NCBI RefSeq assembly: GCF_014647455.2
Contig: NZ_BMPF01000001.1
Coordinates: forward strand, 930,001-994,000
DNA from: Halarchaeum grantii
Lineage (GTDB): Archaea > Halobacteriota > Halobacteria > Halobacteriales > Halobacteriaceae
DNA length: 64,000 nucleotides
Reading direction: 5' to 3'
Positions within the stretch are counted from its first letter, which is position 1; every line of letters begins with the position of its first letter. A model generated the notes under the pieces. It saw only the letters and a list, made by a program, of their open reading frames with translations, was not told the origin of the DNA and made no database searches. Shown here one piece after another: positions 1 through 64,000 of this stretch. The position numbers were made by a program, and so were the translations under genes.

Positions 1-530
1 TCGCTGCTTCGGCGGTCACGACCTCGAAGGCGACGACCGCGAGGACGGCGGCGGTGACGTCGTTGACGACGCCCTCGGTTTCGAGGGAGGCACCGACGCG
101 GTCCCGAACCGGGACGACTTCGAGGATGGGGGTGATGACGGTCGGCCCCGTGGCGACGAGGAGCGCACCGATGAGGAACGCGACGTCCCACGGCTGGCCG
201 AGCAGGAAGCGCACGAGCATGGCGGTGCCGAGGAGCGCGACGGCCGCCCCGACGGTGACGAGTCGCAGCGTCTCGCGCGGTGCTTCCCGGAGCTTCTCTA
301 TTTTGAGGTGGAACGCGCCCTCGAAGACGATGATGGCGACGCTCAACCCGACGATACCGCCGAGCGCGCCACCGAAGAGCTCGCGGACGTTGAGCACTTG
401 CCCGACGCCGACACCCGCGAGGATAAGGAAGAGCACGCTCGGAACGCGCAATCGCGCTGCTACGAGCTGGGCGGCGACGCCCAGCACGAGGATGAGCGCG
501 ACGAATGTGATGAGTGGCGATGCAGACACG
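1..530 (-). CDS. CPA1-type Na+/H+ (cation:proton) antiporter, N-terminal part, cut by window edge
   Basis: Membrane antiporter that would exchange cations for protons across the cytoplasmic membrane. The 176 visible codons read as strongly hydrophobic helices. They include a glycine-rich segment (ILAGVGVGQ) and the family signature region GPTVITPILE followed by LETEGVVNDVTA, which resembles the conserved 'E-x-x-x-N-D' membrane motif of NhaP/CPA1 transporters. The start is taken as GTG at 528-530 because the hydrophobic sequence begins there and no ATG lies nearby in frame; a TATA-like element sits about 32 bases upstream. The C-terminus lies before base 1. Family assignment is good; ion specificity and any C-terminal TrkA domain cannot be seen. 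Confidence 0.85.
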
Positions 531-561
531 GGTTCCAGTAGGGGATTTTGGGGGGTAGGAC

Positions 562-569
562 GATAAATT
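562..569 (-). promoter_or_regulatory. TATA-like box for the antiporter gene
   Basis: On the minus strand the sequence reads AATTTATC in an otherwise GC-rich 158-base intergenic stretch, about 32 bases upstream of the proposed GTG. Spacing fits a short-leader haloarchaeal promoter. The rest of 531-698 shows nothing else. Confidence 0.4.
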
Positions 570-698
570 GGGGCGGTCGAGAGTAGGCAATTATTTCCGG
601 TAGTCGGGCCGCGTGCCGCTCAACCCGGCGCGAGCGTCGCGGGGCGGAGGGTCGGGGTCGCGTGCTCCGCGCGGCGCTCGAATCGCGCGTGGCGCGGC

Positions 699-1604
699 CT
701 ACGCCTCGTCGAGGTAGCGGAGGGCGCCCCGGACGTTCATCTTCGTCTCCTCCTCGGCCTTGTGCTCCGGCCAGACCGTACGAACGTCGGTGCGTTCGGC
801 GAAGTAGTCCGCGACCGCCTCGTCGGAGTCGAGTTCGGCGCGTTTCTCCTCGACGGCGCCCACCCATCGCGTGAGGACGTCCTCGTACTCGTTCAGGACG
901 CCGTCGACGTCCCCGGGCCCGGGCCCGAAGTGCGGGTAGAGGAGCACCTCGGGGTCGAGCACGCGGATCGTCTCCACGTCGTCGATGCAGGTCTCCAGAT
1001 CGAAGTTCGGCGGCGGACTCGTCTCCACGACGCGCCCGAGGTCGGGCACCCAGATGCCGGCGGCGTCCGCCGTGTGGACGAAGCCGTCGCGGTCGTCTTC
1101 GAGGACGACCTGATGGGGGGCGTGGCCGGGTGCGTGGTGCGCGGTGAGCGTCCGGTCGCCGAGGTCGATCTCGTCGCCGTCCGCGAGTTCGACGACGCGT
1201 TCCTCCGGGACGGGTTCCGGTTCGACGTAGTAGCGCCACTGGTCGCCGACGGCGCGCTTCGTCCCCTCGACGAGGCGCTCGGGGTCGACGAGGTGGCGCG
1301 CGCCGTACTCGTGGACGTAGACGTCCGCGTTCGGGCAGGCCGCCGCGAGGAAGCCCGCGCCGCCCGCGTGGTCGAGGTGGACGTGCGAGACGACGATGGC
1401 GGCGAGGTCCTCGCGCGCGACGCCGACCGCATCGAGGGCGGCGAGCACGCGCTCGTGGTGGGTGCCGATACCGGTGTCGAGGACCGCCGGGCGCTCGGAA
1501 TCAACGACGTAGACCGCGCCGTACGCGGCGGTGTCGTACATACCGGTGTCGACGTAGTGGACGTCGGTGCAGGAGTCGACCGCGAAGACGTCGCCGGGGG
1601 ACAT
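699..1604 (-). CDS. MBL-fold metallo-hydrolase (301 aa)
   Basis: Soluble zinc hydrolase of the metallo-beta-lactamase fold. The metal-binding motif HVHLDH is at residues 74-79, preceded by the beta-strand with Asp-Thr-Gly (VLDTGIGTHH). A HAPGHAPHQ segment follows near residue 160, then an Asp (HTADAAG), then PHFGPG carrying the last metal-ligand His. The roughly 85 residues after the fold are acidic and helical. This architecture is common in haloarchaeal glyoxalase-II-like or lactonase-like proteins; the substrate is unknown. The start ATG is at 1602-1604; a much longer open frame upstream on this strand is an antisense shadow of serS. It is divergent from serS with 111 bases between the two starts. 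Confidence 0.88.
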   Translation of the reverse strand: MSPGDVFAVDSCTDVHYVDTGMYDTAAYGAVYVVDSERPAVLDTGIGTHHERVLAALDAVGVAREDLAAIVVSHVHLDHAGGAGFLAAACPNADVYVHEYGARHLVDPERLVEGTKRAVGDQWRYYVEPEPVPEERVVELADGDEIDLGDRTLTAHHAPGHAPHQVVLEDDRDGFVHTADAAGIWVPDLGRVVETSPPPNFDLETCIDDVETIRVLDPEVLLYPHFGPGPGDVDGVLNEYEDVLTRWVGAVEEKRAELDSDEAVADYFAERTDVRTVWPEHKAEEETKMNVRGALRYLDEA

Positions 1605-1686
1605 GAGCGGAGGTTGCACGCCGGCGGCGAAAAACCTACGCCACGCGGGACGCCGAGCGCCGGGCGCTCGCGCCATCCCGTCACCG

Positions 1687-1690
1687 TTTT
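1687..1690 (+). promoter_or_regulatory. T-run core promoter element of serS
   Basis: CCGTTTTGCC ends 26 bases before the serS ATG, in the place of a TATA box of a leaderless gene. The same TTTT(G/C) element recurs at the same distance before several other genes in the window (see findings). Confidence 0.4.
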
Positions 1691-1715
1691 GCCCGCCGCC
1701 CGCGATTCCTCGAAC

Positions 1716-3095
1716 ATGCTCAGCCGGCAGTTCGTCCGGGAGAACCCCGAGGAGGTCCGCGACGCCCTCGCGAAGAAGGGCGTTGACGCCGACCTCGACC
1801 GGATTCTCGACGTGGACGAGGAGTGGCGCGAACTCAAGCGGAAAGGCGACGACCTCCGACACCAGCGAAACGAGGTCTCCTCGAAGATCGGCCGCCTCAA
1901 ACAGGAGGGCGAGGAGGAGGCGGCCCAGGGGGCCATCGAGCGCTCGCAGGAGCTCAAGAGCGAACTCGAGGCCGTCGAGGAGCGCGCGGACGAACTCGAG
2001 TCCGAACTCGAACGCCTCCTCCTGACGCTCCCGCAGCTCCCCGCCGACGACGTTCCCGTGGGCGCGGACGAGTCGGAGAACGTCGAGCGCCGCCGCGAGG
2101 GCTTCGACGACCTGCGCGACCTCCCCGAGGAGGTCACGCCCCACTACGACCTCGGCGAGGAGCTCGACGTCCTCGACTTCGAGCGCGGCGCGAAAGTCTC
2201 GGGTGGCGGGTTCTACTTCGCGAAGGGCGACGGCGCGAAACTCGAACACGCCCTCGTCCAGTTCATGCTCGACGTCCACCGCGAGCAGGGTTACTCCGAT
2301 ATATTCCCGCCGATTCCCGTGAACTCGAAGTCGATGGAGGGCACCGGCCAGTTCCCGAAGTTCGTCGAGGACGCCTACCGCATCGGCGACGTGAACGAGT
2401 CGGACTACGAGGACGACGACCTCTGGCTGCTCCCGACCGCCGAAGTCCCCGTGACGAACATGTACCGGGACGAGATCCTCCTCGACGACGACCTCCCGCT
2501 GAAGCATCAGGCTTACACGCCGAACTTCCGCCGGGAGGCCGGCGAGCACGGCACCGAGACGCGCGGCATCGTGCGCGTCCACCAGTTCAACAAGGTGGAG
2601 ATGGTGAACTTCGTGCGCCCCGAGGAGTCCGAAGAGCGCTTCGAGGGCCTCGTCGCGGAGGCCGAGGAGGTGCTGGAGCGCCTCGAACTCCCCTACCGCA
2701 TCCTCGAGATGTGTACGGGCGATCTGGGCTTCACGCAGGCAAAGAAGTACGACATCGAGGTGTGGGCGCCCGGTGACGACATGGAGGACGGCCCCGAGGA
2801 AGGCGGGCGCTGGCTCGAGGTCTCCTCCGTCTCGAACTTCGAGGCCTTCCAGGCCCGGCGCGCCGGCATCCGCTACCGGCCCGAGCGCCACGAGTCGGCC
2901 GAGCACCTCCACACGCTGAACGGGAGCGGCCTCGCCGTCCCGCGCATCGTCGTCGCCGTCCTCGAGTACTACCAGAACGAGGACGGCACGGTCGCCGTCC
3001 CCGAGGCGCTCCAGCCCTACATGGGCGGCCAGGAAGTCATCGAGGGCCACGAGAAGGTCGGCGAGTCCGCGCTCGGGAGCGGCGAGCGGGAGTAG
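1716..3095 (+). CDS. serS: Seryl-tRNA synthetase (459 aa)
   Basis: Class II aminoacyl-tRNA synthetase that charges tRNA-Ser (and tRNA-Sec where present) with serine in the cytoplasm. The N-terminal 110 residues form the expected antiparallel coiled-coil arm, rich in Glu and Arg with heptads, that grips the long variable arm of tRNA-Ser. The catalytic half contains class II motif 2 (NFRREAGEHGTETRGI-x-R-x-H-x-F-x-K) and motif 3 near the C-terminus (HTLNGSGLAVPRIV). Length matches the common bacterial-type SerRS, not the rare methanogen type. ATG at 1716 gives the family N-terminus (MLSRQFVRENPE). A tRNA-Ser substrate gene lies at 19.4 kb. Confidence 0.97.
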   Translation: MLSRQFVRENPEEVRDALAKKGVDADLDRILDVDEEWRELKRKGDDLRHQRNEVSSKIGRLKQEGEEEAAQGAIERSQELKSELEAVEERADELESELERLLLTLPQLPADDVPVGADESENVERRREGFDDLRDLPEEVTPHYDLGEELDVLDFERGAKVSGGGFYFAKGDGAKLEHALVQFMLDVHREQGYSDIFPPIPVNSKSMEGTGQFPKFVEDAYRIGDVNESDYEDDDLWLLPTAEVPVTNMYRDEILLDDDLPLKHQAYTPNFRREAGEHGTETRGIVRVHQFNKVEMVNFVRPEESEERFEGLVAEAEEVLERLELPYRILEMCTGDLGFTQAKKYDIEVWAPGDDMEDGPEEGGRWLEVSSVSNFEAFQARRAGIRYRPERHESAEHLHTLNGSGLAVPRIVVAVLEYYQNEDGTVAVPEALQPYMGGQEVIEGHEKVGESALGSGERE

Positions 3096-3215
3096 CGTCG
3101 CAACGAGCGCAGCGAGGCGTGGCGGGAACGCGAGCGGGGAGGATCGACCCGCGAGCGAGAGCCCCTGCGACCGAGTAGTCGGACTTTTGCCCGCTCGGAC
3201 CCTCCGCTAACGCGA

Positions 3216-3719
3216 ATGGACCTCCACGTCCGCTACGAGGGCGACGACGACCCGAAGAAGTGCACGGCGCGGAAGCTCGCGCGCTTCGACATGGCCGAGC
3301 TACACCGGTCGGCGCGCGCGACGCCGTTCGGGCTCGTCCTCAACCCGCACGCGGACACCGCGCTCTCGCCGGCGGACGCGGAGTACGAGACGCTCGTCGC
3401 GCTCGACTGCTCGTGGGAGACGGCCGGGCGGGCGATGTTCGAGATGGCGGGCGAGCACCGCGCGCTCCCCTTCCTCGTCGCCGCGAACCCCGTGAACTAC
3501 GGGAAGCCCTTCCAGCTCAACACGGTGGAGGCGTTCGCGGGCGCGCTCTGCATCCTCGGCGAGCGCGAGCACGCCGAGCGCGTGCTCTCGAAGTTCACGT
3601 GGGGGCACACCTTCCTCGAGCTGAACGAGGAGCCCCTCCGAAGGTACGCGGAATGCGCGGACTCCTCGGCGGTCGTCGACGTCCAACAGGAGTACCTCGA
3701 CGCGGGCGAGGACGCGTAG
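3216..3719 (+). CDS. tsr3: Tsr3-like rRNA aminocarboxypropyltransferase (DUF367), 167 aa
   Basis: SPOUT-like enzyme that transfers the 3-amino-3-carboxypropyl group of S-adenosylmethionine to a modified uridine of small-subunit rRNA; this is established for yeast Tsr3 and archaeal homologues are assigned by similarity. The sequence shows the family pattern: an N-terminal CTARKLARF segment, [15 protein letters not shown] near residue 45, LDCSWE near residue 70, [30 protein letters not shown] at about 93-122 (read here as separate conserved blocks), and [15 protein letters not shown]. Length is normal for the archaeal form. A TTTT element ends 28 bases before the ATG. It stands alone, downstream of serS. 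Confidence 0.9.
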
Positions 3720-3774
3720 AGCGCGGCCGCTGTGGAGCGGGAGAGTGGTCGTGGAGGAAAAGGCGGTGCCGGCC

Positions 3775-3921
3775 TCAGGTCGCGCGGCGTTCGCGGGCCT
3801 TCGGGCGGAGGTTGTTGTAGCCGCACTTGCGGCAGTGGTCGGCTTCCTTGGGGTTGCGCGCGTTACAGCGCATGCAGACCTGCTTGTCGAGAAGCCGGTC
3901 CTCGATGGATTGCTCGGACAT
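3775..3921 (-). CDS. rpl40e: 50S ribosomal protein L40e (48 aa)
   Basis: Small zinc-binding protein of the large ribosomal subunit. The 48-residue product carries four cysteines in two CxxC pairs (CMRCNARN and CRKCGYNN) and a basic C-terminus ([10 protein letters not shown]), exactly the archaeal L40e pattern. In eukaryotes the same domain is fused to ubiquitin; here it is free, as usual in archaea. ATG at 3919-3921; a TATA-like CTTAACC lies 24 bases upstream on the minus strand, suggesting a leaderless transcript. The gene is too short to be prominent in an ORF search but is clear by sequence. Confidence 0.95.
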
Positions 3922-3944
3922 ACCCCTGAAATCGACGTGCAGGC

Positions 3945-3951
3945 GGTTAAG
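3945..3951 (-). promoter_or_regulatory. TATA-like box of rpl40e
   Basis: Minus-strand CTTAACC, within a short AT-richer stretch (TTCTAAAACCTTAACC), placed 24 bases before the L40e ATG. Confidence 0.45.
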
Positions 3952-3968
3952 GTTTTAGAAACGCGCGT

Positions 3969-4580
3969 CTACTCGTCCGGGTACTTCGGCTCGAACTGCT
4001 CGGCGCGCGCGAGCGCCGTCTCCACGACGTCCCGAACGTCGCCGTGGTAGGTGTCGCCGTGGCCCGCGTACATGTGCTCGACGCCGTCGGGCATGCGTCC
4101 GAGGAGGCGCTCGATGCTCTCGACGAGGTCCGAGCGGGACTGGCCGGGCATGTCGGTGCGCCCGAAGCTCCCGTAGGCGAACGCGCCGTCGTCGTGGACG
4201 ACGACGTCCCCGGAGAAGAGCGTCGACTCGGAGACGAACGCGAGGTGGTCGTCAGCGTGCCCGGGCGTGTGGACGGCGTCGAACGTCTCGTCGCCGATGG
4301 CGACCGTATCGCCGTCCGCGAGCGCGTGGGTTCGGCGCGGGTGGTCGGCGTACGCGTGGACGTCGGGGTCGAACGCCTCGCAGACGGCGTCGAGTTCCTC
4401 GACGTGGTCGCCGTGCTGGTGGGTGAGCACGACGGCGTCGAGCGTCTCGGTGTGCTCGGCGACGACGTCCGCGACGCCCGCCATCGCGCCCGCGTCGACG
4501 AGGACGTCGCGCTCCCCCAGTGCGAGGTAGGCGTTACACGTGAACGATTCGGCCTCCGCTGTGACTTCCTCGACCCGCAT
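3969..4580 (-). CDS. MBL-fold metallo-hydrolase, glyoxalase II-like (203 aa)
   Basis: Compact metallo-beta-lactamase-fold hydrolase. All family ligands are visible: HQHGDH at residues 54-59, His in HTPGHADDH, Asp in FSGDVVV, and a late His in MYAGHGDTYHGD. This resembles glyoxalase II (hydroxyacylglutathione-hydrolase-like) proteins, which in haloarchaea must use another thiol since glutathione is absent; the true substrate is unknown. The start is ATG at 4578-4580, placed 21 bases from a good ATTTAAA TATA box; a GTG two codons earlier is possible. Divergent from the next gene, with 69 bases between starts that hold both promoters. Confidence 0.88.
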   Translation of the reverse strand: MRVEEVTAEAESFTCNAYLALGERDVLVDAGAMAGVADVVAEHTETLDAVVLTHQHGDHVEELDAVCEAFDPDVHAYADHPRRTHALADGDTVAIGDETFDAVHTPGHADDHLAFVSESTLFSGDVVVHDDGAFAYGSFGRTDMPGQSRSDLVESIERLLGRMPDGVEHMYAGHGDTYHGDVRDVVETALARAEQFEPKYPDE

Positions 4581-4600
4581 ACGCACACCTACACGGCCCG

Positions 4601-4610
4601 ATTTTAAATA
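4601..4610 (-). promoter_or_regulatory. TATA box of the glyoxalase-like MBL gene
   Basis: Minus-strand TATTTAAAAT, the only AT-rich block in the divergent spacer, 21 bases from the ATG at 4580. Confidence 0.6.
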
Positions 4611-4649
4611 GGCGGTTCCTTTTTGAAGCCGAGACCCTTAGGGATAGTC

Positions 4650-4826
4650 ATGGGCTTTGGTAGCTACGACGAATCCGAGCAGGAGCGTCAGCAACTCGAC
4701 TCCGCCGGCGACGACGGGGAAGGCGTCGAGACGGAGCAGAACGCCCACGAGGGTGAAGTCGAATACGAGATCGACGCAAGCAACGACGAACTCCTCGACA
4801 AACTCCAGGACATCAAGGGCGAGTAA
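4650..4826 (+). CDS. DUF5786-type small acidic haloarchaeal protein (58 aa)
   Basis: Very acidic 58-residue protein with no predicted membrane segment. It opens with MGFGSYDESEQE and ends with a conserved block, NDELLDKLQDIKG, which matches my memory of the haloarchaeal DUF5786 family. Function is unknown. The ATG at 4650 lies 26 bases after a T5 run, fitting a leaderless start; a longer frame beginning at 4623 is less likely. The TAA is followed after one base by the GTG of the DUF99 gene, so the two are almost certainly co-transcribed and perhaps translationally coupled. Confidence 0.85.
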   Translation: MGFGSYDESEQERQQLDSAGDDGEGVETEQNAHEGEVEYEIDASNDELLDKLQDIKGE

Positions 4827-4827
4827 G

Positions 4828-5391
4828 GTGAAGTCGGGTGCCCGTGCGCTCGGGGTCGCCGAATCCTACGCCCCGGACGCCGAGCGCAGCACGCTCGCGG
4901 GCGCCGTCGTCCGCGCCGACCGCGTCGTCGACGACTTCTGTTTTCGCTCCGCCACGGTCGGCGGAACCGACGTGACCGAGGCCGCGATCGACATCTGGGA
5001 GTCGCTCGACCGCCCGGACGTCCGCTACGTCCTCGTCGCGGGCGTCGCGCTCGCGTGGTACAACGTCCTCGACCTCGGGCGCCTCCACGACGCCGTCGAG
5101 CGCCCCGTGGTGGCGGTGAGCTTCGAGGCGAGCGGCGGCCTCGAAGCGGCCATCGAGCGCGAGTTCGCGGGGGACGCGCGGGACGCGCGCCTCGCCGCCT
5201 ACCGCGCGCTCCCCGAGCGCCACGCGCTCGACGTCGGCGGCGACACGGTCTACGTCCGGTCGGTCGGCTGCGACGACCCGGACGCCGTCGTCCGCGCGTA
5301 CACGCCGGAGGGCGGCCGCCCCGAGCCGCTACGGGTCGCCCGCGAGGCCGCACGCGCCGCCGACGACTACCGGCGAACCCCGGACGCTTAA
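4828..5391 (+). CDS. DUF99 family protein, endonuclease V-like fold (187 aa)
   Basis: Member of the archaeal DUF99 family, which is structurally related to endonuclease V/RNase H-like nucleases; activity is not established. Typical blocks are seen: VAESYAPD near the N-terminus, a central AGVALAWYNVLDLGRLHD segment, then RPVVAVSFE. The central Asp residues could correspond to the nuclease metal site, but this cannot be proven by eye. GTG start at 4828, one base after the stop of the DUF5786 gene. A conserved haloarchaeal link of a DUF99 nuclease-like protein with an acidic peptide would suggest a nucleic-acid maintenance role; the DNA-repair gene udg follows 24 bases later. Confidence 0.82.
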   Translation: MKSGARALGVAESYAPDAERSTLAGAVVRADRVVDDFCFRSATVGGTDVTEAAIDIWESLDRPDVRYVLVAGVALAWYNVLDLGRLHDAVERPVVAVSFEASGGLEAAIEREFAGDARDARLAAYRALPERHALDVGGDTVYVRSVGCDDPDAVVRAYTPEGGRPEPLRVAREAARAADDYRRTPDA

Positions 5392-5415
5392 CGTCCGCGA
5401 CGCCGACGCTCGGGT

Positions 5416-6012
5416 ATGAGCGAGAGCGAGAACACGACCGGGCTCTGCGTCGAGGGCTGTGAGGAGTGCCCCGACCTCGTCGCCTCCCGGAGCCGAATCG
5501 TGAACGGCGTCGGCCCCGCCGATGCGGACGTCGTCTTCGTCGGCGAGGGCCCGGGCGCGAACGAGGACGAGCAGGGCGAGCCGTTCGTCGGGCGCAGCGG
5601 CGACGTCCTGAACGCCGCGCTCGCCGACCACGGCCTCAGCAGGGGTGACGTCCGCATCACGAACTGCGTACGCTGTCGGCCGCCCGAGAACCGCGACCCC
5701 ACGGACGCGGAGCTCGCGAACTGCCGGCCGTACCTCGACGCGGAACTCGAAGCCGTCGCCCCGGACGTCGTCGTCGCGCTCGGGAAGGTGCCCGCCCAGC
5801 ACCTCCTCGGCCGCGACGTCGCCGTCACGAAGGAGGCCGGGACGATAGAGACGGTCGCGGTCGGCGACGCGCGCCTCGACGTCCTCATCTGCGTGCATCC
5901 CGCCGCGACGCTCTACGACCGCTCGCAGGAGGACACCTTCGAGTCGGCCATCGAGAAAGTCGCCACCATCGTCGGCGCCGAGGGCGGGCAGTCCAGCCTC
6001 GGCGACTTCTAG
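5416..6012 (+). CDS. udg: Uracil-DNA glycosylase, family 4 (Fe-S type), 198 aa
   Basis: Removes uracil from DNA as the first step of base-excision repair. It belongs to family 4, which carries a 4Fe-4S cluster: CEEC (C15, C18) and, further on, C87 and C103 have the expected spacing (C84 is an extra cysteine). Catalytic motif 1 is GEGPGANEDEQGEPFVGRSG at 43-62, and the second active-site loop is VHPAATLYD near residue 160. Length is typical. ATG at 5416 follows the DUF99 stop by 24 bases, with TTAA about 26 bases before the ATG, so it may have its own promoter within the DUF99 end. High-GC halophiles keep this enzyme to counter cytosine deamination. Confidence 0.95.
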   Translation: MSESENTTGLCVEGCEECPDLVASRSRIVNGVGPADADVVFVGEGPGANEDEQGEPFVGRSGDVLNAALADHGLSRGDVRITNCVRCRPPENRDPTDAELANCRPYLDAELEAVAPDVVVALGKVPAQHLLGRDVAVTKEAGTIETVAVGDARLDVLICVHPAATLYDRSQEDTFESAIEKVATIVGAEGGQSSLGDF

Positions 6013-6017
6013 GCGGT

Positions 6018-6962
6018 CTATCGCTCCCCGGGGTCCTTCTCGTAGGCCCGGAGGCGCTCGTACTCCTCGCGCGTGATGCGCAGCACCGTGCCGTGCTTGA
6101 AGCCGTACGGGAAGGCGAACTCGTCGTCGGCGCGCTCGAACGCCGAGTCGAGGGAGTCCGCGACGAACGGTACGTAGCCCTGCGTCTCCGGGTCGCCGCC
6201 GAAGTAATCGAGGAAGAGACACCAGCGGCCGTCGTCGAGGCGGAACGCCGTCGGCGCCTCGTAGCGCGCGCCGTCCAAGCCCGCCATCGTCCGGTCGAAC
6301 GCGGGGACGCGCGTGAACGGCCCCGTCGGGCGCTCGCTCTCCAAGAGGACGATGCCCGTCGGGTTCGACTGGCTCTTCGCGAAGCAGTAGTAGGTGCCGT
6401 CCTCCTCGTACATCGCGGAGTCGATGACGCCGCCGTCCGGGTTCCGGTAGAGGAGCTCGGGGTCGGAGAACGACTCGAAGTCCTCGGTGCGCGCGTAGTA
6501 GAGCGCCATCTCCTCGTAGTCGTCGTCTTCGTGCGAGGACGACCAGTGGACGACGTAGTCGCCGTTCTCGCGGTCGTAGGTGATGTCGGGCGCCCAGAGG
6601 CAGCCGAACCGGCCGTCGCCGAGTTCGACCATGCGCTGCTCCGACCACGCCACGAGGTCCGCGGACTCCCAGAGGGCGAGCGCGTCGCTCCCGTTCCGGG
6701 TTATCTCCTCCCACGAGCCGTCGTACTGGTTCACCATCCCGTAGGAGAGGCTGAGGTCCGTCCCCATGATGACGAAGCGGCCGTCGTCGGTCCGCGTGAT
6801 CGTGCAGTCGCGCACGCCCTTGTCGCCGTGATAGCTCCAGAGGACCGGGTCGCCGCCGTTCACCGGCTCCCAGTTGAAGCCGTCCTCGCTGACTCCGAAG
6901 TACACCTGTTCCCCGTCCGGCGTCCGCGTCTCGCGGAAGTGAACGAACAAGTACGCCGCCAT
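6018..6962 (-). CDS. Glycoside hydrolase family 43-like protein, cytoplasmic (314 aa)
   Basis: Five-bladed beta-propeller family of arabinosidases and xylosidases. Visible family blocks: VRDCTITRTDDGRFVIMGTD near residue 60 (the Asp would be the general base), CLWAPDITYDRENGDYVVHW near 125, GVIDSAMYEEDGTYY (second Asp) near 185, and ARYEAPTAFRLDDGRW (Glu, general acid). All three catalytic carboxylates therefore seem present. There is no signal peptide or membrane anchor, so it is probably cytoplasmic, unusual for a plant-polymer enzyme; it may act on imported oligosaccharides. No transporter or sugar gene is adjacent. The family is mostly bacterial, so transfer is plausible. Start is ATG at 6960-6962. 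Confidence 0.82.
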   Translation of the reverse strand: MAAYLFVHFRETRTPDGEQVYFGVSEDGFNWEPVNGGDPVLWSYHGDKGVRDCTITRTDDGRFVIMGTDLSLSYGMVNQYDGSWEEITRNGSDALALWESADLVAWSEQRMVELGDGRFGCLWAPDITYDRENGDYVVHWSSSHEDDDYEEMALYYARTEDFESFSDPELLYRNPDGGVIDSAMYEEDGTYYCFAKSQSNPTGIVLLESERPTGPFTRVPAFDRTMAGLDGARYEAPTAFRLDDGRWCLFLDYFGGDPETQGYVPFVADSLDSAFERADDEFAFPYGFKHGTVLRITREEYERLRAYEKDPGER

Positions 6963-7084
6963 ACGGTGGCCTCGTCGGGCGGCGTCGTATCGGTTTCGTT
7001 TCCTCCTGAACGTTCGGGATGGATTTGTGAGGGCGCGTCGGCGACAGGGAAACCGACTTGGTTCGCCGTCCCCCACCGTTCCGT

Positions 7085-7744
7085 ATGAGCACGCAGTCCT
7101 CCCGCGAGACGGTGGCGGACGTCGTCGTCGTGGACTACGGCCTCGGGAACCTTCGGAGCGTGACGCGCGGCCTCGAGCGCGCCGGCGCGCACGTCGCGGT
7201 GTCGGACGACCCCGACGACCTCGACGACGCGGACGGCGTCGTCCTCCCCGGCGTCGGCGCGTTCGGCGACGGCATGGAGAACGCCGGCCCCTTCAGGGAC
7301 GCCCTCGACGAAGTCGCGGCCTCGGAGACGCCGCTCTTCGGCATCTGCCTCGGGATGCAGATGCTCCTCGACACGAGTGAGGAGGCCGACCGCGAGGGCC
7401 AGGGCGACGTGGACGGCCTCGGACTCGTTCCGGGGACGAACGTCCGCTTCGACGACCCCGCCCTGAAGGTCCCGCACATGGGGTGGAACGAGCTCCACGT
7501 CGAGCGCGAGCACCCGCTCGTCGCGGGCGTCGACGGCGAGTACGCCTACTTCGTCCACTCCTACTACGCCGACCCCGACGACGACGGCCACGTCGTCGCC
7601 ACCACCGACTACGGCGCCGACTTCCCGTCCATCGTCGCGAACGACGACGGCACCGTCTTCGGCACCCAGTTTCACCCCGAGAAGTCCGGGGAGACCGGCC
7701 TGCGCATCCTCCGGAACTTCGTCGACCTCTGCGCGGAGTCCTAG
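7085..7744 (+). CDS. hisH: Imidazole glycerol phosphate synthase, glutamine amidotransferase subunit (219 aa)
   Basis: Glutaminase subunit that feeds ammonia to HisF in step five of histidine biosynthesis, also yielding the purine intermediate AICAR. Class I amidotransferase features are clear: VVDYGLGNLRSV at 15-26, LPGVGAFGDGM at 54-64, nucleophile Cys88 in FGICLGMQ, and His197/Glu199 in TQFHPEKSG. Length is normal with about ten extra N-terminal residues. HisF is not nearby, so the his genes are scattered as in other haloarchaea. The stop overlaps the stop of the convergent lipoprotein gene by four bases. Confidence 0.96.
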   Translation: MSTQSSRETVADVVVVDYGLGNLRSVTRGLERAGAHVAVSDDPDDLDDADGVVLPGVGAFGDGMENAGPFRDALDEVAASETPLFGICLGMQMLLDTSEEADREGQGDVDGLGLVPGTNVRFDDPALKVPHMGWNELHVEREHPLVAGVDGEYAYFVHSYYADPDDDGHVVATTDYGADFPSIVANDDGTVFGTQFHPEKSGETGLRILRNFVDLCAES

Positions 7745-8301
7745 CGGAGGCGCACGGCGTCGACGTATCTCCTTACCTCGGCCTCCCAGACGACCGAGAT
7801 ACCGACGGCGACGAGGCCGTCGGTCGCCGACTCGACCGGATACTCGTAGGTCCGCCAGCCGCCGTGGTCCTCGACGGCCCGCGTGGTGTCGAAGGCGCTC
7901 TCGGTGAGCGGGCGCTCCGGGCCGGCGTACGCGGCCACCTTCGTGATGGTGTTGAACGACTCCTCGGGGCTCCAGACGTCGACGGCGAGCGTGTCGGCGT
8001 CGGAGAGGTCGGTGGTCTGTGCCACCCAGAGCGTCCCGTCGTCCTGCCGACCGTCGATGAAGAACGACGCGGCGCGCGACCCCTCGCTCGCCTGCTCGTC
8101 CGAAACCGTGACCGCCGAGGCGACGGGTGCGCCCGTGTTCGGGTCGGTCGGGAGCTCGCGCCCGCGCTCCCATCCCGCGAGGCCGCTCTCGAAGCCCCCG
8201 TTCGCCAGCCCCGCCGTCGTCGGCGCGCTACAGCCAGCGAGCGTCGTGAGGCCGGCGGTCGCGAGCGCGCCCGCCGTCGCGAGGAACGAACGTCGATGCA
8301 C
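7741..8301 (-). CDS. Tat-exported lipoprotein, unknown function (186 aa)
   Basis: The N-terminus HRRSFLATAGALATAGLTTLAGC has a twin-arginine motif, a hydrophobic stretch and a lipobox (LAGC), so the product is likely folded before export and anchored by a lipid on the outer face of the membrane. The mature part (NGGFESGLAGWERG...) resembles a carbohydrate-binding/jelly-roll domain that begins with the common 'N-G-x-F-E-x-G-x-x-x-W' pattern. It could bind sugars, but no catalytic residues are recognisable. GTG at 8299-8301 gives a proper signal peptide; a TTG at 8328 would add nine residues and overlap the VWA stop. It closes the minus-strand run MoxR-VWA-lipoprotein. Confidence 0.75.
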   Translation of the reverse strand: MHRRSFLATAGALATAGLTTLAGCSAPTTAGLANGGFESGLAGWERGRELPTDPNTGAPVASAVTVSDEQASEGSRAASFFIDGRQDDGTLWVAQTTDLSDADTLAVDVWSPEESFNTITKVAAYAGPERPLTESAFDTTRAVEDHGGWRTYEYPVESATDGLVAVGISVVWEAEVRRYVDAVRLR

Positions 8302-8324
8302 GTCGGGGCCGTCGCGCGCCACCC

Positions 8325-9527
8325 TCAAAACGACTGTCGCCGCGCGTCCGCGACCGCGCGCAGCGTCGGTCCGTGGCGCGCGAGGTCGTCCGCGAGGGCC
8401 GCGAGGTCGTCGGCGTCCGCGAACGCGTAGCAGCCGTCAACGTAGTCGAGCGCGGCGCGAATCCCGGGCGCGACCGGTCGCCACTGCGGGTCGGCGGCGA
8501 GCGGGTTCAGCCAGAGGACGCACCGGGCGCGCCCGGAGAGCCACGCCAACTCGTCGCGCAACCGGGACGTATCGCCGCGCTCGACGCCGTCGCTGACGAC
8601 GACGACGGTGTCGCGCCGACCGACGGCCGCCGAGCGCTCGTCGTGGAGCGTCGCGAGCGCGTCGCCGATGCGTGTGCCGCCGCCCCACTCGACGCCGCCG
8701 GCTTCGAGCGCGCGCCCGGCGGCTTCCGGGGAGTCGGCGTCGAACGCCGCGCTCACGTCGCGGAGCGCGGTGTCGAAGAAGAAGACCGGCGTGCGCCGCC
8801 AGCGAGCGCGGACCTCGCGACAGAACGCGAGCAGGGCGTCCCGGTCGAGCGCGTCGATGACGGAGCCGCTGACGTCGACGAGGACGACGCCGCGCGCGGC
8901 GCTGCGCTCGCGCTCGCGCTCCGGGAGGGAGAGCGGGACGCCGCCCCGACTCGCGTTCGCGCGGAGCGCGCGCCGGACGTCGGGTCGGCCGTCCCCGCCG
9001 GTCCAACGCCGGCCGGGAAGGGAGGCGACGGCGTCGGTGAGGGCCGCGACGGCGCGCGACACGTCCACCTCGCCGATACCGTCGAGGCTGACGCGCTCGC
9101 TCGCGCCGTCCGCGCTGTACTGGTCGCCCGCGTTCGCGCCGTCGCCGGTGCCGACGCCGCCCGCGAGGCCGTCCCCGGGCGCACCGCCGACCGAGGCGTC
9201 CACGTCGCTGACGGTCTGGCCGGGCGCGTCCGCCGCGCCCTCCGCGCTCGTGCCGAGCGTGGCGGTGTCATCGTCGCCGTACGCGGCGTCCGCCCCGCGG
9301 AGGCGCGCCCAGAACGTCTCGAAGCGCGCGTCGAGCGCCTCGACGTCCGCGGGGCGCGTGCAGAGCGTCGCTCGAAGCGCGGTACGAACCCCTGCCTTCT
9401 CGGGGTCGTCGAGCGCCGCGAGCGCGTCGGCGGCGGCGAGCGCGCCGTCAGCGGGGACGGCGACGCCCGCGTCGCGGAGGTCGGCGACGAGACGCACCAG
9501 TTCCGCCCGAACGTGGTCGGCGATCAC
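8325..9527 (-). CDS. VWA domain protein, CoxE-like partner of MoxR ATPase (400 aa)
   Basis: The C-terminal half is a von Willebrand A domain with an intact metal-ion-dependent adhesion site: DVSGS at 218-222, then GGTRIGDAL with the Thr, and VVVSDGVE with the Asp. The N-terminal 80 residues are helical; residues 85-145 form a Gly/Ala/Asp-rich linker. No membrane segment is seen. MoxR ATPases with cytoplasmic VWA partners act in maturation of metal centres or protein complexes (for example CoxD/CoxE in CO dehydrogenase), but no oxidase or dehydrogenase target lies nearby. The GTG start overlaps the stop of the upstream MoxR gene (GTGA), indicating coupled translation. Confidence 0.88.
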   Translation of the reverse strand: MIADHVRAELVRLVADLRDAGVAVPADGALAAADALAALDDPEKAGVRTALRATLCTRPADVEALDARFETFWARLRGADAAYGDDDTATLGTSAEGAADAPGQTVSDVDASVGGAPGDGLAGGVGTGDGANAGDQYSADGASERVSLDGIGEVDVSRAVAALTDAVASLPGRRWTGGDGRPDVRRALRANASRGGVPLSLPERERERSAARGVVLVDVSGSVIDALDRDALLAFCREVRARWRRTPVFFFDTALRDVSAAFDADSPEAAGRALEAGGVEWGGGTRIGDALATLHDERSAAVGRRDTVVVVSDGVERGDTSRLRDELAWLSGRARCVLWLNPLAADPQWRPVAPGIRAALDYVDGCYAFADADDLAALADDLARHGPTLRAVADARRQSF

Positions 9528-10420
9528 GTCCGGGAGCGGGCGTCCGCGAGGACGGCTTCGATGGCGTCCGCGTCGACCTGCTCGACGTCGTCGGCGTCCT
9601 TCAGGAGACAGCCGAGCGTCGCGCGCACGGCCTCGGCGTCGAGGCTATCGTAGTCGAGCGCGGCGAGCGCCTCCGCCCAGTCGAGCGTCTCCGCGACCCC
9701 CGGCGGCTTCCGAAGGGGACGCTCGCGCAGGGCGTTCGCGACGCCGCAGACGGTCGCCGCCGTCTCGTCGTCGAGCGCCGGGACCTTGCGCGCGACGATC
9801 TCGCGCTCGCGCTCGACGTCCGGCGCCTCGACGTGGCAGTAGAGACAGCGCCGCTTCAGGGCGTCCGAGAGCGCGCGCGTCCGGTTCGACGTGAGTATCA
9901 CGACGGGCGGGCGCGTCGCCGAGACGGTGCCGAGTTCCGGGATGGAGACCTGGAAGTCCGAGAGCACTTCGAGCAGGAGCGCCTCGAAGGCCTCGTCCGC
10001 GCGGTCCACTTCGTCGACGAGCAACACGGGCGGGCGCTCGCCGTCGTCCGCGCTCGCGATCGCCGCCAGCAGCGGGCGTTCGAGGAGGTACTCCTCGCTG
10101 AAGACGGAGGCGTCGCCCTCGACGCTCCGCTCGGCGCCCTCGACGGCGAGCAGTTGCTTCGTGTAGTTCCACTCGTAGAGCGCGCTCTCGGCGCTCAACC
10201 CCTCGTAGCACTGGAGGCGCACGAGGTCGGTGTCGAAGCCGGCCGCGAGCGTCTTCGCGAGCTCGGTCTTCCCCGCGCCGGGCGCGCCCTCGACGAGCAG
10301 CGGCTTCCCGAGTCTGAGCGCGAGGAGCGCGCTCGTCACGACGTCCTCGGAGGCGACGTAGTCCTGGTCGTCGAAGGCCGCGCGCACGTCGGCCTCCGTC
10401 ACGTCCGCGAAGGCAGTCAT
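9524..10420 (-). CDS. MoxR-family AAA+ ATPase (298 aa)
   Basis: AAA+ chaperone-like ATPase. Walker A is GAPGAGKT at 45-52, Walker B is PVLLVDEVDRAD near residue 130, sensor 1 is VVILTSNRTRAL near 175, followed by the arginine-finger-like KRRC. Insert blocks LQCYEGLSAESALYEWNY and ELGTVSA match MoxR proteins. These ATPases usually remodel a substrate together with the VWA protein encoded next; here that gene overlaps by four bases. The client is unknown. The ATG is at 10418-10420, just 45 bases from the SWIM gene stop. Confidence 0.92.
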   Translation of the reverse strand: MTAFADVTEADVRAAFDDQDYVASEDVVTSALLALRLGKPLLVEGAPGAGKTELAKTLAAGFDTDLVRLQCYEGLSAESALYEWNYTKQLLAVEGAERSVEGDASVFSEEYLLERPLLAAIASADDGERPPVLLVDEVDRADEAFEALLLEVLSDFQVSIPELGTVSATRPPVVILTSNRTRALSDALKRRCLYCHVEAPDVEREREIVARKVPALDDETAATVCGVANALRERPLRKPPGVAETLDWAEALAALDYDSLDAEAVRATLGCLLKDADDVEQVDADAIEAVLADARSRT

Positions 10421-10465
10421 CGCCCACCCCTAGACGCCGGACGGTGAAAGCCCCGACGCTCGCGC

Positions 10466-10855
10466 TCAGAGGAACTCCCGAACTTCCGAGTAGTACATGT
10501 CGTGGTGGTCGACGGCGCCGACGCGCTCGGCGATCTCCGTGGCGAGGACGTGCCAGCAGCGCTGGCTCGGGTCCTCGGAGTCGAGGTTGTACTGGCTGTC
10601 CCGGCACGTACAGCCGCCGTCCTCGACGACGTACTCGTCCTCGTGGCCGACGACGACGGTGAAGTCGTTGTACTGCTTCACGCGGCCCTCGCCGACGGCG
10701 TCGACGGCGCGCCGGCCCCGGTCGCCGTGGGCGGCGAGGAGGCGCGCGACGACGTCCGGCGTGAGTTCGCCCGCGTCCGCGAGCGCGTCTCGCCAGTCGC
10801 CGCGCTCGTCGGTCGTCCCGTCGGCGTCGCCGGCGTCGGCGTCGTCGGCCGTCAC
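10466..10855 (-). CDS. SWIM-type zinc-finger-like protein (129 aa)
   Basis: Small acidic protein with one recognisable feature: CTCRDSQYNL followed about 17 residues later by RCWH, the CxC...CxH ligand set of a SWIM zinc finger, which binds DNA or protein. The region before it (VKQYNDFTVVVGHEDEYVVEDG) is the usual beta-strand lead-in to a SWIM finger. The N-terminal 40 residues are disordered and rich in Asp and Ala. I take GTG at 10853-10855 as start; another GTG at 10904-10906 would add 17 less family-like residues and is possible. It is encoded upstream of, and on the same strand as, the MoxR-VWA pair. Confidence 0.72.
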   Translation of the reverse strand: MTADDADAGDADGTTDERGDWRDALADAGELTPDVVARLLAAHGDRGRRAVDAVGEGRVKQYNDFTVVVGHEDEYVVEDGGCTCRDSQYNLDSEDPSQRCWHVLATEIAERVGAVDHHDMYYSEVREFL

Positions 10856-10923
10856 TGCTCGCACGTATTCGACGGCCGGGTAAAGAGCGTGTGGTTCGCC
10901 GCGCACGGGTGCGTGTCGTGTCC

Positions 10924-10927
10924 TTTA
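10924..10927 (+). promoter_or_regulatory. TATA-like element of trm1
   Basis: CCTTTAGGG, 28 bases before the trm1 ATG in the 100-base divergent spacer, the only T-rich block there. Confidence 0.45.
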
Positions 10928-10955
10928 GGGTCGCGCCGCCCCGAGTGCGCCCATC

Positions 10956-12065
10956 ATGGAGGTCACGGAGGGCGCAGTGACGGTCGACGTCTCCGAGCAG
11001 TCCGGGGAGGCCATCGAGGACGCGGTGTTCTTCAACCCCGAGCAGGAACTCAACCGGGATCTGACGGTGGCGGCGCTGCGCGCCTACCGGGAGCGCGAAC
11101 CGCGCGCCGAGACGTACCTCGACGCGATGGCCGCCTCCGGCATTCGCGGTGTGCGCGCCGCGAACGACGGCTGGACGGCGACGCTCGTCGACCGCGACCC
11201 GGACGCCGTCGCGCTCGCGGAGGCGAACCTCGCGCGCAACGACTGCGAGGGCGACGTGCGCCACGACGACGCCAACGCCGTCCTCTGGGACCCACAGCGC
11301 GCCTTCGACGTCGTGGACCTCGACCCCTTCGGCACGCCCGCGCCCTTCCTCGACGCCGCGTTCGCGAACACGCGCGACCTCGTCTGCGTGACCGCGACCG
11401 ACACCGCGCCGCTCTGCGGGGCGCACCTCAAGTCCGGTATCCGGAAGTATCAGACCGTCCCCCGGAACACCGAGTACCACGCGGAGGTCGGCGTTCGCGT
11501 CCTCCTCTCCGCGATGGCGCGCTCGGCGGCGCGCTTCGACGTCGGCATCACGCCCGTCCTCACGCACGCGACGCGCCACTACGTCCGCACGTACGTCGAC
11601 CTCACGCACGCCGCGAGCGCCGCGAACGACGCCGTCGACGCGCTCGGGCACGTTCATCACTGCCCCGAGTGCCTCTGGCGCACCCACGAGTATGGCCTGC
11701 GCGCCGACCGCCCGGACGCCTGCCCGAACTGCGACGGCACGAACCTCCTCACCGCCGGCCCGCTCTGGCTCGAGGCCACCCGCGAGGACGCCTTCCTCGA
11801 GCGCGTCCGCGGGCAGTTGAGCGACGACATGGCGACGAAGGAGACCGCCGACGGCCTGCTCACCGACCTCCGAGAGGAGCTCGACACGCCGACGCACTAC
11901 GACCAGCACAAGCTCTACGGGCGCTGGGGCGAGCCCGCCGTGGGCATGGACGAGTTCCTCGGCGCGCTCCGCGACGCCGGCCACGCCGCCTCGCGGACCC
12001 ACTACGGCGGCACGACGTTCAAGACGGACGCGGACGTCGCCGAAATACGCGACGTCGCGCCCTGA
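10956..12065 (+). CDS. trm1: tRNA (guanine-26-N2)-dimethyltransferase Trm1 (369 aa)
   Basis: Uses S-adenosylmethionine to make N2,N2-dimethylguanosine at position 26 of tRNAs, at the hinge between D and anticodon stems. Family blocks: [15 protein letters not shown] near residue 24, [16 protein letters not shown] (SAM-binding motif I) near 53, [16 protein letters not shown] (motif IV) near 123, and VRTYVDL. A zinc-like cluster is formed by CPECLW and CPNCDG near 235-265. The C-terminus ([21 protein letters not shown]...SRTHYGG) is typical. Length is normal. Four bases after its stop begins the YihY gene, so the two are probably on one transcript. Confidence 0.96.
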
Positions 12066-12068
12066 GGG

Positions 12069-13262
12069 ATGGAACGCCTCACCGACGCCGTCGCCGTCGC
12101 GCGCGCGGTCGTCGACCGGTCCAGCGACGCCGGCATCACCTTCCTCGCGGCCGCCGTCGCCTACTACGCCTTCGTCTCCCTCGTCCCGCTCCTCCTGCTC
12201 GCGCTCGCCGTCGGCACCGCGCTCGTCGGCGAGCGGGTCGCCGGCTACGTCGTCGGTACCACCGGCGCGTTCCTCACGCCCGCCGGCCAGCAGCTCGTCC
12301 GCGACGCCATCGCGGACGCCGCCGGCCGCAGCGGCGCCACCGTCGTCGGCGTCCTCGTGCTCTCGTGGTCCGCCCTCCGCGTCTTCCGAGGCCTCGACAT
12401 GGCGTTCTCGCGCGTCTACGGCCAGCCGGAGGCCGAGCCGCTCGCCCAGCAGCTCGGCGACGGCCTCGTCGTGCTCTGCGCGGTCGGCGTCGCCGTCTTC
12501 TGCGCCGCCGCCGTCGGCGTCGCCGTCCCCTACGCCTTCGGCGGCGCGCTCGGCGACGCCCTCGGCACCGTCGCGCTCGTCTGCGTGCTCGTCTGCGTCT
12601 TCCTCCCGCTCTACTACGTCTTCCCGGACGCCGACGTCGCCCCGGGAGAAGTGTGGCCGGGCGCCGCGTTCGCGGCCGTCGGGTGGACGCTCCTCGCGGA
12701 CGCCTTCCGCCTCTACACGACCTACATCGACGACTATCGCGTCTACGGCGTGCTCGGCGCCGCCGTCCTCCTCAGCACGTGGCTGTACGTCTCCGGGACT
12801 GTTATCATGGTCGGGGCGGTACTCAACGCCGTGCTCGCGGGACGAACAGACGAGACGGAGGCTGAACCGGACGGGAAGCGGGTCGAAACGGACGGCGGGC
12901 GCACCGAGCCGACGCCCGACGTCACGGAGCTCCAGCACCGCGTCGAGTCGCTCGAGCGCCAACTCGACGAGAAGACCCTCCACCGGGACGCCATCGAGGA
13001 CGACCTGAAGGGGTACGTCCGCTCGCGCGTTCGGCGCAACCACGCCCGCGGCTGGGGCCCCTATCTCGTGCTGCTCTACGGCACCGTGATGACGCTCGGC
13101 GCGTTCTACTGGCTCGAGAGCGACGGCCTCGCGATTCTCGCCATGGTCGTCGTCTGGCTCTCCACGCTCGGCCTCTACGTCCTCATGGTGCTCTTCGGCG
13201 CCGGGCTGAACGCCCTCGGCGTGCCCGGGAAGGCCGTGGGTTGGCTGCGCTCGAAGCAGTGA
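12069..13262 (+). CDS. YihY/BrkB-family membrane protein (397 aa)
   Basis: Polytopic membrane protein of the UPF0761/YihY family, function not established. The first 260 residues hold six hydrophobic segments, with the family hallmark AAVAYYAFVSLVPLLLLALAVG in the first one and FRLYTTYIDDYRVYGVLGAAVLLSTWLYVSGTVIMVGAVLNAVL near residue 220-262 (as consecutive blocks). A haloarchaeal extension follows: an acidic loop, a short coiled coil (ELQHRVESLERQLDEK) and two further transmembrane segments at the C-terminus. The stop overlaps the GTG of the PAP2 gene (GTGA). Co-transcription with a PAP2 phosphatase suggests a link to lipid or cell-envelope metabolism. Confidence 0.9.
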   Translation: MERLTDAVAVARAVVDRSSDAGITFLAAAVAYYAFVSLVPLLLLALAVGTALVGERVAGYVVGTTGAFLTPAGQQLVRDAIADAAGRSGATVVGVLVLSWSALRVFRGLDMAFSRVYGQPEAEPLAQQLGDGLVVLCAVGVAVFCAAAVGVAVPYAFGGALGDALGTVALVCVLVCVFLPLYYVFPDADVAPGEVWPGAAFAAVGWTLLADAFRLYTTYIDDYRVYGVLGAAVLLSTWLYVSGTVIMVGAVLNAVLAGRTDETEAEPDGKRVETDGGRTEPTPDVTELQHRVESLERQLDEKTLHRDAIEDDLKGYVRSRVRRNHARGWGPYLVLLYGTVMTLGAFYWLESDGLAILAMVVVWLSTLGLYVLMVLFGAGLNALGVPGKAVGWLRSKQ

Positions 13263-14086
13263 GAGGCGTCGGCGTCACGAGCGCGCTCACGGACGCGCTC
13301 CCGTCCGCGCTCGTGCCCGTCCTCGAACTCCTGACGCAACTCGGCGACGCGTGGTTCGTGATGGTCGCCGTCGCCACCGTCTACTGGGTCGGCCCCCGCT
13401 ACGGCCTCCTCAGCGCGCGCGACGCCACGCGCTACGCCGCCGTCGGCCTCGCCGCCTTCGGCGCCATCGTCGCGCTGAAAGGCGTCTTCGCGCTCCCGCG
13501 CCCGCCCGCCAGCGTCGCGCTCGTCCACACCGACGGCCACGGCTTCCCGAGCGGCCACGCGACCGCCGCCGCCGCACTCTACGGCGGCGCCGCCGCCCTC
13601 TTCGCGCGGCCGGCGCGACGGACGCGCTGGCTTCTCGCGGCCGGCTTCGTCGCCGTCGTCAGCGCCACCCGCCTCCTCCTCGGCGTCCACTACCTCGCCG
13701 ACGTGCTCGCGGGCGCGCTCGTCGGCGCGCTCGTCGTCGCGTGCGTGCTCGCGCTCACGCGTCGCCGCCATAGCCTCGGCTTCCTCTTCGCCGCCGCGCT
13801 CGGCGTCTGTGCGCTCGCCGCCGCCGGGCCGACGGTCGACGCGCTCGCCTCGGTCGGCATCACGCTCGGCGCGCTCTGTGGGTACGCGGTCGCGACGCGC
13901 TACGGGCGCGCGCGCGTCAGCGCACCGCTGGCGCTCTGCGGCCTCCTCGTCTTCGGCGGGTTCGGCATCGCCGCGCTGAAGGCGCCGCTGCCCGGATACG
14001 GCGTCGTAATAACGAGTATGGTGGCGGGCGCCGGCGTCCTCGCGCTCCCGGCGACCCGGTCGCTCAGTCAGAACTTCTCGAGGTAG
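13259..14086 (+). CDS. PAP2-superfamily membrane phosphatase (275 aa)
   Basis: Membrane phosphatase for lipid phosphates or isoprenyl pyrophosphates. The three catalytic motifs are present: K74-x6-R81-P, P-S-G-H at 97-100, and R138-x5-H144-x3-D148. They lie between hydrophobic helices (about seven in all), with the active site expected on the outer face. GTG at 13259 overlaps the YihY stop (GTGA) and is preferred; a TTG at 13241 would extend into YihY. The 3' end overlaps the convergent glnA 3' end by 19 bases. Substrate not predictable; C55/C60-type lipid carriers or phosphatidylglycerophosphate are candidates. Confidence 0.9.
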
Positions 14087-15438
14087 CGCTCCTTCTCCCA
14101 GTCGGAGACCTGGATGCGGTAGCCGGTGTGCTCCTCGCGCTTGGCCTCGATGAACTTCTCGGTGATGTGCTCGCCGAGCGCGTTCTGGACGACGTCGTCC
14201 GCCTCGAGGGCGTCGACGGCCTCGCCGAGGTTCGCCGGGAGCGTCTCGATGCCGTACTCCTCGCGCTTGGCCTCGTCGAACTCGTAGATGTTCTCGCGCA
14301 CCGGGTCGGGCGCCTCAAGGCCCTGCTCGATGCCGTCAAGACCCGCGTGGATGAGCGCGGCGAACGCGAGGTACGGGTTACAGGACGGGTCCGGGAAGCG
14401 CGCCTCGATGCGGGAGGCGGCCGGGACGCGCGCGGCGGGCTTGCGGATGAGCGCGGAGCGGTTCCGGTCGGACCACGCGACGTAGACCGGGGCCTCGTAG
14501 CCGGGGACGAGGCGCTTGTAGGAGTTCACCGTCGGGTTCGAGACGGCCGTGATGGCGGGCGCGTGCTCGAGGATGCCCGCGAGGAACTGGTGGGCGGTCT
14601 CGGAGAGGTCGAACTCGTCGTCCTCGTCGTGGAAGGCGTTCTCGCCGTCCTCGAAGAGCGAGAAGTGCGTGTGCATCCCGGAGCCGTTGATCTCCGCGAT
14701 CGGCTTCGGCATGAACGTCGCGTGCAGGTCGTGCTCGGCGGCGATGGCCCGAACGACCGTGCGGAAGGTGCCGACGTTGTCGGCCGTCGTGAGCGCGTCG
14801 TCGTACTCGAAGTTGATCTCGTGCTGGGACTCCGCGACCTCGTGGTGGGAGGCCTCGATCTCGAAGCCCATCTCCTCGAGGCCCTTGATGATGTCGCGCC
14901 GGACGTCCGCCGCGAGGTCCTTCGGCGCGAGGTCGAAGTAGCCACCGACGTCGGAGAGTTCGGTCGTCGCGCGGCCCTCCTCGTCCTCCTCGAAGAGGAA
15001 GAACTCGGGTTCGGGGGCGGCGTTGACCTCGTAGCCCATCTCCTCGGCCCGATCGATCGCGTTCTTCAGGACGCGGCGCGGGTCGCCCTCGAAGGGCTCG
15101 CCCGTGGACGTGTTGATGACGTCACAGATGAGGCGGGCGGATGCGCCGTCTTCGCGCTTGCGCCACGGGAGAACGGAGAACGTCTCGGGGTCCGGCTTCA
15201 GGCGCATGTCGGACTCCTGAATGCGGACGAAACCCTCGATAGAGGAACCGTCGAAGTAGATACCGTCAGTGAACGCCTTCTCAGCCTGCTCGGCCGGCAC
15301 GGAGACGTTCTTCACGGTCCCCATAATGTCCGTGAACTGGAGTCGGAGGAAGTCGACGTTCTTCTCCTCGATCTCGTCCAGAACGTCCTGTTCCGTCTCG
15401 CTGAGGCCACCGTCTGCAGCGTAGTTGCCGTTCGTCAT
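14068..15438 (-). CDS. glnA: Glutamine synthetase type I (456 aa)
   Basis: ATP-dependent ligation of ammonia to glutamate, the main nitrogen entry point in haloarchaea. Beta-grasp N-domain with the [16 protein letters not shown] block, then [10 protein letters not shown], the metal/ATP-binding [12 protein letters not shown] (EAEFF-like) near residue 140, [12 protein letters not shown] near 250, the [10 protein letters not shown] segment, [20 protein letters not shown] near 318, and [20 protein letters not shown] near 350. Length is typical of short GSI-alpha. Divergent from lrp with 124 bases between starts, each with its own TATA-like box; an Lrp regulator next to glnA is a known haloarchaeal arrangement and suggests feedback control by nitrogen or amino-acid status. 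Confidence 0.97.
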
Positions 15439-15467
15439 TGGTTACGTCGTTCGATGCAAACGCACGG

Positions 15468-15476
15468 AATACTAAA
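15468..15476 (-). promoter_or_regulatory. TATA box of glnA
   Basis: Minus-strand TTTAGTATT, 30 bases upstream of the glnA ATG. It shares a 124-base divergent spacer with the lrp promoter, so an Lrp operator here could control both genes. Confidence 0.55.
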
Positions 15477-15527
15477 GCGGTTCCGGTCCTTGCAAATCTT
15501 TTCGCCACCCGGGGAAATGGACGTTCG

Positions 15528-15534
15528 TTAAATT
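15528..15534 (+). promoter_or_regulatory. TATA box of lrp
   Basis: TTAAATT in CGTTAAATTCTAATG, 29 bases before the lrp ATG; the flanking AT-rich stretch is the most AT-rich part of the spacer. Confidence 0.55.
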
Positions 15535-15562
15535 CTAATGCCCCGGACGCGTCTAGGACTGT

Positions 15563-16024
15563 ATGACCTACGAGAACCTCGACGCCGAGCTGATTAACGC
15601 GTTGCTGGGGGACGGGCGGGCGAGCCTGCGGAGCCTGGCGGAGGAGCTCGACGTGTCGGTGACGACGGTGTCGAACCACCTCTCCGACCTCGAAGACGAG
15701 GGCGTCATCAGGGGCTACACGCCGATCGTGGACTACGACAAGTTGGGGTACGACGTGACGGCGATCCTGCAGTTGAAGGTCGAAGGGGGCGCGCTCCCGG
15801 ACCTCACCGACCGGTTGCGCGCGCACAAGCAGATGGTGTCGGTCTACGAGGTGACCGGCGACTACGACGTCATCGCCGTCGGCAAGTTCACCGACACCGA
15901 TGACATGAATACCCTCATCAAGGAGTTGCTCGGCGACGCCGACATCAACGAGTCCGCCACCAGCGTCGTCCTCGACGCCGCTGTCGAAAACCAGCAGTTC
16001 CAACTCGACATCGACGGCGAGTAA
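15563..16024 (+). CDS. lrp: Lrp/AsnC-family transcriptional regulator (153 aa)
   Basis: Feast/famine regulator. N-terminal winged helix-turn-helix at about residues 5-55 ([30 protein letters not shown] in consecutive blocks), then the RAM/ACT-like ligand-binding domain containing [16 protein letters not shown] and a C-terminal helix. Such proteins form octameric discs and respond to amino acids. Divergent from glnA, it matches the Lrp encoded beside glnA in Halobacterium, where Lrp affects glnA expression (established for that species; inferred here). The ATG at 15563 is 29 bases downstream of its TATA box. GC at codon position 3 is slightly lower in the first 200 bases than in neighbours. 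Confidence 0.93.
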
Positions 16025-16166
16025 CTCCCCCGCCGTTCTGCGGTTTCAGCGCGACGCGTAGGTACGACTGTGCGCGGAGCGGCAAAGAAGAACGGATGGG
16101 CCGAACGGTCGGCGGGCGATACGCGAGCGACTCGGGGGCGAAACGCGGCTTCTTCGGAAGCCGGAG

Positions 16167-17834
<1,668 letters not shown>

Positions 17835-17860
17835 CGTCACCGCAAGGATTGTTTGTCCTT

Positions 17861-17872
17861 CTATATAAAACT
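17861..17872 (-). promoter_or_regulatory. Strong TATA box of the thermosome gene
   Basis: Minus-strand AGTTTTATATAG, 27 bases upstream of the ATG, the best TATA match in the window, preceded by an A-rich BRE-like stretch (CAGAAAG). Haloarchaeal chaperonin genes are heat-shock induced through promoters of this layout (known for Haloferax cct1; inferred here). Confidence 0.7.
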
Positions 17873-18080
17873 TTCTGCAACTGGTTCCCCGGACGGCCGC
17901 GAGAGGGGCTGAGAACCGAGTATCGTGATAGTCGTTACCGTGGGTCGTGGCGTTCGGACCCGGCTTCGCGCTCGGGGGACCGCCGCGAGGCCGGACGACG
18001 GCGAGAGCCGCGCGAACGACGGAGCGCCGCGAGGCCGACGGACGCGAAGGCTTTTTTCGCTGCCCGTCGGCGACGGACGT

Positions 18081-18350
18081 ATGGGAACACGAACGCTCGC
18101 CGAGAGCGCCGACTCCCGAACCGGTCTCGCCGCCGCCCTCGTGTCCCGGCTCGTCGCGGGCGCGCTCGGCTGGCTCCTGATCGGGGCCGGTGTGCTCGGC
18201 GTCGGATACACCCTCGTTCGCGCGCTCGGACCCGCACCCCAGAGCGCGGTCGGAAGCACACTCGCGCTCGCGGCGTCGCTCGCCGCCGTCGCGGTCGGCG
18301 TCTACGGCCACCCCGGCTTCCGCGAGCGACTCCGCGCCCGCCGCGACTGA
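18081..18350 (+). CDS. Small two-helix membrane protein, unknown (89 aa)
   Basis: Not recognised. The product has two hydrophobic segments (about 20-46 and 55-73) flanked by charged ends; the C-terminus is Arg-rich (RERLRARRD), so it probably faces the cytoplasm. The ATG at 18081 lies 24 bases after a T6 run at 18052-18057, the expected place for the core promoter of a leaderless gene. Forty-three bases separate it from the downstream GIDE-domain gene, on the same strand. The upstream 246-base spacer to the thermosome start (17835-18080) holds only the two promoters. Confidence 0.7.
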   Translation: MGTRTLAESADSRTGLAAALVSRLVAGALGWLLIGAGVLGVGYTLVRALGPAPQSAVGSTLALAASLAAVAVGVYGHPGFRERLRARRD

Positions 18351-18393
18351 CCGGTCCCCTACATTTAACGCCCGCGTGCGTCAACTCCGACTC

Positions 18394-19266
18394 ATGTCCG
18401 CCCTCCCCGTCTCCGTCGGCATCGCCCTCCTCGCCGTCGCCGCGTTCGCCGGCGTCTACGGTCGCCGCCAGCACCGCCGGAGCGCGCTCGTCCGGGCCAC
18501 CGAGACGACCGACGTCCGAGACGTCCGCGAGGAAGGCCGCATCGAGTTGCGGGGCACCGTCCGCGCCGCCGAGCCGTTCGACTCCCCGATTCGCGGCCAC
18601 CCGGCCGCCCTCGCCGCATGGGAGGTCGAGGAGTGGGACGAGCGCGGCAACTCCGAGATGTGGGAGACGCGCGCCGAAGGCGTCTACGCGACGCCGTTCG
18701 CCCTCGACGACGGCACCGGCCGCGTCACCGTCGACGTCGGCGACCACGTCAGCGACGTCTCCTCGGGCACCGGCATCCACGAGATACAGGTCGGGCCAAT
18801 CGACGTCGACCGCCTCACCGACGTCGGCGTCTCCGCCGACGACGTTCTCGCCGTCCTCGACGAGTTCGCCGTCGGCGTCAGCGTCCCCCCGGACGCCGAC
18901 CCGCCCGAGCGCATCGCCGATTTCGTCCGGGGCGAAGCCGGGCTCGCGGGGCAGAGCGACTCCGTCACGAACGTCCTCGATTTCGGGACGGCGCACGGCG
19001 AACGCCGCTACTACGAGGGGGTCCTCGCGCCCGGCGACGACGTCTACGTCCTCGGGCACGCACGCGCCACCGAGGGCGCCACGCACCCGCTCAAGCCCGA
19101 GGGCGTCGTCGTCACCCCGGTCGAGGGCGAGACGTTCATCGTCTCCGACCGGCCCGAGTCCGAGCTCGTCGATGCGTTCGGGGCCTACCGATACGCGTAC
19201 GCCGGCGCCGCGCTCGCCGCCGCCGTCGGGGTCGGCGTGCTCGCGGTCGGCCTCGGCGTCGTCTAG
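18394..19266 (+). CDS. GIDE-domain membrane protein (290 aa)
   Basis: The layout is one N-terminal transmembrane segment (about 5-23), a soluble domain, and a hydrophobic pair at the C-terminus (about 265-290). The soluble part contains the GIDE pattern: RIELRGTVRAAEPFDSP near residue 47, a WEVEEW stretch, FALDDGTGRVTVDVG near 105, YYEGVLAPGDDVYVLGHA near 205, and FIVSDRPESEL. GIDE domains occur in the mitochondrial E3 ligase MUL1 and in many archaeal membrane proteins of unknown role; there is no RING finger here, so ligase activity is not implied. ATG at 18394 has TTTAA about 28 bases upstream. Confidence 0.8.
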   Translation: MSALPVSVGIALLAVAAFAGVYGRRQHRRSALVRATETTDVRDVREEGRIELRGTVRAAEPFDSPIRGHPAALAAWEVEEWDERGNSEMWETRAEGVYATPFALDDGTGRVTVDVGDHVSDVSSGTGIHEIQVGPIDVDRLTDVGVSADDVLAVLDEFAVGVSVPPDADPPERIADFVRGEAGLAGQSDSVTNVLDFGTAHGERRYYEGVLAPGDDVYVLGHARATEGATHPLKPEGVVVTPVEGETFIVSDRPESELVDAFGAYRYAYAGAALAAAVGVGVLAVGLGVV

Positions 19267-19339
19267 GCCGGTGCGCGTTCGCGTCCGGTCACCGAACGGG
19301 CGGACGCGGCGCTCGTCGGCGGGAAATCCAGAGAGAAGA

Positions 19340-19421
19340 CGCCGGGACTGGGATTTGAACCCAGAACCCCATAAGGGGACACGCTTTCCAGGCGTGCGCT
19401 TTGCCATTCGGCCATCCCGGC
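19340..19421 (-). tRNA. tRNA-Ser (anticodon GGA)
   Basis: Minus-strand cloverleaf with acceptor GCCGGGA/TCCCGGC, A-box GGCCGAATGGC, anticodon stem CACGC/GCGTG enclosing CTGGAAA (anticodon GGA, reads UCC/UCU), a long variable arm of CCCC...GGGG type that marks a class II serine tRNA, and T-arm CTGGGTTCAAATCCCAG. The discriminator base is G, the serine identity base. The CCA end is not encoded. No intron. A GTTTAAAC element lies about 30 bases upstream (19452-19460) and may be its promoter. Confidence 0.97.
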
Positions 19422-19469
19422 CTGCATTCCCTCGTAACTCGGTCGTCGGTTTAAACCCTTCTTTTCGAG

Positions 19470-19640
19470 TCAGGGCCGGGCGACGCGCGCGCCGGCCGCG
19501 CCCGCGACGCCGACGACGACGGCGACCGCGAGCAGGACCGGGAGCGCGGGCCGACCGCCGATCGCGTAGTACCCGAGGCCGAGTATCAGGAACGCGAGCG
19601 CGGCGACGGCGCCCCACGCGGCCGTGGGCGCGGCCGGCAT
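19470..19640 (-). CDS. Small two-helix membrane protein co-transcribed with ridA (56 aa)
   Basis: Begins MPAAPTAAWGAVAALAFLIL and consists almost entirely of two hydrophobic segments (about 7-27 and 31-51) joined by a Gly-Arg-Pro turn, with Arg at the end. Not recognised as a named family. Its ATG follows directly on the TAG of the ridA-like gene (TAGATG), so it is in the same transcript and likely translated by re-initiation. The open frame is clean with the same high-GC third positions as neighbours, which supports a real gene. Confidence 0.6.
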   Translation of the reverse strand: MPAAPTAAWGAVAALAFLILGLGYYAIGGRPALPVLLAVAVVVGVAGAAGARVARP

Positions 19641-20024
19641 CTAGTCGCGCTGGGCGGCGACCGCCTCGATCTCGACCGCGACGCCCTTCGGGAGGTCGGC
19701 GACCGCGAACGCGCTCCGGGCGGGCGGGTTGTCCGTGAAGTACTCGCCGTAGGCGTCGTTCATCTCCGCGAAGTCGTCGATGTCCGCGAGGAGGACCGTC
19801 GTCTTGAGGACGTCCTGCATCGTGAGGCCCTCCTCCTCGAGGATGGCCTTCACGTTCTCGAGACACTGGCGGGTCTGCGTCGAGACGCCCTCCTCGCTGA
19901 GGGTCTCGCCGTCCGGCGTGAGCGGGATCTGTCCGGCGGTGTAGACGACGTTCCCGTCGGTGGTCGCTTGGCTGTACGCGCCGACGGCGGCGGGCGCGTC
20001 CGGCGTCTCGATGATGCGTTTCAT
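19641..20024 (-). CDS. ridA: RidA-family enamine/imine deaminase (127 aa)
   Basis: Hydrolyses reactive enamine/imine intermediates released by PLP enzymes such as threonine ammonia-lyase, preventing damage. The N-terminus KRIIETPDAPAAVGAYSQA and the block VYTAGQIPLTPDG are diagnostic, and the conserved arginine near the C-terminus is in NPPARSAFAVADLPKGVAVEIE. Trimeric cytosolic proteins of this size are universal. The gene lies about 920 bases from the threonine ammonia-lyase gene on the same strand, its classical functional partner, with one unrelated divergent gene between. Start ATG at 20022-20024. Confidence 0.95.
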   Translation of the reverse strand: MKRIIETPDAPAAVGAYSQATTDGNVVYTAGQIPLTPDGETLSEEGVSTQTRQCLENVKAILEEEGLTMQDVLKTTVLLADIDDFAEMNDAYGEYFTDNPPARSAFAVADLPKGVAVEIEAVAAQRD

Positions 20025-20112
20025 GCGCGGACTGTAGTCGTCCCCGGACTTAACTGTGGGCGCGTTTCGCCGACCACCACGGTATTTTGCACGCGGCCGC
20101 CAACGGACGCGC

Positions 20113-20940
20113 ATGCGCCGACTCCGCGTCGCCCTCCTCGCGGCCGTCGCCTCGCTCCTCACCCTCGCCGTCGCGGGCCTCCGCCGCGCGCGCCGACGCG
20201 CCGCCGGTATCCCGCTGAGCCCCGTCACCGCAGGCGCACGCGTCGGGGCCGACTTCCCGGAGCGCGCCGGCCTCACCACGGGCGAGGAGCCCGCGGGCGA
20301 GATGGACGACATGGCACACTACGCCCGCGACGGCTTCGACCCCGAGCGCGTCCACCCGAGCGTCCGGGCGTTCTACGAGTCGACGAGCGACTACCCGATG
20401 ACGGCGACGGTGACGTGGCACCGCGGCTTTCGGCTGGGCGCGGCGCTCGCCGCGCGCGTCACGAGCGCCGTCGAGCAGTTGAACCTCCCCGGCCCGTTCG
20501 CGGCGTCGACGGTCGCGCTGACGAGTCGCTTCGCCGACGTCCGCGCGGACGCCGACCCGCGCGACGACGTCCGGGCGTGGGTGCGCACGGACCGCGAGAC
20601 GGGCGAGGCGGTGTTCGTCGCGCTCTACGGGAGCTACGAGCGCGACGGCGAGCGCTACGTCACGGTCGCCGTCCCGCTGCCGTGGGCGAACCTCTCGACG
20701 GTGCTCCGCCTCGACCACCACGACGGCGACGGCGCGGGCGCCACGGGCGTCGCGCTCACGACGCTGTCCGGCGACGACCCCGGCCTCTATCTGGTGACGC
20801 CGCTCGGCACGCTCGCGCTGCCGCTCGAACAGCGCTTCACCGTCCGCCCGGACGGGGACGGCGTCCGGGCGACGCAGACGATGTGGGTCCGTGGCGTGCG
20901 CTTCCTCACCATCGAGTACGACGCCGAGCGCGACGCCTGA
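20113..20940 (+). CDS. Haloarchaeal protein of unknown function with N-terminal membrane anchor (275 aa)
   Basis: Not recognised. The first 25 residues are a basic stretch followed by a hydrophobic segment and then an Arg-rich run (RRLRVALLAAV...GLRRARRRAAG), so a single N-terminal anchor with the rest cytoplasmic is most likely. The soluble part has HPSVRAFYESTSDYPMTATVTWHRGFRLGAALAAR near residue 100-130 (consecutive blocks), resembling a stretch seen in uncharacterised haloarchaeal and YndJ-like bacterial proteins, and beta-rich segments towards the C-terminus (YLVTPLGTLALPLEQRF, TQTMWVRGVRFLTIEYD). TATTTTGC ends 25 bases before the ATG. It is divergent from ridA and ends four bases from the convergent ilvA stop. 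Confidence 0.7.
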   Translation: MRRLRVALLAAVASLLTLAVAGLRRARRRAAGIPLSPVTAGARVGADFPERAGLTTGEEPAGEMDDMAHYARDGFDPERVHPSVRAFYESTSDYPMTATVTWHRGFRLGAALAARVTSAVEQLNLPGPFAASTVALTSRFADVRADADPRDDVRAWVRTDRETGEAVFVALYGSYERDGERYVTVAVPLPWANLSTVLRLDHHDGDGAGATGVALTTLSGDDPGLYLVTPLGTLALPLEQRFTVRPDGDGVRATQTMWVRGVRFLTIEYDAERDA

Positions 20941-20943
20941 GTC

Positions 20944-22155
20944 TCAGACGAGGAGTTCGACCTCGTAGCCCTCCGCGCGGAGGCGCTCGAGCAGACCCTC
21001 GACGTGCTCCTCGCCCCGAGTTTCGAGGTCGAGTTCGACTTCGGCGTCCGAGAGCGCGACGTCCCGGTTCGTCCGGTCGTGCTGGATGGCGTAGATGTTC
21101 GCGCGCTCGTCCGTGAGGACGTCGAGGAGGGTGTCGAGCGCGCCCGGGCGGTCCTTCAGGACGGTGCGGAGCTTGACGTAGCGGCCCTGGTCGACGAGGC
21201 CGCGCATGACGACGGTCGTGAGCAGGTTGAGGTCGATGTTCCCGCCGGAGAGCACGGGGACGATTGTCTCTCCCTCCTCGTAGACGTACTTGCCGGTGAG
21301 GAGCGCGGCGAGCGGGACGGCGCCCGCGCCCTCGACGAGCGTCTTCCCGCGCTCCAGGAGGAGGACGAGCGCGTTCGCGATCTCGGCGTCGCTCACGGTG
21401 ACGACCTCGTCGACGCGCTCGCGGATCACGGGGAAGGTGTGTTGGCCGACGCCCCGAACGGCGATGCCGTCCGCGATGGTGTCGACGTGCTCGAGTTTCT
21501 GCACGCTCCCCTTCCGGAGGCTGTCCGCGACGCTCGAAGCGCCCTCGGCTTGGACGCCGACAACGGTGACGTTCGGCGCGATGCCCTTCACGGCCGTCGC
21601 GACGCCGCTGATGAGGCCGCCCCCGCCGATGGGGACGACGACCGTGTCGACCTCGGGGAGGTCCGCCAGTATCTCGACGCCGATGGTGCCCTGTCCCGCC
21701 ATCACCGCCTCGTCGTCGAAGGCGTGGACGTACGTGCGGCCCTCGGCGGCCTCGATGTCGTGGGCGCGCTCGGCGGCCTCGTCGTAGTCGACGCCGTGCA
21801 ACTCGACGGTCGCGCCGTAGCTTCGGGTGGCCTTCACCTTCGAGATGGGCGCGGTTTCGGGCATCACCACGGTCGCGTCGACCCCCGCGCGCGTCGCCGC
21901 GAGCGCGACGCCCTGCGCGTGATTCCCCGCTGAGGCCGTGACGACGCCCGCCTCGCGCTCCGCGTCGGTGAGGCGCGTGATGCGGTTCGCGGCACCGCGA
22001 ACCTTGAACGACCCGGTGCGCTGGGCGTTCTCGAGCTTCAAGTGGACCTCGGTACCGGTCATCGACGAGAACGTGTAGGAGTGATCGAGCGGCGTGTGCC
22101 GCGCCACCTCGCGGACGGCGGCTTCGGCCTCGCGGACGTCCTCCAGTTCGAGCAT
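20944..22155 (-). CDS. ilvA: Threonine ammonia-lyase, PLP-dependent, with ACT domain (403 aa)
   Basis: Deaminates threonine to 2-oxobutyrate, the first step of isoleucine synthesis, or degrades threonine. PLP-lysine is K51 in RTGSFKVRGAANR; the Ser/Asn-rich loop SAGNHAQGVA and the phosphate-binding loop GGGGLISG are present, with VVVPIGGGG before it. Residues from about 330 form a single ACT domain (RTVLKDRPGALDTLLDVL...), as in catabolic/short biosynthetic enzymes of about 400 aa, so allosteric control by an amino acid is expected. Start ATG at 22153-22155. The RidA gene 0.9 kb downstream would quench its product intermediate. Confidence 0.94.
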   Translation of the reverse strand: MLELEDVREAEAAVREVARHTPLDHSYTFSSMTGTEVHLKLENAQRTGSFKVRGAANRITRLTDAEREAGVVTASAGNHAQGVALAATRAGVDATVVMPETAPISKVKATRSYGATVELHGVDYDEAAERAHDIEAAEGRTYVHAFDDEAVMAGQGTIGVEILADLPEVDTVVVPIGGGGLISGVATAVKGIAPNVTVVGVQAEGASSVADSLRKGSVQKLEHVDTIADGIAVRGVGQHTFPVIRERVDEVVTVSDAEIANALVLLLERGKTLVEGAGAVPLAALLTGKYVYEEGETIVPVLSGGNIDLNLLTTVVMRGLVDQGRYVKLRTVLKDRPGALDTLLDVLTDERANIYAIQHDRTNRDVALSDAEVELDLETRGEEHVEGLLERLRAEGYEVELLV

Positions 22156-22329
22156 GGTGGGAGTAGACGGAGGTGTCCCTAAGCGGTTCGGGTCAACGGA
22201 GAACGGGGGACGCGTGTGACGATTCGACCCACGTACCGGACCCACATAAGCACGCGGATACCGGAGTGAAAGTGAAGCCGGCGGTGCCGCGACCCGCAGG
22301 CCTTTCGTCGGCCCGCCCGGACGGCCGAT

Positions 22330-23703
22330 GTGGACTCACGTCTGGTCGCCACGTGGCGTCGCGTCCTCGCGCTCGCGTGGCCCGTGATGGCCTCCCAGAC
22401 CCTCCGCACGCTGATGCGGACCGTCGACGTCCTCGTCACCGCGACGTTCTCCCCCGCCGCCGTCGTCGCCGTCGGTCTCGCCGATCTCTACGGGCGCATC
22501 CCCCTCCGTATCGGCCTCGGCTTCGGGAGCGCCGCCATCGCGCTCGCCAGCCAAGACACCGGCGCGGACGCCGACGCCAACCGCGCCGAAGCCGTCTCCA
22601 GCGCCCTCGCCATGGGCCTCCTCGCCGGCGTCCCAATCGCCCTCTGCGGCGTCTCCCTCGGCGGACCGCTCATCCGACTCTTCGGCGCGAGCGGCGCCAC
22701 CGTCGCCCTCGGCGCCACCTACCTCGGCGTCGTCCTCGCCACCGCGCCCGCGCGCCACGTCTCCCTCGTCGCCTCGCGCGCCCTCCAAGGCACCGGTGAC
22801 ACCCGCACCCCGATGTACGTTACCGGCGTCACGAACCTCACCAACATCACCGGGTCGCTCGTCCTCGGTCTCGGCCTCCTCGGCGTGGCGTCCTACGGCG
22901 TCCTCGGCGTCGCGGCCGCCACCGCCGCCTCCAACGTCCTCTCCGCCGCCCTCCTCGTCGCCACCATCCACTACCGAAAGGCCGACCTCGCGCTCGTCCG
23001 ACCGCGCGACCTCGTCGTCGCCCGCCAGCTCCTCGCCGTCGCCGCGCCCAAGATCGCCGAAGGCTTCGCCACCACGCTCGCCGAATTCCCCTTCAACGCG
23101 CTCCTCCTCGGCTTCGGCACGCCCGTCAACGCCGGCTTCCAGATCGGCCGACGCGTCTACCAACAGGTCACCGGGCCGCTCTCCCGGGGGTACAGAACCG
23201 CCGTCGGCGTCCTCGTCGGCCACGCGCTCGGCGACGGCGACCCCGGCGAAGCGCGCTATCGCGGCTGGGCGACCACCGGCCTCGCCGTCGGCACCGTCGG
23301 CACCATCGGCCTCGTGCTCGTCGCCCTCGCCCCCGACGCCGTTCGCCTCCTCGCCGGCGGCTCGCCCGACGCGCTCCCCTACGCGACCTCGTTCGCGCGC
23401 GTCTACGGCTACACCGCCGCGTTCGTCGCCGCGTTCACCGTCCTCTCCGGCGCGCTCGGTGGGGCCTCCGAGACCCGCATCCCGCTCTTCGCGCGCACCA
23501 CCGGCGTCTTCGGCGGCCTCGTCGGGGGCACCTACGCGCTCGGCGTCGTCCTCGGCTGGGGACCCCTCGGCGCCTACGTCGCCGTCGGCGGCCAGTACGT
23601 CTGGATGGCCGCCGTCGCCGTCGTCGGCTTCGCCTGCTCCGACTGGGCGCGACGCGCCACCGACATGATGGCCGAACGCGGGAGCACCACCCCCGACGAC
23701 TAG
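22330..23703 (+). CDS. MATE-family efflux transporter (457 aa)
   Basis: Twelve-helix multidrug/Na+ or H+ antiporter. The sequence is hydrophobic throughout with two similar halves; the first begins LAWPVMASQTLRTLMRTVDVLVTATF, and characteristic blocks LASRALQGTGDTRTPM near residue 150 and LVALAPDAVRLLAGGSPDAL near 330 match MATE proteins. The start is GTG at 22330 (frame of the ATG two bases earlier is wrong). A CTTTC element ends 25 bases upstream. Substrate unknown; the DinF-like subgroup is common in haloarchaea. Its stop overlaps that of the convergent DUF6276-like gene by four bases. Confidence 0.92.
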   Translation: MDSRLVATWRRVLALAWPVMASQTLRTLMRTVDVLVTATFSPAAVVAVGLADLYGRIPLRIGLGFGSAAIALASQDTGADADANRAEAVSSALAMGLLAGVPIALCGVSLGGPLIRLFGASGATVALGATYLGVVLATAPARHVSLVASRALQGTGDTRTPMYVTGVTNLTNITGSLVLGLGLLGVASYGVLGVAAATAASNVLSAALLVATIHYRKADLALVRPRDLVVARQLLAVAAPKIAEGFATTLAEFPFNALLLGFGTPVNAGFQIGRRVYQQVTGPLSRGYRTAVGVLVGHALGDGDPGEARYRGWATTGLAVGTVGTIGLVLVALAPDAVRLLAGGSPDALPYATSFARVYGYTAAFVAAFTVLSGALGGASETRIPLFARTTGVFGGLVGGTYALGVVLGWGPLGAYVAVGGQYVWMAAVAVVGFACSDWARRATDMMAERGSTTPDD

Positions 23704-24092
23704 AGGAACTGCTCGAGCTGGCGCGTCCGGCGCTCGACGTCGAAGAACGGCTCGAGCGAATCGTCGGCCGCGAGACGCTCGAAGAAGAGCAACACGTCCG
23801 CGCCGCGCGTCTCCGCGTCCGTCGCCACCGCCTCGATCTCCGCGCGATAGAGGACGAGCGACTCCACGAGCGCGAGCAGGCACGCGAGCGCCGCGCCCGC
23901 CTCCTCGTTCGGCGGGAACGCGTCGCTGACCGTCCGGAAATCCGGGTTCTCCTCCGGCGGGTCGTCGACCGGCGCGACCGCGAGACAGCGCGTACAGAGC
24001 TCCGCGCCCGGGCGGTCGTCCGGGAGATACTCGCCCAACGCCTCGGGGACGCGAAACGCGACCGTCTCGGCGCCACAGCGCTGACAGGACAT
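23700..24092 (-). CDS. DUF6276-like zinc-ribbon protein (130 aa)
   Basis: Begins with CQRCGAETVAF and has a second pair CTRC about 30 residues later, so a four-cysteine zinc ribbon in the first 40 residues. This is followed by VAPVDDPPEENPDFRTVSDAFP and a helical C-terminal half that ends RRTRQLEQFL. The pattern matches my memory of the haloarchaeal DUF6276 family; function unknown. Start ATG at 24090-24092. It sits alone between the convergent MATE gene and the end of the ATP synthase operon. Confidence 0.78.
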   Translation of the reverse strand: MSCQRCGAETVAFRVPEALGEYLPDDRPGAELCTRCLAVAPVDDPPEENPDFRTVSDAFPPNEEAGAALACLLALVESLVLYRAEIEAVATDAETRGADVLLFFERLAADDSLEPFFDVERRTRQLEQFL

Positions 24093-24130
24093 ACCGGCCC
24101 TCGGCGCGCCGACGACATAGCTCCGGCGAC

Positions 24131-24190
24131 GAGAGAACGAGCAGACGGCGAGAAACGAGAGAACGGGGAAACGGGAGAACGGGAAGGAAA
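24131..24190 (-). terminator. Pyrimidine-rich degenerate repeat after the ATP synthase operon
   Basis: On the minus strand, immediately past atpD, the sequence is an almost pure C/T tract with four to five imperfect copies of CCGTTCTC/CGTTTCTC. Archaeal termination favours U-rich transcripts, so this may be the operon terminator. There is no stable hairpin. The complementary strand appears as GAGAACGGG-type repeats. Confidence 0.35.
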
Positions 24191-24206
24191 CCGGCTGCGC
24201 GAGGAG

Positions 24207-24884
24207 TCAGTCCGCGGACTCGGCCGCCGACTCGGCCTCCGCGGCCGCCGCGCGCTCCTCCTCTTCCTTCTTGTTCTTCACCTTCTTCATGCGGAAGATC
24301 TCCTCGCGCTCCTGCTCCTCGAGCTTCTGCTCGATGTAGTCCTGCGAGTCGTAGAGGTCCGGCAGGACCGTGAACTCGAGGGCGTTCACGCGGCGCTTCG
24401 TGCTCTCGATCTCGTCGAGGAGCTTCTTCATCGCCGTCTCGACCTCGGCGGCGAGCACGATGGTTTCGAGGAGCTCCTCGTAGGCCTCGGCGGCCTCGTC
24501 GATGCGGGAGCTCGTGCCGATGACGCCGTAGCCACGCTGATCGAGGCTCTTCTGGACGCGCGAGGCCTCGATCTGCGGGACGACGACGCCCATGATGTTG
24601 TGCGACTCCACCGTTATCTCCGGGTGGTCCTTCAGCGCCGCCGCCGCGCCGCGTACCGCGACGTCGCCCTCCATCGCGCGCGCCATGTTGATGGTGCGCT
24701 GGGCGTCCTCGTAGTCCTGCTCGAGGTCCGCGCGGACGTCCTGCGCCTGATCGAGGATGTCCATGAACTCCATGATGAGGCCGTCACGCTTCTGCTCGAG
24801 CGTGTCGTGGCCCCGCTCGGAGAGGTCGATGCGGTCCTCGATCTCCATCAGGTTCTTCCGCGTCGGCTTGACGTCCTCGGCCAT
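24207..24884 (-). CDS. atpD: A-type ATP synthase subunit D (225 aa)
   Basis: Central-stalk rotor subunit that couples the c-ring to the A3B3 head. The N-terminus [33 protein letters not shown] and the later [28 protein letters not shown] (given as known conserved blocks) identify it; the long terminal helices form the expected coiled coil, and [14 protein letters not shown] is the family signature. The C-terminus ends in a haloarchaeal acidic Ala/Glu tail. Last gene of the operon, six bases after atpB. Confidence 0.96.
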
Positions 24885-24890
24885 CGTTCG

Positions 24891-26327
24891 TTAGGCCTCC
24901 GCTTCCTCGGTATCGCCGCCCTCGGCCTCCTCGGCGTCGGACGGCTCGTCGCCGTAGTACTCCTCGATGTGCTCCTCGTCGATCCGCGAGAGCTCCGTCT
25001 TCGGGAGGATGGAGAGGACGTCCCACGCCTGATCGAGCGTCTCCTCGATGGTGCGGTCCGTGTGGAAGCCCTGGTCGACGAACTCCTGCTCGAAGGCCTC
25101 AGCGAAGTCGAGGACCTTGTTGTCGCGCTCGTCGAGCGCTTCGCGCCCGACGATGTTCACGAGGTCGCGCAGGTCCTTCCCCTCCGCGTAGGACGCGAAG
25201 AGCTGGTCGGAGACCCCGGAGTGGTCGGCGCGGGTGATGCCCTCGCCGATGCCGTCGTCCATCAGACGCGAGAGCGACGGCAGCACGTCGATCGGCGGCT
25301 CGACGCCCTGACTGTTCAGCTCGCGGCCGAGCATGATCTGACCCTCCGTGATGTACCCCGTGAGGTCGGGGATCGGGTGGGTGTCGTCGTCGCCCGGCAT
25401 CGTCAGGATCGGGATCTGCGTCACGGAGCCGTCCTCGCCCTCGAGGCGCCCGGCGCGCTCGTAGAGCTGGGCGAGGTCCGTGTACATGTAGCCCGGGTAG
25501 CCACGGCGGCCCGGGACCTCCTCGCGCGCCGCGCCGATCTCGCGCAGCGCCTCACAGTAGTTCGTCATGTCCGTGAGGATCGTGAGGACGTGGTAGTCCT
25601 TCTCGAACGCGAGGTACTCGGCGGTCGTCAGCGCCATGCGCGGCGTGACCGTCCGCTCGACGGCGGGGTCGTCCGCGAGGTTCAGGAAGACGACGCTGCG
25701 CTCGAGCGCGCCCGTGCGCTCGAAGTCGTCCATGAACTCGTTGGCCTCCTCCTGCGTGATGCCCATGCCGGCGAAGACGACGGCGAACTCCGTCTCCTCG
25801 CCCTCCTCGGCGACGTCCTCCGGGACGGTCGCCTGGCGAGCGATCTGGAGTGCGAGATCGCTGTGCGGGAGCCCCGACGCGCTGAAGATCGGAAGCTTCT
25901 GCCCGCGCACGAGCGTGTTCATCCCGTCGATGGCGGAGATACCCGTCTGGATGAACTCCTCGGGGTACTCGCGGGCGTTCGGGTTGATCGCCGCGCCGAC
26001 GATGTTGCGGCGCTCGTCCGGGACGATGTCCGGGCCGCCGTCGATGGGGTTGCCGGAGCCGTCGAGGACGCGCCCGAGGAGATCCTCGGTGACCGGGAGC
26101 TTGAGCGTCTCGCCGAGGAAGCGGACGGAGGCGTCCCGCCCGATACCCTCGGTGCCCTCGAAGACCTGAATCGCGACGAACTCTTCTGCGGTCTCGAGAA
26201 CCTGACCGCGCTTGACCTCCCCGCTCGGCGTCTCGATCTCGACGATCTCGTCGTAGCCGATGGGTTCGTCGGTCTCGACGTACACCAGCGGACCGCTGAC
26301 TTCCGTGATTGTCTGGTACTCTTTCAT
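24891..26327 (-). CDS. atpB: A-type ATP synthase subunit B (478 aa)
   Basis: Non-catalytic nucleotide-binding subunit of the A1 head. The beta-barrel start [25 protein letters not shown] is followed by [15 protein letters not shown] near residue 150, in place of a true Walker A, and [14 protein letters not shown], both hallmarks of subunit [45 protein letters not shown] lies near 250-293 (consecutive conserved blocks). A haloarchaeal acidic tail ends the protein. The ATG overlaps the TAA of atpA by one base (TAATG). Confidence 0.97.
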
Positions 26328-28078
26328 TAGTAGAGGGCCTGGAGCTGTTCCGTGATCTCTGCTTCGAGTTCCTCGACGTACTCCTCGTAGTCCTCCTGCG
26401 TCGCGATCCGGTTGAGCCGGGGCGCGGCGTCGATGGACGTGATCTCTTCGACGGGCGCACCCGCCTCGAGAGCGGCGAACGCCTCGTCGTTGTAGGTGTG
26501 GATCGCCGTGAGGATCTCGTAGGTCTTCTCCGGCGGCGAGAAGGTGTCCACGTCGTGGAAGGCGTCCTGCTGGAGGAACGCCTCGCGCAGGTAGCGCGCG
26601 ACGTCGAGCGTGAGCTGCTGGTCGTCCGGCAGGGCGTCGCGCCCGACGAGCTGGACGATTTCCTGCAGTTCGTCCTCCTCGTCGAGGACGTCGACCGCCC
26701 ACTGGCGCTCCTCCGGCCAGTCGCCCGCGACGTTGTCTTCGAACCACGGGTCGAGCTGGTCCTTGTAGAGCGAGTAGGACTCCGTCCAGTTGATCGACGG
26801 GAAGTGCCGGGACTCCGCGAGGTCCGCGTCGAGCGCCCAGAACGTCTTCACGATACGGAGCGTGTTCTGCGTGACCGGCTCGGAGAAGTCACCGCCCGGC
26901 GGGCTGACCGCGCCCACGACGGAGACCGACCCCTCGTTCCCGCTCAGCGTCTCGAAGCGACCCGCGCGCTCGTAGAACTGCGCGAGGCGCGCCGCGAGAT
27001 ACGCGGGGTACCCCTCCTCGCCGGGCATCTCCTCGAGACGCGAGGAGATCTCGCGCATCGCCTCCGCCCACCGCGAGGTGGAGTCGGCCATCAGCGCGAC
27101 GTCGTAGCCCATGTCGCGGTAGAACTCCGCGATGGTGATACCCGTGTAGATGCAGGACTCGCGGGCCGCGACCGGCATGTTCGAGGTGTTCGCGATGAGC
27201 GTCGTCCGCGCCATCAGCGGGTTGCCGGACTTCGGGTCCGTGAGGTCGGGGAAGTCCTCGATGACCTCCGTCATCTCGTTCCCGCGCTCGCCACAGCCGA
27301 TGTAGACGACGATGTCCGCGTCACTCCACTTCGCGAGCTGCTGCTGGGTGACGGTCTTCCCGGAACCGAACGGACCCGGGATGGCGGCCGTCCCGCCCTT
27401 CGCGATGGGGAAGAGGCCGTCCTGCACGCGCTGGCCGGTGATGAGGGGCTCGGTCGGCGTGAACTTCTCCTCGGAGGGACGGGCCTGTCGGACCGGCCAC
27501 TCCTGGTGCATCGTCACTTCCTCGCCGTTGTCGAGGACGACGATCGGCTCGGTGACGACGTGCTCGCCGCCGTTGACCTCGACGACCTCGCCGCCCTCGA
27601 AGGTCGGGGGGACGAGGACCTTGTGCTCGATGCTGACCGTCTCGGGAACGGTCCCGACCTGGTCGCCGGGTTCGACGACGTCGCCCTCGGAGACCGTCGG
27701 GGAGAAGTCCCACGACTTCTCGAGGTCGATACCGGGGGCGTCGACCCCACGGTCGAGGAACGCGCCCATCTCGTCCTCGAGGACGTCGAGCGGGCGCTGG
27801 ACGCCGTCGTAGATGGTGTCCAGCACGCCCGGACCGAGGTCGACGGTCAGGGGTTCGCCGGTGTTCTCGACGGGCTCACCCGGGGAGACGCCGGACGTCT
27901 CCTCGTAGACCTGGATCGTCGTCGTGTCGCCCTCTATCTCGATGACCTCGCCCATCAGCCCTTCGTCGCCGACGTAGACGACGTCGTTCATCTGGGCGTT
28001 GAGGCCCGTGGCGGTCACGACCGGACCGCTCACGCTCGCGATTTCGCCGGAGTCTGTTACGGTGTCTGTCTGACTCAT
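26327..28078 (-). CDS. atpA: A-type ATP synthase catalytic subunit A (583 aa)
   Basis: Catalytic subunit. Walker A is GPFGSGKTV near residue 236; the non-homologous insert typical of V/A-type A subunits lies before it ([15 protein letters not shown] to HEVLVPP-like region). The catalytic glutamate block [10 protein letters not shown] and Walker [48 protein letters not shown] follow (consecutive blocks), then [20 protein letters not shown] and [22 protein letters not shown]. Length is normal and no intein is present. Its ATG overlaps the atpF stop by four bases. Confidence 0.98.
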
Positions 28079-28416
28079 TCGTTCTCACCTTCGTCTTGCG
28101 CCATCAGGTCGATACCGATGGCGCGCTTGATCTGGTCGCGCATCCCGCTGCTCCCGCCGGCGCCGCCACCGATGGTGACGACGGTCGGCTCGACGCTCGT
28201 CTCCACGCGCTCCCGGACGGTCCGCGAGAGGTAGTCGAGGTCGTCGGCGTGCATCACGATGATGCCGACGTCCTCCGTGGCGAAGACGTCCTCGACGGCG
28301 TCGTCGAGCGCCTCGCCCTTCTCCTCCTCGGGAACGTTCCGGAACTCGCGGACGCCCGCGAGTCGGAAGCCCGTCGTGAACTCGGCAGTGCCGACGACGG
28401 CGATCTCCTGACTCAT
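28075..28416 (-). CDS. atpF: A-type ATP synthase subunit F (113 aa)
   Basis: Central-stalk subunit with a Rossmann-like fold that regulates rotation. The sequence starts [24 protein letters not shown], with the conserved TTGFRLAGV, then [16 protein letters not shown]. Overlaps atpC upstream and atpA downstream by four bases each, showing coupled translation. Length typical. Confidence 0.94.
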
Positions 28417-29471
28417 AGCATCACCAGTTCCCGTTCGATCTCCTCTTGGCTCAGCCCGACCTCCCGACCGCGCGCGATCGCGCGGATGTTGTCGACCTCC
28501 CGCTCCTTCGCGAGAACGAACGCGAGGACGGGACAGACCGACAGCGGGAAGACGTGCGAGAGATGGTCGGCGTAGCCGAGGAGCGCGGCGTCGAGCGCGT
28601 GCTCGAAGCCGATGAGCGACTCGGTGGACTCGAGCGTTTCGAGGGCCGGGCCGACCTCGTCACCGTAGCGGCTGTCGCGCAGGCGGGCGACGAGTTCGTC
28701 GCGGTTGCCGACGAGCGATGCGAGCTCGTTCGCCTCGAAGAGCCGACCGCCCTCGATGTAGTAGTCCGCCGGGTCCATCTCCCCGCCGCTGCGGGCGATT
28801 CGGAACGCGTTCCGGACGTTCCGGAAGTCGACCTCCGCCTGCAGGAACTTCACGAACTCCCGCGTCCCGCTCTCCGTCGTGGCGTTCAGGCCACGGAGGA
28901 GGTTGTCGTAGAACGTCCGGTCGACGGCGTTCTCGAGCGGGACGAGCGACCCCGTCTCCTCGTAGTCGTCGAGCGCGTCCTGCAGGGACGCGCCGAAGAG
29001 CGTTCCCTCGAGCGTCTCGACGACCTCCTCGACCGCCGCGCACTCCTGTAGGCGCGTGAGGAGGCGCTCGCCGAACTCGCCGGCGTGGATGAAGTCGTCC
29101 TCGATGACGGTCGACTCCGTCTCCGAGTAGACGCCACGAAGCGCCGTCTTCGCGTTCCACGCGTCGAACTTCCGGAGGTAGCGCGAGATAAGGTCGTAGA
29201 GCGTCCCCTGCGACCACTCGAGGAGGTCCTCGAAGTGCCGCGCGAGGTTGCGGTTGAGCGCGTACTCCACGAGGTCTACGCCCGTGTAGCGCGACCCGAG
29301 CGCGTTGATCTCGGGTCCGTACTCGGTCTCCTCCATGAAACGGGCGATCTCGCTCGGACCCATGCGGGTGAGCTTGTCGTACTCCTCCTCACCGAAGAGG
29401 GCCGCCCAGCGCGAACGCACACGGGCGTTCACGTAGGAGTAGTTCGACGCGTCGCGACTGATGACGTTCAT
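28413..29471 (-). CDS. atpC: A-type ATP synthase subunit C (352 aa)
   Basis: Funnel-shaped subunit (V-ATPase subunit d homologue) linking the central stalk to the c-ring. All-helical with the family start SNYSYVNARVRSRWAALF and the internal duplication typical of AC39/C proteins (two blocks of the form Y-x-G-V-D-L-V-E-Y and the later similar helical bundles). No membrane segments. Four-base overlaps with atpE and atpF. Confidence 0.94.
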   Translation of the reverse strand: MNVISRDASNYSYVNARVRSRWAALFGEEEYDKLTRMGPSEIARFMEETEYGPEINALGSRYTGVDLVEYALNRNLARHFEDLLEWSQGTLYDLISRYLRKFDAWNAKTALRGVYSETESTVIEDDFIHAGEFGERLLTRLQECAAVEEVVETLEGTLFGASLQDALDDYEETGSLVPLENAVDRTFYDNLLRGLNATTESGTREFVKFLQAEVDFRNVRNAFRIARSGGEMDPADYYIEGGRLFEANELASLVGNRDELVARLRDSRYGDEVGPALETLESTESLIGFEHALDAALLGYADHLSHVFPLSVCPVLAFVLAKEREVDNIRAIARGREVGLSQEEIERELVML

Positions 29472-30052
29472 TGCTCGTCGAACAGTCGGTCGGAGATCTG
29501 CTTCAGTTCGTCCTCCCAGACGTCCGCGAGGACGCTGTCGAACGTGTTCTTCACTCGGACGCGCGAGCTCTCGCTCTCGACGACGACGCCGCCGAGGCAG
29601 TCTATTTCGCCGGCCGGAGCGACGTTCTGTCGCCCCTCGAGGAGCTCCTCGATGAGCGCCTCGTCGCCGGCTGCGTAGTGGACGGCGAGCTGCGCGTCCT
29701 CGGCGAACTCCCCGAGGGAGTTCGTGAGGAGCGACTCGGTGAGCTCCCGACGCTGGTCTGCGTCGAGGTCGGCGATACGCGACTCGACACGGTCGCGGAC
29801 GTCGTCGAGCGCTTCGCGCCGCGCGCTCATCCGCTCGTGCTTGGCTTCGAGCTTCGCGCTGGAGAGCTCCTGCTCGCGCAGCTGGTCGATCTCCCGCTCG
29901 ACCTCGGCTTCGGCGTCGGAGACGATCTCCTCGGCCTCCGACTCGGCGTCGGAGACGATCTCCTCGGCCTCCGACTCGGCGTCCTGACGGATGGCCTCGG
30001 CCTGTTCCTCGGCCTCCTCCCGGATTTCTTCCGCGACCGTTTCGAGACTCAT
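29468..30052 (-). CDS. atpE: A-type ATP synthase subunit E (194 aa)
   Basis: Peripheral-stalk subunit pairing with AtpH. The N-terminal 75 residues are a long charged helix built from near-identical 11-residue units (SEAEEIVSDAE); a perfect 33-base tandem repeat encodes two of them. The globular C-terminal domain contains LGGVVVESESSRVRVKNTFDSVL, the family signature. Seven bases after atpK; overlaps atpC by four bases. Confidence 0.94.
   Translation of the reverse strand: MSLETVAEEIREEAEEQAEAIRQDAESEAEEIVSDAESEAEEIVSDAEAEVEREIDQLREQELSSAKLEAKHERMSARREALDDVRDRVESRIADLDADQRRELTESLLTNSLGEFAEDAQLAVHYAAGDEALIEELLEGRQNVAPAGEIDCLGGVVVESESSRVRVKNTFDSVLADVWEDELKQISDRLFDEQ
29913..29978 (-). repeat. 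Perfect 33-bp tandem duplication inside atpE
   Basis: Two identical 33-base units, 29913-29945 and 29946-29978, in frame, encoding two copies of the 11-residue unit of the peripheral-stalk helix. Perfect identity at synonymous sites suggests recent duplication or gene conversion. Confidence 0.9.
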
Positions 30053-30059
30053 CGTGAGA

Positions 30060-30335
30060 TTACTGGACCAGGAAGATCACGACGATCGCGAGGATGACGA
30101 GCGTCTCCGGGAGGACGGTGAACAGCAGGCCGATCCCGAAGAAGTCGCTGTCCTCAGCGATGGCGCCGACGGCCGCAGCGCCGATGCCGCCTTCCGCGAT
30201 CCCCGCGCCGAGCGCGGCGACGCCGACGCCGAGCGCGGCGAGGCCGATCTGGATGTTGCCCGAGAGTTCCGCGGGCAGGAGGACGTCGTTGAGAAGCGGT
30301 GCGATAGCGTTGACGAATGCGATGAATTCGAGCAT
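30060..30335 (-). CDS. atpK: A-type ATP synthase subunit K (c-ring proteolipid), 91 aa
   Basis: Rotor-ring proteolipid. Two transmembrane helices are separated by a short polar loop: helix 1 is rich in Gly/Ala (IGLAALGVGVAALGAGIAEGGIG) and helix 2 carries the ion-binding glutamate in FTVLPETLVILAIVVIF. A short hydrophobic N-terminal extension may be a leader. Eight-kDa single-hairpin form, consistent with ATP synthesis. Located six bases after the atpI stop. Confidence 0.95.
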   Translation of the reverse strand: MLEFIAFVNAIAPLLNDVLLPAELSGNIQIGLAALGVGVAALGAGIAEGGIGAAAVGAIAEDSDFFGIGLLFTVLPETLVILAIVVIFLVQ

Positions 30336-30341
30336 GACTGA

Positions 30342-32456
30342 TTAGTCCTGTGTGGTGTAGGTTCGCTGGTGGCCGAACGGTTCGTATTTCTCCCCACCGC
30401 CTTCATAAAACTTCCCAAAGAACTCGACGTATTCCAGACGAACGGCCTGTAGACCGGCGCTGGTAACCCCGAGGGCAAGCACTAAGGCGTGGCCGAGAAC
30501 GAAGATGACGAGGCCGCCGAGTACGGCCGTGATCGGGCCGTGAACGAGGCCGCCGAACATCAGCTCGGCACCGGAGTGGTGTGCCTGTACGTAGCTCCAA
30601 TCGTGGTTGAGCATGAAGTGGAACTCGCCTTCGGCGGACCGGTACGCGCCGAAGAAGAGCAGGTTGACGACGAACGCCATCCCGCCCTTCGCGAGCATGA
30701 CCGCCGCGAGCCGCGTGTAGGAGAGGACGTGCGTGAGCGAGTTCAGCGCGCCCTCGACGGCGCCGATCGCGCCCTCAGCGTAGATGAGGAGGACGTAGCC
30801 GACGAGGCCGACGGCGAGTGCCGCCCACCCGACCGTCGCGGAGAACCCGGTGAAGCCGAGCGGCTGCCCGGCGAGGGTCTGGAAGAGGATGGGGGGTTTG
30901 GCGCTGTCGAGCGCGTGGCTGAAGACCCAGACCCACATGCCGATCATGAGGATCGCCCACGACGCGCCCTCCGTGAGTGCGTCCCACGGGCTGTGGTGGA
31001 GGCGCTTGTAGGTGTCGATGGCGTACCCGAGCGTGAGGTGACCGAGCGCGACGAGGATGGAGACGATGAGCCAGAGACGGGCCCAGTCCGCGTTCGCCGG
31101 CATCAGCCCCTTGTGAAGCGGCGGATGGCCGCTCCAGAGGTACTCACTGATGAGGTGGAAACCGAACACCTCCCCGTAGAGGACGCCGAACACGATCGTC
31201 GCGAGGCCCGAGATGACCGCGACGCCGCCGAGCGACGCGAGCGCGGCGCTGTCGAGTCGGGTGTACATCCACCAGCCGGCGGCCGTGTAGAGGACACCGT
31301 ACCCGACGTCGCCGATCATGAAGCCGTAGAAGACCGGGAACGTCAGGAAGAGGATGATCGTCGGGTCGAGGTCGAAGTAGTTCGGCCGGTTGATGACCCG
31401 GACGAGCATCTCGAAGGGCTCTGCGACCTTCGGGTTCTTCTGGACGACCGGCGGCCGGTCGACGGTGCCGCCGTCGGTCGCGGCTTCCTGCTCGCCGTGG
31501 CCGATTTCGTGCTCGGGCGGCTCGTACTCGGCGCGCTCGAGTTCCTCGACCTCGACGCGCTCGCCGAGTTCGTCCTTGAGCGCGCTCGCGTAGGACTCGT
31601 AGTCCGGCGTCGGGATCCAGCCCTCCGCGACGAAGGCGTGCTCGGTCGTCGCGAAGCGCAGCGGCGCTTCGGTCTTCTGGACCTCGATGGTGAGCTTCTC
31701 CTCGGCGGCGAGGAGGAAGCCGGCGTGTTCGAGGCGCAGACTATCGAGGTCGCTCTCGACGCTCTCGAGGTCGGACGCGAGCTGCTGCTTGCGGTGTTCG
31801 AGCCGCTGCAGGTACTCCTCGGGGGATTCCTGGGCGTCCGGGACCCCGTAGCGCTCGACGTCGAGGCCGACGAAGACCTCGGAGAGCGCGTCCGCGGGCG
31901 CACCCGATTCGGGGTACGCGATCGCGGCGAAGACGTCGCCCTCGCTGAACACCTCGTAGGACTGGATCGCGCTCGCGTCGGCGAGCGCGTGTCCCACCGC
32001 GTCCGTGTCGCCTTCGCCGACGACGACGTCGAGGCTGTCGTACCCCTGAAGCAGATCGAGGTCGATGCCGAGCTCGACGAACGGCTCGGCGGCCGCGATC
32101 TCCTCCTCGAGGTCCTCGAGGTCGTCCACGAGGTCGTCGCGCCGGTCGTCGAGTTCGTTCACCTGCCGGCGGACGGACTCGAACTCCTCATCGAGCGCCT
32201 CGTCGGTGACGATGCGCGCGGGACCCGCGTCCTCCTCGGAGACGCCGAGGATGTTGATGAGCGAGCGGACGGTGACGAGCTTCTCGGACGCCGCCTCGGC
32301 GCCTTCGAGGGGGCTACCGGACGCGAAGCCCTCGTGCTCGCCCGTGTAGTCGGTGAGGTGGACGACGCGCTGGTCGTGCGTGACCTCGATGACGTCCTGA
32401 ATGACGTTCTTGGTGCCCGTGACGGACACCTTGCTCATCTGCTCAGGTCTGAGCAT
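30342..32456 (-). CDS. atpI: A-type ATP synthase subunit I (a subunit), 704 aa
   Basis: Membrane stator subunit. The N-terminal 350 residues are cytoplasmic and coiled-coil rich; the C-terminal half has about seven to eight transmembrane helices starting near FYGFMIGDVGYGVLYTAAGW. The essential arginine is expected in the helix with SYTRLAAVMLAKGGMAFVVN, facing the glutamate of the K ring. Begins MLRPEQMSKVSVTG, the common haloarchaeal start, overlapping atpH by 14 bases. Length typical of archaeal I subunits (about 650-750). Confidence 0.96.
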   Translation of the reverse strand: MLRPEQMSKVSVTGTKNVIQDVIEVTHDQRVVHLTDYTGEHEGFASGSPLEGAEAASEKLVTVRSLINILGVSEEDAGPARIVTDEALDEEFESVRRQVNELDDRRDDLVDDLEDLEEEIAAAEPFVELGIDLDLLQGYDSLDVVVGEGDTDAVGHALADASAIQSYEVFSEGDVFAAIAYPESGAPADALSEVFVGLDVERYGVPDAQESPEEYLQRLEHRKQQLASDLESVESDLDSLRLEHAGFLLAAEEKLTIEVQKTEAPLRFATTEHAFVAEGWIPTPDYESYASALKDELGERVEVEELERAEYEPPEHEIGHGEQEAATDGGTVDRPPVVQKNPKVAEPFEMLVRVINRPNYFDLDPTIILFLTFPVFYGFMIGDVGYGVLYTAAGWWMYTRLDSAALASLGGVAVISGLATIVFGVLYGEVFGFHLISEYLWSGHPPLHKGLMPANADWARLWLIVSILVALGHLTLGYAIDTYKRLHHSPWDALTEGASWAILMIGMWVWVFSHALDSAKPPILFQTLAGQPLGFTGFSATVGWAALAVGLVGYVLLIYAEGAIGAVEGALNSLTHVLSYTRLAAVMLAKGGMAFVVNLLFFGAYRSAEGEFHFMLNHDWSYVQAHHSGAELMFGGLVHGPITAVLGGLVIFVLGHALVLALGVTSAGLQAVRLEYVEFFGKFYEGGGEKYEPFGHQRTYTTQD

Positions 32457-32775
32457 GCACCGCCTCCTCGAACTGGTCGAGGGCGTACTCGACGGCCTCG
32501 TCGGCGTTCTCTTCGGCCGTCGCGCGGAGCTGCTCGCGCTCCGCTTCGCCCTCTTCGATGATGCGGTCGCTCTCGGCCTCGATCTGCTCGCGGGCGTCGG
32601 CGAGTTGCTGTTCTTTCAGCTCGGCCGCTTCTTCTTCTGCCTCTTGCCGGATCTCATCGGCCCGTTGCCGGGCCTCGGCGAGGCGCTCCTCGCGCTCTTG
32701 CTCGGCGTCGGCGACGATGTCGTCGGCGTCCTGCTCGGCCTCCTGTATTCGTTCTAGAACCTCTGGCCTCGGCAT
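32443..32775 (-). CDS. atpH: A-type ATP synthase subunit H (110 aa)
   Basis: Peripheral-stalk coiled-coil subunit that pairs with AtpE. The whole protein is one charged helix of Glu/Ala/Arg/Gln heptads (EVLERIQEAEQDADDIVADAEQ...). First gene of the operon; ATG at 32773-32775, 30 bases after a TATA box. Its 3' end overlaps the atpI start. Confidence 0.92.
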   Translation of the reverse strand: MPRPEVLERIQEAEQDADDIVADAEQEREERLAEARQRADEIRQEAEEEAAELKEQQLADAREQIEAESDRIIEEGEAEREQLRATAEENADEAVEYALDQFEEAVHAQT

Positions 32776-32805
32776 GGGCTAACGGGGAGGAATTGAACGA
32801 ACGCG

Positions 32806-32810
32806 TATAA
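32806..32810 (-). promoter_or_regulatory. TATA box of the atpHIKECFABD operon
   Basis: Minus-strand CTTATACGC, 30 bases before the atpH ATG. No second promoter-like element is seen between the nine tightly packed genes, so the 8.6-kb operon is probably read from here. The 104-base spacer also carries the divergent methyltransferase promoter. Confidence 0.65.
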
Positions 32811-32879
32811 GGTAGTTGCGGAACGGACGGACGGCTGAAAGACAGGAACTTATGTCCGAGGCCACGCTACGAGTCGACA

Positions 32880-33503
32880 ATGGGAGTCCTCGAAGACAAA
32901 GCGCGGGCCCGGCTCTTCTACCGGTACCTCTCGAAGGTGTACGACCGCGTCAACCCGTTCATCTGGAACGAGTCGATGCGGGCCGAAGCCCTCGAAATGC
33001 TCGCGCTGGATGCTGGCGACCGGGTCCTCGACGTCGGCTGTGGGACCGGCTTCGGGACGGAGGGCCTCCTCGAGCACACCGAGGAGGTCTACGCGCTCGA
33101 CCAGAGCGAGGGCCAACTGGAGAAGGCGTGGGAGAAGCTCGGGAAGCACGACCCCGTGCGGTTCACGTTCGGGGACGCCGAGCGCCTGCCGTTCGCGGAC
33201 GACAGCTTCGACGCGGTCTGGTCGTCGGGCTCCATCGAGTACTGGCCGAACCCGGTTGCGGCGCTCCGTGAGTTCCGCCGCGTCGTGAAGCCCGGGGGAA
33301 AGGTGCTCGTCGTCGGCCCGAACTACCCGCGCTCGACGCTCTTCCAGAAGCTCGCGGACGCGATAATGCTCTTCTACGACGAGGCGGAGGCGGACCGGAT
33401 GTTCCGCGACGCCGGCTTCGAGGCCATCGAGCACCGGACGATGGGGCCGTCCTACAAGCCCGACGTCGCCATCACGACGCTCGCGCGCGTTCCCGAGCAG
33501 TAA
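32880..33503 (+). CDS. Class I SAM-dependent methyltransferase, MPBQ/MSBQ (VTE3)-like (207 aa)
   Basis: SAM-binding motif I is LDVGCGTGFGT at 50-60, with motif II near YALDQSEGQ and motif IV near DSFDAVWSSGSIEYWPNP. The opening KARARLFYRYLSKVYDRVNPFIWNESMR and the ending block YKPDVAITTLAR resemble archaeal/cyanobacterial-plant quinone methyltransferases of the MPBQ/MSBQ type (VTE3). In haloarchaea a role in methylating menaquinone is plausible, though not shown by sequence alone. It is divergent from the ATP synthase operon. The last 32 bases overlap the convergent pilin gene. Confidence 0.88.
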   Translation: MGVLEDKARARLFYRYLSKVYDRVNPFIWNESMRAEALEMLALDAGDRVLDVGCGTGFGTEGLLEHTEEVYALDQSEGQLEKAWEKLGKHDPVRFTFGDAERLPFADDSFDAVWSSGSIEYWPNPVAALREFRRVVKPGGKVLVVGPNYPRSTLFQKLADAIMLFYDEAEADRMFRDAGFEAIEHRTMGPSYKPDVAITTLARVPEQ

Positions 33504-33972
33504 CGACGCGCGTCTCGACGACGGCGATTCGGGTCCCGTTCCGATAGAGGCGTATAGTGACGCGTGCGCCCGCATCGAGCGCGGTGTTGGTTCCGGCGAG
33601 GCGGAGCGTCGCGCGCTCGCCGACCGTCCACGTCGGGTCGGTGGCGGCGTTGAACGGGCCGCCGGGCGCGCCGTCGAATCCCGGAGCACCGACGAACGGC
33701 ACGGTCGGCTGCTGGCGGAGCGGCGTCCCGCCGACGGCGACGACGACGCGCAGGTCGCGGACGTCGAGCGCCGGTCCCGCGCGGTAGGTGAGGGCGAGCG
33801 TCCCGTCGCTCGTGGCGTGTGCGTCGACGACGCTGGGCGTCGCGGGCGTCACGATGGCTGTAGATCCGGCGTCGGTGACGGTGACGGCGACGGCGCTCGC
33901 GGCGCCGACGCAGCACGCGAGGAGGAGGACGACGCCGACGACGGGCGCGACGCCGCGCGAGGTGTGGGTCAC
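33472..33972 (-). CDS. Type IV pilin-like protein (166 aa)
   Basis: Archaeal type IV pilin N-terminus: a short basic leader, RGVAPVVGVVLLLACCVGAASAVAV, where prepilin peptidase would cleave just before or after the R-G and the hydrophobic helix forms the filament core. The remainder is a beta-rich extracellular domain (DGTLALTYRAGPALDVRDLRVVV, ... ATLRLAGTNTALDAGARVTIRLYRNGTRIAV) as in haloarchaeal DUF1628-type pilins. No pilus assembly genes are adjacent, which is usual since pilins are dispersed. ATG at 33970-33972. The 3' end overlaps the methyltransferase gene by 32 bases in the opposite direction. Confidence 0.88.
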   Translation of the reverse strand: MTHTSRGVAPVVGVVLLLACCVGAASAVAVTVTDAGSTAIVTPATPSVVDAHATSDGTLALTYRAGPALDVRDLRVVVAVGGTPLRQQPTVPFVGAPGFDGAPGGPFNAATDPTWTVGERATLRLAGTNTALDAGARVTIRLYRNGTRIAVVETRVVTARERARAS

Positions 33973-34011
33973 GCGCTCCGATGGACGCGCTATCGGAGAA
34001 GAAGGTTCGCC

Positions 34012-35274
34012 TCAGGCCGAGGCGGCGCTGGTGTCGAGCGTGACGGTCGTCCCGTCGTGTTCGGCGGTCACGTTGTACCCGCCGGACGGGGCGAGCGCCC
34101 AGACGACGCCGGTGTCGGGGTCGGTGGTGCCGACGGTGGTTCCGTTGACGCGGACGGTCGCGTCGAGCGGGTCCCCGGCGTCGTTGTACACGGCGACGCG
34201 GAGCGGGCCGCCGGCGTACGTCCGATTGACGGCGAGCGTCACGGGCCCCTGCGTGCGGGTGACGGCCGCGCCGGTGACGATGTCGGCGGTCGCGAGGCGC
34301 TTGTCCTCGCGGTAGACGCTGTCCGTGCTCGGGTCGAAGTAGACGACGAGCGTGCTCTGTGCGTCGGAGCCCCGGTTGTAGCCGAGGACCGCACGGTAGA
34401 GGTGGGCGTCGGCGGGGGCGCTGAACGAGCGGAACCCGCCGTTCGAGGAGGAGAGGTTCGTCGTGGTCGGGTAGAGGCGCTCGAGGGAGTCGAGGAACGC
34501 ACCGAGGTCGACGTTCGAGGCGGGAACGGCGTCGTAGTTATCGACGCGATACGTCGTGTGGTAGTACGTGTCGTCGTCGAGCGCGGCGAGCGAGAGACCG
34601 GACGGTGACGCGGCGACGTAGACGCGCATCGGGGCGCGCTCGCCGGCGATGGCGTCGCCGAGCTCGGCGTGGAGCGACTCGCCGGTTCCGACACCGTAGG
34701 CGGCGAGTTCACCACGGAGTGCGGTGAGCCGGTCGCGAGCGACGGCGGCGTTCTCGTCGGAGAGCTCGCCGGCGTGCTCTCTGAGCGTGGCGATGTACGT
34801 GGCGAGCGCGTCGGCGCGAGCGCTGTCGAGGGCGACGCGGTGGACGAGCGCGGCTGCGGAGAGCTCGCCCTCGACGTAGGCCTCGCGTGCGGCCGCCTCG
34901 TCGGCCGCGATGGCGGCGGTCCGGTTCGCGGCGGCGTCGGTGGCGTTGCGGATGACGGCGAGGCGTTCGGCGTCGGTGGACGCGGCCGCCCAGCGGGACT
35001 CGAAGCCGTACGTCGCGTAGCGGCCGTCGAAGGAGGCGCTCGCGGCGCCCACGGTGACGGTGACGGTCGGGCCGGTCGTCGTGAACCCGGCGGCGTTCGG
35101 GTCGCCGAGGCGGAGGACGTTCGTCGTGTTCGCCGTGGCGGCGTTCGCGGCGGGCGCCGTCGTCGCGGCCTCGGCGCTGCCGGTGAACGGAGCCGCATCG
35201 GTCGCGCCACCGAACGCGGCCACGGGTGCCGCGAGGAGGAGGAGGGCGGCGAGCAGGACGGGGAGCCTGGACAT
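34012..35274 (-). CDS. Secreted haloarchaeal protein (420 aa), divergent partner of the membrane wHTH regulator
   Basis: The N-terminus RLPVLLAALLLLAAPVAAFGG is a signal peptide (Sec type, no lipobox, no twin Arg). There is a helical, Ala-rich middle (about 90-240) and beta-rich C-terminal repeats, including VRVNGTTVGTTDPDTGVVWALAPSGGYNVTAEHDGTTVTLD that reads like a carboxypeptidase-regulatory/PEGA-like beta-sandwich of a surface protein. Many Asn-x-Ser/Thr sites suggest glycosylation. Resembles the uncharacterised haloarchaeal DUF7094/DUF7096 group. No C-terminal anchor is seen. It starts 133 bases from the divergent HTH membrane protein and may belong to the same sensing pathway. Confidence 0.72.
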   Translation of the reverse strand: MSRLPVLLAALLLLAAPVAAFGGATDAAPFTGSAEAATTAPAANAATANTTNVLRLGDPNAAGFTTTGPTVTVTVGAASASFDGRYATYGFESRWAAASTDAERLAVIRNATDAAANRTAAIAADEAAAREAYVEGELSAAALVHRVALDSARADALATYIATLREHAGELSDENAAVARDRLTALRGELAAYGVGTGESLHAELGDAIAGERAPMRVYVAASPSGLSLAALDDDTYYHTTYRVDNYDAVPASNVDLGAFLDSLERLYPTTTNLSSSNGGFRSFSAPADAHLYRAVLGYNRGSDAQSTLVVYFDPSTDSVYREDKRLATADIVTGAAVTRTQGPVTLAVNRTYAGGPLRVAVYNDAGDPLDATVRVNGTTVGTTDPDTGVVWALAPSGGYNVTAEHDGTTVTLDTSAASA

Positions 35275-35407
35275 AGCCGTTATTTGCGCGGCTGCCGACA
35301 AAAACGATGCGGAGTGTTCGGGCATCGAGCGGCCGTCTTCCGGGAATCGCGCGCCGTACGGGTGATGGAAAGCGTTTTGCCGCCGGGCACTCCACTCGAA
35401 ACCGACC

Positions 35408-36472
35408 ATGCGGCAAGCCGCCCTCCTCGTGCTCGCCGTCACCGCTGTCGTCCTCGCCCTCCCCATCGGTTCGGTCGCGGCGGCCGCCGACACCACCACG
35501 GCGGCGTCGAACACGACGCTCGGCGTCCACCTCCAGTCGGACGGGGACGCGCGCTGGACGGTATCGGTGACGTATCCCCTGAACGATTCCGACGATAGGG
35601 AGGCGTTCGCCGACCTCGCCTCCGACTTCGAACGCGGGCAGGGCGGACCGTCGCTCGCGGCGTTCCGCTCGGCCGCCGCCGACGCCGCCGAGCGGACCGG
35701 CCGCCCGATGCAGATCGTCGACCCCGCTCGGAGTCACGGCGTCACGAACCGCTCGGACGGCCGGGACGTCGGCACCCTCACGCTCGAGTTCACGTGGACG
35801 AACTTCGCGAACGCGTCCAGTGACCGACTCACGCTCGGCGACACGTTCGCCGGCGGCTGGTTCGGCGACCTCTACGCCGGGCAGACGCTTCGCGTGTATC
35901 CGCCGAGCGGCTACAGTCCCGACAGCGCCGACCCGCCGTCACAGCTCTCCGACGGAGCGCTGACGTGGACCGGCCCGCAGTCGTTCCCGGGCGGCGGCCC
36001 GACGGTCGTGTTCGTCGAGAGCCCCGGGGTTCCGTGGTTGCTCGTCGGCGGACTCGTCCTCGGCGCGCTCGTCGTGGGCGTCGTCGGCGCGTACGTGTGG
36101 CGCGGTTTCGGCGGCCGTGGCAGCCTCGACGTCCGCCAGAGCGCGGGCACGCGAGATCCGGGGCCGCCATCGGGCACCGACGGCGACGGGCCGACGGAAC
36201 CACCGACGGCGCCCCGGGAGGCACCCGCGAGCGAAGCGGGTGACGGCGAGTCGGAGCCGGCGGAGGAGCTGTTGAGCGACGAGGAGCGCGTCGAGCGACT
36301 GCTCGAAGCGAACGGCGGCCGGATGAAGCAGTCGAACATCGTCGAGGAGACGCGGTGGTCGGACGCGAAGGTCTCACAGCTCCTCACGTCGATGGCCGAG
36401 GAAGGCCGGGTCGAGAAGCTCCGTATCGGCCGGGAGAACCTCATCACCCTCCCCGGCGAGGACGAAGAGTAA
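35408..36472 (+). CDS. Membrane-anchored wHTH transcriptional regulator with extracellular sensor domain (354 aa)
   Basis: Layout: signal peptide 1-26, an extracellular beta-rich domain about 30-205 with many Asn-x-Thr/Ser sites, one transmembrane helix about 209-232 (PWLLVGGLVLGALVVGVVGAYVW), a disordered Pro/Gly/Asp linker, then a winged helix-turn-helix at about 280-350 (ERVERLLEANGGRMKQSNIVEETRWSDAKVSQLLTSMAEEG in blocks) ending with a basic wing. It resembles haloarchaeal DUF7345-DUF7343-type regulators. A membrane one-component sensor is the simple inference; target genes are unknown, with the divergent secreted protein as the first candidate. A TTTTGC element ends 30 bases before the ATG. 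Confidence 0.85.
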   Translation: MRQAALLVLAVTAVVLALPIGSVAAAADTTTAASNTTLGVHLQSDGDARWTVSVTYPLNDSDDREAFADLASDFERGQGGPSLAAFRSAAADAAERTGRPMQIVDPARSHGVTNRSDGRDVGTLTLEFTWTNFANASSDRLTLGDTFAGGWFGDLYAGQTLRVYPPSGYSPDSADPPSQLSDGALTWTGPQSFPGGGPTVVFVESPGVPWLLVGGLVLGALVVGVVGAYVWRGFGGRGSLDVRQSAGTRDPGPPSGTDGDGPTEPPTAPREAPASEAGDGESEPAEELLSDEERVERLLEANGGRMKQSNIVEETRWSDAKVSQLLTSMAEEGRVEKLRIGRENLITLPGEDEE

Positions 36473-36544
36473 GCGGGTCGGACGGCCGTTGTCGGCGCGG
36501 AAACGTCCGATAGCGTTTTGCGTTCGCCGAAGCTAACACTCCGT

Positions 36545-37015
36545 ATGGCAGACTGCCCACTCGCGGACGAATGTCCGAATTTCCAAGAGCAGATTTCGGG
36601 CATGGGGTGCCAGCACTTCGGCGATCGCGGGGGAATGGACTGGTGTCAGCACTACAGCCAGCCGATCTCCGAGCTGAAGACGGCTCCCGTCGTCCCCGGC
36701 GAGGAGGTCGTCCTCGACGTCGACGACATGCACGAGTCGGGCGCCGGCGTCGGCCGACAGGAGGACTCGGGCTTCATCGTGATGGTGGACGGCGTCCTCC
36801 CGCCGGCGCGCGTGAAGGCGAAGGTGACGACGGTGAAGCCGAACTACGCCCGCGCGGATCTGATCGAGAAACTCCCCGAGGAAGAAGGGGAAGACGAAGA
36901 GGAGGACGAGGAGGGAGCCGACGACGGGGCCGAGGGGGAGGACGGAAAGGAGGAGGACTCCGGTGGATCGTCACGCGAGCGCCTCGGCAGCCGCGACAAC
37001 TTCTGGGGGCAGTAG
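36545..37015 (+). CDS. TRAM-domain RNA-binding protein with N-terminal cysteine cluster (156 aa)
   Basis: Residues 1-35 hold a cysteine/histidine cluster (ADCPLADECPNF, GMGCQHFGDRGGMDWCQHY), possibly a zinc or Fe-S site. Residues about 48-105 form a TRAM beta-barrel with VPGEEVVLDVDDMHESGAGVGRQEDSGFIVMVDGVLPPARVKAKVT (in blocks), an RNA-binding domain shared with TrmA and MiaB enzymes and with free archaeal TRAM proteins that act as RNA chaperones. The C-terminal 50 residues are an acidic disordered tail. TTTTGC ends 26 bases before the ATG. It has no operon partner. Confidence 0.85.
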   Translation: MADCPLADECPNFQEQISGMGCQHFGDRGGMDWCQHYSQPISELKTAPVVPGEEVVLDVDDMHESGAGVGRQEDSGFIVMVDGVLPPARVKAKVTTVKPNYARADLIEKLPEEEGEDEEEDEEGADDGAEGEDGKEEDSGGSSRERLGSRDNFWGQ

Positions 37016-37118
37016 CGCACGACCGCAGGACAGCAGTGTCGGCGAGCGGGGCGGTCGGCCCGGATGGAGTCGTGAAGTGCCGCTGGACACGACGGTATTG
37101 TATTCGATTCGAAAATTA

Positions 37119-37132
37119 CCTTAGTTTTATTC
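37119..37132 (+). promoter_or_regulatory. AT-rich promoter region of the DUF7503-like microprotein
   Basis: CCTTAGTTTTATTC lies in the middle of a markedly AT-rich 110-base spacer. It is flanked by a 7-base inverted repeat, ATTCGAT at 37102-37108 and ATCGAAT at 37157-37163, that could be an operator. The ATG is about 49 bases after the TATA-like core, so this transcript probably has a leader. Confidence 0.4.
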
Positions 37133-37180
37133 CACAAGTTATGAGATAGACTTTCTATCGAATCGGTATTTCGTTGAAGT

Positions 37181-37315
37181 ATGTCCGAGAAAGACATCAC
37201 GGCGTACCTCACCGAAAACCCCCGCATGATCGGCGCGCTGTTCACGCTCGTGCTGCTACTCGCATCTGCGGGCAACACGGCGGCCGTCCTCGCTCCGAGC
37301 TTCAACGGTCCTTAA
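37181..37315 (+). CDS. DUF7503-like single-span membrane microprotein (44 aa)
   Basis: The 44-residue product starts SEKDITAYLTENPRMIGALF and has one hydrophobic span (IGALFTLVLLLASAGNTAAVLA) before a polar tail ending NGP. Small proteins with the same opening are, as I recall, annotated DUF7503 and occur in several copies in haloarchaeal genomes. The last helix residues resemble a signal peptide with a possible cleavage near AGNTAA, so secretion is also possible. Its TAA overlaps the TAA of the convergent CHAT gene (three shared bases). The upstream spacer is AT-rich with a TATA-like core and an inverted repeat. No known function. Confidence 0.7.
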   Translation: MSEKDITAYLTENPRMIGALFTLVLLLASAGNTAAVLAPSFNGP

Positions 37316-39411
37316 ATATCCGATAGGTCGATCTTATCGCTCCAGTGTAAATCCCCGTCGAGTAGTATCGGAGAGCGACCAGATTCGAATATATTCTGCA
37401 GTATGTCCCGGCCAACCCGATAGTCGTGGTCTGCCGGGCTGGACAGATATCGTTCCGCGGACTCGGTGAACAGTGGCGATGAGATAGTCCCCGGACCGAA
37501 GTCGCGCGTCAAAAAGTCACGGATGACGACGTGGATGTCGTCTCCAGTCGTCTGGTCAGTTTCGATTACACCAATCTTGGGGCAGCCTCCTTGATGCTGA
37601 CAGAGCGTCACGCCACCGCTCCCGACGATGGAGTACTGGTAGCCGGCCGCGACGTTCTCGGTCGCGACCGAGAGAGCGCCGTGGAGGTCAAAGCCGTTGT
37701 CGAGGAGGCGAGCGACGGAGCGTCCGACCTCGGTCGCGACGTGGTTGAAGACGTCATCGAGGGTGACGACGCCGCCGAGCGCACCGCGTTCGACGATCTC
37801 CATCCCCTGCGCGTAGGACCGACAGCCGTTGAGGATGAAGACGTCGACGTTCACCGAGTCGACGTCGCGGACGTCGAGGTACTCGTCGTCGCGACACTGG
37901 ATGCCGTCCTCGGTAACGTGCCCGATAAAGTGGAGGAGGTCGGTCTCAGACTCCAGGACCGCCCGCGTTTGCTCGGCATCGAGGTCGAAGTCGGTCGTGA
38001 TATCGAACTCGATGGCGTCCCGGAACCCGTAGAGGCTCTCTGCTTCCTCGCGCATGTCCGGATCGTTGCAGACGACGTGGACGTCGATGGTCGCGTCTCG
38101 TTCGGCCTGACGGTCGAGGCGGCGCTCGTAGGAGTCGACGGTCGGTTTCGACGCGCCGACGGGATAGTCCTCACCGACCCAAGCGTGTCCGACCGTCTCG
38201 GCCTCGACCGGCGAGACGATACGCTCGCTGGCGTCGGCGTCGCGGTCGACTGCACGGACAGTCGCGTCGCTCCCCGCCGACCGGACGAACGTGTCATCGG
38301 GTGCCGAACGGAAGAACTCGGCCACGGCGTCGGGTTCGGGCGTCGGGGTCGTCGTCTCGGCGGTCGGTGCGGGCGAGCGAACGAACGAGAGGTCGTTGAC
38401 GAGGTGCGGAAGTATCTCGGCGTTCTCCGGGCCCGGATCGACGTCCGCGGTCAGGTGCCATTCGAAGACGTCCTCAGTGACGGAGAAGGGGACGTCCAGA
38501 TACGCTGCGGTGCGCCCGGCGAGCGTGCGACCGTAGAGGGTCGCGAGGTCGAGGTCGGCGTGCTCGAGGACGGTGTCGCGCTCGTCCAGCTCGACCGGAT
38601 AGATGCCCTCGGTACGGACGACGCAGTCGAGGGTGAAGACGTGGTGGAGGAGGGCGTTGGCGGAGCGCGCGACGTCGTCGTGGGGGAAGTCGAATGTCCG
38701 GTCCCCGGCAACGAGGCGCGGCGTCGATCCGGGAACGACATCGGCGCCGAGGTAGTACGCGAGCGTCGCGACGCTGTAAACGGCGTCGTATCGCGGGGGG
38801 ACCTCGATTCGAACGCCGGTCGACGGCGGGTCGATGTTCTCGGGGACGGCGAACTCCTCGCCACGTGTGACTTTCGGCGGGTGACCGCGCATCGTCGGAA
38901 AGGAGCGCTCGGGACTCGTCGTCTTCAGCGCGGATCCGAACGTGGAGACGGCGCGCATCAGGTCGCAGGGATCGTCCCGGACCGTGACCGTTCCCGCAGG
39001 GTGGTCGTGGAACGACCGGACGCCGAAGGAGACGGCTGTAGGCCGGTCGAGCTCGACGGCCGTCGAACCGGACCGAGAGTCAACGGTGGCCGACGCGTTC
39101 TCGACGGCGACGTAGAGCTTCAGTGGAGCGCCGGATATTTCGAACTCGTAGGTACCACGGGCGACGTCCCCGACGGTACCTGCGGGAACGTCGTTGACGA
39201 CCGTTCCGTCGCGGCGGACGAAGACGTCGGCGGGGTTGGGGAAGACGAGCGTGTCGGTTTCGACGACGATCGCTCGGGTCAGGGGGACGTGAAAGTCGTC
39301 GGCGTCGTCCACGTCGAACTCGGCGGTGCCGGTCTCGACGGTGTAGGTGACGTTCTCGATCCGGTCGTGAATCCGGACGCCGTCGGCGAACCCCTCGAAC
39401 GCGATGTTCAC
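37312..39411 (-). CDS. CHAT-domain (caspase-like) putative protease, haloarchaeal type (699 aa)
   Basis: Residues about 470-610 match the CHAT/caspase-like fold: ESETDLLHFIGHVTEDGI carries the catalytic-type His (second H of HFIGH, residue 498) and VDVFILNGCRSYAQGME carries the Cys (residue 530), each after a hydrophobic strand. The conserved later block GALGGVVTLDDVFNHVATEVGRSVARLL is where these proteins assess and close the fold. The N-terminal 460 residues are beta-rich (NIAFEGFADGVRIHDRIENVTYTVETG...) without a recognised domain and could be a sensor. No signal peptide or membrane span. GTG at 39409-39411 follows a GAGAGGTG Shine-Dalgarno-like tract; an ATG at 39448-39450 is the alternative. 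It ends inside the microprotein stop. Confidence 0.82.
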   Translation of the reverse strand: MNIAFEGFADGVRIHDRIENVTYTVETGTAEFDVDDADDFHVPLTRAIVVETDTLVFPNPADVFVRRDGTVVNDVPAGTVGDVARGTYEFEISGAPLKLYVAVENASATVDSRSGSTAVELDRPTAVSFGVRSFHDHPAGTVTVRDDPCDLMRAVSTFGSALKTTSPERSFPTMRGHPPKVTRGEEFAVPENIDPPSTGVRIEVPPRYDAVYSVATLAYYLGADVVPGSTPRLVAGDRTFDFPHDDVARSANALLHHVFTLDCVVRTEGIYPVELDERDTVLEHADLDLATLYGRTLAGRTAAYLDVPFSVTEDVFEWHLTADVDPGPENAEILPHLVNDLSFVRSPAPTAETTTPTPEPDAVAEFFRSAPDDTFVRSAGSDATVRAVDRDADASERIVSPVEAETVGHAWVGEDYPVGASKPTVDSYERRLDRQAERDATIDVHVVCNDPDMREEAESLYGFRDAIEFDITTDFDLDAEQTRAVLESETDLLHFIGHVTEDGIQCRDDEYLDVRDVDSVNVDVFILNGCRSYAQGMEIVERGALGGVVTLDDVFNHVATEVGRSVARLLDNGFDLHGALSVATENVAAGYQYSIVGSGGVTLCQHQGGCPKIGVIETDQTTGDDIHVVIRDFLTRDFGPGTISSPLFTESAERYLSSPADHDYRVGRDILQNIFESGRSPILLDGDLHWSDKIDLSDI

Positions 39412-39601
39412 GGGGAGAACACCTCTCTCCCGCCGACGAAGCGCCGACATCGACCGGGCGGTCCTCTCGTCCCGTTCACCCCGCCCCGTCTTCGCGGCGT
39501 CGTTCTCACGTGCGTCACCAGGGGGGCCATCGGTTCAAGCGTTTCGGGGACCCGGACGCCCGACAGGATGGTTTTTGTGGAGGGGGTTCGACGACGGCGG
39601 T

Positions 39602-40390
39602 ATGGACCTCGGACTCACTGACGAGACGGCACTGGTGACGGCGAGTACGAGCGGCCTCGGGAAGGCGTCGGCGACGGCGCTCGCCGCCGAGGGCGCGAAC
39701 GTCGTGCTCTGCGGGCGCGACGAGGGGCGCCTCGACGACGCGATCGAGGACGTTCGCGAGACGGCTACGGGCGACGTCACGGGCGTCAGCGCGGACATCA
39801 CGGACCCCGACGACGTGGAGGCGCTCGTCGAGGCGACCGTGGAGGCTTTCGGGAGTCTCGACCACCTCGTGCTCTCCGCCGGCGGCCCACCGTCGGGGCC
39901 GTTCCTCGACACGGCGGAGCGCGACTGGTACGAGGCGTACGACCTGCTCGTGATGAGCGCCGTCCGCACCGTGAAGGCGGCCCATCCGTACCTCTCGGAG
40001 AGCGACGCGGGCACCGTCACCGCCATCACCTCGACGAGCGTCGAGACGCCGGTCGGCGGTCTCGTCCTCTCGAACGCGGTGCGACGCGGCGTCATCGGCC
40101 TCGTGGAGACGCTCGCGGTCGAGCTCGCGCCGGACGTCCGCGCGAACGCCGTCCTCCCGGGGCCGTTCGAGACGCCGCGCATCGAGGAGCTCGTCGAGCA
40201 GGCCGTCGAGCGCGGCGAATATCCCGACTACGAGACCGGCATCGCGGACTGGGGCGTCGACATCCCGATGGAGCGCGTCGGGGCCCCGCAGGAGCTCGGT
40301 GACGTCGTCGCCTTCCTCGCGAGCGAGCGCGCGTCGTACGTGAACGGCGTCTCGCTCCCCATCGACGGCGGCCGCCTCCAGCAGGGGTAG
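39602..40390 (+). CDS. SDR-family protein lacking the catalytic Tyr-Lys pair (262 aa)
   Basis: Rossmann-fold short-chain dehydrogenase/reductase homologue, closest to the FabG-like subgroup. The cofactor loop is TASTSGLGKA (residues 13-22) and the Asn/Ala motif is LSAGGPP; the active-site Ser lies in AITSTSVETP. At the place of the YxxxK motif it has LSNAVRRG, so the usual catalytic Tyr and Lys are missing. The BKR-like SDR subgroup is known to deviate this way, and its members seem to have another role or chemistry. The C-terminus SERASYVNGVSLPIDGGRL is normal. GGTTTTTGTGG ends 26 bases before the ATG. Ends directly beside the convergent GMP gene. Confidence 0.88.
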   Translation: MDLGLTDETALVTASTSGLGKASATALAAEGANVVLCGRDEGRLDDAIEDVRETATGDVTGVSADITDPDDVEALVEATVEAFGSLDHLVLSAGGPPSGPFLDTAERDWYEAYDLLVMSAVRTVKAAHPYLSESDAGTVTAITSTSVETPVGGLVLSNAVRRGVIGLVETLAVELAPDVRANAVLPGPFETPRIEELVEQAVERGEYPDYETGIADWGVDIPMERVGAPQELGDVVAFLASERASYVNGVSLPIDGGRLQQG

Positions 40391-41389
40391 TCAGAACAGG
40401 TCGTCGCCGCGGAGTTCGGCGACGACGTCGCGGACCCGCTGACCGTCCGCCTTCGGGACGACGAGCACGCGGTCGTCGTAGGCGGCGACGACGAGGTCGT
40501 CCACGCCGACGACGGAGACGTGTTTGTCGTCGCTCGCGATGACGTTCCCGGACGCGTCGAGGGCGAGGGCGTCGCTCGCGAGCGTGTTCCCGTCGCCGTC
40601 ACCGTCGAGGACGCGTTCGAGCGCGTCCCACGACCCGAGGTCGTCCCAGTCGAAGTCGGCGGGGACGACGGCGGCGCGGTCGGTCCGCTCCATGACGGCG
40701 TAGTCGACGCTCACGGGGTCGACGCGGTCGAACCCGCGCTCGGGGTCGCCGGCATCGAGCGCGTCGATGAGCGGCGCGAGCGGGCCGTCGCGCGCCTCCG
40801 CGAGGAAGACCTCGGGGCGCCACGCGAACAGCCCGGCGTTCCAGAGACACCCCGCCTCCCGGAGGCGCGCGGCGGTCTCGGCGTCGGGTTTCTCCCGGAA
40901 GGACGCGACGTCGGCGTAGCCGTCGTGAGCGGCGCCGGGCTCGATGTAGCCGTACTCGGTCGCGGGCCGGTCGGGTTCGACGCCGAACGTCACGAGTTTC
41001 TCGCGCTCGGCGGCGACCCGACAGCCGCGCCGAGCGACCTCGCCGAAGCCGTCGCCGACGACGTGGTCGGCGGGGAGCGCGCAGAGCACGGCGTCGGCGT
41101 GTTCCTCGCGCACGCGATGGCTCGCGTAGGCGAGCGCCGGCCCCGTGTCCTTCGCGACGGGTTCGACGAGGACGTCGGCCTCGGGGACGTGCTCGCGGAC
41201 GGCGTCGGCGTACGCCTCGCGGGTGAGAACGCACACGTCGTCGGCGAACGCCGCGCGGTCGGCCGCGCGCCGGAGGAGCGAGCGCGAATCGGCGCCGAAG
41301 GACTGGAACTGCTTCGGTCGGTCCGAGCGACTCGCCGGGTAGAGCCGCGTCCCGGTCCCGCCGGCGAGGAGGACAGCGACGGTCCTCAC
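40391..41389 (-). CDS. Mannose-1-phosphate guanylyltransferase (332 aa)
   Basis: Makes GDP-mannose from mannose-1-phosphate and GTP, a donor for N-glycans of the S-layer and pilins and for exopolysaccharide. Nucleotidyltransferase signature LLAGGTGTRLYPASRSDRPKQF is at 7-28; LVEPVAKDTGPALAYA, LPADHVVGD, GVEPDRPATEYGYIEPG, FREKPDAETA and WNAGLFAWRPEVFL follow in the expected order. No C-terminal isomerase domain, as expected for the short archaeal form. GTG at 41387-41389 overlaps the stop of the upstream small gene (GTGA). Confidence 0.92.
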   Translation of the reverse strand: MRTVAVLLAGGTGTRLYPASRSDRPKQFQSFGADSRSLLRRAADRAAFADDVCVLTREAYADAVREHVPEADVLVEPVAKDTGPALAYASHRVREEHADAVLCALPADHVVGDGFGEVARRGCRVAAEREKLVTFGVEPDRPATEYGYIEPGAAHDGYADVASFREKPDAETAARLREAGCLWNAGLFAWRPEVFLAEARDGPLAPLIDALDAGDPERGFDRVDPVSVDYAVMERTDRAAVVPADFDWDDLGSWDALERVLDGDGDGNTLASDALALDASGNVIASDDKHVSVVGVDDLVVAAYDDRVLVVPKADGQRVRDVVAELRGDDLF

Positions 41390-41655
41390 CACGTCTCCAC
41401 CTGTCCGTCCCGAACGTCCTCGAGACAGCCCTCGCAGGCGGGGTGGTCGGCGTCGAAGCACGCGGGCGTGCCGTCGTCGAGCGCGACGGCGCGCTTCTCG
41501 GCGTGGCGGCGGCAGACGATACGGACGCGGCCGGCGTCGTCGCGCGGCAGTTCGCCGCTCGTTCGGCCCTCGCGATAGGCGGCGACGGCCTCCGCGTATC
41601 GGCGGCCCGCGCCCCGGGCGAGGCGGTCGACGACCCCGGAGTCGTCCTCGGTCAT
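41386..41655 (-). CDS. Small cysteine-containing haloarchaeal protein, possibly DUF7091 (89 aa)
   Basis: Acidic/basic mixed protein of 89 residues. The C-terminal half has cysteines in RIVCRRHAEKRAVALDDGTPACFDADHPACEGCLEDV, a C...C...CxxC set that could bind one metal with the help of the His. This matches my memory of a haloarchaeal family (DUF7091); no function known. The N-terminal half is a helix with YAEAVAAYREGRTSGELP. It is upstream of, and translationally coupled with, the mannose-1-phosphate guanylyltransferase. Confidence 0.75.
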   Translation of the reverse strand: MTEDDSGVVDRLARGAGRRYAEAVAAYREGRTSGELPRDDAGRVRIVCRRHAEKRAVALDDGTPACFDADHPACEGCLEDVRDGQVETW

Positions 41656-41728
41656 ACGTCGGCGTAGCGCCCGCGTCGACATAGGCCTGTGGCTCGCACG
41701 GCACCACTTTCGCTTCGGTGAGGGAGAG

Positions 41729-41734
41729 TTTATA
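41729..41734 (+). promoter_or_regulatory. TATA box of the rpa3 operon
   Basis: TTTATA in GAGTTTATAGACC, 65 bases before the rpa ATG, giving a predicted leader of about 40 bases, unlike the leaderless layout of most genes here. Confidence 0.5.
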
Positions 41735-41799
41735 GACCAGTAGGCCGTATCCGTTCCCGTCTCCCACCCGAAACACACGCGGAGACGGAAACCCCGACT

Positions 41800-42729
41800 A
41801 TGAGCGACATACAGCAGACCGCGCAGCAGCTACACGACCAGTTCTCGGAGCACCTCGACGTGGACGTCGAGGAGATCGAGGAGCGCCTCGAACAGTACGT
41901 CGAGGAGTACAAGATACCGCTCGACGAGGCCCGGCGCTCCGTCGAGAGCCACTACCTCGACGAGGCGGGCATCGAGCGCGACGAACTCGGCCGCGGCGGC
42001 AACCCGACCGTGCAGGCCGCCGACGTCGACGCGCCCGACGAATGGGTGGACATCACCGCGAAGGTCGTCGACCTCTGGGAGCCCCGGAGCGACAGCGTCG
42101 CGCAGGTCGGCCTGCTCGGCGACGAGTCCGGCACCATCAAGTTCACCAAGTGGGCGGCCTCCGACCTCGACGAACTCGACGAAGGGCAGGTCTACCGCCT
42201 CGGGAACGTCGTCACCGACGAGTACCAGGGCCGCTACTCGGTGAAGCTCAACCGCACGACCACCATCACCGAGGTGGACGAGGACATCGAGGTCGGCGAC
42301 GACGAGACGAGCGTCGAGGGGGCGCTCGTCGACATCCAGTCCGGCTCCGGCCTCATCAAGCGCTGCCCCGAGGAGGACTGCACGCGCGTCCTCCAGAACG
42401 GCCGCTGCTCCGAGCACGGCGAGGTCGAGGGCGAGTTCGACCTCCGCATCAAGGGCGTCCTCGACGACGGTGAGGACGTCCACGAGATCATCCTGAACGA
42501 GGAAGCGACGACCGACCTCACCGGGATCGGTCTCGAGGAGGCGAAACAGCAGGCGATGGACGCCCTCGACACGACCGTCGTCGCCGACGAGATGCGCGAG
42601 ATGCTCCTCGGCCAGTACTACCGCGTCACGGGCCCGACGCTCGGGCGCTACGTGCTCGCGAACGACGTCGAAGCGCTCTCCGAACCCACCGACGCCGAAT
42701 CCGTCCTCATCAAAGCGAGGTCGATGTAG
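41800..42729 (+). CDS. rpa3: Replication protein A, RPA3-type single-stranded-DNA-binding protein (309 aa)
   Basis: Binds single-stranded DNA in replication and repair. The N-terminal 70 residues are helical (VEEIEERLEQYVEEYKIPLDEARRSVE in blocks). An OB fold follows, with VDITAKVVDLWEPRSDSVAQVGLLGDESGTIKFTKW and YRLGNVVTDEYQGRYSVKLN. Near 190-210 lies a zinc-finger-like RCPEEDCTRVLQNGRCSEHGEVEG. A second, divergent OB-like part makes the C-terminus. Size and the following gene identify the haloarchaeal RPA3 type, not the larger RPA1/RPA2. The next gene begins one base after the stop. In Haloferax, rpa3 is co-transcribed with rpap3 and needed for survival after DNA damage (known for that species). 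Confidence 0.92.
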   Translation: MSDIQQTAQQLHDQFSEHLDVDVEEIEERLEQYVEEYKIPLDEARRSVESHYLDEAGIERDELGRGGNPTVQAADVDAPDEWVDITAKVVDLWEPRSDSVAQVGLLGDESGTIKFTKWAASDLDELDEGQVYRLGNVVTDEYQGRYSVKLNRTTTITEVDEDIEVGDDETSVEGALVDIQSGSGLIKRCPEEDCTRVLQNGRCSEHGEVEGEFDLRIKGVLDDGEDVHEIILNEEATTDLTGIGLEEAKQQAMDALDTTVVADEMREMLLGQYYRVTGPTLGRYVLANDVEALSEPTDAESVLIKARSM

Positions 42730-43335
42730 ATGTCCAGCAACCAGTCCACCCCCACGCGCGAGGTCGCCCGACGCGTCTTCGCCGACGAGTTCAACGACGC
42801 CACGTTCACCTTCAAGGAATCCGACGACGAGCGCGCGCCGCTCTACAGCCTCCTCCCCACCGGGGAGAAGGCGAACCGCGTCTTCCTCGTCGGCACCCTC
42901 ACCGAGACGGAGGACGTCGGCGAGGACTCCGAGTACTGGCGCGGCCGCGTCGTCGACCCGACCGGGACGTTCTTCGTCTACGCCGGCCAGTACCAGCCGG
43001 ACGCCGCGAGCGCGCTGCGCGACCTCGAGACGCCGACGTACGTCGCCATCGTCGGGAAGCCCCGCGCCTACGAGACCGAAGACGGGACCGTCAACGTCTC
43101 CGTGCGCCCCGAGTCCATCACCGAAGTCGAGACGGCGACGCGCGACCGCTGGGTCGTCGAGACGGCCGAGCGCACCCTCGAGCGCATCGACGCCTTCGAC
43201 GACGAGGGCAACGAGTACGCCCGGCGCGCCGAGGAGGAGTACGACCTCCCGCTGCGGCGCTACAAGCAGGCCGCCATCGACGCCCTCGAGTCGCTCGACG
43301 AGACCGACGACGAGGAAGTCGCCGAAGCCGCCTGA
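42730..43335 (+). CDS. rpap3: RPA-associated protein, COG3390 family (201 aa)
   Basis: Partner of RPA3. OB-fold-like core with VFLVGTLTETEDVGEDSEYWRGRVVDPTGTFFVYAGQYQPDA and PTYVAIVGKPRAYE (in blocks). The C-terminal 60 residues are helical and acidic (TAERTLERIDAFDDEG, ALESLDETDDEE). RPA-associated proteins of this family form complexes specifically with their own RPA in haloarchaea. The ATG directly follows the rpa3 stop (TAGATG), so expression is coupled. Length is typical. Confidence 0.9.
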   Translation: MSSNQSTPTREVARRVFADEFNDATFTFKESDDERAPLYSLLPTGEKANRVFLVGTLTETEDVGEDSEYWRGRVVDPTGTFFVYAGQYQPDAASALRDLETPTYVAIVGKPRAYETEDGTVNVSVRPESITEVETATRDRWVVETAERTLERIDAFDDEGNEYARRAEEEYDLPLRRYKQAAIDALESLDETDDEEVAEAA

Positions 43336-43385
43336 GACGCGGCGTCTGACGAAGAACTAAGGCCCGAGACCCCGTTTTTTCGAGC

Positions 43386-43790
43386 ATGGGCAACAAGAAC
43401 AAGACCGTCTCGTTCCGCGTGAACGAGGACACCTTCGACGCCCTCCGCGACATCGCGGAGGAGCGCGACCTCTCGTTGTCCGCCGTCTTCCGGGACTACG
43501 TCGACGCGCTCGTCGCGAACGACGGCCGCGTGCGCGTCGTCCCGACGGACGACGTCGGCGAGGACGTCGAGGACGCGGAGTTCCCGCCGAAGGTCGAGGT
43601 GCCCAAGAGCTTCGTCCGCGAGCACGAACGCCTCGAACTCGAGGCCGAGCACCTCCGCGAGCAACTGGAGGAGCACAAGGCGTACATCAACGCCCTCCGC
43701 GACGAACTCGACGACGCGGAGGACGTCGAGGACGTCATCCACCTCGACGACCTCGAGGGCGAGGACGAGGAGTCCTTCCGGCTCGGCTAA
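43386..43790 (+). CDS. Ribbon-helix-helix plus coiled-coil protein (134 aa)
   Basis: Residues 1-48 fit a ribbon-helix-helix DNA-binding domain (KTVSFRVNEDTFDALRDIAEERDLSLSAVFRDYVDALV, in blocks). Residues 80-120 form a charged coiled coil (HERLELEAEHLREQLEEHKAYINALRDEL in blocks) and the tail is acidic. This pairing suggests a dimeric or tetrameric DNA-binding regulator. It sits 50 bases after rpap3 on the same strand, preceded by a T6 run at 43374-43380 that could be a terminator for rpap3. Association with the RPA operon is possible but not proven. It ends overlapping GtrA by four bases (convergent). Confidence 0.82.
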   Translation: MGNKNKTVSFRVNEDTFDALRDIAEERDLSLSAVFRDYVDALVANDGRVRVVPTDDVGEDVEDAEFPPKVEVPKSFVREHERLELEAEHLREQLEEHKAYINALRDELDDAEDVEDVIHLDDLEGEDEESFRLG

Positions 43791-44215
43791 CCGGCGAGGA
43801 CGCGCCACGTGAGGACGTTCTCGAAGCAGTAGTTCACGACGAAGCCGACGCCGAGGCCGACGACGTTCGCGGCGAGATACCAGACGCCAGCGCGAGTGAG
43901 CGCGAAGAGGACGGCGATGCCGGTGGCGAGGCCGACGGCGCGGACGGCGTTCGACGTGAGGAGGCGTCTCGCGAGCGCGCGGACGCCACGCGCGCCCCAC
44001 GAGTCGAACGTCCAGCGCTCGTTCACGGCGAACATCAGGATGATGCTGGCTTCCGCAGCGACGAGTTTCGCGGGGAGGAGCCCGAACGCGAGGACGTCGT
44101 GGAGGACGACGAGCGCGGCGTTATCGAGAAGCGCGCCGAGCGCGCCGACGGCGAGGAACTGGCCGGCGCGCGCGGGTTGGAGGAGGGCGGCGGCGACACG
44201 TCTGATGGAGGGCAT
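43787..44215 (-). CDS. GtrA-family membrane protein (142 aa)
   Basis: Four transmembrane helices with the GtrA pattern: QFLAVGALGALLDNAALVVLHD in helix 1-2, KLVAAEASIILMFAVNERWTFDSW in the middle and VGFVVNYCFENVLTWRVL at the end. GtrA proteins are thought to move or flip lipid-linked sugars (GtrA of Shigella flips a glucosyl carrier). ATG at 44213-44215 is preferred over longer in-frame starts that lack homology. Divergent from the DUF2298 membrane protein, which may share a role in lipid-linked sugar transfer. Confidence 0.9.
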   Translation of the reverse strand: MPSIRRVAAALLQPARAGQFLAVGALGALLDNAALVVLHDVLAFGLLPAKLVAAEASIILMFAVNERWTFDSWGARGVRALARRLLTSNAVRAVGLATGIAVLFALTRAGVWYLAANVVGLGVGFVVNYCFENVLTWRVLAG

Positions 44216-44317
44216 GCGGACGTCTACACCGTGACAGCTACGGAATACTTCACGCTTTGGATTCGGTCGCCGGACAGAGCACAAGACACATACCGGACAG
44301 AACGACACCGATAGGTC

Positions 44318-46594
44318 GTGAGCGCCCTCCACGCCCTCGGCTGGCTCGCCGCCCTCCTCGTCGTCGCGGCGGCCGGCCTCCCGCTCGCCGCCCGCGTCCT
44401 CCCCGACGACCACGCCGCCGGCCTCGCGCCGGCCATCGGGCTCGCCGCCGTCACGCTCCCCGCGTACTGGCTCGGCCACCTCGCGTGGGGCCGCGCGACC
44501 GCCGCCGTCGCGGCGCTCGTCGCGCTCGGCCTCGCCCTCTTCGTCGCGCGCCGCGACGGCCTCCCGCCGGTACCCCTCGGACCGGTCCTCGCGTTCGCCC
44601 TCGCGTTCTGCGGCCTCCTCGCCTATCGGTCGGTGTTCCCGGGCGTCTATCCCGCAGGCGGCGAGAAGTTCCTCGACTACGGGCTCCTGAAATCACTGTC
44701 GCGTGCGAGCGCCCTCCCGCCACAGGACGTCTGGTTCGCCGGCCGCCCCGTGCGCTACTACTACGGCGGCCTCCTCGCCGTCGCGAGCATCACCGAGCTG
44801 TCGGGCGTTCCCGTCCGCTACGCCTACAACCTCGGGCTCGCGACGTTCTACGCGACGCTCGCGAGCGCGGCGTACGCCGTCGCCGCCGCCGTCGCGGATG
44901 CGAACGGCGACAGCCCCGTGGCGGGTGGCGCGTTCGGCGCGTGCCTCGTCGCCGTCACCGGCCACCTCGCGACCCCCGTCCGCGTCGTCGTCGGCCTGCT
45001 CCCCGAGGACGTCGCGCTCCCCGCGTTCGACGTCGCCTTCGCCGGCATCCGCATGGATGCGGCGGACGCCTACGCGCACTACCACAGCCTCGGCGAGTGG
45101 ACGCCGTGGCTCGGGCGCTACGTCGCCCCCGGCACCCTCCACGTCACGCCCGCGTGGGAGTACACGAACGGCGACCTCCACGCGCACATGCTCGCTACGC
45201 CCTTCCTCCTCGTCGCCGCCGCCCTCGCGTTCGCGCTCTCGCGGGTCGACGAAGCGCGTCGCGCGCTCGCGCTCCTCTGCGGGATGGGGGGCGTCGCCGG
45301 CCTCCTCGCGCTCGTCTCCACGTGGAGCTACCCGAGCGCCGTCGGCCTCACCGGCCTCGCGCTCGCGCTCGCCGACCGGCATCCCGCGCGGCTGCTCGGA
45401 CGCCACGGCGCGCGCCTGCGTTCCGACGACGCGCTCCGCGACGAACTCGGCCGTCTCGTCGTCGCCGTCGCGGGCGCGCTCGCCGTCGCGCTCGGCGGCG
45501 CCGCGCTCGCGAGCCCGTTCCTCCTCTTCCACACGCCCGTCAACGGCGGCGTCGGCGTCCTCCCGCCGCGCACGCCCGTCGTCCCCTTCCTGCTCGCCGC
45601 CGGCGTCCCGCTCGCCGCGTTCGGCCTCCGCGTCGCAGGCGACGCGACCGTCACACGGCAGACGCTCACCGCGTTCGGCCTCCTCACCACCGGCATCGCG
45701 CTCGCCACGCTCGCGTCGCTCGGCACCGCCGCCCTCCTGCTCGCGTGCATCGCCGCCGGCTGGTACCTCCGTCGACGCCGCGACGCCGGCTTCGACCTCC
45801 TGCTCCTCGTCGCCGGCGCCGGCCTCCTCCTCGCCGTGGAGTTCACCTACGCGAAAGTCTGGCCCCACGACCCGAACGCGCCCCGCTGGAACACCGTCTA
45901 CAAGGTCTCGATGCAGGCGTGGGTGCTCTGGGGCGCCGGTGCCGGCGCCGCGCTCGCGGGTGTGCTCCCGAACGTCCGCCCGCGCCTCCGCGCGCTCGCT
46001 CGCCCCCGCGAAATCGACGTCTCGGCCGGGCAGATCGCCCGCGTCGCCACCGTCGTGCTCGTGCTCGGCGCCGGCCTCGCCTTCCCCGCGCTCGCCGTCA
46101 GCGACCGCGTCGGCTACGTCGCCACCCACGGCGCCGACCCGACGCTCGACGCCACCGAGTACGTCGAGGAGCGCCACTCCGGGGAGGCCGCCGCCATCGA
46201 CTGGCTCGACGCCCGCGAGGGCTCCCCGCACCTCGTCGAGGCCCCGGGGACGCCGATGTACCAGTTCCGCAGCGAGGCCAGCAGCCTCAGCGGCCTCCCG
46301 AGCGTCGTCGGTTGGCACCACGAGCAGGGCTATCGCGGCCCCGAGGCGTGGCAGACGCGCACCCGCGACGTCGGTGCGATATACAGTGCGCGCTGGGCGA
46401 GCGCCGCCCTCCTCCTCGACAAGTACGACGTCACCTACGTCTACGTCGGTCCGAACGAGCGCGAGCGCTACGACGTCCGCTCGTTCGACCACCCTGGCGT
46501 CGAGGTGGCGTTCGAGAACGACGCCGTCACGATATACGAGGTCGACGCCGACGCCGCCTGCGAGGCGGTCCGAGCGGACTGTCCGCGCGCCTGA
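44318..46594 (+). CDS. DUF2298 (YYY) polytopic membrane protein, probable glycosyltransferase-like (758 aa)
   Basis: Large membrane protein with about twelve to fourteen transmembrane segments and the 'YYY' block VWFAGRPVRYYYGGLLAVASI near residue 140-160 that defines the archaeal/Chloroflexi DUF2298 family. Later blocks EYTNGDLHAHMLATPFLLVAAALAFAL and WSYPSAVGLTGLAL match. The soluble C-terminus has NWLDAREGS-type helices and YRGPEAWQTRTRDV. The family is usually linked to surface glycosylation and has a GT-C-like architecture, which remains an inference. GTG start at 44318; 103 bases from the divergent gtrA gene. Confidence 0.9.
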   Translation: MSALHALGWLAALLVVAAAGLPLAARVLPDDHAAGLAPAIGLAAVTLPAYWLGHLAWGRATAAVAALVALGLALFVARRDGLPPVPLGPVLAFALAFCGLLAYRSVFPGVYPAGGEKFLDYGLLKSLSRASALPPQDVWFAGRPVRYYYGGLLAVASITELSGVPVRYAYNLGLATFYATLASAAYAVAAAVADANGDSPVAGGAFGACLVAVTGHLATPVRVVVGLLPEDVALPAFDVAFAGIRMDAADAYAHYHSLGEWTPWLGRYVAPGTLHVTPAWEYTNGDLHAHMLATPFLLVAAALAFALSRVDEARRALALLCGMGGVAGLLALVSTWSYPSAVGLTGLALALADRHPARLLGRHGARLRSDDALRDELGRLVVAVAGALAVALGGAALASPFLLFHTPVNGGVGVLPPRTPVVPFLLAAGVPLAAFGLRVAGDATVTRQTLTAFGLLTTGIALATLASLGTAALLLACIAAGWYLRRRRDAGFDLLLLVAGAGLLLAVEFTYAKVWPHDPNAPRWNTVYKVSMQAWVLWGAGAGAALAGVLPNVRPRLRALARPREIDVSAGQIARVATVVLVLGAGLAFPALAVSDRVGYVATHGADPTLDATEYVEERHSGEAAAIDWLDAREGSPHLVEAPGTPMYQFRSEASSLSGLPSVVGWHHEQGYRGPEAWQTRTRDVGAIYSARWASAALLLDKYDVTYVYVGPNERERYDVRSFDHPGVEVAFENDAVTIYEVDADAACEAVRADCPRA

Positions 46595-46732
46595 GCGGCG
46601 TGCGGAGCACCCGAGTGAACTCGGACGTTCGCTCGGCGACCGACGCGTGCACCGGTCCCCGACGCGGAGCGCCGGTGGTGCTCGTCGTAACAATCTGCAT
46701 CGAAAAGAGGCGCCGCAGGGCGCGGCAAGCAC

Positions 46733-47728
46733 CTACGCGAGGGGCGTTCGCTCGACGACCTGGCCGTCGTACGTCGGGTACTGCTCGACGATTTCGCCCT
46801 CGGTGATGTCGCCCTCCTCGACCATCTCCTCGAGGAGCCACCACGCGACCTCGACGTGCTCGGACTTGACTGTGTAGAACTCCTCGGGGACGCCGAGGGC
46901 GTCGAGTTCCGCCGGCGATATCCACGTCTTCCCGTAGACGAGCGTGCCGTCCTCGGTGACTTCGTCGAACTCGCGGCGGACGTTCTTCGCCATGCGCTTC
47001 AGACGACTGCGGTGCTGGGCGGCGTCCTTGAAGACGCTCGTGCAGAAGTAGACCTTCTCGTGGTGGGCCATCTCCTCGAGGATGGCGTCCTTCGAGCCCT
47101 CGACGGCGCTCATGTGGCCGTCCTGAAGCTCGTAGCCGGCCTCCTGCATCCGCTCGTAGTTCCCGTCGCTCATCTCGAACTCGTTGACGTTGCAGAAGTC
47201 GGCGGCGCCCTCGTCGAGGAACTCGAGGAACTCCGGTTCGGCGCGGATACCCGGGATCTCGAAGGCCGGCGTGAGGCCTTCCTCGCGGGCGATGTAGAGG
47301 ATTTCTTCCCACTCGGTTCCGTGGAGGTCGCCCCAGAGTTCGTAGGGCGGGTGGAACCGGATCTCGTCGAGGCCCGCCTCGCTGAGGCGGCGCATGTTCT
47401 CGCGGCCACCCGTGATCCCGGTGTAGAGGTGGGTGTGGTGGTCCTCGCCGAACTCCTCCTTGAGGAGGCGGAGGTAGCGGGTCGTGCGCTCCATCGCCTC
47501 CTGCGGTTCGCCGCCCGTGATGGAGGTGCCGAGGGCGTCCATCTTCTTCGCCTCCGCGACGACGTCCTCGTCGCTCTCGACCGGGCGCTCGTTGGCGTAG
47601 ACCTGCGTGACGTTCTTCCGGTTCTCACCCAGCGGGCAGTAGAAACAGTCGCGCTGGTCGCAATACCCATAGACGAAGAGGACCATCTTGCCCCCTTGCG
47701 CGCACTGCTCGCAGCCCTTCGAAATCAT
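46733..47728 (-). CDS. Radical SAM protein, COG2108-like (331 aa)
   Basis: TIM-barrel radical SAM enzyme homologue. The cluster-binding motif reads C23-x4-C28-x2-C31 (CDQRDCFYC), one residue longer than the canonical Cx3Cx2C. A further CEQC pair lies at 6-9 before it. The SAM-binding GGEP-like block is SITGGEPQEA near residue 70, and GLDEIRFHPPYELWG and VNEFEMSDGNY follow. The C-terminus includes TWISPAELDALGVPEEFYTVKSEHVEVAWWLLEEM. Known members are annotated as pyruvate-formate-lyase-activating-like or uncharacterised; substrate unknown. ATG at 47726-47728. Confidence 0.85.
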   Translation of the reverse strand: MISKGCEQCAQGGKMVLFVYGYCDQRDCFYCPLGENRKNVTQVYANERPVESDEDVVAEAKKMDALGTSITGGEPQEAMERTTRYLRLLKEEFGEDHHTHLYTGITGGRENMRRLSEAGLDEIRFHPPYELWGDLHGTEWEEILYIAREEGLTPAFEIPGIRAEPEFLEFLDEGAADFCNVNEFEMSDGNYERMQEAGYELQDGHMSAVEGSKDAILEEMAHHEKVYFCTSVFKDAAQHRSRLKRMAKNVRREFDEVTEDGTLVYGKTWISPAELDALGVPEEFYTVKSEHVEVAWWLLEEMVEEGDITEGEIVEQYPTYDGQVVERTPLA

Positions 47729-47875
47729 TCGGTATCACCGTTGTAGCGCGTCAGGACTCAAAAACCGCACGGGTTCGCTCGCCCGTGCGCGACGACCACA
47801 CGCGCCGGGCGGCATCGGCCAAAGGTCGCGAGCGCTCCCAAACCTCAATAACCGTCGACGGCGTACGGGGCGGTG

Positions 47876-48973
47876 ATGCTGTTGGTCCTCTGCGTCGATC
47901 TCGACGACGACCTCGGCCGGAAGACGGGCCTCGAAACGCCCGCCGTCGGCCGGGACGCCGTCGAGGCCGGCGCCGTCGCGCTCGCCACCGCCGACCCCGA
48001 GGACAGCGACGTCAACGTCCTCTTCGAGGGCGTCCACCTCTACGACGATCTCGCACCCGAGGAGACCGTCGAAGTCGCCGCCGTCACCGGCCTCGAAGGG
48101 AGCGACGTGCAGGCGAACCGCGCGGTCGGCGAGGAGGTCGACGAGGTGCTCGCCGGCCTCCAGACCGGCGAGGAGGTGCGCGCCGTCGTCGTCACCGACG
48201 GCGCGCAGGACGAGTCCGTCCTCCCCGTCATCCGCTCGCGCGTCCGCATCGACAGCGTCCGGCGCGTCGTCGTCCGCCAAGCGCAGGACCTCGAGTCGAT
48301 GTACTACACGATCAAGCAGGTGCTGAACGACCCGGAGACCCGAGGGACCATCCTCGTTCCGCTCGGCGTCCTCCTGCTCATCTATCCGCTGGCGGTCCTC
48401 GCGTCCTTCCTCGGGCTCCCCGGGGCGGTACTGGGGCTCTCGTCGGCCGCGCTCGGCCTCTACGCGCTCTTTCGTGGGTTGGGGCTCGCCGACGTCGTCG
48501 ACGACCTCGTGGAGCGCGCTCGCGACAGCCTCTACACGGGTCGCGTGACGCTCATCACGTACGTCGTCGCCGCCGCCCTCCTCCTCATCGGCGGCGTCGA
48601 GGGCGTCAACCGACTCGCCGAGTACCGCCAGACCGCCGGCGGGTCGCTCCCCGTCACGTCCGTCGTCGCCGCCCTCGTCAACGGCGCCGCCACCTGGTTC
48701 GCCGCCGCCGGCCTCACCTCCAGCGTCGGCCAGATCACCGACGAGTACCTCCACGACCAGTTCGAGTGGCAGTATCTCAACGCCCCCTTCTACGTGCTCG
48801 CCATCGCCGCCGTGCTCTACGCGCTCAGCGGGTTCTTCCTCCAGACGGTGTCGCTCCCGACGCTCGCCGCCGTCCTCACCGGCGGCACGCTCATGAGCGT
48901 CCTCAGTACGCTCGCGTTCGCCATCATCGAGGGGCGCGAGGAGAGCGAGGACGGCGACGTGCGAGCCGCCTGA
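47876..48973 (+). CDS. DUF373 membrane protein (365 aa)
   Basis: Archaeal DUF373 protein. The N-terminal 130 residues are a soluble Rossmann-like domain (LLVLCVDLDDDLGRKTGLETPAVGRDA near 1-30, RAVVVTDGAQDESVLPVIRSRVRIDSVRRVVVRQAQDLESMYYTI in the middle), followed by six or so transmembrane helices from about residue 155. DUF373 proteins are archaea-specific with no known function. ATG at 47876; a GTG immediately before is also in frame. The region upstream (47729-47875) has a TCAATAAC TATA-like element. Confidence 0.88.
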   Translation: MLLVLCVDLDDDLGRKTGLETPAVGRDAVEAGAVALATADPEDSDVNVLFEGVHLYDDLAPEETVEVAAVTGLEGSDVQANRAVGEEVDEVLAGLQTGEEVRAVVVTDGAQDESVLPVIRSRVRIDSVRRVVVRQAQDLESMYYTIKQVLNDPETRGTILVPLGVLLLIYPLAVLASFLGLPGAVLGLSSAALGLYALFRGLGLADVVDDLVERARDSLYTGRVTLITYVVAAALLLIGGVEGVNRLAEYRQTAGGSLPVTSVVAALVNGAATWFAAAGLTSSVGQITDEYLHDQFEWQYLNAPFYVLAIAAVLYALSGFFLQTVSLPTLAAVLTGGTLMSVLSTLAFAIIEGREESEDGDVRAA

Positions 48974-49035
48974 GCGGACGACCGCGCCAGCGGCCACGAC
49001 GCTATCGCTCGCGTTCGCGCGACCCGAGACCGAGG

Positions 49036-49878
49036 CTACCGCTCGCGTTCGACCACGAACGTCGCGAGTTGCGCCATGTACTCGCGGGCCTGCCCGTCCT
49101 CGAGGGCCGCGTCGTCGAGCGCCGCGAGCGCCGCGTCCGACTCCGCGTCCGCGAGCGCGTTCACCTCCTCGACGGAGCGGTCGGTGACGCGCAGGACCGA
49201 GGGGCGGTCCATCTCCTCGTCCGTCCCCGCGGGCTTCCCGAGCGCGTCCGTCTCCGCCGTGACGTCGAGGACGTCGTCGCGGAGTTGGAACGCGACGCCG
49301 ACGCGCTCGGCGTACTCGCCGAAGGCATCGACGGTGTCGGGGTCGGCGTCCGCCGCGATCGCGCCGAGTTCGGCGGACGCGCGGAAGAGCGCGCCCGTCT
49401 TACGTCGCGCGAGCTCCATGTACTCGGCCTCGTTGGAGGGCCGGTCGACGAGCTCGGTGGCCTCGCCCTGCCCGAGTTCCACGAGCGAGTCCGCCGCCGT
49501 CTCGAGGGCGCGCGCGTCGTCGCTGAAGAGCGCGAACGCCTCGCCGAGCAACCCGTCCGAGGCGACGATGGCGGGCCCGTAGCCGTGCGCCGCCCACGCC
49601 GACGGCTCGCCGCGACGCAGCTCCGAGCGGTCGATGATGTCGTCGACGACGAGCGACGCGTTGTGCACGAGCTCGACGCCGACCGCGTAATCGAGGGCGG
49701 CCTCGCCCTCGCCGCCCGCGGCCTCACAGCAGAGCACCGCGAGCGTCGGGCGAACGCGCTTCCCGCCCGCGAGCGTCGACTGCTCGAGCTTCTCGCGGAG
49801 CGCCGGCGGCTCCACCCGCCCAAGCACCTCTCGCAGGTGTTCCTCGATGGCGTCCCGCCGTGCCTCCACGTACTCCAT
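49036..49878 (-). CDS. Polyprenyl (geranylgeranyl/farnesylgeranyl) diphosphate synthase-like (280 aa)
   Basis: Trans-prenyltransferase that condenses IPP onto an allylic diphosphate to make the C20/C25 chains of archaeal lipids. Aspartate-rich motifs: LVVDDIIDRS (DDxxD) near residue 85 and FQLRDDVLD (second DDxxD) near 197. AGGKRVRPTLAVL near 37 is also typical, with Arg and Lys of the diphosphate pocket. At 280 residues it is shorter than the 340-360 aa main GGPP synthase of haloarchaea, so it may be one of the secondary paralogues (idsA type). Product length cannot be fixed by eye. ATG at 49876-49878. Confidence 0.88.
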   Translation of the reverse strand: MEYVEARRDAIEEHLREVLGRVEPPALREKLEQSTLAGGKRVRPTLAVLCCEAAGGEGEAALDYAVGVELVHNASLVVDDIIDRSELRRGEPSAWAAHGYGPAIVASDGLLGEAFALFSDDARALETAADSLVELGQGEATELVDRPSNEAEYMELARRKTGALFRASAELGAIAADADPDTVDAFGEYAERVGVAFQLRDDVLDVTAETDALGKPAGTDEEMDRPSVLRVTDRSVEEVNALADAESDAALAALDDAALEDGQAREYMAQLATFVVERER

Positions 49879-49933
49879 TGGCCCCTAGTCGGGGCCGCAG
49901 GCTCAAAAGCGTCCGTCTTTCCGCCGCGTTCGC

Positions 49934-50392
49934 CTAGTGGCCCTCGAGTTCCGCGCGGGCGTTCGCGGCGCGCCGCGCCTGCTCCTCGCGGCCGTCCACG
50001 TTCGCGAGGTCCTCCGTCGCCTCCAGCGTGCGGACGGCGTTGTCGAGGAAGCCGTAGAGGTCGCCCGGGTACGCGTAGACCATGTAGTCGTCCGTCATCA
50101 CGTCCACCATCGCCTCCGGGTCGAGGCCCTGCGCGCGCAGGTCGAGGAGGTACGCGATGAACTTGCGCTCGGGGTGCCCGCAGTAGGGGTTCGCCTGGCA
50201 GTCGCAATCGAGGAAGTCCTTCGAGAACTCGAGGACGCGCTCGGCGGTCGCGTCGTTGAGTTGGTCGAAGTTCCCGCCGCCGAAGAGCACGTCGAGGGTC
50301 GCGCCGCTGAACGCGCCCTTCGGGAAGTTCGCGTCCAACTGGCTGACGAGCTGGCGGTGGTTCTTGATGTAGATCTTGTCCGTGACTGCCAC
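49934..50392 (-). CDS. Conserved haloarchaeal protein with cysteine cluster, unknown (152 aa)
   Basis: Not recognised. It opens AVTDKIYIKNHRQLVSQLDANFPKGAF, mid-protein carries four cysteines close together (FLDCDCQANPYCGHPERKF, three of them, plus the His) that could hold zinc or a cluster, and the C-terminal half is helical (LDLRAQGLDPEAMVDVMTDDYMVYAYPGDLYGFLDNAVRTLE). The GTG at 50390-50392 is chosen because all sequence before it is non-coding and a T-poor spacer separates it from tRNA-His. It is upstream of the prenyl synthase gene, 55 bases away on the same strand. Confidence 0.75.
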   Translation of the reverse strand: MAVTDKIYIKNHRQLVSQLDANFPKGAFSGATLDVLFGGGNFDQLNDATAERVLEFSKDFLDCDCQANPYCGHPERKFIAYLLDLRAQGLDPEAMVDVMTDDYMVYAYPGDLYGFLDNAVRTLEATEDLANVDGREEQARRAANARAELEGH

Positions 50393-50490
50393 TACACGTC
50401 GAGAGGGGCGCTTCGCCGAAAAGCGTGTCGCGTTCGAGTGGGCCGTTTCGTAACGCCTATTAACGGCAGGGCGCTACGAACGAATGCAGT

Positions 50491-50564
50491 GTCCGGGTTG
50501 GGGTAGTGGACTATCCTTCAGCCTTGTGGAGGCTGAGACGCGGGTTCAATTCTCGCACCTGGAC
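50491..50564 (+). tRNA. tRNA-His (anticodon GTG)
   Basis: Cloverleaf with T1-T7 stem TCCGGGT/ACCTGGA, an encoded G at position -1 (50491) pairing with C73 (50564), the defining feature of histidine tRNA. D-arm GGGTAGTGGACTATCC; anticodon stem CAGCC/GGCTG enclosing TTGTGGA, hence anticodon GTG. T-arm GCGGGTTCAATTCTCGC. The CCA end is not encoded, and no intron is present. This supplies the G-1 without the eukaryotic Thg1 route, as in most archaea. Confidence 0.96.
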
Positions 50565-50737
50565 CTTTCTGCCGCGAGTCACAGTGAGTAGCCGAGCGTC
50601 CGAGCGGGCGGAAGTGAACCACGGGAGTCGCGGCGCGGACGGACGTGAGCCGCCGCCTCACCGAGGTTCGCTTCTCGCATCCGGATCGCTTCGTCGCGTG
50701 CCGGCCCGTCGAGCGCTGCGTATGCGCGCCGTCGCGC

Positions 50738-51925
50738 TCAGGACGAGCGGCCGGCGCCGGCGTGCTCGTCCGGGTTCGGCGACGGCACCTGCGAGCCTCG
50801 GCCGGCGGACTGGATGATGTCGAACGCGGTGACGAGGTCGGTGCGGGTGACGAGGCCGACGAGTTCGCCGCTCCCGTCGATGACGACGAGGCGGCCGATG
50901 CCGCTGTTCTGGATGCGTTCGAGGGCGTCCATCGCTTCGGCGTCCGGCCCGATAGTCTCGACCTCCGACGTCATGACGTCCGAGACGTGGTAGGCGTCGC
51001 GCTCGACGGGGTCGACCTCGCGGGCGTCCTCGAGCGTGACGACGCCGACGACGCGGCCGTCGTCCATGACGGGGTAGCCGGTGTGGCGCTCGTCGAACAT
51101 CCGCTCGGTGAGCTCGGCGACGGTGTCGTCGGGGCTGACGGTCTTCACGTCGCTCGCGGGCGTCATGACGTCGCGGACGGTGACGCCCTCGAAGGCGGCG
51201 TTCATCACGGTGCGCTGGCTCTCCGAGGACGCGCCGATGTAGATGAAGAAGGCGATGGCGACGAGCAGGAGGTTGCCGAAGAGGCCGACGATGCCGAGGA
51301 TGACGGCGACGACCTTCCCGACTTCGGCGGCGAGCTGGGTCGCGCGGGCGAACGAGCGGTTGCGCGCGAGGAGCGCGCGGAGGACGCGCCCGCCGTCCAT
51401 CGGGAAGCCGGGGAGGAGGTTGAACACGGCGAGGACGACGTTCGCGATGGCGAGGTAGCCGACGACGAAGAGGACGGGGGGAACGCCGGAGAAGACGCCG
51501 GCGGTGAGCGGGAGGTAGCAGACGACGCCGATGGCGACGCTCACCGCGGGGCCGGCGATGGCGATGAGGAACTCCTGCTGCCAGTCCTCGGGCTGCTCTT
51601 CGAGGTTCGCGACGCCACCGAGCAACCAGAGGGTGATGGACTCGATGGGGTAGCCGTAGTGCATCGAGACGAGACTGTGCCCGAGTTCGTGCAGGAGGAC
51701 GGACGCGAAGAGGCCGACGGCGGCCGCGATGCCGAGGAGCCACGGCGTCGCGCCCTGTGAGAGCGTCCCCGTGGGGAGGCCGAGCTGCCACGTCTGATTG
51801 AGCGTCGTGACCCACGTCTCGGTCTGCCACCCGATGAGGGCCGCGAGCACCGGGAGAACGAGCAGGAAGGTGACGTCGAGCTTGATGGGGATGCCGAAGG
51901 CGCTCCCGACCTTGTAGCTCCGCAT
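50738..51925 (-). CDS. Site-2-protease-family membrane metalloprotease with CBS pair (395 aa)
   Basis: Membrane zinc protease that cuts substrates within the bilayer. The zinc motif HELGH (H79-E80, H83) lies in a membrane segment, and the third ligand is D177 in NLLPGFPMDGGR. About six transmembrane helices cover residues 15-245. Two CBS domains follow (about 250-370: VRDVMTPASDVKTVSPDDTVAELTERM and VSDVMTSEVETIGPDAEAMDALERI in blocks), likely an adenine-nucleotide-binding switch for protease activity. No PDZ domain. This is the common archaeal S2P-CBS form. ATG at 51923-51925. Confidence 0.94.
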   Translation of the reverse strand: MRSYKVGSAFGIPIKLDVTFLLVLPVLAALIGWQTETWVTTLNQTWQLGLPTGTLSQGATPWLLGIAAAVGLFASVLLHELGHSLVSMHYGYPIESITLWLLGGVANLEEQPEDWQQEFLIAIAGPAVSVAIGVVCYLPLTAGVFSGVPPVLFVVGYLAIANVVLAVFNLLPGFPMDGGRVLRALLARNRSFARATQLAAEVGKVVAVILGIVGLFGNLLLVAIAFFIYIGASSESQRTVMNAAFEGVTVRDVMTPASDVKTVSPDDTVAELTERMFDERHTGYPVMDDGRVVGVVTLEDAREVDPVERDAYHVSDVMTSEVETIGPDAEAMDALERIQNSGIGRLVVIDGSGELVGLVTRTDLVTAFDIIQSAGRGSQVPSPNPDEHAGAGRSS

Positions 51926-52051
51926 GCCCCGGGTTTCGAACGTGACCAGTATAAACGTCGGTGGCCGGCTCTCGGCGGAACGTGCCGCGTCGGGAGCGCG
52001 CTCTCAGGCCGGAGCGAACCCCTGAAATAGCCGGGTACCCTAGTCAGACTC

Positions 52052-54112
52052 GTGTCGAAGCAGGTCCAGCGGGTGGACACGCTCTTCGTCCACGAGGCGA
52101 ACGGCGACTACACCGTCGTCGCGCAGCGTGACGGCGAGCGGCTGTTCCAAGCGCGCCTCGAGACGAAGGAGACGAGCGCGGGGCCGCGCCCCGGAAAGTT
52201 CCGACTGAAGACCGGGAGCGACGAGGACCCGCGCTCGCCCGACGAGTTCGTCGAGATCGCGCGTCGGGCGACGCGCATCCGCGTCTCCGAGCAGACCTCG
52301 CGCGCGGGCCGCCGCGAGATACGCGACCTCCTCGAGGGCTACCAGCTCGCCGAGAAGGCGAAGGTCGTGCGGACCTGTCGCTACTGCGCCGGGCGGGGGC
52401 GCTACTCGCCGATCACCGAGGAGACGTCCGTCGAAGCCGACGGCGAGCGCATCTGTCAGGACTGTGCGATCGGCGAGCTCGAGCGCGAGCTCGCGTTCAA
52501 GGGTGATCTGACGGGCGCCGCCGAGGAACGACTCGAGGACCTCCTCCTCGAGGTGGGGGACCTCGACCGCATCGTCGGCCTCCTCGAGGGCCAACTCGAC
52601 CCCGACCTCACGAAGTTCGACGAGGTCTCCGCGAACGTCGACGACGTCGACCCCTACCCCGTGAGCGACCTCGACCTCCATCCGGGCGTGCAGGGCCTCC
52701 TCGAGGACCGCTTCGAGACCCTGCTCCCCGTCCAGAGTCTGAGCGTCGAGAGCGGCCTCACCGACGGCGAGGACCAACTCGTGGTGTCCGCGACGGCGAC
52801 CGGGAAGACACTCATCGGCGAAATCGCGGGCCTCCATCGCGCGCTCAGCGGGAACGGGAAGATGCTCTTCCTCGTCCCGCTCGTCGCGCTCGCGAACCAG
52901 AAACACGAGGACTTCGAGGAGGAGTACGGCGACCTCGTGGACGTCAGCATCAGGGTGGGGTCCTCGCGCATCCGCGACGACGGCCAGGCGTTCGACCCGA
53001 GCGCGGACGTCATCGTCGGCACCTACGAGGGCATCGACCACGCCCTCCGGACGGGCCGCGATTTGGGGGATATCGGGACCGTCGTCATCGACGAGGTCCA
53101 CACCCTCCAAGAGGACGGGCGCGGGCACCGCCTCGACGGCCTCATCACCCGACTCAAGCACTACTGCGAACAGCGCGAGCAGGCCCGGGAGAGCTACACG
53201 GGCGCGCAGTGGATCTACCTCTCCGCGACCGTCGGCAACCCCGGTGGGCTCGCGAAGAAGCTCCGCGCGAACCTCGTCGAGTTCGAGGAGCGCCCGGTCC
53301 CCATCGAGCGCCACGTCACCTTCGCGGACGGCCAGGAGAAACCGCGCATCACGAACAAGCTCGTCCGCCGCGAGTACGACACGGAGTCCTCGAAGGGCTA
53401 TCGCGGCCAGACCATCGTCTTCACCAACTCCCGGCGGCGGTGTCACGAGGTCTCGCGCAAACTCGACTACCCGTCGGCCGCGTACCACGCCGGCCTCGAC
53501 TACGGCGAGCGCAAGAAGGTCGAACGGCAGTTCGGGGATCAGGACCTCGCCGCCGTCGTCACGACCGCCGCGCTCGCCGCCGGCGTCGACTTCCCCGCGA
53601 GCCAGGTTGTCTTCGACACGCTCGCGATGGGGATCGAGTGGCTCACCGTCCAGGAGTTCGAGCAGATGCTCGGGCGCGCCGGCCGCCCCGACTACCACGA
53701 CAAAGGGAAGGTGTACATGCTCGTCGAACCGGACGCCGTCTACCACAACTCCATGGAGATGACGGAGGACGAGGTCGCGTTCAAACTCCTGAAGGGCGAG
53801 ATGGAGGACGTCGTCATGGCCTACGACCAGAACGCCGCCATCGAGGAGGTGCTCGCGAACGTCGTCGTCGGCGGGAGCGCCGCCAAACGCCTCAGCGACC
53901 GGATGGTCGGCGACGTCCCCACGAAGCACGCCATCGGGAAGCTCCTCGAGTACGGCTTCATCGACGGCCTCGACCCGACGCCGCTGGGTCGGACCGTCAC
54001 GACGCACTTCCTCAACCCCGACGAGGCGTTCAAGATGCTCGACGGCGTGCGCAAGGGGATGGACCCCTACCGGATCGCCGCCGAGATCGAACTGCTCGAC
54101 GAAGAGGACTGA
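52052..54112 (+). CDS. Ski2-like DEAD/DEAH-box helicase with N-terminal Cys4 motif (686 aa)
   Basis: Superfamily 2 helicase. Residues 1-220 are a haloarchaea-type N-terminal region with two CxxC pairs (C109/C112 and C135/C138), probably a zinc site. The motor follows: motif I ATATGKT (248-253), motif II DEVH, motif III SAT, motif IV VFTNSRRRC, motif V TTAALAAGVDFP and motif VI QMLGRAGRPDY. After the core come helical domains with the ending GLDPTPLGRTVTTHFL, as in Ski2/Hel308-like enzymes. Substrate (RNA or DNA repair intermediates) cannot be told. GTG at 52052 gives the family start; no operon partner. Confidence 0.92.
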   Translation: MSKQVQRVDTLFVHEANGDYTVVAQRDGERLFQARLETKETSAGPRPGKFRLKTGSDEDPRSPDEFVEIARRATRIRVSEQTSRAGRREIRDLLEGYQLAEKAKVVRTCRYCAGRGRYSPITEETSVEADGERICQDCAIGELERELAFKGDLTGAAEERLEDLLLEVGDLDRIVGLLEGQLDPDLTKFDEVSANVDDVDPYPVSDLDLHPGVQGLLEDRFETLLPVQSLSVESGLTDGEDQLVVSATATGKTLIGEIAGLHRALSGNGKMLFLVPLVALANQKHEDFEEEYGDLVDVSIRVGSSRIRDDGQAFDPSADVIVGTYEGIDHALRTGRDLGDIGTVVIDEVHTLQEDGRGHRLDGLITRLKHYCEQREQARESYTGAQWIYLSATVGNPGGLAKKLRANLVEFEERPVPIERHVTFADGQEKPRITNKLVRREYDTESSKGYRGQTIVFTNSRRRCHEVSRKLDYPSAAYHAGLDYGERKKVERQFGDQDLAAVVTTAALAAGVDFPASQVVFDTLAMGIEWLTVQEFEQMLGRAGRPDYHDKGKVYMLVEPDAVYHNSMEMTEDEVAFKLLKGEMEDVVMAYDQNAAIEEVLANVVVGGSAAKRLSDRMVGDVPTKHAIGKLLEYGFIDGLDPTPLGRTVTTHFLNPDEAFKMLDGVRKGMDPYRIAAEIELLDEED

Positions 54113-54140
54113 GCGGGGCTACACGTCGAAGAAGCCGCGT

Positions 54141-54422
54141 TCAGAGCGCCGGCAGCGCGAGCAGGCCGGGGACGAACGCGACGCCGAACACCGAGAGGAG
54201 GACGACGAGTATCGCGCCCGGGAAGCCCGCGACGGCGACGACGAGCAGCGTGAGCGGCGTTATCGCGACCGAGACACCGAAGACCGCCTGTACGACGAGC
54301 AGGGTGAGCAGGCCGACGACGGCGTTGACGACGAACGGTTTCACCGCGCGGACGACCCGGTACGCGCCGACGAGCGCCGCGAGCGCGAGCAGGAGGACGC
54401 CGACCTCGAGTGGAGTGACCAT
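54141..54422 (-). CDS. BofA-like membrane protein (93 aa)
   Basis: Three hydrophobic segments in 93 residues and the family stretch KPFVVNAVVGLLTLLVVQAVFG, with ITPLTLLVVAVAGFPGAILVVLL towards the C-terminus, match the pro-sigma-K processing inhibitor BofA family. In Bacillus BofA restrains a site-2 protease. Here the function is unknown, but a site-2 protease of a related family is encoded 2.2 kb away, so an inhibitory partnership is a speculation worth testing. ATG at 54420-54422; longer in-frame starts lack homology. Confidence 0.82.
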   Translation of the reverse strand: MVTPLEVGVLLLALAALVGAYRVVRAVKPFVVNAVVGLLTLLVVQAVFGVSVAITPLTLLVVAVAGFPGAILVVLLSVFGVAFVPGLLALPAL

Positions 54423-54484
54423 ACCCGAAGGGCGAGCGCGCACAACGTAACACTTACCGCCGCGCGATGGCTACTGACAGGTGC

Positions 54485-54557
54485 GGGATCGTGGGTTAGC
54501 TTGGTATACTCTGGGCCTTGGGTGCCCAAGACCCCGGTTCAAATCCGGGCGATCCCA
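54485..54557 (+). tRNA. tRNA-Pro (anticodon TGG)
   Basis: Acceptor GGGATCG/CGATCCC with discriminator A, D-arm GGTTAGCTTGGTATACT, anticodon stem TGGGC/GCCCA enclosing CTTGGGT (anticodon TGG, reads CCA/CCG), T-arm CCCGGTTCAAATCCGGG. CCA end is not encoded; no intron. It lies between BofA and mcm with its own upstream T-rich ACACTTACC element near 54451. Confidence 0.95.
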
Positions 54558-54654
54558 TCTCTGACAGTAGTTCCGGGGAGCGACGCGCCCGTCCGCGACG
54601 CCGCTCGCCGTCGCGGCGTGAGTCTGCCCGTTCAGTTTCACCGTCCTTTGCGAA

Positions 54655-54665
54655 CCTTCTTACGG
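54655..54665 (+). promoter_or_regulatory. TATA-like element of mcm
   Basis: CCTTCTTACGG, about 27 bases before the mcm ATG; the region between tRNA-Pro and mcm holds nothing else. Confidence 0.4.
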
Positions 54666-54691
54666 CGTCGCGCGCTACCTACGTGAGCAGA

Positions 54692-56785
54692 ATGGCTCAG
54701 GCTCAGGACCAAGACCTCGTCGACCGATTCGAGACGTTCTTCCGCCGATACTACAGCGATAAGGTCGGCGACCTCGCCCGGAACTACCCCCGGGACCAGA
54801 AGAGCCTCCGCGTCGACTGGGCCGACCTCTATCAGTTCGACGCGGACCTCGCCGACGACTACCTCCGGCATCCCGACCGACACCAGGATGCCGCCGAGCA
54901 GGCGCTCGTCAACTACGACCTCCCGATCGACGTCACGCTCGGGCAAGCGCACGTCCGCGTGCGGAACATCGCGGAGGCGACGGACATCCGCGCGCTGCGC
55001 TCCGAGCACCTGAACACGTTCGTCGCCGTGCAGGGGATCGTCCGGAAGGCGACCGAGGTCCGCCCGAAGATCGAGCAGGCGGTGTTCGTCTGCCAGCGCT
55101 GTAACTACGAGACGCAGGTCCCTCAGTCCGATTCGGGCTTCCAGGAGCCCTATCAGTGCGAGTCCTGCGAGCGGCAGGGCCCGTTCAAACTCGACCCGGA
55201 GAAGTCGGAGTTCATCGACGCCCAGAAACTCCGGATTCAGGAGAACCCGGAGGGGCTCGCGGGCGGCGAGACGCCGGAGAACATCGACGTCCACGTCGAG
55301 GACGACCTCACCGGGAGGGTGACGCCCGGCGACCACGTGACCGCGACGGGCGCGCTCCGCCTCGACCAGAGCGAGGGGTCGAACGAGAGCCCGATCTTCG
55401 ACGTCTACATGGAGGGGAACTACGTCGAGATCGAGGACGAGCAGTTCGAAGACATGGAGATCACGCCGGAGGACAAGGAAGCCATCATCGAGATCTCCCA
55501 GCGTCCCGGTATCTACGAGGACATGGTGGACTCCATCGCGCCCTCCATCTACGGCCACCGGCAGGCGAAGCTCGCGATGCTCCTCCAGCTCTTCAGCGGC
55601 GTCACGAAACACCTCCCGGACGGCTCGCGGATCCGGGGCGACCTCCACATGCTCCTCATCGGTGACCCCGGGACCGGGAAGTCGCAGCTCCTGGCGTACG
55701 TCCAGAACATCGCGCCGCGCTCCGTCTACACCTCCGGGAAGGGGTCGAGTTCGGCGGGGCTGACCGCGGCGGCGGTGCGCGACGACTTCGGGGACGGCCA
55801 GCAGTGGACGCTGGAGGCGGGCGCGCTCGTGCTCGCCGACCAGGGTATTGCGGCGGTGGACGAGCTCGACAAGATGGCCGCGGACGACCGCTCGGCCATG
55901 CACGAGGCCCTCGAACAGCAGAGCATCAGCGTCAGCAAGGCCGGCATCAACGCCACCCTCAAGTCGCGGTGCTCGCTGCTCGGCGCCGCGAACCCCAAGT
56001 ACGGCCGCTTCGACCAGTACGAACCCATCGGCGAGCAGATCGACCTGGAGCCCGCGCTCATCTCCCGCTTCGACCTCATCTTCACGGTGGCGGACCAGCC
56101 GGACCCGGAGGAGGACGCGAAGCTCGCCCAGCACATCCTCCAGACGAACTACGCGGGCGAGCTCCACACGCAGCGCGAGCACCTCCCCTCCGCGAACTAC
56201 ACCGAGGACGAGGTGGCCGCGCAGACGGACGAGGTCGCCCCGGAGATCGACGCCGAGCTCCTCCGGAAGTACATCGCGTACGCGCGGCGGAACGTCTACC
56301 CCGCGATGAGCGAGGAGGCCCGGCAGGCCATCGAGGAGTTCTACGTCGACCTGCGCGCGGAGGGCGCCGACGAGGACGCGCCCGTGCCCGTGACCGCGCG
56401 AAAGCTCGAGGCGCTCGTGCGTCTCGCGGAGGCCTCGGCGCGCGTCCGACTCTCCGATACGGTCGAGAAGGAGGACGCCGAGAAAGTCATCGCCATCGTG
56501 CGCTCCTGTCTGGAGGCCATCGGCGTCGACCCGGAGACCGGCGAGTTCGACGCGGACGTCGTGGAGACGGGGACGTCGAAGAGCCAGCGCGACCGCATCA
56601 AGAACCTGAAGGCGCTCATCGAGGACATCGAGGACGACTTCGAGGAGGGCGCGCCCGTCGAGGAGGTGCTCCAGCGCGCCGAGGACGCCGGGACGGAGCG
56701 CGGGAAGGCCGAGCACGAGATCGAGAAGCTGAAGAAACAGGGCGAGGTCTACGAGCCCTCGAACGGCCACCTGCGGACGACGTGA
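54692..56785 (+). CDS. mcm: MCM replicative DNA helicase (697 aa)
   Basis: Hexameric 3'-5' helicase that opens the replication fork. N-terminal domain with zinc-binding cysteines C134, C137, C156 and C159, then the OB-fold hairpin region. The AAA+ core has Walker A GDPGTGKS at 324-331, Walker B AVDELDKM, sensor 1 LGAANPKYGRFD and arginine finger LISRFDLIF. C-terminal winged helix (DIEDDFEEGAPVEEVLQRAEDAG in blocks). No intein, although haloarchaeal mcm genes often carry one. ATG at 54692. It heads a co-directional run of five further genes. Confidence 0.98.
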   Translation: MAQAQDQDLVDRFETFFRRYYSDKVGDLARNYPRDQKSLRVDWADLYQFDADLADDYLRHPDRHQDAAEQALVNYDLPIDVTLGQAHVRVRNIAEATDIRALRSEHLNTFVAVQGIVRKATEVRPKIEQAVFVCQRCNYETQVPQSDSGFQEPYQCESCERQGPFKLDPEKSEFIDAQKLRIQENPEGLAGGETPENIDVHVEDDLTGRVTPGDHVTATGALRLDQSEGSNESPIFDVYMEGNYVEIEDEQFEDMEITPEDKEAIIEISQRPGIYEDMVDSIAPSIYGHRQAKLAMLLQLFSGVTKHLPDGSRIRGDLHMLLIGDPGTGKSQLLAYVQNIAPRSVYTSGKGSSSAGLTAAAVRDDFGDGQQWTLEAGALVLADQGIAAVDELDKMAADDRSAMHEALEQQSISVSKAGINATLKSRCSLLGAANPKYGRFDQYEPIGEQIDLEPALISRFDLIFTVADQPDPEEDAKLAQHILQTNYAGELHTQREHLPSANYTEDEVAAQTDEVAPEIDAELLRKYIAYARRNVYPAMSEEARQAIEEFYVDLRAEGADEDAPVPVTARKLEALVRLAEASARVRLSDTVEKEDAEKVIAIVRSCLEAIGVDPETGEFDADVVETGTSKSQRDRIKNLKALIEDIEDDFEEGAPVEEVLQRAEDAGTERGKAEHEIEKLKKQGEVYEPSNGHLRTT

Positions 56786-56846
56786 GCGACGCCGCAGCAC
56801 ACGCGGACGCGTAGGCTTTTCTTCGCCCGCCGACTATCGGGTGACG

Positions 56847-57122
56847 ATGGATCGGATCAGCGCGCTCCGGAACGTCGAGGAGACGCTCGCGGCGCTCGAG
56901 AGCGGCGAGACCGACCTCGCGAGCGCGGAGGAGCGCGTCAGCGCGATACTGCGGACGTACGCGACGACCTACGACGGCGACCTCGCGGCGTGGCGGGCGT
57001 CGGGCGACCCGCCTGCCGACGGGCTCGTGGTGCTCGCGGCGAGCGAGCGCGAGGCGCGCGAGCGGGTTCGCGACCTCGTGGGCGACCCGGACGTCCGCGT
57101 CTCGGTGGCGCGCGTCGAGTGA
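56847..57122 (+). CDS. Small conserved protein downstream of mcm, unknown (91 aa)
   Basis: Not recognised with certainty; I recall haloarchaeal genes of this type (DUF7854-like) at the same place after mcm. It is an acidic helical protein, MDRISALRNVEETLAALESGETD at the start and VRDLVGDPDVRVSVARVE at the end, without membrane segments or metal motifs. TTTT ends 27 bases before the ATG, so it may have a promoter of its own. 61 bases after the mcm stop. Fixed location next to a replicative helicase suggests a role in replication or cell cycle. Confidence 0.7.
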   Translation: MDRISALRNVEETLAALESGETDLASAEERVSAILRTYATTYDGDLAAWRASGDPPADGLVVLAASEREARERVRDLVGDPDVRVSVARVE

Positions 57123-57175
57123 CCGGCGGCGCTCCGAGCGGCTACCTTTTATTCGTCGGCAGCTAGGTACGTTCA

Positions 57176-57520
57176 GTGTTACTCGTGGTCGCCTACTCGC
57201 GGGCCGCCCGGCAGGCCCTCCGGAACAGCTGCTCGACGCACGAAGACGTGGTGGTGCGGCGCTTCGGCCGCGCGGTCCTCCTCCGCGAGACGGAGTTCGG
57301 CGCGTTCGTCGCGTGTCGCCTCCGCGAGCGCTTCGGCACGGACGTCGAGGTCGAGCGGACGGAGCCGTTGAACGAATACCGCGACGTACCCGCGCGCGTC
57401 CGCGAGGCCGCCGAAGCCTACGAGGCACGCGACTCGCCGAGCACGCCGTACGCGAAGTTCGCGATCGGGTCGGCGCATCCGACGCCCGAGGAGATGCGCG
57501 ACGCGCCACTAGAGGAGTAG
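57176..57520 (+). CDS. Conserved protein of the mcm-MinD cluster, unknown (114 aa)
   Basis: Starts with GTG (LLVVAYSRAARQALRNSCSTHEDVVVRRFGRAVLL in blocks), giving a short beta-alpha opening with a possible Cys. The rest is mixed alpha/beta with EYRDVPARVREAAEAYEARDSPSTPYAKFAIGSAHPTPEEMRDA (blocks). No catalytic motif recognised; I recall a haloarchaeal family of this kind (DUF7855-like). CTTTTATT ends about 26 bases before the GTG. The stop TAG is directly followed by the next ATG (TAGATG). Confidence 0.7.
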   Translation: MLLVVAYSRAARQALRNSCSTHEDVVVRRFGRAVLLRETEFGAFVACRLRERFGTDVEVERTEPLNEYRDVPARVREAAEAYEARDSPSTPYAKFAIGSAHPTPEEMRDAPLEE

Positions 57521-58324
57521 ATGGAGGCGCGCGTCGGCGGCCGAGTCGTGCGGACGAACGCCCTCGACGTGCGCGAGGACGACATCGCGCCCGGAGACGC
57601 GCTCGCGGCGATACGAAACGCGGAGGGGTGGATCACGTGCCCGGTTCCGGGGGGCGTCCACGCGTCCGTCGGCCTCCTCGATGGGGCGACGTTCGCGGAC
57701 GCACACGCCCTCGAGCGTGCGCTCGCCGCCGCCGCCCGCTCACGCGGCGAGCGCTCGGCGGTGGACGACGACGTCGCGGCCGTGCGCGCGGCGCTCGCCG
57801 AGGCGCCACCGGACGTGGAGGGAGTCCGCGCGGCACGCGAGCGCGTCGCGACGGCGGCGGCGGCCGTCGAGGCGCTCCGCGAGCGTACCGAGCGCTTGGG
57901 CGGGATGGTCGCGGCGCTTCGGAGAGCGGGCGCGGAGGACGAGTCGGTGAGCGCGGAGCACCGCGAGGCGGTGACCGCGCTCGTGGACGCGGAGACGGAG
58001 CACGTGGCGGCGCGCGAACGACTGGACACGCTCCGGGAGGCGGCCCGGCGCGCGCGGGACGCCCGGGAGCGGCGCCTCCGCCTCGAGGACCGCGAGCGCC
58101 GACTCGAGCGGGCGGCACGAGCGGAACTCGCGGACCGAGTCCGGCCGGCCTTCGAGCGCGCGCGGTGTGCGGTCCCGGACGGCCCGTGGCGGGACGCGTA
58201 CGCGCTCGCCCGGGTCGCACGGGTTCGCGCGCCGGTCGTCGTCGCGGGCGGGCCGTTCGAGCGCGCGTCGCGCGCGATGGCGTGTCTGGACGCGCCCGTC
58301 GTCCTCACCCGAGCGCGCGTTTAA
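57521..58324 (+). CDS. Coiled-coil protein of the mcm-MinD cluster, unknown (267 aa)
   Basis: N-terminal 60 residues carry a beta-rich segment with a Cys (GWITCPVPGGVHASVGLLDGA). Residues about 85-215 form a long Ala/Arg/Glu-rich coiled coil. The C-terminal 55 residues are again alpha/beta (VPDGPWRDAYALARVARVRAPVVVAGGPFERASRAMACL). Coiled coils are typical of partners of ParA/MinD ATPases and SMC-like complexes, which makes this the best candidate adaptor of the cluster; still an inference. ATG abuts the previous stop. Confidence 0.7.
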   Translation: MEARVGGRVVRTNALDVREDDIAPGDALAAIRNAEGWITCPVPGGVHASVGLLDGATFADAHALERALAAAARSRGERSAVDDDVAAVRAALAEAPPDVEGVRAARERVATAAAAVEALRERTERLGGMVAALRRAGAEDESVSAEHREAVTALVDAETEHVAARERLDTLREAARRARDARERRLRLEDRERRLERAARAELADRVRPAFERARCAVPDGPWRDAYALARVARVRAPVVVAGGPFERASRAMACLDAPVVLTRARV

Positions 58325-58350
58325 GTAGTCGAGCGGGACCACTCCCGCGC

Positions 58351-58881
58351 ATGGCTCTCACTCTCTCCAGTCGTGCGACCGAGCACGACGGCGTGACGCT
58401 CGTTCGCGCCGTCCTCCGAAACGGCGGCGACGCGCCGCGCGGCGTCCGCGTGGCGAACGCCCTCGACGCCCCGGTGTTACCGCCGCGGCCGGGCGGCGTC
58501 GTCGCGGACGGTTGGGACGACGGCGGCTACGAGGGCGTCGTCGACGCCGGGGAGTCGCGCGCGCTCGGCTACGCGTGCCGGGCGGCGCCGCGCGAGGACC
58601 CGTGCAGCATCGAGTACGAGGAGCGCGCCCGCGAGACCGGGCGACGGCGAAGCGTCGCGGACGCGGTTCGCGACCTCGGCGACCCGCGACCGCCGGTTGC
58701 GGGCGTGCCGACCGCTGAACCACCGGACACGAGCGACGCGGGGGTCGAGATTCCGCGAGCGGTCGCGGCGTGGCTCGACGGCGTGGAAGCGCGGATTGCG
58801 GCCGGGACGGCCACGCCGGAGGACGACCGGGCGCTCGCCGCCCTCGGCGCGCGCGTCGCGGCGCTCCGGGAGGACGCATGA
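58351..58881 (+). CDS. Conserved protein of the mcm-MinD cluster, unknown (176 aa)
   Basis: The first 110 residues read as a beta-sandwich (LTLSSRATEHDGVTLVRAVLRNGGDAPRGVRVANAL, in blocks) with cysteines in YACRAAPREDPCSIEYEE, resembling the fold of CARDB/DUF11-type protein-binding domains. The C-terminal 40 residues are helical and end inside the MinD-like gene (ATGA overlap). TTTAAG lies 26-32 bases before the ATG. No function is known. Confidence 0.7.
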   Translation: MALTLSSRATEHDGVTLVRAVLRNGGDAPRGVRVANALDAPVLPPRPGGVVADGWDDGGYEGVVDAGESRALGYACRAAPREDPCSIEYEERARETGRRRSVADAVRDLGDPRPPVAGVPTAEPPDTSDAGVEIPRAVAAWLDGVEARIAAGTATPEDDRALAALGARVAALREDA

Positions 58882-59534
58882 TCCTCGCGGTCGTCGGTGG
58901 GAAGGGCGGCGTCGGGAAGTCGACGGTGGCGTTCGAACTCGCCGCGCTCCGGGGGGCGGTCGTGGTGGACGCGGACCTCGCGATGGCGGACCTCCCGACG
59001 GCGCGCGGGCCCGACCTCCACGACGTCCTCGCGGGGCGCGCTGACCCCGTGGAGGCCGTCCGCGAGGGCGGCGCGGTCGACATCCTCCCGTGCGGGCGGA
59101 CGCTCGCCGGCGCGAGAGCGTGCGACCTCGGGGCGCTCGGGGGCGCGCTCGAAGCCGTCGAACACGCGTACGGGGACGTGGTCGTGGACTGTGCGGCGGG
59201 GATGCGCGCGGACGTGGGCGTGCCGCTCGCGGTCGCGGACGCCTGCGTCGTCGTCACCGCGCCGGAGCGTCCGGCGCTCGCCGACGCGCTCCGGGCGCGC
59301 GAGCTCGCGCGGACGTTCGACGCGGGGCTCGCAGTCGTCGCGTACAATCACGCCGGCGAGGCGCCCGCGTCGGTGGAGCGCGCGCTCGGCGCGCCCGCGG
59401 TGGCGATCCCGAGCGACGACGCGGTGGTGCGCGCTCGGCGCGCGGGGCAGCCGGTGACGCGGCTGTTCCCGGACGCACCCGCGGTATCGGGGTTCGCGGC
59501 GCTCGCGGAGTCGATACGGGCGTGCGGGCTCTGA
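58878..59534 (+). CDS. MinD/ParA-like P-loop ATPase (218 aa)
   Basis: Deviant Walker A of the SIMIBI class, GGKGGVGKST at 7-16, with the second lysine (GKGGVGK), followed by Walker A' VVDADLAMADL near 33. Walker B-like VVVDCAAGM near 105 and the base-recognition VVAYNHAGEAP follow. It lacks the C-terminal amphipathic helix in a clear form. Such ATPases position chromosomes, septa or surface arrays. Its start overlaps the previous stop by four bases, so it is the last gene of the mcm cluster. It is shorter than canonical MinD (about 260), which may mean a specialised role. Confidence 0.85.
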   Translation: MILAVVGGKGGVGKSTVAFELAALRGAVVVDADLAMADLPTARGPDLHDVLAGRADPVEAVREGGAVDILPCGRTLAGARACDLGALGGALEAVEHAYGDVVVDCAAGMRADVGVPLAVADACVVVTAPERPALADALRARELARTFDAGLAVVAYNHAGEAPASVERALGAPAVAIPSDDAVVRARRAGQPVTRLFPDAPAVSGFAALAESIRACGL

Positions 59535-59613
59535 AGGAACCTGTGACCGAGTAGCGGACCGGAGAGCGTCGACTGTTGGGAACGAACGGAGCGCTGGAGA
59601 GCGAGTATCGTGC

Positions 59614-60324
59614 TTATTCGAGGTCGTAGAAGGCGTTGCGGACGGTGACGGGCGTGACGCCGGCGGCGTCGGCGGCCTCTTTCTGCGTGAGCGTGAACGC
59701 GTGGTCGCGTGCGGCGGCGTAGAGGCAGGCGGCGGCGACGCCGCTGGGTTTGCGCCCGCCCGTGGCGCCGGTCTCGCTCGCCTCGGCGGCGAGTTCGGTG
59801 GCGCGGCGTTCGACCGCGCGCGGGACGTCGAGGTCGGTGGCGAAGCGCGGAATGTACTCGCGGGCGTCGATGGGGCCGGTGGGGAGGCCGAGTTCGCGGT
59901 TCATCGCGGCGTAGGCGGCGCGGAGTTCGTTCGCGTCGGCGCGCGCGACGGCGACTATTTCGGGGACGGTGCGCGCGACGCCGTTCGTCCGGCAGACGGC
60001 GTAGATGGCGGCAGCGGCGAACCCTTCGAGCGAGCGCCCACGGATGAGGTTCTCGGATTGGGCGGAGTCGAAGAGCACGCACGCCTGGTCGCGGACGCTG
60101 TAGGTCATGGAGAGCGAGCTGACGACGCGGCGGATCTCGGTGAAGGCGTAGATCTGGTTGCGCTCGGCCTTGCTGGCGACGTTCGCGCGGTTGTGCTGGC
60201 GGCGGAGGCGGGCGAACTGGCGGCGCTTGCGGCCGGTGAGTCGCGACGAGTACCCGATCTCGGTGCTGAGGCCGCGGTCGTGCCGGGAGCGCGTGAGCGG
60301 CGAACCCACACGCCCTTTCGGCAA
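59614..60324 (-). CDS. Transcription factor B (TFIIB-like), 5' truncated, zinc ribbon missing (236 aa)
   Basis: Two cyclin-like repeats: first about 45-135 (RNQIYAFTEIRRVVSSLSMTYSVRDQACVLFDSAQSENLIRGRSLEGFAAAAIYAVCRTNG in blocks), second about 140-236 (ATELAAEASETGATGGRKPSGVAAACLYAAARDH...). The second keeps the DNA-binding ending TQKEAADAAGVTPVTVRNAFYDLE. Before them lies the B-reader region KGRVGSPLTRSRHDRGLSTEIGYSS. The N-terminal zinc ribbon (about 60-70 residues with two CxxC pairs) is absent; at its expected position the sequence switches to lower-GC DNA with an integrase. Only a TTG at 60322-60324 is available as a start. Probably interrupted by the integrated element; it might still bind DNA without recruiting polymerase. 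Confidence 0.85.
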   Translation of the reverse strand: MPKGRVGSPLTRSRHDRGLSTEIGYSSRLTGRKRRQFARLRRQHNRANVASKAERNQIYAFTEIRRVVSSLSMTYSVRDQACVLFDSAQSENLIRGRSLEGFAAAAIYAVCRTNGVARTVPEIVAVARADANELRAAYAAMNRELGLPTGPIDAREYIPRFATDLDVPRAVERRATELAAEASETGATGGRKPSGVAAACLYAAARDHAFTLTQKEAADAAGVTPVTVRNAFYDLE

Positions 60325-60346
60325 AAACTGCCTTGATATGCAGTTT
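60325..60346. repeat. Putative attachment core: 7-bp inverted repeat with 8-bp spacer
   Basis: AAACTGC at 60325-60331, spacer CTTGATAT, and GCAGTTT at 60340-60346. Arms of a perfect inverted repeat around a 6-8 base spacer are the usual layout of a tyrosine-recombinase crossover site. It falls exactly at the tfb/element junction and about 180 bases before the integrase gene. The matching far-end site is outside the window. Confidence 0.5.
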
Positions 60347-60522
60347 GAACATCAATCAGACCATGATTATTACCAAGACTCACCCGATAGCCTCGGGTAC
60401 GGTATTGCTCCGCTGAGCACCCCAACCAACAGTCAACACCATGTCAATCAATGTCGAACGCACACGCCGCGCGAGAACAGGCCGCAAATCGGCGCGTCTC
60501 ACGGGCTTTGCAGGATTCCACC

Positions 60523-61545
60523 ATGCACGACACGGACCTGCAACCCCTAACGCCCGAAGACGCAAAGGAACGCTACCTAAGAGCACTTGAAGACGACAAG
60601 GCAGACGGAACCATCCGAACGCGGGACTACAAACTCCGTCATTTCGTCCGATGGTGCGACGAGAAAGGCATAGACAACCTAAATAACCTCAATGGGCGGG
60701 ACCTTGAGGACTACAAGCACTGGCGAAAGGAAGACGGCGACTTGAAAAAGACGACTGTCAGAACCCAAATGTCCGTTATTCGCGGGTTTATCGAATACTG
60801 CGGTCGGATAAATGGTGTCCACCCCCAACTACACGAACAGGTGATACTGCCCAAACTCGAAGACGGGGAAAACCGTAGTGAGGACACCATAGAAGCCGAC
60901 CGCATACAGGACATACTCGGCTTCATGGAGAAATTCGAGTATGCCACAAGGGACCATGTTGTTCTCCTGTTACTGTGGAAAACGGGCGTCAGAACTGGGA
61001 GCCTACGGTCCCTTGACCTTGAGGACTACCACGACCGCGAGCCTGCCCTTAGACTGGAACACCGCCCCGAGACGGACACCCCGCTCAAGAACAAGTCAAA
61101 CGGGGAGCGAATGGTTGCCCTTGGTGAGAAAGAGGCAGAGGTGTTAGACGACTTCATTCGACACAAGCGGCAGGATGTTACCGATGAACACGGGCGTAAA
61201 CCCCTAATCACCACTAAGAACGGGCGTATTGGCAAGGTCACTATCCGTCGGACAACGTACCGATACACTCGCCCCTGTGTCGTCGCAGGGGGTTGCCCTC
61301 ACGACAAAGACCCTGAGGATTGCGGGGCGGCAATGAACTACGACAAGGCTTCGGAGTGTCCCGATAGTGTGAGCGCACACCCCTTCCGTCGGGCGGCAAT
61401 CACTCACCACCTAAACAACGACGTTCCGAAGCCTATGGTGAGCGACCGTATGGATGTCTCACCTGACGTGATAGATGAGCACTATGATGCCGAAGATGAG
61501 AAAGGGAAAATGAATCGGCGTAGGGAATACGTGGAGAGTATCTAA
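60523..61545 (+). CDS. Tyrosine-recombinase/integrase (340 aa)
   Basis: Site-specific recombinase of the XerC/D-like type. N-terminal SAM-like core-binding domain at about 10-105 (YLRALEDDKADGTIRTRDYKLRHFVRWCDEKG in blocks). Catalytic residues: R157 in KTGVRTGSLRSLDLED, H286-P-F-R289 (HxxR) and nucleophile Y321 in IDEHYDAED. The His/Trp before Tyr is replaced (RMDVSPD), a common haloarchaeal variant. Four cysteines (C252, C258, C267, C279) form a likely zinc insert. ATG at 60523 gives the family N-terminus; ATG at 60451 would add 24 residues. AT-richer codons than the host genes. Likely mediates insertion into tfb. Confidence 0.9.
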   Translation: MHDTDLQPLTPEDAKERYLRALEDDKADGTIRTRDYKLRHFVRWCDEKGIDNLNNLNGRDLEDYKHWRKEDGDLKKTTVRTQMSVIRGFIEYCGRINGVHPQLHEQVILPKLEDGENRSEDTIEADRIQDILGFMEKFEYATRDHVVLLLLWKTGVRTGSLRSLDLEDYHDREPALRLEHRPETDTPLKNKSNGERMVALGEKEAEVLDDFIRHKRQDVTDEHGRKPLITTKNGRIGKVTIRRTTYRYTRPCVVAGGCPHDKDPEDCGAAMNYDKASECPDSVSAHPFRRAAITHHLNNDVPKPMVSDRMDVSPDVIDEHYDAEDEKGKMNRRREYVESI

Positions 61546-61563
61546 AACACGGATTCGGTAAAT

Positions 61564-62316
61564 TCAGTCGCTTCGGTATACCAAAACTTCATCCTCCAAA
61601 CTCTGAGGTGTTCTAGGATAGGTAGCGGCGGCTTCCCTCAGTTCTTCGACACCTTCCTCTTGCAGTTGAGAGGCATCAGATACATCCTCCTCAAAGGTCG
61701 CATCATTATCCAGATATGCCTTACACTCCTCCTCAAATTTCGCGGCGGCGGCTTTCAGATGCTCCGCTGAGGAAATCCCATTTTGAATTGGCTGAGGGAA
61801 CAGGTCGTTATCGTTTATTTCACAGTCATTAACAAACTCAAGAGCGTTCTGCCATGACCCTATGTTGCTTTCTAAGGCCCCTTGTGCTCCCCTAAACCCT
61901 TCAATAGCATCATGGAACCTGTCGTTCCTCATGTCGGACAGTGCGCTATCACTCAAATCAACCAGCGTGATTAGAACATCACCACCCTCCCGTTCCTCTA
62001 ATATCAACCCATCTGGATGATTAGCATCTGGCCCTTCCTCTTGTGTGGCATACAGGCCGTCACTTTCAATCACTGCCCCAATTTCATCCTCCGAATTATT
62101 CATGCCGTCGTATGCATCTTCATACAGGCCGAGGGCATATTCTGTGCGGTCCTCTGTATCCTCAACATACTTGGGATTGCACTTACTGCGGGTGGTTTCT
62201 GTCGGCGTTTCGGTAGGCGTGGAGGTTGGTTGTTGATTGGCTTCGGAACTATTTCCTGTGCAACCAGCAAGGAGAAATACAGAGCCGACGACAAACGAGC
62301 GACGTGATATGTCCAT
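61564..62316 (-). CDS. Tat-type lipoprotein of the integrated element (250 aa)
   Basis: The N-terminus DISRRSFVVGSVFLLAGCTGN has twin Arg, a hydrophobic stretch and lipobox LAGC, followed by a Thr/Pro/Glu-rich disordered linker. The mature part is helical and acidic with two cysteines (CNPKYVEDTED and FVNDCEIND, FEEECKAYL), no recognised domain. Codon use and low GC match the integrase, not the host. Convergent with the integrase, 18 bases between stops. It could alter the host surface against superinfection, but there is no direct evidence. A TTAAC box lies about 25 bases before the ATG. Confidence 0.8.
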   Translation of the reverse strand: MDISRRSFVVGSVFLLAGCTGNSSEANQQPTSTPTETPTETTRSKCNPKYVEDTEDRTEYALGLYEDAYDGMNNSEDEIGAVIESDGLYATQEEGPDANHPDGLILEEREGGDVLITLVDLSDSALSDMRNDRFHDAIEGFRGAQGALESNIGSWQNALEFVNDCEINDNDLFPQPIQNGISSAEHLKAAAAKFEEECKAYLDNDATFEEDVSDASQLQEEGVEELREAAATYPRTPQSLEDEVLVYRSD

Positions 62317-62542
62317 ATATTAGCCGTGTAATTGCTAGATGTTAACATTTTGGAAGTCGGTAGGCAATATATTGACGGACACTTCCGAATAGTTGGGCGG
62401 CAGATAGTCAGAAAATAATAATTTTTTCTGACGGTATTGGGGGGCGGTGTATATATGTCGAAAGAAATCCGAGCACACTGCGAGCGGTGATGCACCCCCT
62501 GCCAGATACGCACGAGCGGCCCCCGAACGCTAATCTCCACGG

Positions 62543-62557
62543 CCCCCGCTGTGGGGG
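62543..62557 (+). terminator. GC hairpin, possible terminator or regulatory structure
   Basis: CCCCC, loop GCTGT, GGGGG. Only five pairs and no T-run follows, so a terminator role is uncertain. Confidence 0.25.
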
Positions 62558-62634
62558 TGAGAATGGGTATCCGTATAGACTCGTTCGGCCCCGAGGAGAT
62601 TCTTGCCGCTTCTGACGCCCCGAGCCGACGGACC

Positions 62635-62668
62635 AATAACTGACAATTATGTATGTCCCACAGTTATT
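62635..62668. repeat. Inverted repeat AATAACTG ... CAGTTATT
   Basis: Eight-base perfect arms, 62635-62642 and 62661-62668, separated by 18 bases of AT-rich sequence. The same CAGTTATT motif returns at 63319 and, with one change, at 63340. Confidence 0.6.
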
Positions 62669-63223
62669 TTCTGGAGTTGCTCACAGGCGCGCAGAGCGAT
62701 TTCTTGAGTAGACGAGAGGGAAACATCCAGCCAATACTGAAGCCGCTCAGAAGCGCGCACATCGCTTTTGAGAGCAAGCCAAATCTCGACAGATATGGAA
62801 TCCGCTCAGACGAACGTGTCGGCCGCTCAAGCGCGTTCGGTGTCACGCCAGTGGATGGGCCGTGGAGTCGCTTCGAGCGGCGTAGGCGGGCGCGCACACG
62901 CGCACACCGGCAACGTTCGTAGTATCACAGCAAGGCAACGAACGTGGAGTAGTATTACTCTGCTGTATATTACCGCGCACGTAAGAAGTGATACGGGCGT
63001 GTCACGGCCCATACCGCCCGCTATCAACCGCGAGAGGCGAAATCATCTTTCGCTAATTCCTTCTACGCTTACATATCCGCGACGGGCGGGTATGCGGGTG
63101 AGTGTCACACTCCCGTCCCCCTCACGGCGGCTCGCGGTCCCCACGGCCCGCCTCAGTCTGCTGGCCGTCCCCCTATAGGCCGACGTGTCACTGAATCGGA
63201 CGGCCCCCCACCCGCGTGCCCAC

Positions 63224-63280
63224 CCTAATCCCGATTTTGGCTTCTCACGGCCTTTGCGGGGCCTAATCCCGATTTTTGGC
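63224..63280 (+). repeat. Direct repeat CCTAATCCCGATTTTTGGC x2
   Basis: Copy 1 at 63224-63241 (one T shorter) and copy 2 at 63262-63280, starts 38 bases apart. Both lie outside any gene, about 230-290 bases before the small-gene operon. Confidence 0.7.
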
Positions 63281-63318
63281 GGCCATCTCACGCGCGCCCG
63301 CGCAAGACACGGCCGTTC

Positions 63319-63349
63319 CAGTTATTAATTCGGTACGGAGAGTTATTAA
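63319..63349 (+). repeat. AGTTATTAA x2, spaced by two helical turns
   Basis: AGTTATTAA at 63320-63328 and 63341-63349, starts 21 bases apart, so both face the same side of the helix; a likely binding site pair, iteron-like. Confidence 0.5.
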
Positions 63350-63510
63350 CAGCCTGCGGACACACATCTACCCCCATCTGACCTTTCACCGAGATACGGA
63401 CCAAATCGGCCGAGACTGGCGGGAGAACGCGCCTACCTCCGAAGTACGCCAGTATGGGGCCGCGTCCAACGAACGTAGGACACTCGTCAGTACGGTAGTA
63501 ATGAGAGCAA

Positions 63511-63699
63511 ATGACTGACGACGGACCCGAACCACGCGACAGGTGGCTTAGGATTAATTCCAAGGACAGAGAGGCTATCAAGAAAGTGAAAAGTGAACAC
63601 TTCAATGGGGAAGTCCCACTCGGTTTTGCCGCTCGGTATGCCTGTGAGCAACTGGCGGAGGACGACAGTGAGGGCGACAGTGGAGGTGTCCATCTATGA
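63511..63699 (+). CDS. Small element-encoded protein, possible RHH-like (62 aa)
   Basis: Not recognised. Charged protein with RWLRINSKDREAIKKVKSEHFNGEVPLGFAARYACEQL, whose strand-helix-helix pattern could be a ribbon-helix-helix DNA-binding domain, and an acidic tail. ATG at 63511; a weak GAG lies just before. Its TGA overlaps the next ATG (ATGA), so it begins a coupled run of small genes reaching the window end. Composition fits the element (AT-richer). Confidence 0.7.
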   Translation: MTDDGPEPRDRWLRINSKDREAIKKVKSEHFNGEVPLGFAARYACEQLAEDDSEGDSGGVHL

Positions 63700-63791
63700 A
63701 CGACCGACTCGGCTACAGTGACAAGGACGACCCCACGGGCGACGGGGGGAGTTCTGTCAAATACCTTATCAATCTGGAGGATAACGAATGA
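63696..63791 (+). CDS. Small element-encoded protein (31 aa)
   Basis: Begins MNDRLGYSDKDDPTGDGGSSVKYLI and ends LEDNE. Too short to assign. It is supported by ATGA overlap with the gene before and by overlap of its own TGA with the next ATG (GAATGA), the layout of a translationally coupled viral or plasmid operon. It could be a small regulator or simply a leader for coupling. Confidence 0.5.
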   Translation: MNDRLGYSDKDDPTGDGGSSVKYLINLEDNE

Positions 63792-64000
63792 GCGAACTGG
63801 AGGTGGTGGATACGGCCGTGTCGCCCCTCTCGCGCGTGGAGTTCAACCCCGACGGCCGTGTTAACTACGAAAACGGGCGGCTCACGGCCGCGTATCCGTC
63901 GAACGCGGATACCACAGAGTTTGTAATTGCCGTGTTTCGGTACGCCGACAGTAACACGGTCGAACTCCCCGAGGGCGCGGTGGTCTTAGACGTGGGTGAG
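63788..64000 (+). CDS. Element-encoded protein, cut by window end (71 codons seen)
   Basis: Open from ATG at 63788 to the last base, with no stop. The visible part (SELEVVDTAVSPLSRVEF, VNYENGRLTAAYPSNADTTEFVIAVFRYADSNTVELPEGAVVLDVG in blocks) is beta-rich and alternates hydrophobic and polar residues, like a structural or jelly-roll protein. No match recognised. Its start overlaps the preceding stop. Confidence 0.6.
   Translation, partial: MSELEVVDTAVSPLSRVEFNPDGRVNYENGRLTAAYPSNADTTEFVIAVFRYADSNTVELPEGAVVLDVGE

Follow-up and report, generated by a model that had tools for sequence, protein, structure and literature searches.

A conserved tail-to-tail gene pair in haloarchaea suggests an undescribed protease system under peptide control

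The window, a stretch of 64,000 nucleotides from Halarchaeum grantii, belongs to contig 1 of a haloarchaeal genome of 3.0 Mb that carries four members of the large protein family described here and one DUF7503 gene. Two convergent genes were found at the place given by the initial annotation, tail to tail and with stop codons that overlap at 37312-37315 (TTAA), and the larger product was confirmed to contain both the His of HFIGH (residue 498) and the Cys of an NGC motif (residue 530). The features of the locus are as follows.

37100-37180, + strand: AT-rich microprotein promoter region containing an inverted repeat of 8 bases
37181-37315, + strand: DUF7503 (PF24335) microprotein of 44 aa (PF24335 E = 4.3e-16; alignment of 71 homologues), with a conserved HPR-type motif and one hydrophobic span ahead of a short variable tail and Gly-Pro-stop
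37205-37285, + strand: microprotein leader, residues 9-35 (YLTENPRMIGALF...ASAGNTAA), delimited by column conservation, within-genus pN/pS of 0.13-0.30 and hydropathy
37286-37312, + strand: C-terminal tail of the microprotein, nine variable residues (VLAPSFNGP) with an invariant Gly-Pro end (Gly in 70/71 and Pro in 68/71 aligned sequences)
37312-39411, - strand: CHAT/caspase-like protein of 699 aa, GTG start, clade A of the haloarchaeal family
37822-37824, - strand: predicted catalytic Cys530 (ILNGCRS), kept in 182/186 family members
37918-37920, - strand: predicted catalytic His498 (HFIGH), kept in 182/186 family members
38875-38907, - strand: near-invariant motif of the N-terminal half, R169..RGHPP179 (ERSxPTxRGHPP), present even in the catalytically dead paralogues of locus L116

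The leader comprises a positive residue, the hydrophobic span and an AxA-like site of signal-peptidase type. The CHAT open reading frame begins with GTG at 39411, an ATG at 39450 being the alternative start; as the close relatives in the homologue alignment also begin at the GTG (MKPKFEP.. with VNIAFEG..), the length of 699 aa is supported. The CHAT protein has no signal peptide. Upstream of the microprotein, positions 37100-37180 contain 32% GC against about 68% in the surrounding DNA, and the arms of the inverted repeat lie at 37105-37112 (CGATTCGA) and 37158-37165 (TCGAATCG); the AT-rich block reported earlier was thus recovered, as was the repeat, the arms of which span 8 bases and not 7. 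A promoter-like element, TTAAGATAAATTTATT, was observed about 25 bases before the microprotein start in most homologues throughout the class, its counterpart in the window being weak (score 5.3 against a median of 12.7). The element was absent upstream of the CHAT gene, and a promoter common to both genes was rejected on that ground.

Taken singly, the window protein would make a weak case for assignment to CHAT, as it scored 11.7 bits (E = 0.17) against the Pfam CHAT profile (PF12770), below the cut-off of 24. The profile matched 7 of 34 family members at E <= 0.01, the best of them at 1.2e-5 and above the Pfam cut-off, and paralogue L115 exceeded the cut-off with 25.4 bits; one family member matched the caspase-like family C25, weakly. 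The His-Cys dyad was unbroken in 182 of 186 family members, and the proposed CHAT/microprotein pair survived the test set by the initial annotation, namely loss of the dyad in homologues. The dyad stands in the same order as in CHAT (PF12770) proteases and clan CD (caspases, separase and the C25 gingipains), from which the window family differs in having an N-terminal half of about 450 residues with no recognised domain. No PDB relatives of the CHAT protein were found by a one-sequence search and two profile searches, and an AlphaFold model built from three input sequences had a mean pLDDT of 36, too low to confirm the beta-rich N-terminal half described by the initial annotation.

The microprotein belongs to Pfam DUF7503, matching PF24335 with 58.7 bits against a curated cut-off of 27. 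Neither DUF7503 nor DUF7504 has an assigned function, and no papers naming either were found among the open-access papers searched. When loci were picked by a DUF7503 match alone, across dozens of genera, a convergent CHAT gene was present at 60 of 60, with stop-to-stop distances in DUF7503/CHAT pairs mostly between -17 and +100, often -4, and reaching up to 260 bases. The recurrent tail-to-tail pairing that had been proposed is therefore strongly supported, and a DUF7503 gene lacking a nearby CHAT gene, which had been named as the observation that would count against it, was encountered in none of the 60. The tail-to-tail order far exceeds chance. As these loci (L048-L107) were picked by DUF7503, CHAT proteins without a partner are under-represented among them, and the unbiased figure is that obtained for clade B (24/40, described below). 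Among 242 genomes of the class, DUF7503 was present in 204 of the 223 with a CHAT-family match and in 0 of the 19 without one.

The gene neighbourhoods of the pair varied between loci, and the pair was found on both chromosomes and plasmids, about half of the plasmid DUF7503 matches being unannotated. Neither gene was found in phage records or viral contigs, and a virus-borne module was rejected for this reason. No adjoining Gly-Pro partner was detected for 37 of 186 CHAT proteins (34 with an unbroken dyad), among them tandem copies and a large part of clade B; the partners of some of these may lie elsewhere in the genome. At five loci (L080, L088, L091, L100 and L007) there is a further CHAT copy behind the microprotein, which thus stands between two CHAT genes, and L117 contains two overlapping DUF7503-like frames. 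One genome of genus g53 (G124) has 13 CHAT-family matches, and its Gly-Pro partners are of several kinds (L174, L175, L277).

Alignment of 71 microprotein sequences gave the consensus [YF]LxxHP[RK]MxGxLFTxxLLLSQAGxxAA, followed by some 8-9 variable residues and Gly-Pro-stop; the position after the proline just before the span was R or K in 70 of the 71. The Gly-Pro end was present in 106 of 109 distinct DUF7503 genes, and was encoded by all four Gly codons and all four Pro codons, followed by TAA, TGA or TAG. With every synonymous codon and three different stops in use, the constraint acts on the peptide, and Gly-Pro as a DNA or RNA element was ruled out. Overlapping of the CHAT coding strand was likewise ruled out as the cause of this end, since the Gly-Pro is kept where the two genes are separated by gaps of up to about 200 bases. 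The invariant part of the partner, newly recognised here, is its C-terminal end and not its membrane span. The AxA pattern that follows the hydrophobic stretch resembles a signal-peptidase site, at which cleavage is predicted. Within genera g11, g23 and g9, pN/pS was 0.41-0.47 in the tail against 0.13-0.19 in the leader, with a less clear contrast in genus g8 (0.38 against 0.30); the tail values are below 1 throughout and so indicate variability, short of proof for diversifying selection. Paralogous pairs within one genome bear different cores, as in G123 and G045. Co-divergence of tail and CHAT protein was weak (partial r up to 0.17) and was located in the protease domain and in the C-terminal part, the latter being also the DNA nearest the small gene; this signal is not decisive.

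The membrane span proved to be replaceable. In genus g44 (five genomes, L108-L112), where a strong CHAT match was accompanied by no DUF7503 match, the same tail-to-tail place is occupied by a partner with no membrane span, the stops again overlapping by 4. This partner has a short head and then 4-13 units of ADGN(S/G)(S/G)GISGP joined by two-residue spacers, the last copy ending in Gly-Pro-stop, as illustrated by the following gene.

7886-8530 of locus L108, - strand: tandem 13-residue repeat gene (ADGNxxGISGP units)

The 13 repeat units of L108 showed a pN of 0.000 at a pS of 0.58, and the 10 units of L110 a pN of 0.000 at a pS of 0.39, while the repeat core varied among species (GNSGG, GNGGG, GNGSG and GNSSG). 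The repeats are fixed in protein and diverged in DNA, as would be expected if each copy were a separate functional, specific peptide.

Further partners were seen in clade B, a paralogous CHAT clade represented in the window's genome by L115 and detected, when a strict threshold was applied, in 106 of 194 genomes. At clade B loci chosen by CHAT similarity alone, a convergent ORF ending in Gly-Pro was located within 100 bases at 24 of 40, compared with 0.39 expected from a background Gly-Pro ending rate of 0.64% (p = 2e-38). The partners were HPR-type membrane proteins, which distantly resemble DUF7503 below the profile threshold, soluble proteins ending in [RS]AKRVSTYGGP, and MRGKIRQWFVD proteins; two of the clade B partners (L240 and L241) end in ..GP plus five more residues. 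Maximum Kyte-Doolittle means over 19 residues were -0.6 to -0.1 in the spanless partners and 1.5 to 2.1 in most of the spanning types, and the spanless partners in g44 and at many clade B loci retain the Gly-Pro end. What all partners have in common is the C-terminal tail, not the span.

Paralogues that have lost both the His and the Cys were found at L116 (two copies), L170, L179, L279 and L280, and most of them retain the N-terminal motif ERSWPTLRG[HY]PP. A convincing Gly-Pro partner is missing from all of them: the two formal Gly-Pro matches near these genes are more than 40 bases off and spurious in appearance. On these small numbers, partner and protease activity appear to tend to co-occur. 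Locus L116, which belongs to the window's genome (G000:C6:10810-13954), is a tandem pair of such paralogues and is reminiscent of decoy caspases. For homologues in one family outside Halobacteria (f19), no Gly-Pro partner was found.

The conserved pair suggests that haloarchaea have a protease system under peptide control that has not been described before. In the mechanism proposed here, the large gene would encode a soluble protease of caspase-like type (CHAT, clan CD), the N-terminal half of which is conserved, and the small convergent gene a precursor, the working part of which would be the last 7-13 residues with their free Gly-Pro carboxyl terminus. This tail would be recognised by the CHAT protein as a specific ligand and would set the state of the protease, whether as activator, inhibitor or substrate end, and the rest of the small protein would be an exchangeable head in the form of a membrane anchor or signal peptide, a soluble carrier or a tandem series of tail copies. 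Release of the tail would probably occur at the AxA site in the membrane types, at KR|VSTYGGP in the soluble types and after GP in the repeat types, and activation seems a more likely direction of effect than inhibition. The tail is assigned the part of CHAT ligand because the features shared by the pairs are an active-type protease and a Gly-Pro tail, with heads that can be exchanged; from these sequence comparisons we infer physical recognition of the tail by the CHAT protein. We put at roughly 0.4 the probability that the CHAT protein recognises the Gly-Pro-ended tail as a ligand that sets the protease state, which makes this the likeliest of the explanations considered. The repeat- and KR-type heads are soluble. 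The membrane-type heads suggest a tail placed outside the cell: if the N terminus of these partners is inside, the tail would be separated from the CHAT protein, which lacks a signal peptide, and the ligand would therefore need re-import or an inverted topology.

An alternative, in which the membrane is the target, follows from the initial annotation. Here the microprotein would be both substrate and effector, cut by a triggered CHAT protease (one conceivable site being the conserved P[RK]|M that precedes the span, another the position following VAA) to free a membrane peptide that damages the membrane in a gasdermin-like manner. The conserved single span with its preceding P[RK], together with the strict linkage to a protease with an unbroken dyad, would suit such a function, for which bacterial gasdermins, causing membrane damage via a CHAT/caspase-like protease, are a precedent. 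The bacterial gasdermin module resembles the window pair in that a caspase-like protease is genetically tied to a small, often membrane-directed partner, but the partners described here are about 35-150 aa, are sometimes soluble repeats, end in Gly-Pro and stand in convergent order, and a profile search gave no gasdermin family match for the window microprotein or the other partners. Craspase (PMC9729208), the type III-E CRISPR system of Csx29 (TPR-CHAT) and Csx30, is a further precedent for a CHAT protease with a dedicated partner, although the window pair has no TPR, CRISPR effector or Csx30, and PADLOC, TPR and CRISPR matches were absent for either window protein. The substrate and effector function is nevertheless unlikely, since soluble partners without a span occupy this place too and likewise end in Gly-Pro, and damage by the span would leave the invariant terminal Gly-Pro unexplained. 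As a general statement, the membrane-damage switch did not hold in the face of the spanless partners of g44 and many clade B loci, which rule out membrane damage as the family-wide common denominator.

A partner acting as protease inhibitor, in the manner of an antitoxin, would account for the terminus itself: the Gly-Pro end would fill the active site as an uncleavable product, for which it would be a sensible product-like end, and loss of the partner would free the protease. This would agree with the dead paralogues being without a convincing partner and with genomes G048 and G072, which lack DUF7503 and have a broken or divergent CHAT gene. We consider it improbable all the same, as 34 CHAT proteins with an unbroken dyad have no adjoining partner, and tandem repeats and secretion-like signals would be odd in an inhibitor. 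Gly-Pro at a termination site is also a weak spot for ribosomes (C-terminal proline, SecM GIRAGP), and the conservation at the stop, on the peptide level, could be read as a feature of translation, with slow termination or nascent-chain arrest being sensed as membrane or translation stress; this is highly improbable, because the convergent order leaves nothing downstream for an arrest to control, and both the protease pairing and the identical 11-residue repeats would be unexplained. Hardly more plausible is that the two genes are functionally unrelated and that their convergence reflects frozen synteny or an antisense regulatory arrangement. About thirteen paired loci do have a longer synteny in common, and the overlapping 3' ends could pair as RNA, but the pair persists in many neighbourhoods, on chromosomes and plasmids and at distances of up to 260 bases, and partners that have been replaced still end in Gly-Pro.

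For the tail as ligand of the CHAT protein, a hypothetical parallel is provided by Rgg-SHP and PlcR-PapR, which are Gram-positive pairs of peptide pheromone and cytosolic receptor. The likeness would consist in a small precursor gene beside the receptor, a variable C-terminal peptide and differing heads, and an adjoining precursor with a C-terminal variable peptide, as in RRNPP systems, was indeed found (with fixed Gly-Pro, and tandem cores in g44). Unlike those systems, the candidate receptor here is an archaeal protease and not an RRNPP regulator, a domain search of the CHAT protein having found neither the TPR nor the HTH domain of an RRNPP-type cytosolic receptor, and the peptide has a Gly-Pro C terminus. 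A wider and rather doubtful extension would be class-wide peptide signalling in haloarchaea, in which short, species-specific Gly-Pro-ended peptides, single or in tandem, would be read directly by the caspase-like protease of the opposite strand. Yeast alpha-factor is made from a tandem peptide precursor, to which the g44-type repeats may be likened. If true, such signalling would couple regulated proteolysis or cell death in archaea to cell-to-cell or self/non-self information.

Very high caspase-like activity has been described in Haloferax volcanii, the responsible protein not having been identified for lack of gene homologues (PMC3615174). DUF7503 was found in H. volcanii, used as a control genome; the Pfam CHAT profile, which misses most of the CHAT family studied here, gives no match in it. 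Its DUF7503 gene suggests that H. volcanii carries a CHAT gene, and as DUF7503 always marked an adjoining CHAT gene in our survey, these proteases are concrete candidates for the caspase-like activity, with the Gly-Pro-ended tails bearing on how such a protease is controlled. If true, the mechanism proposed here would add a peptide-controlled caspase-like system to the archaea, in which, to our knowledge, neither peptide signalling nor caspase regulators have been characterised.

Two further gene families were found beside the pair. DUF7504 (PF24336) was located directly upstream of the CHAT gene, on the same strand, at 24 of 71 paired loci (for example L049, 8380-9129, - strand), and a receiver-HalX response-regulator-like gene was located upstream of the microprotein, on the same strand, at 12 of 71 (for example L048, 5257-5895, + strand). 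The window pair adjoins no receiver-HalX gene, and none of the eight DUF7504 genes in the window's genome was found adjoining it. Elsewhere in the window, G+C drops from about 0.70 to 0.52-0.59 at positions 60001-64000, which is possibly an acquired region.
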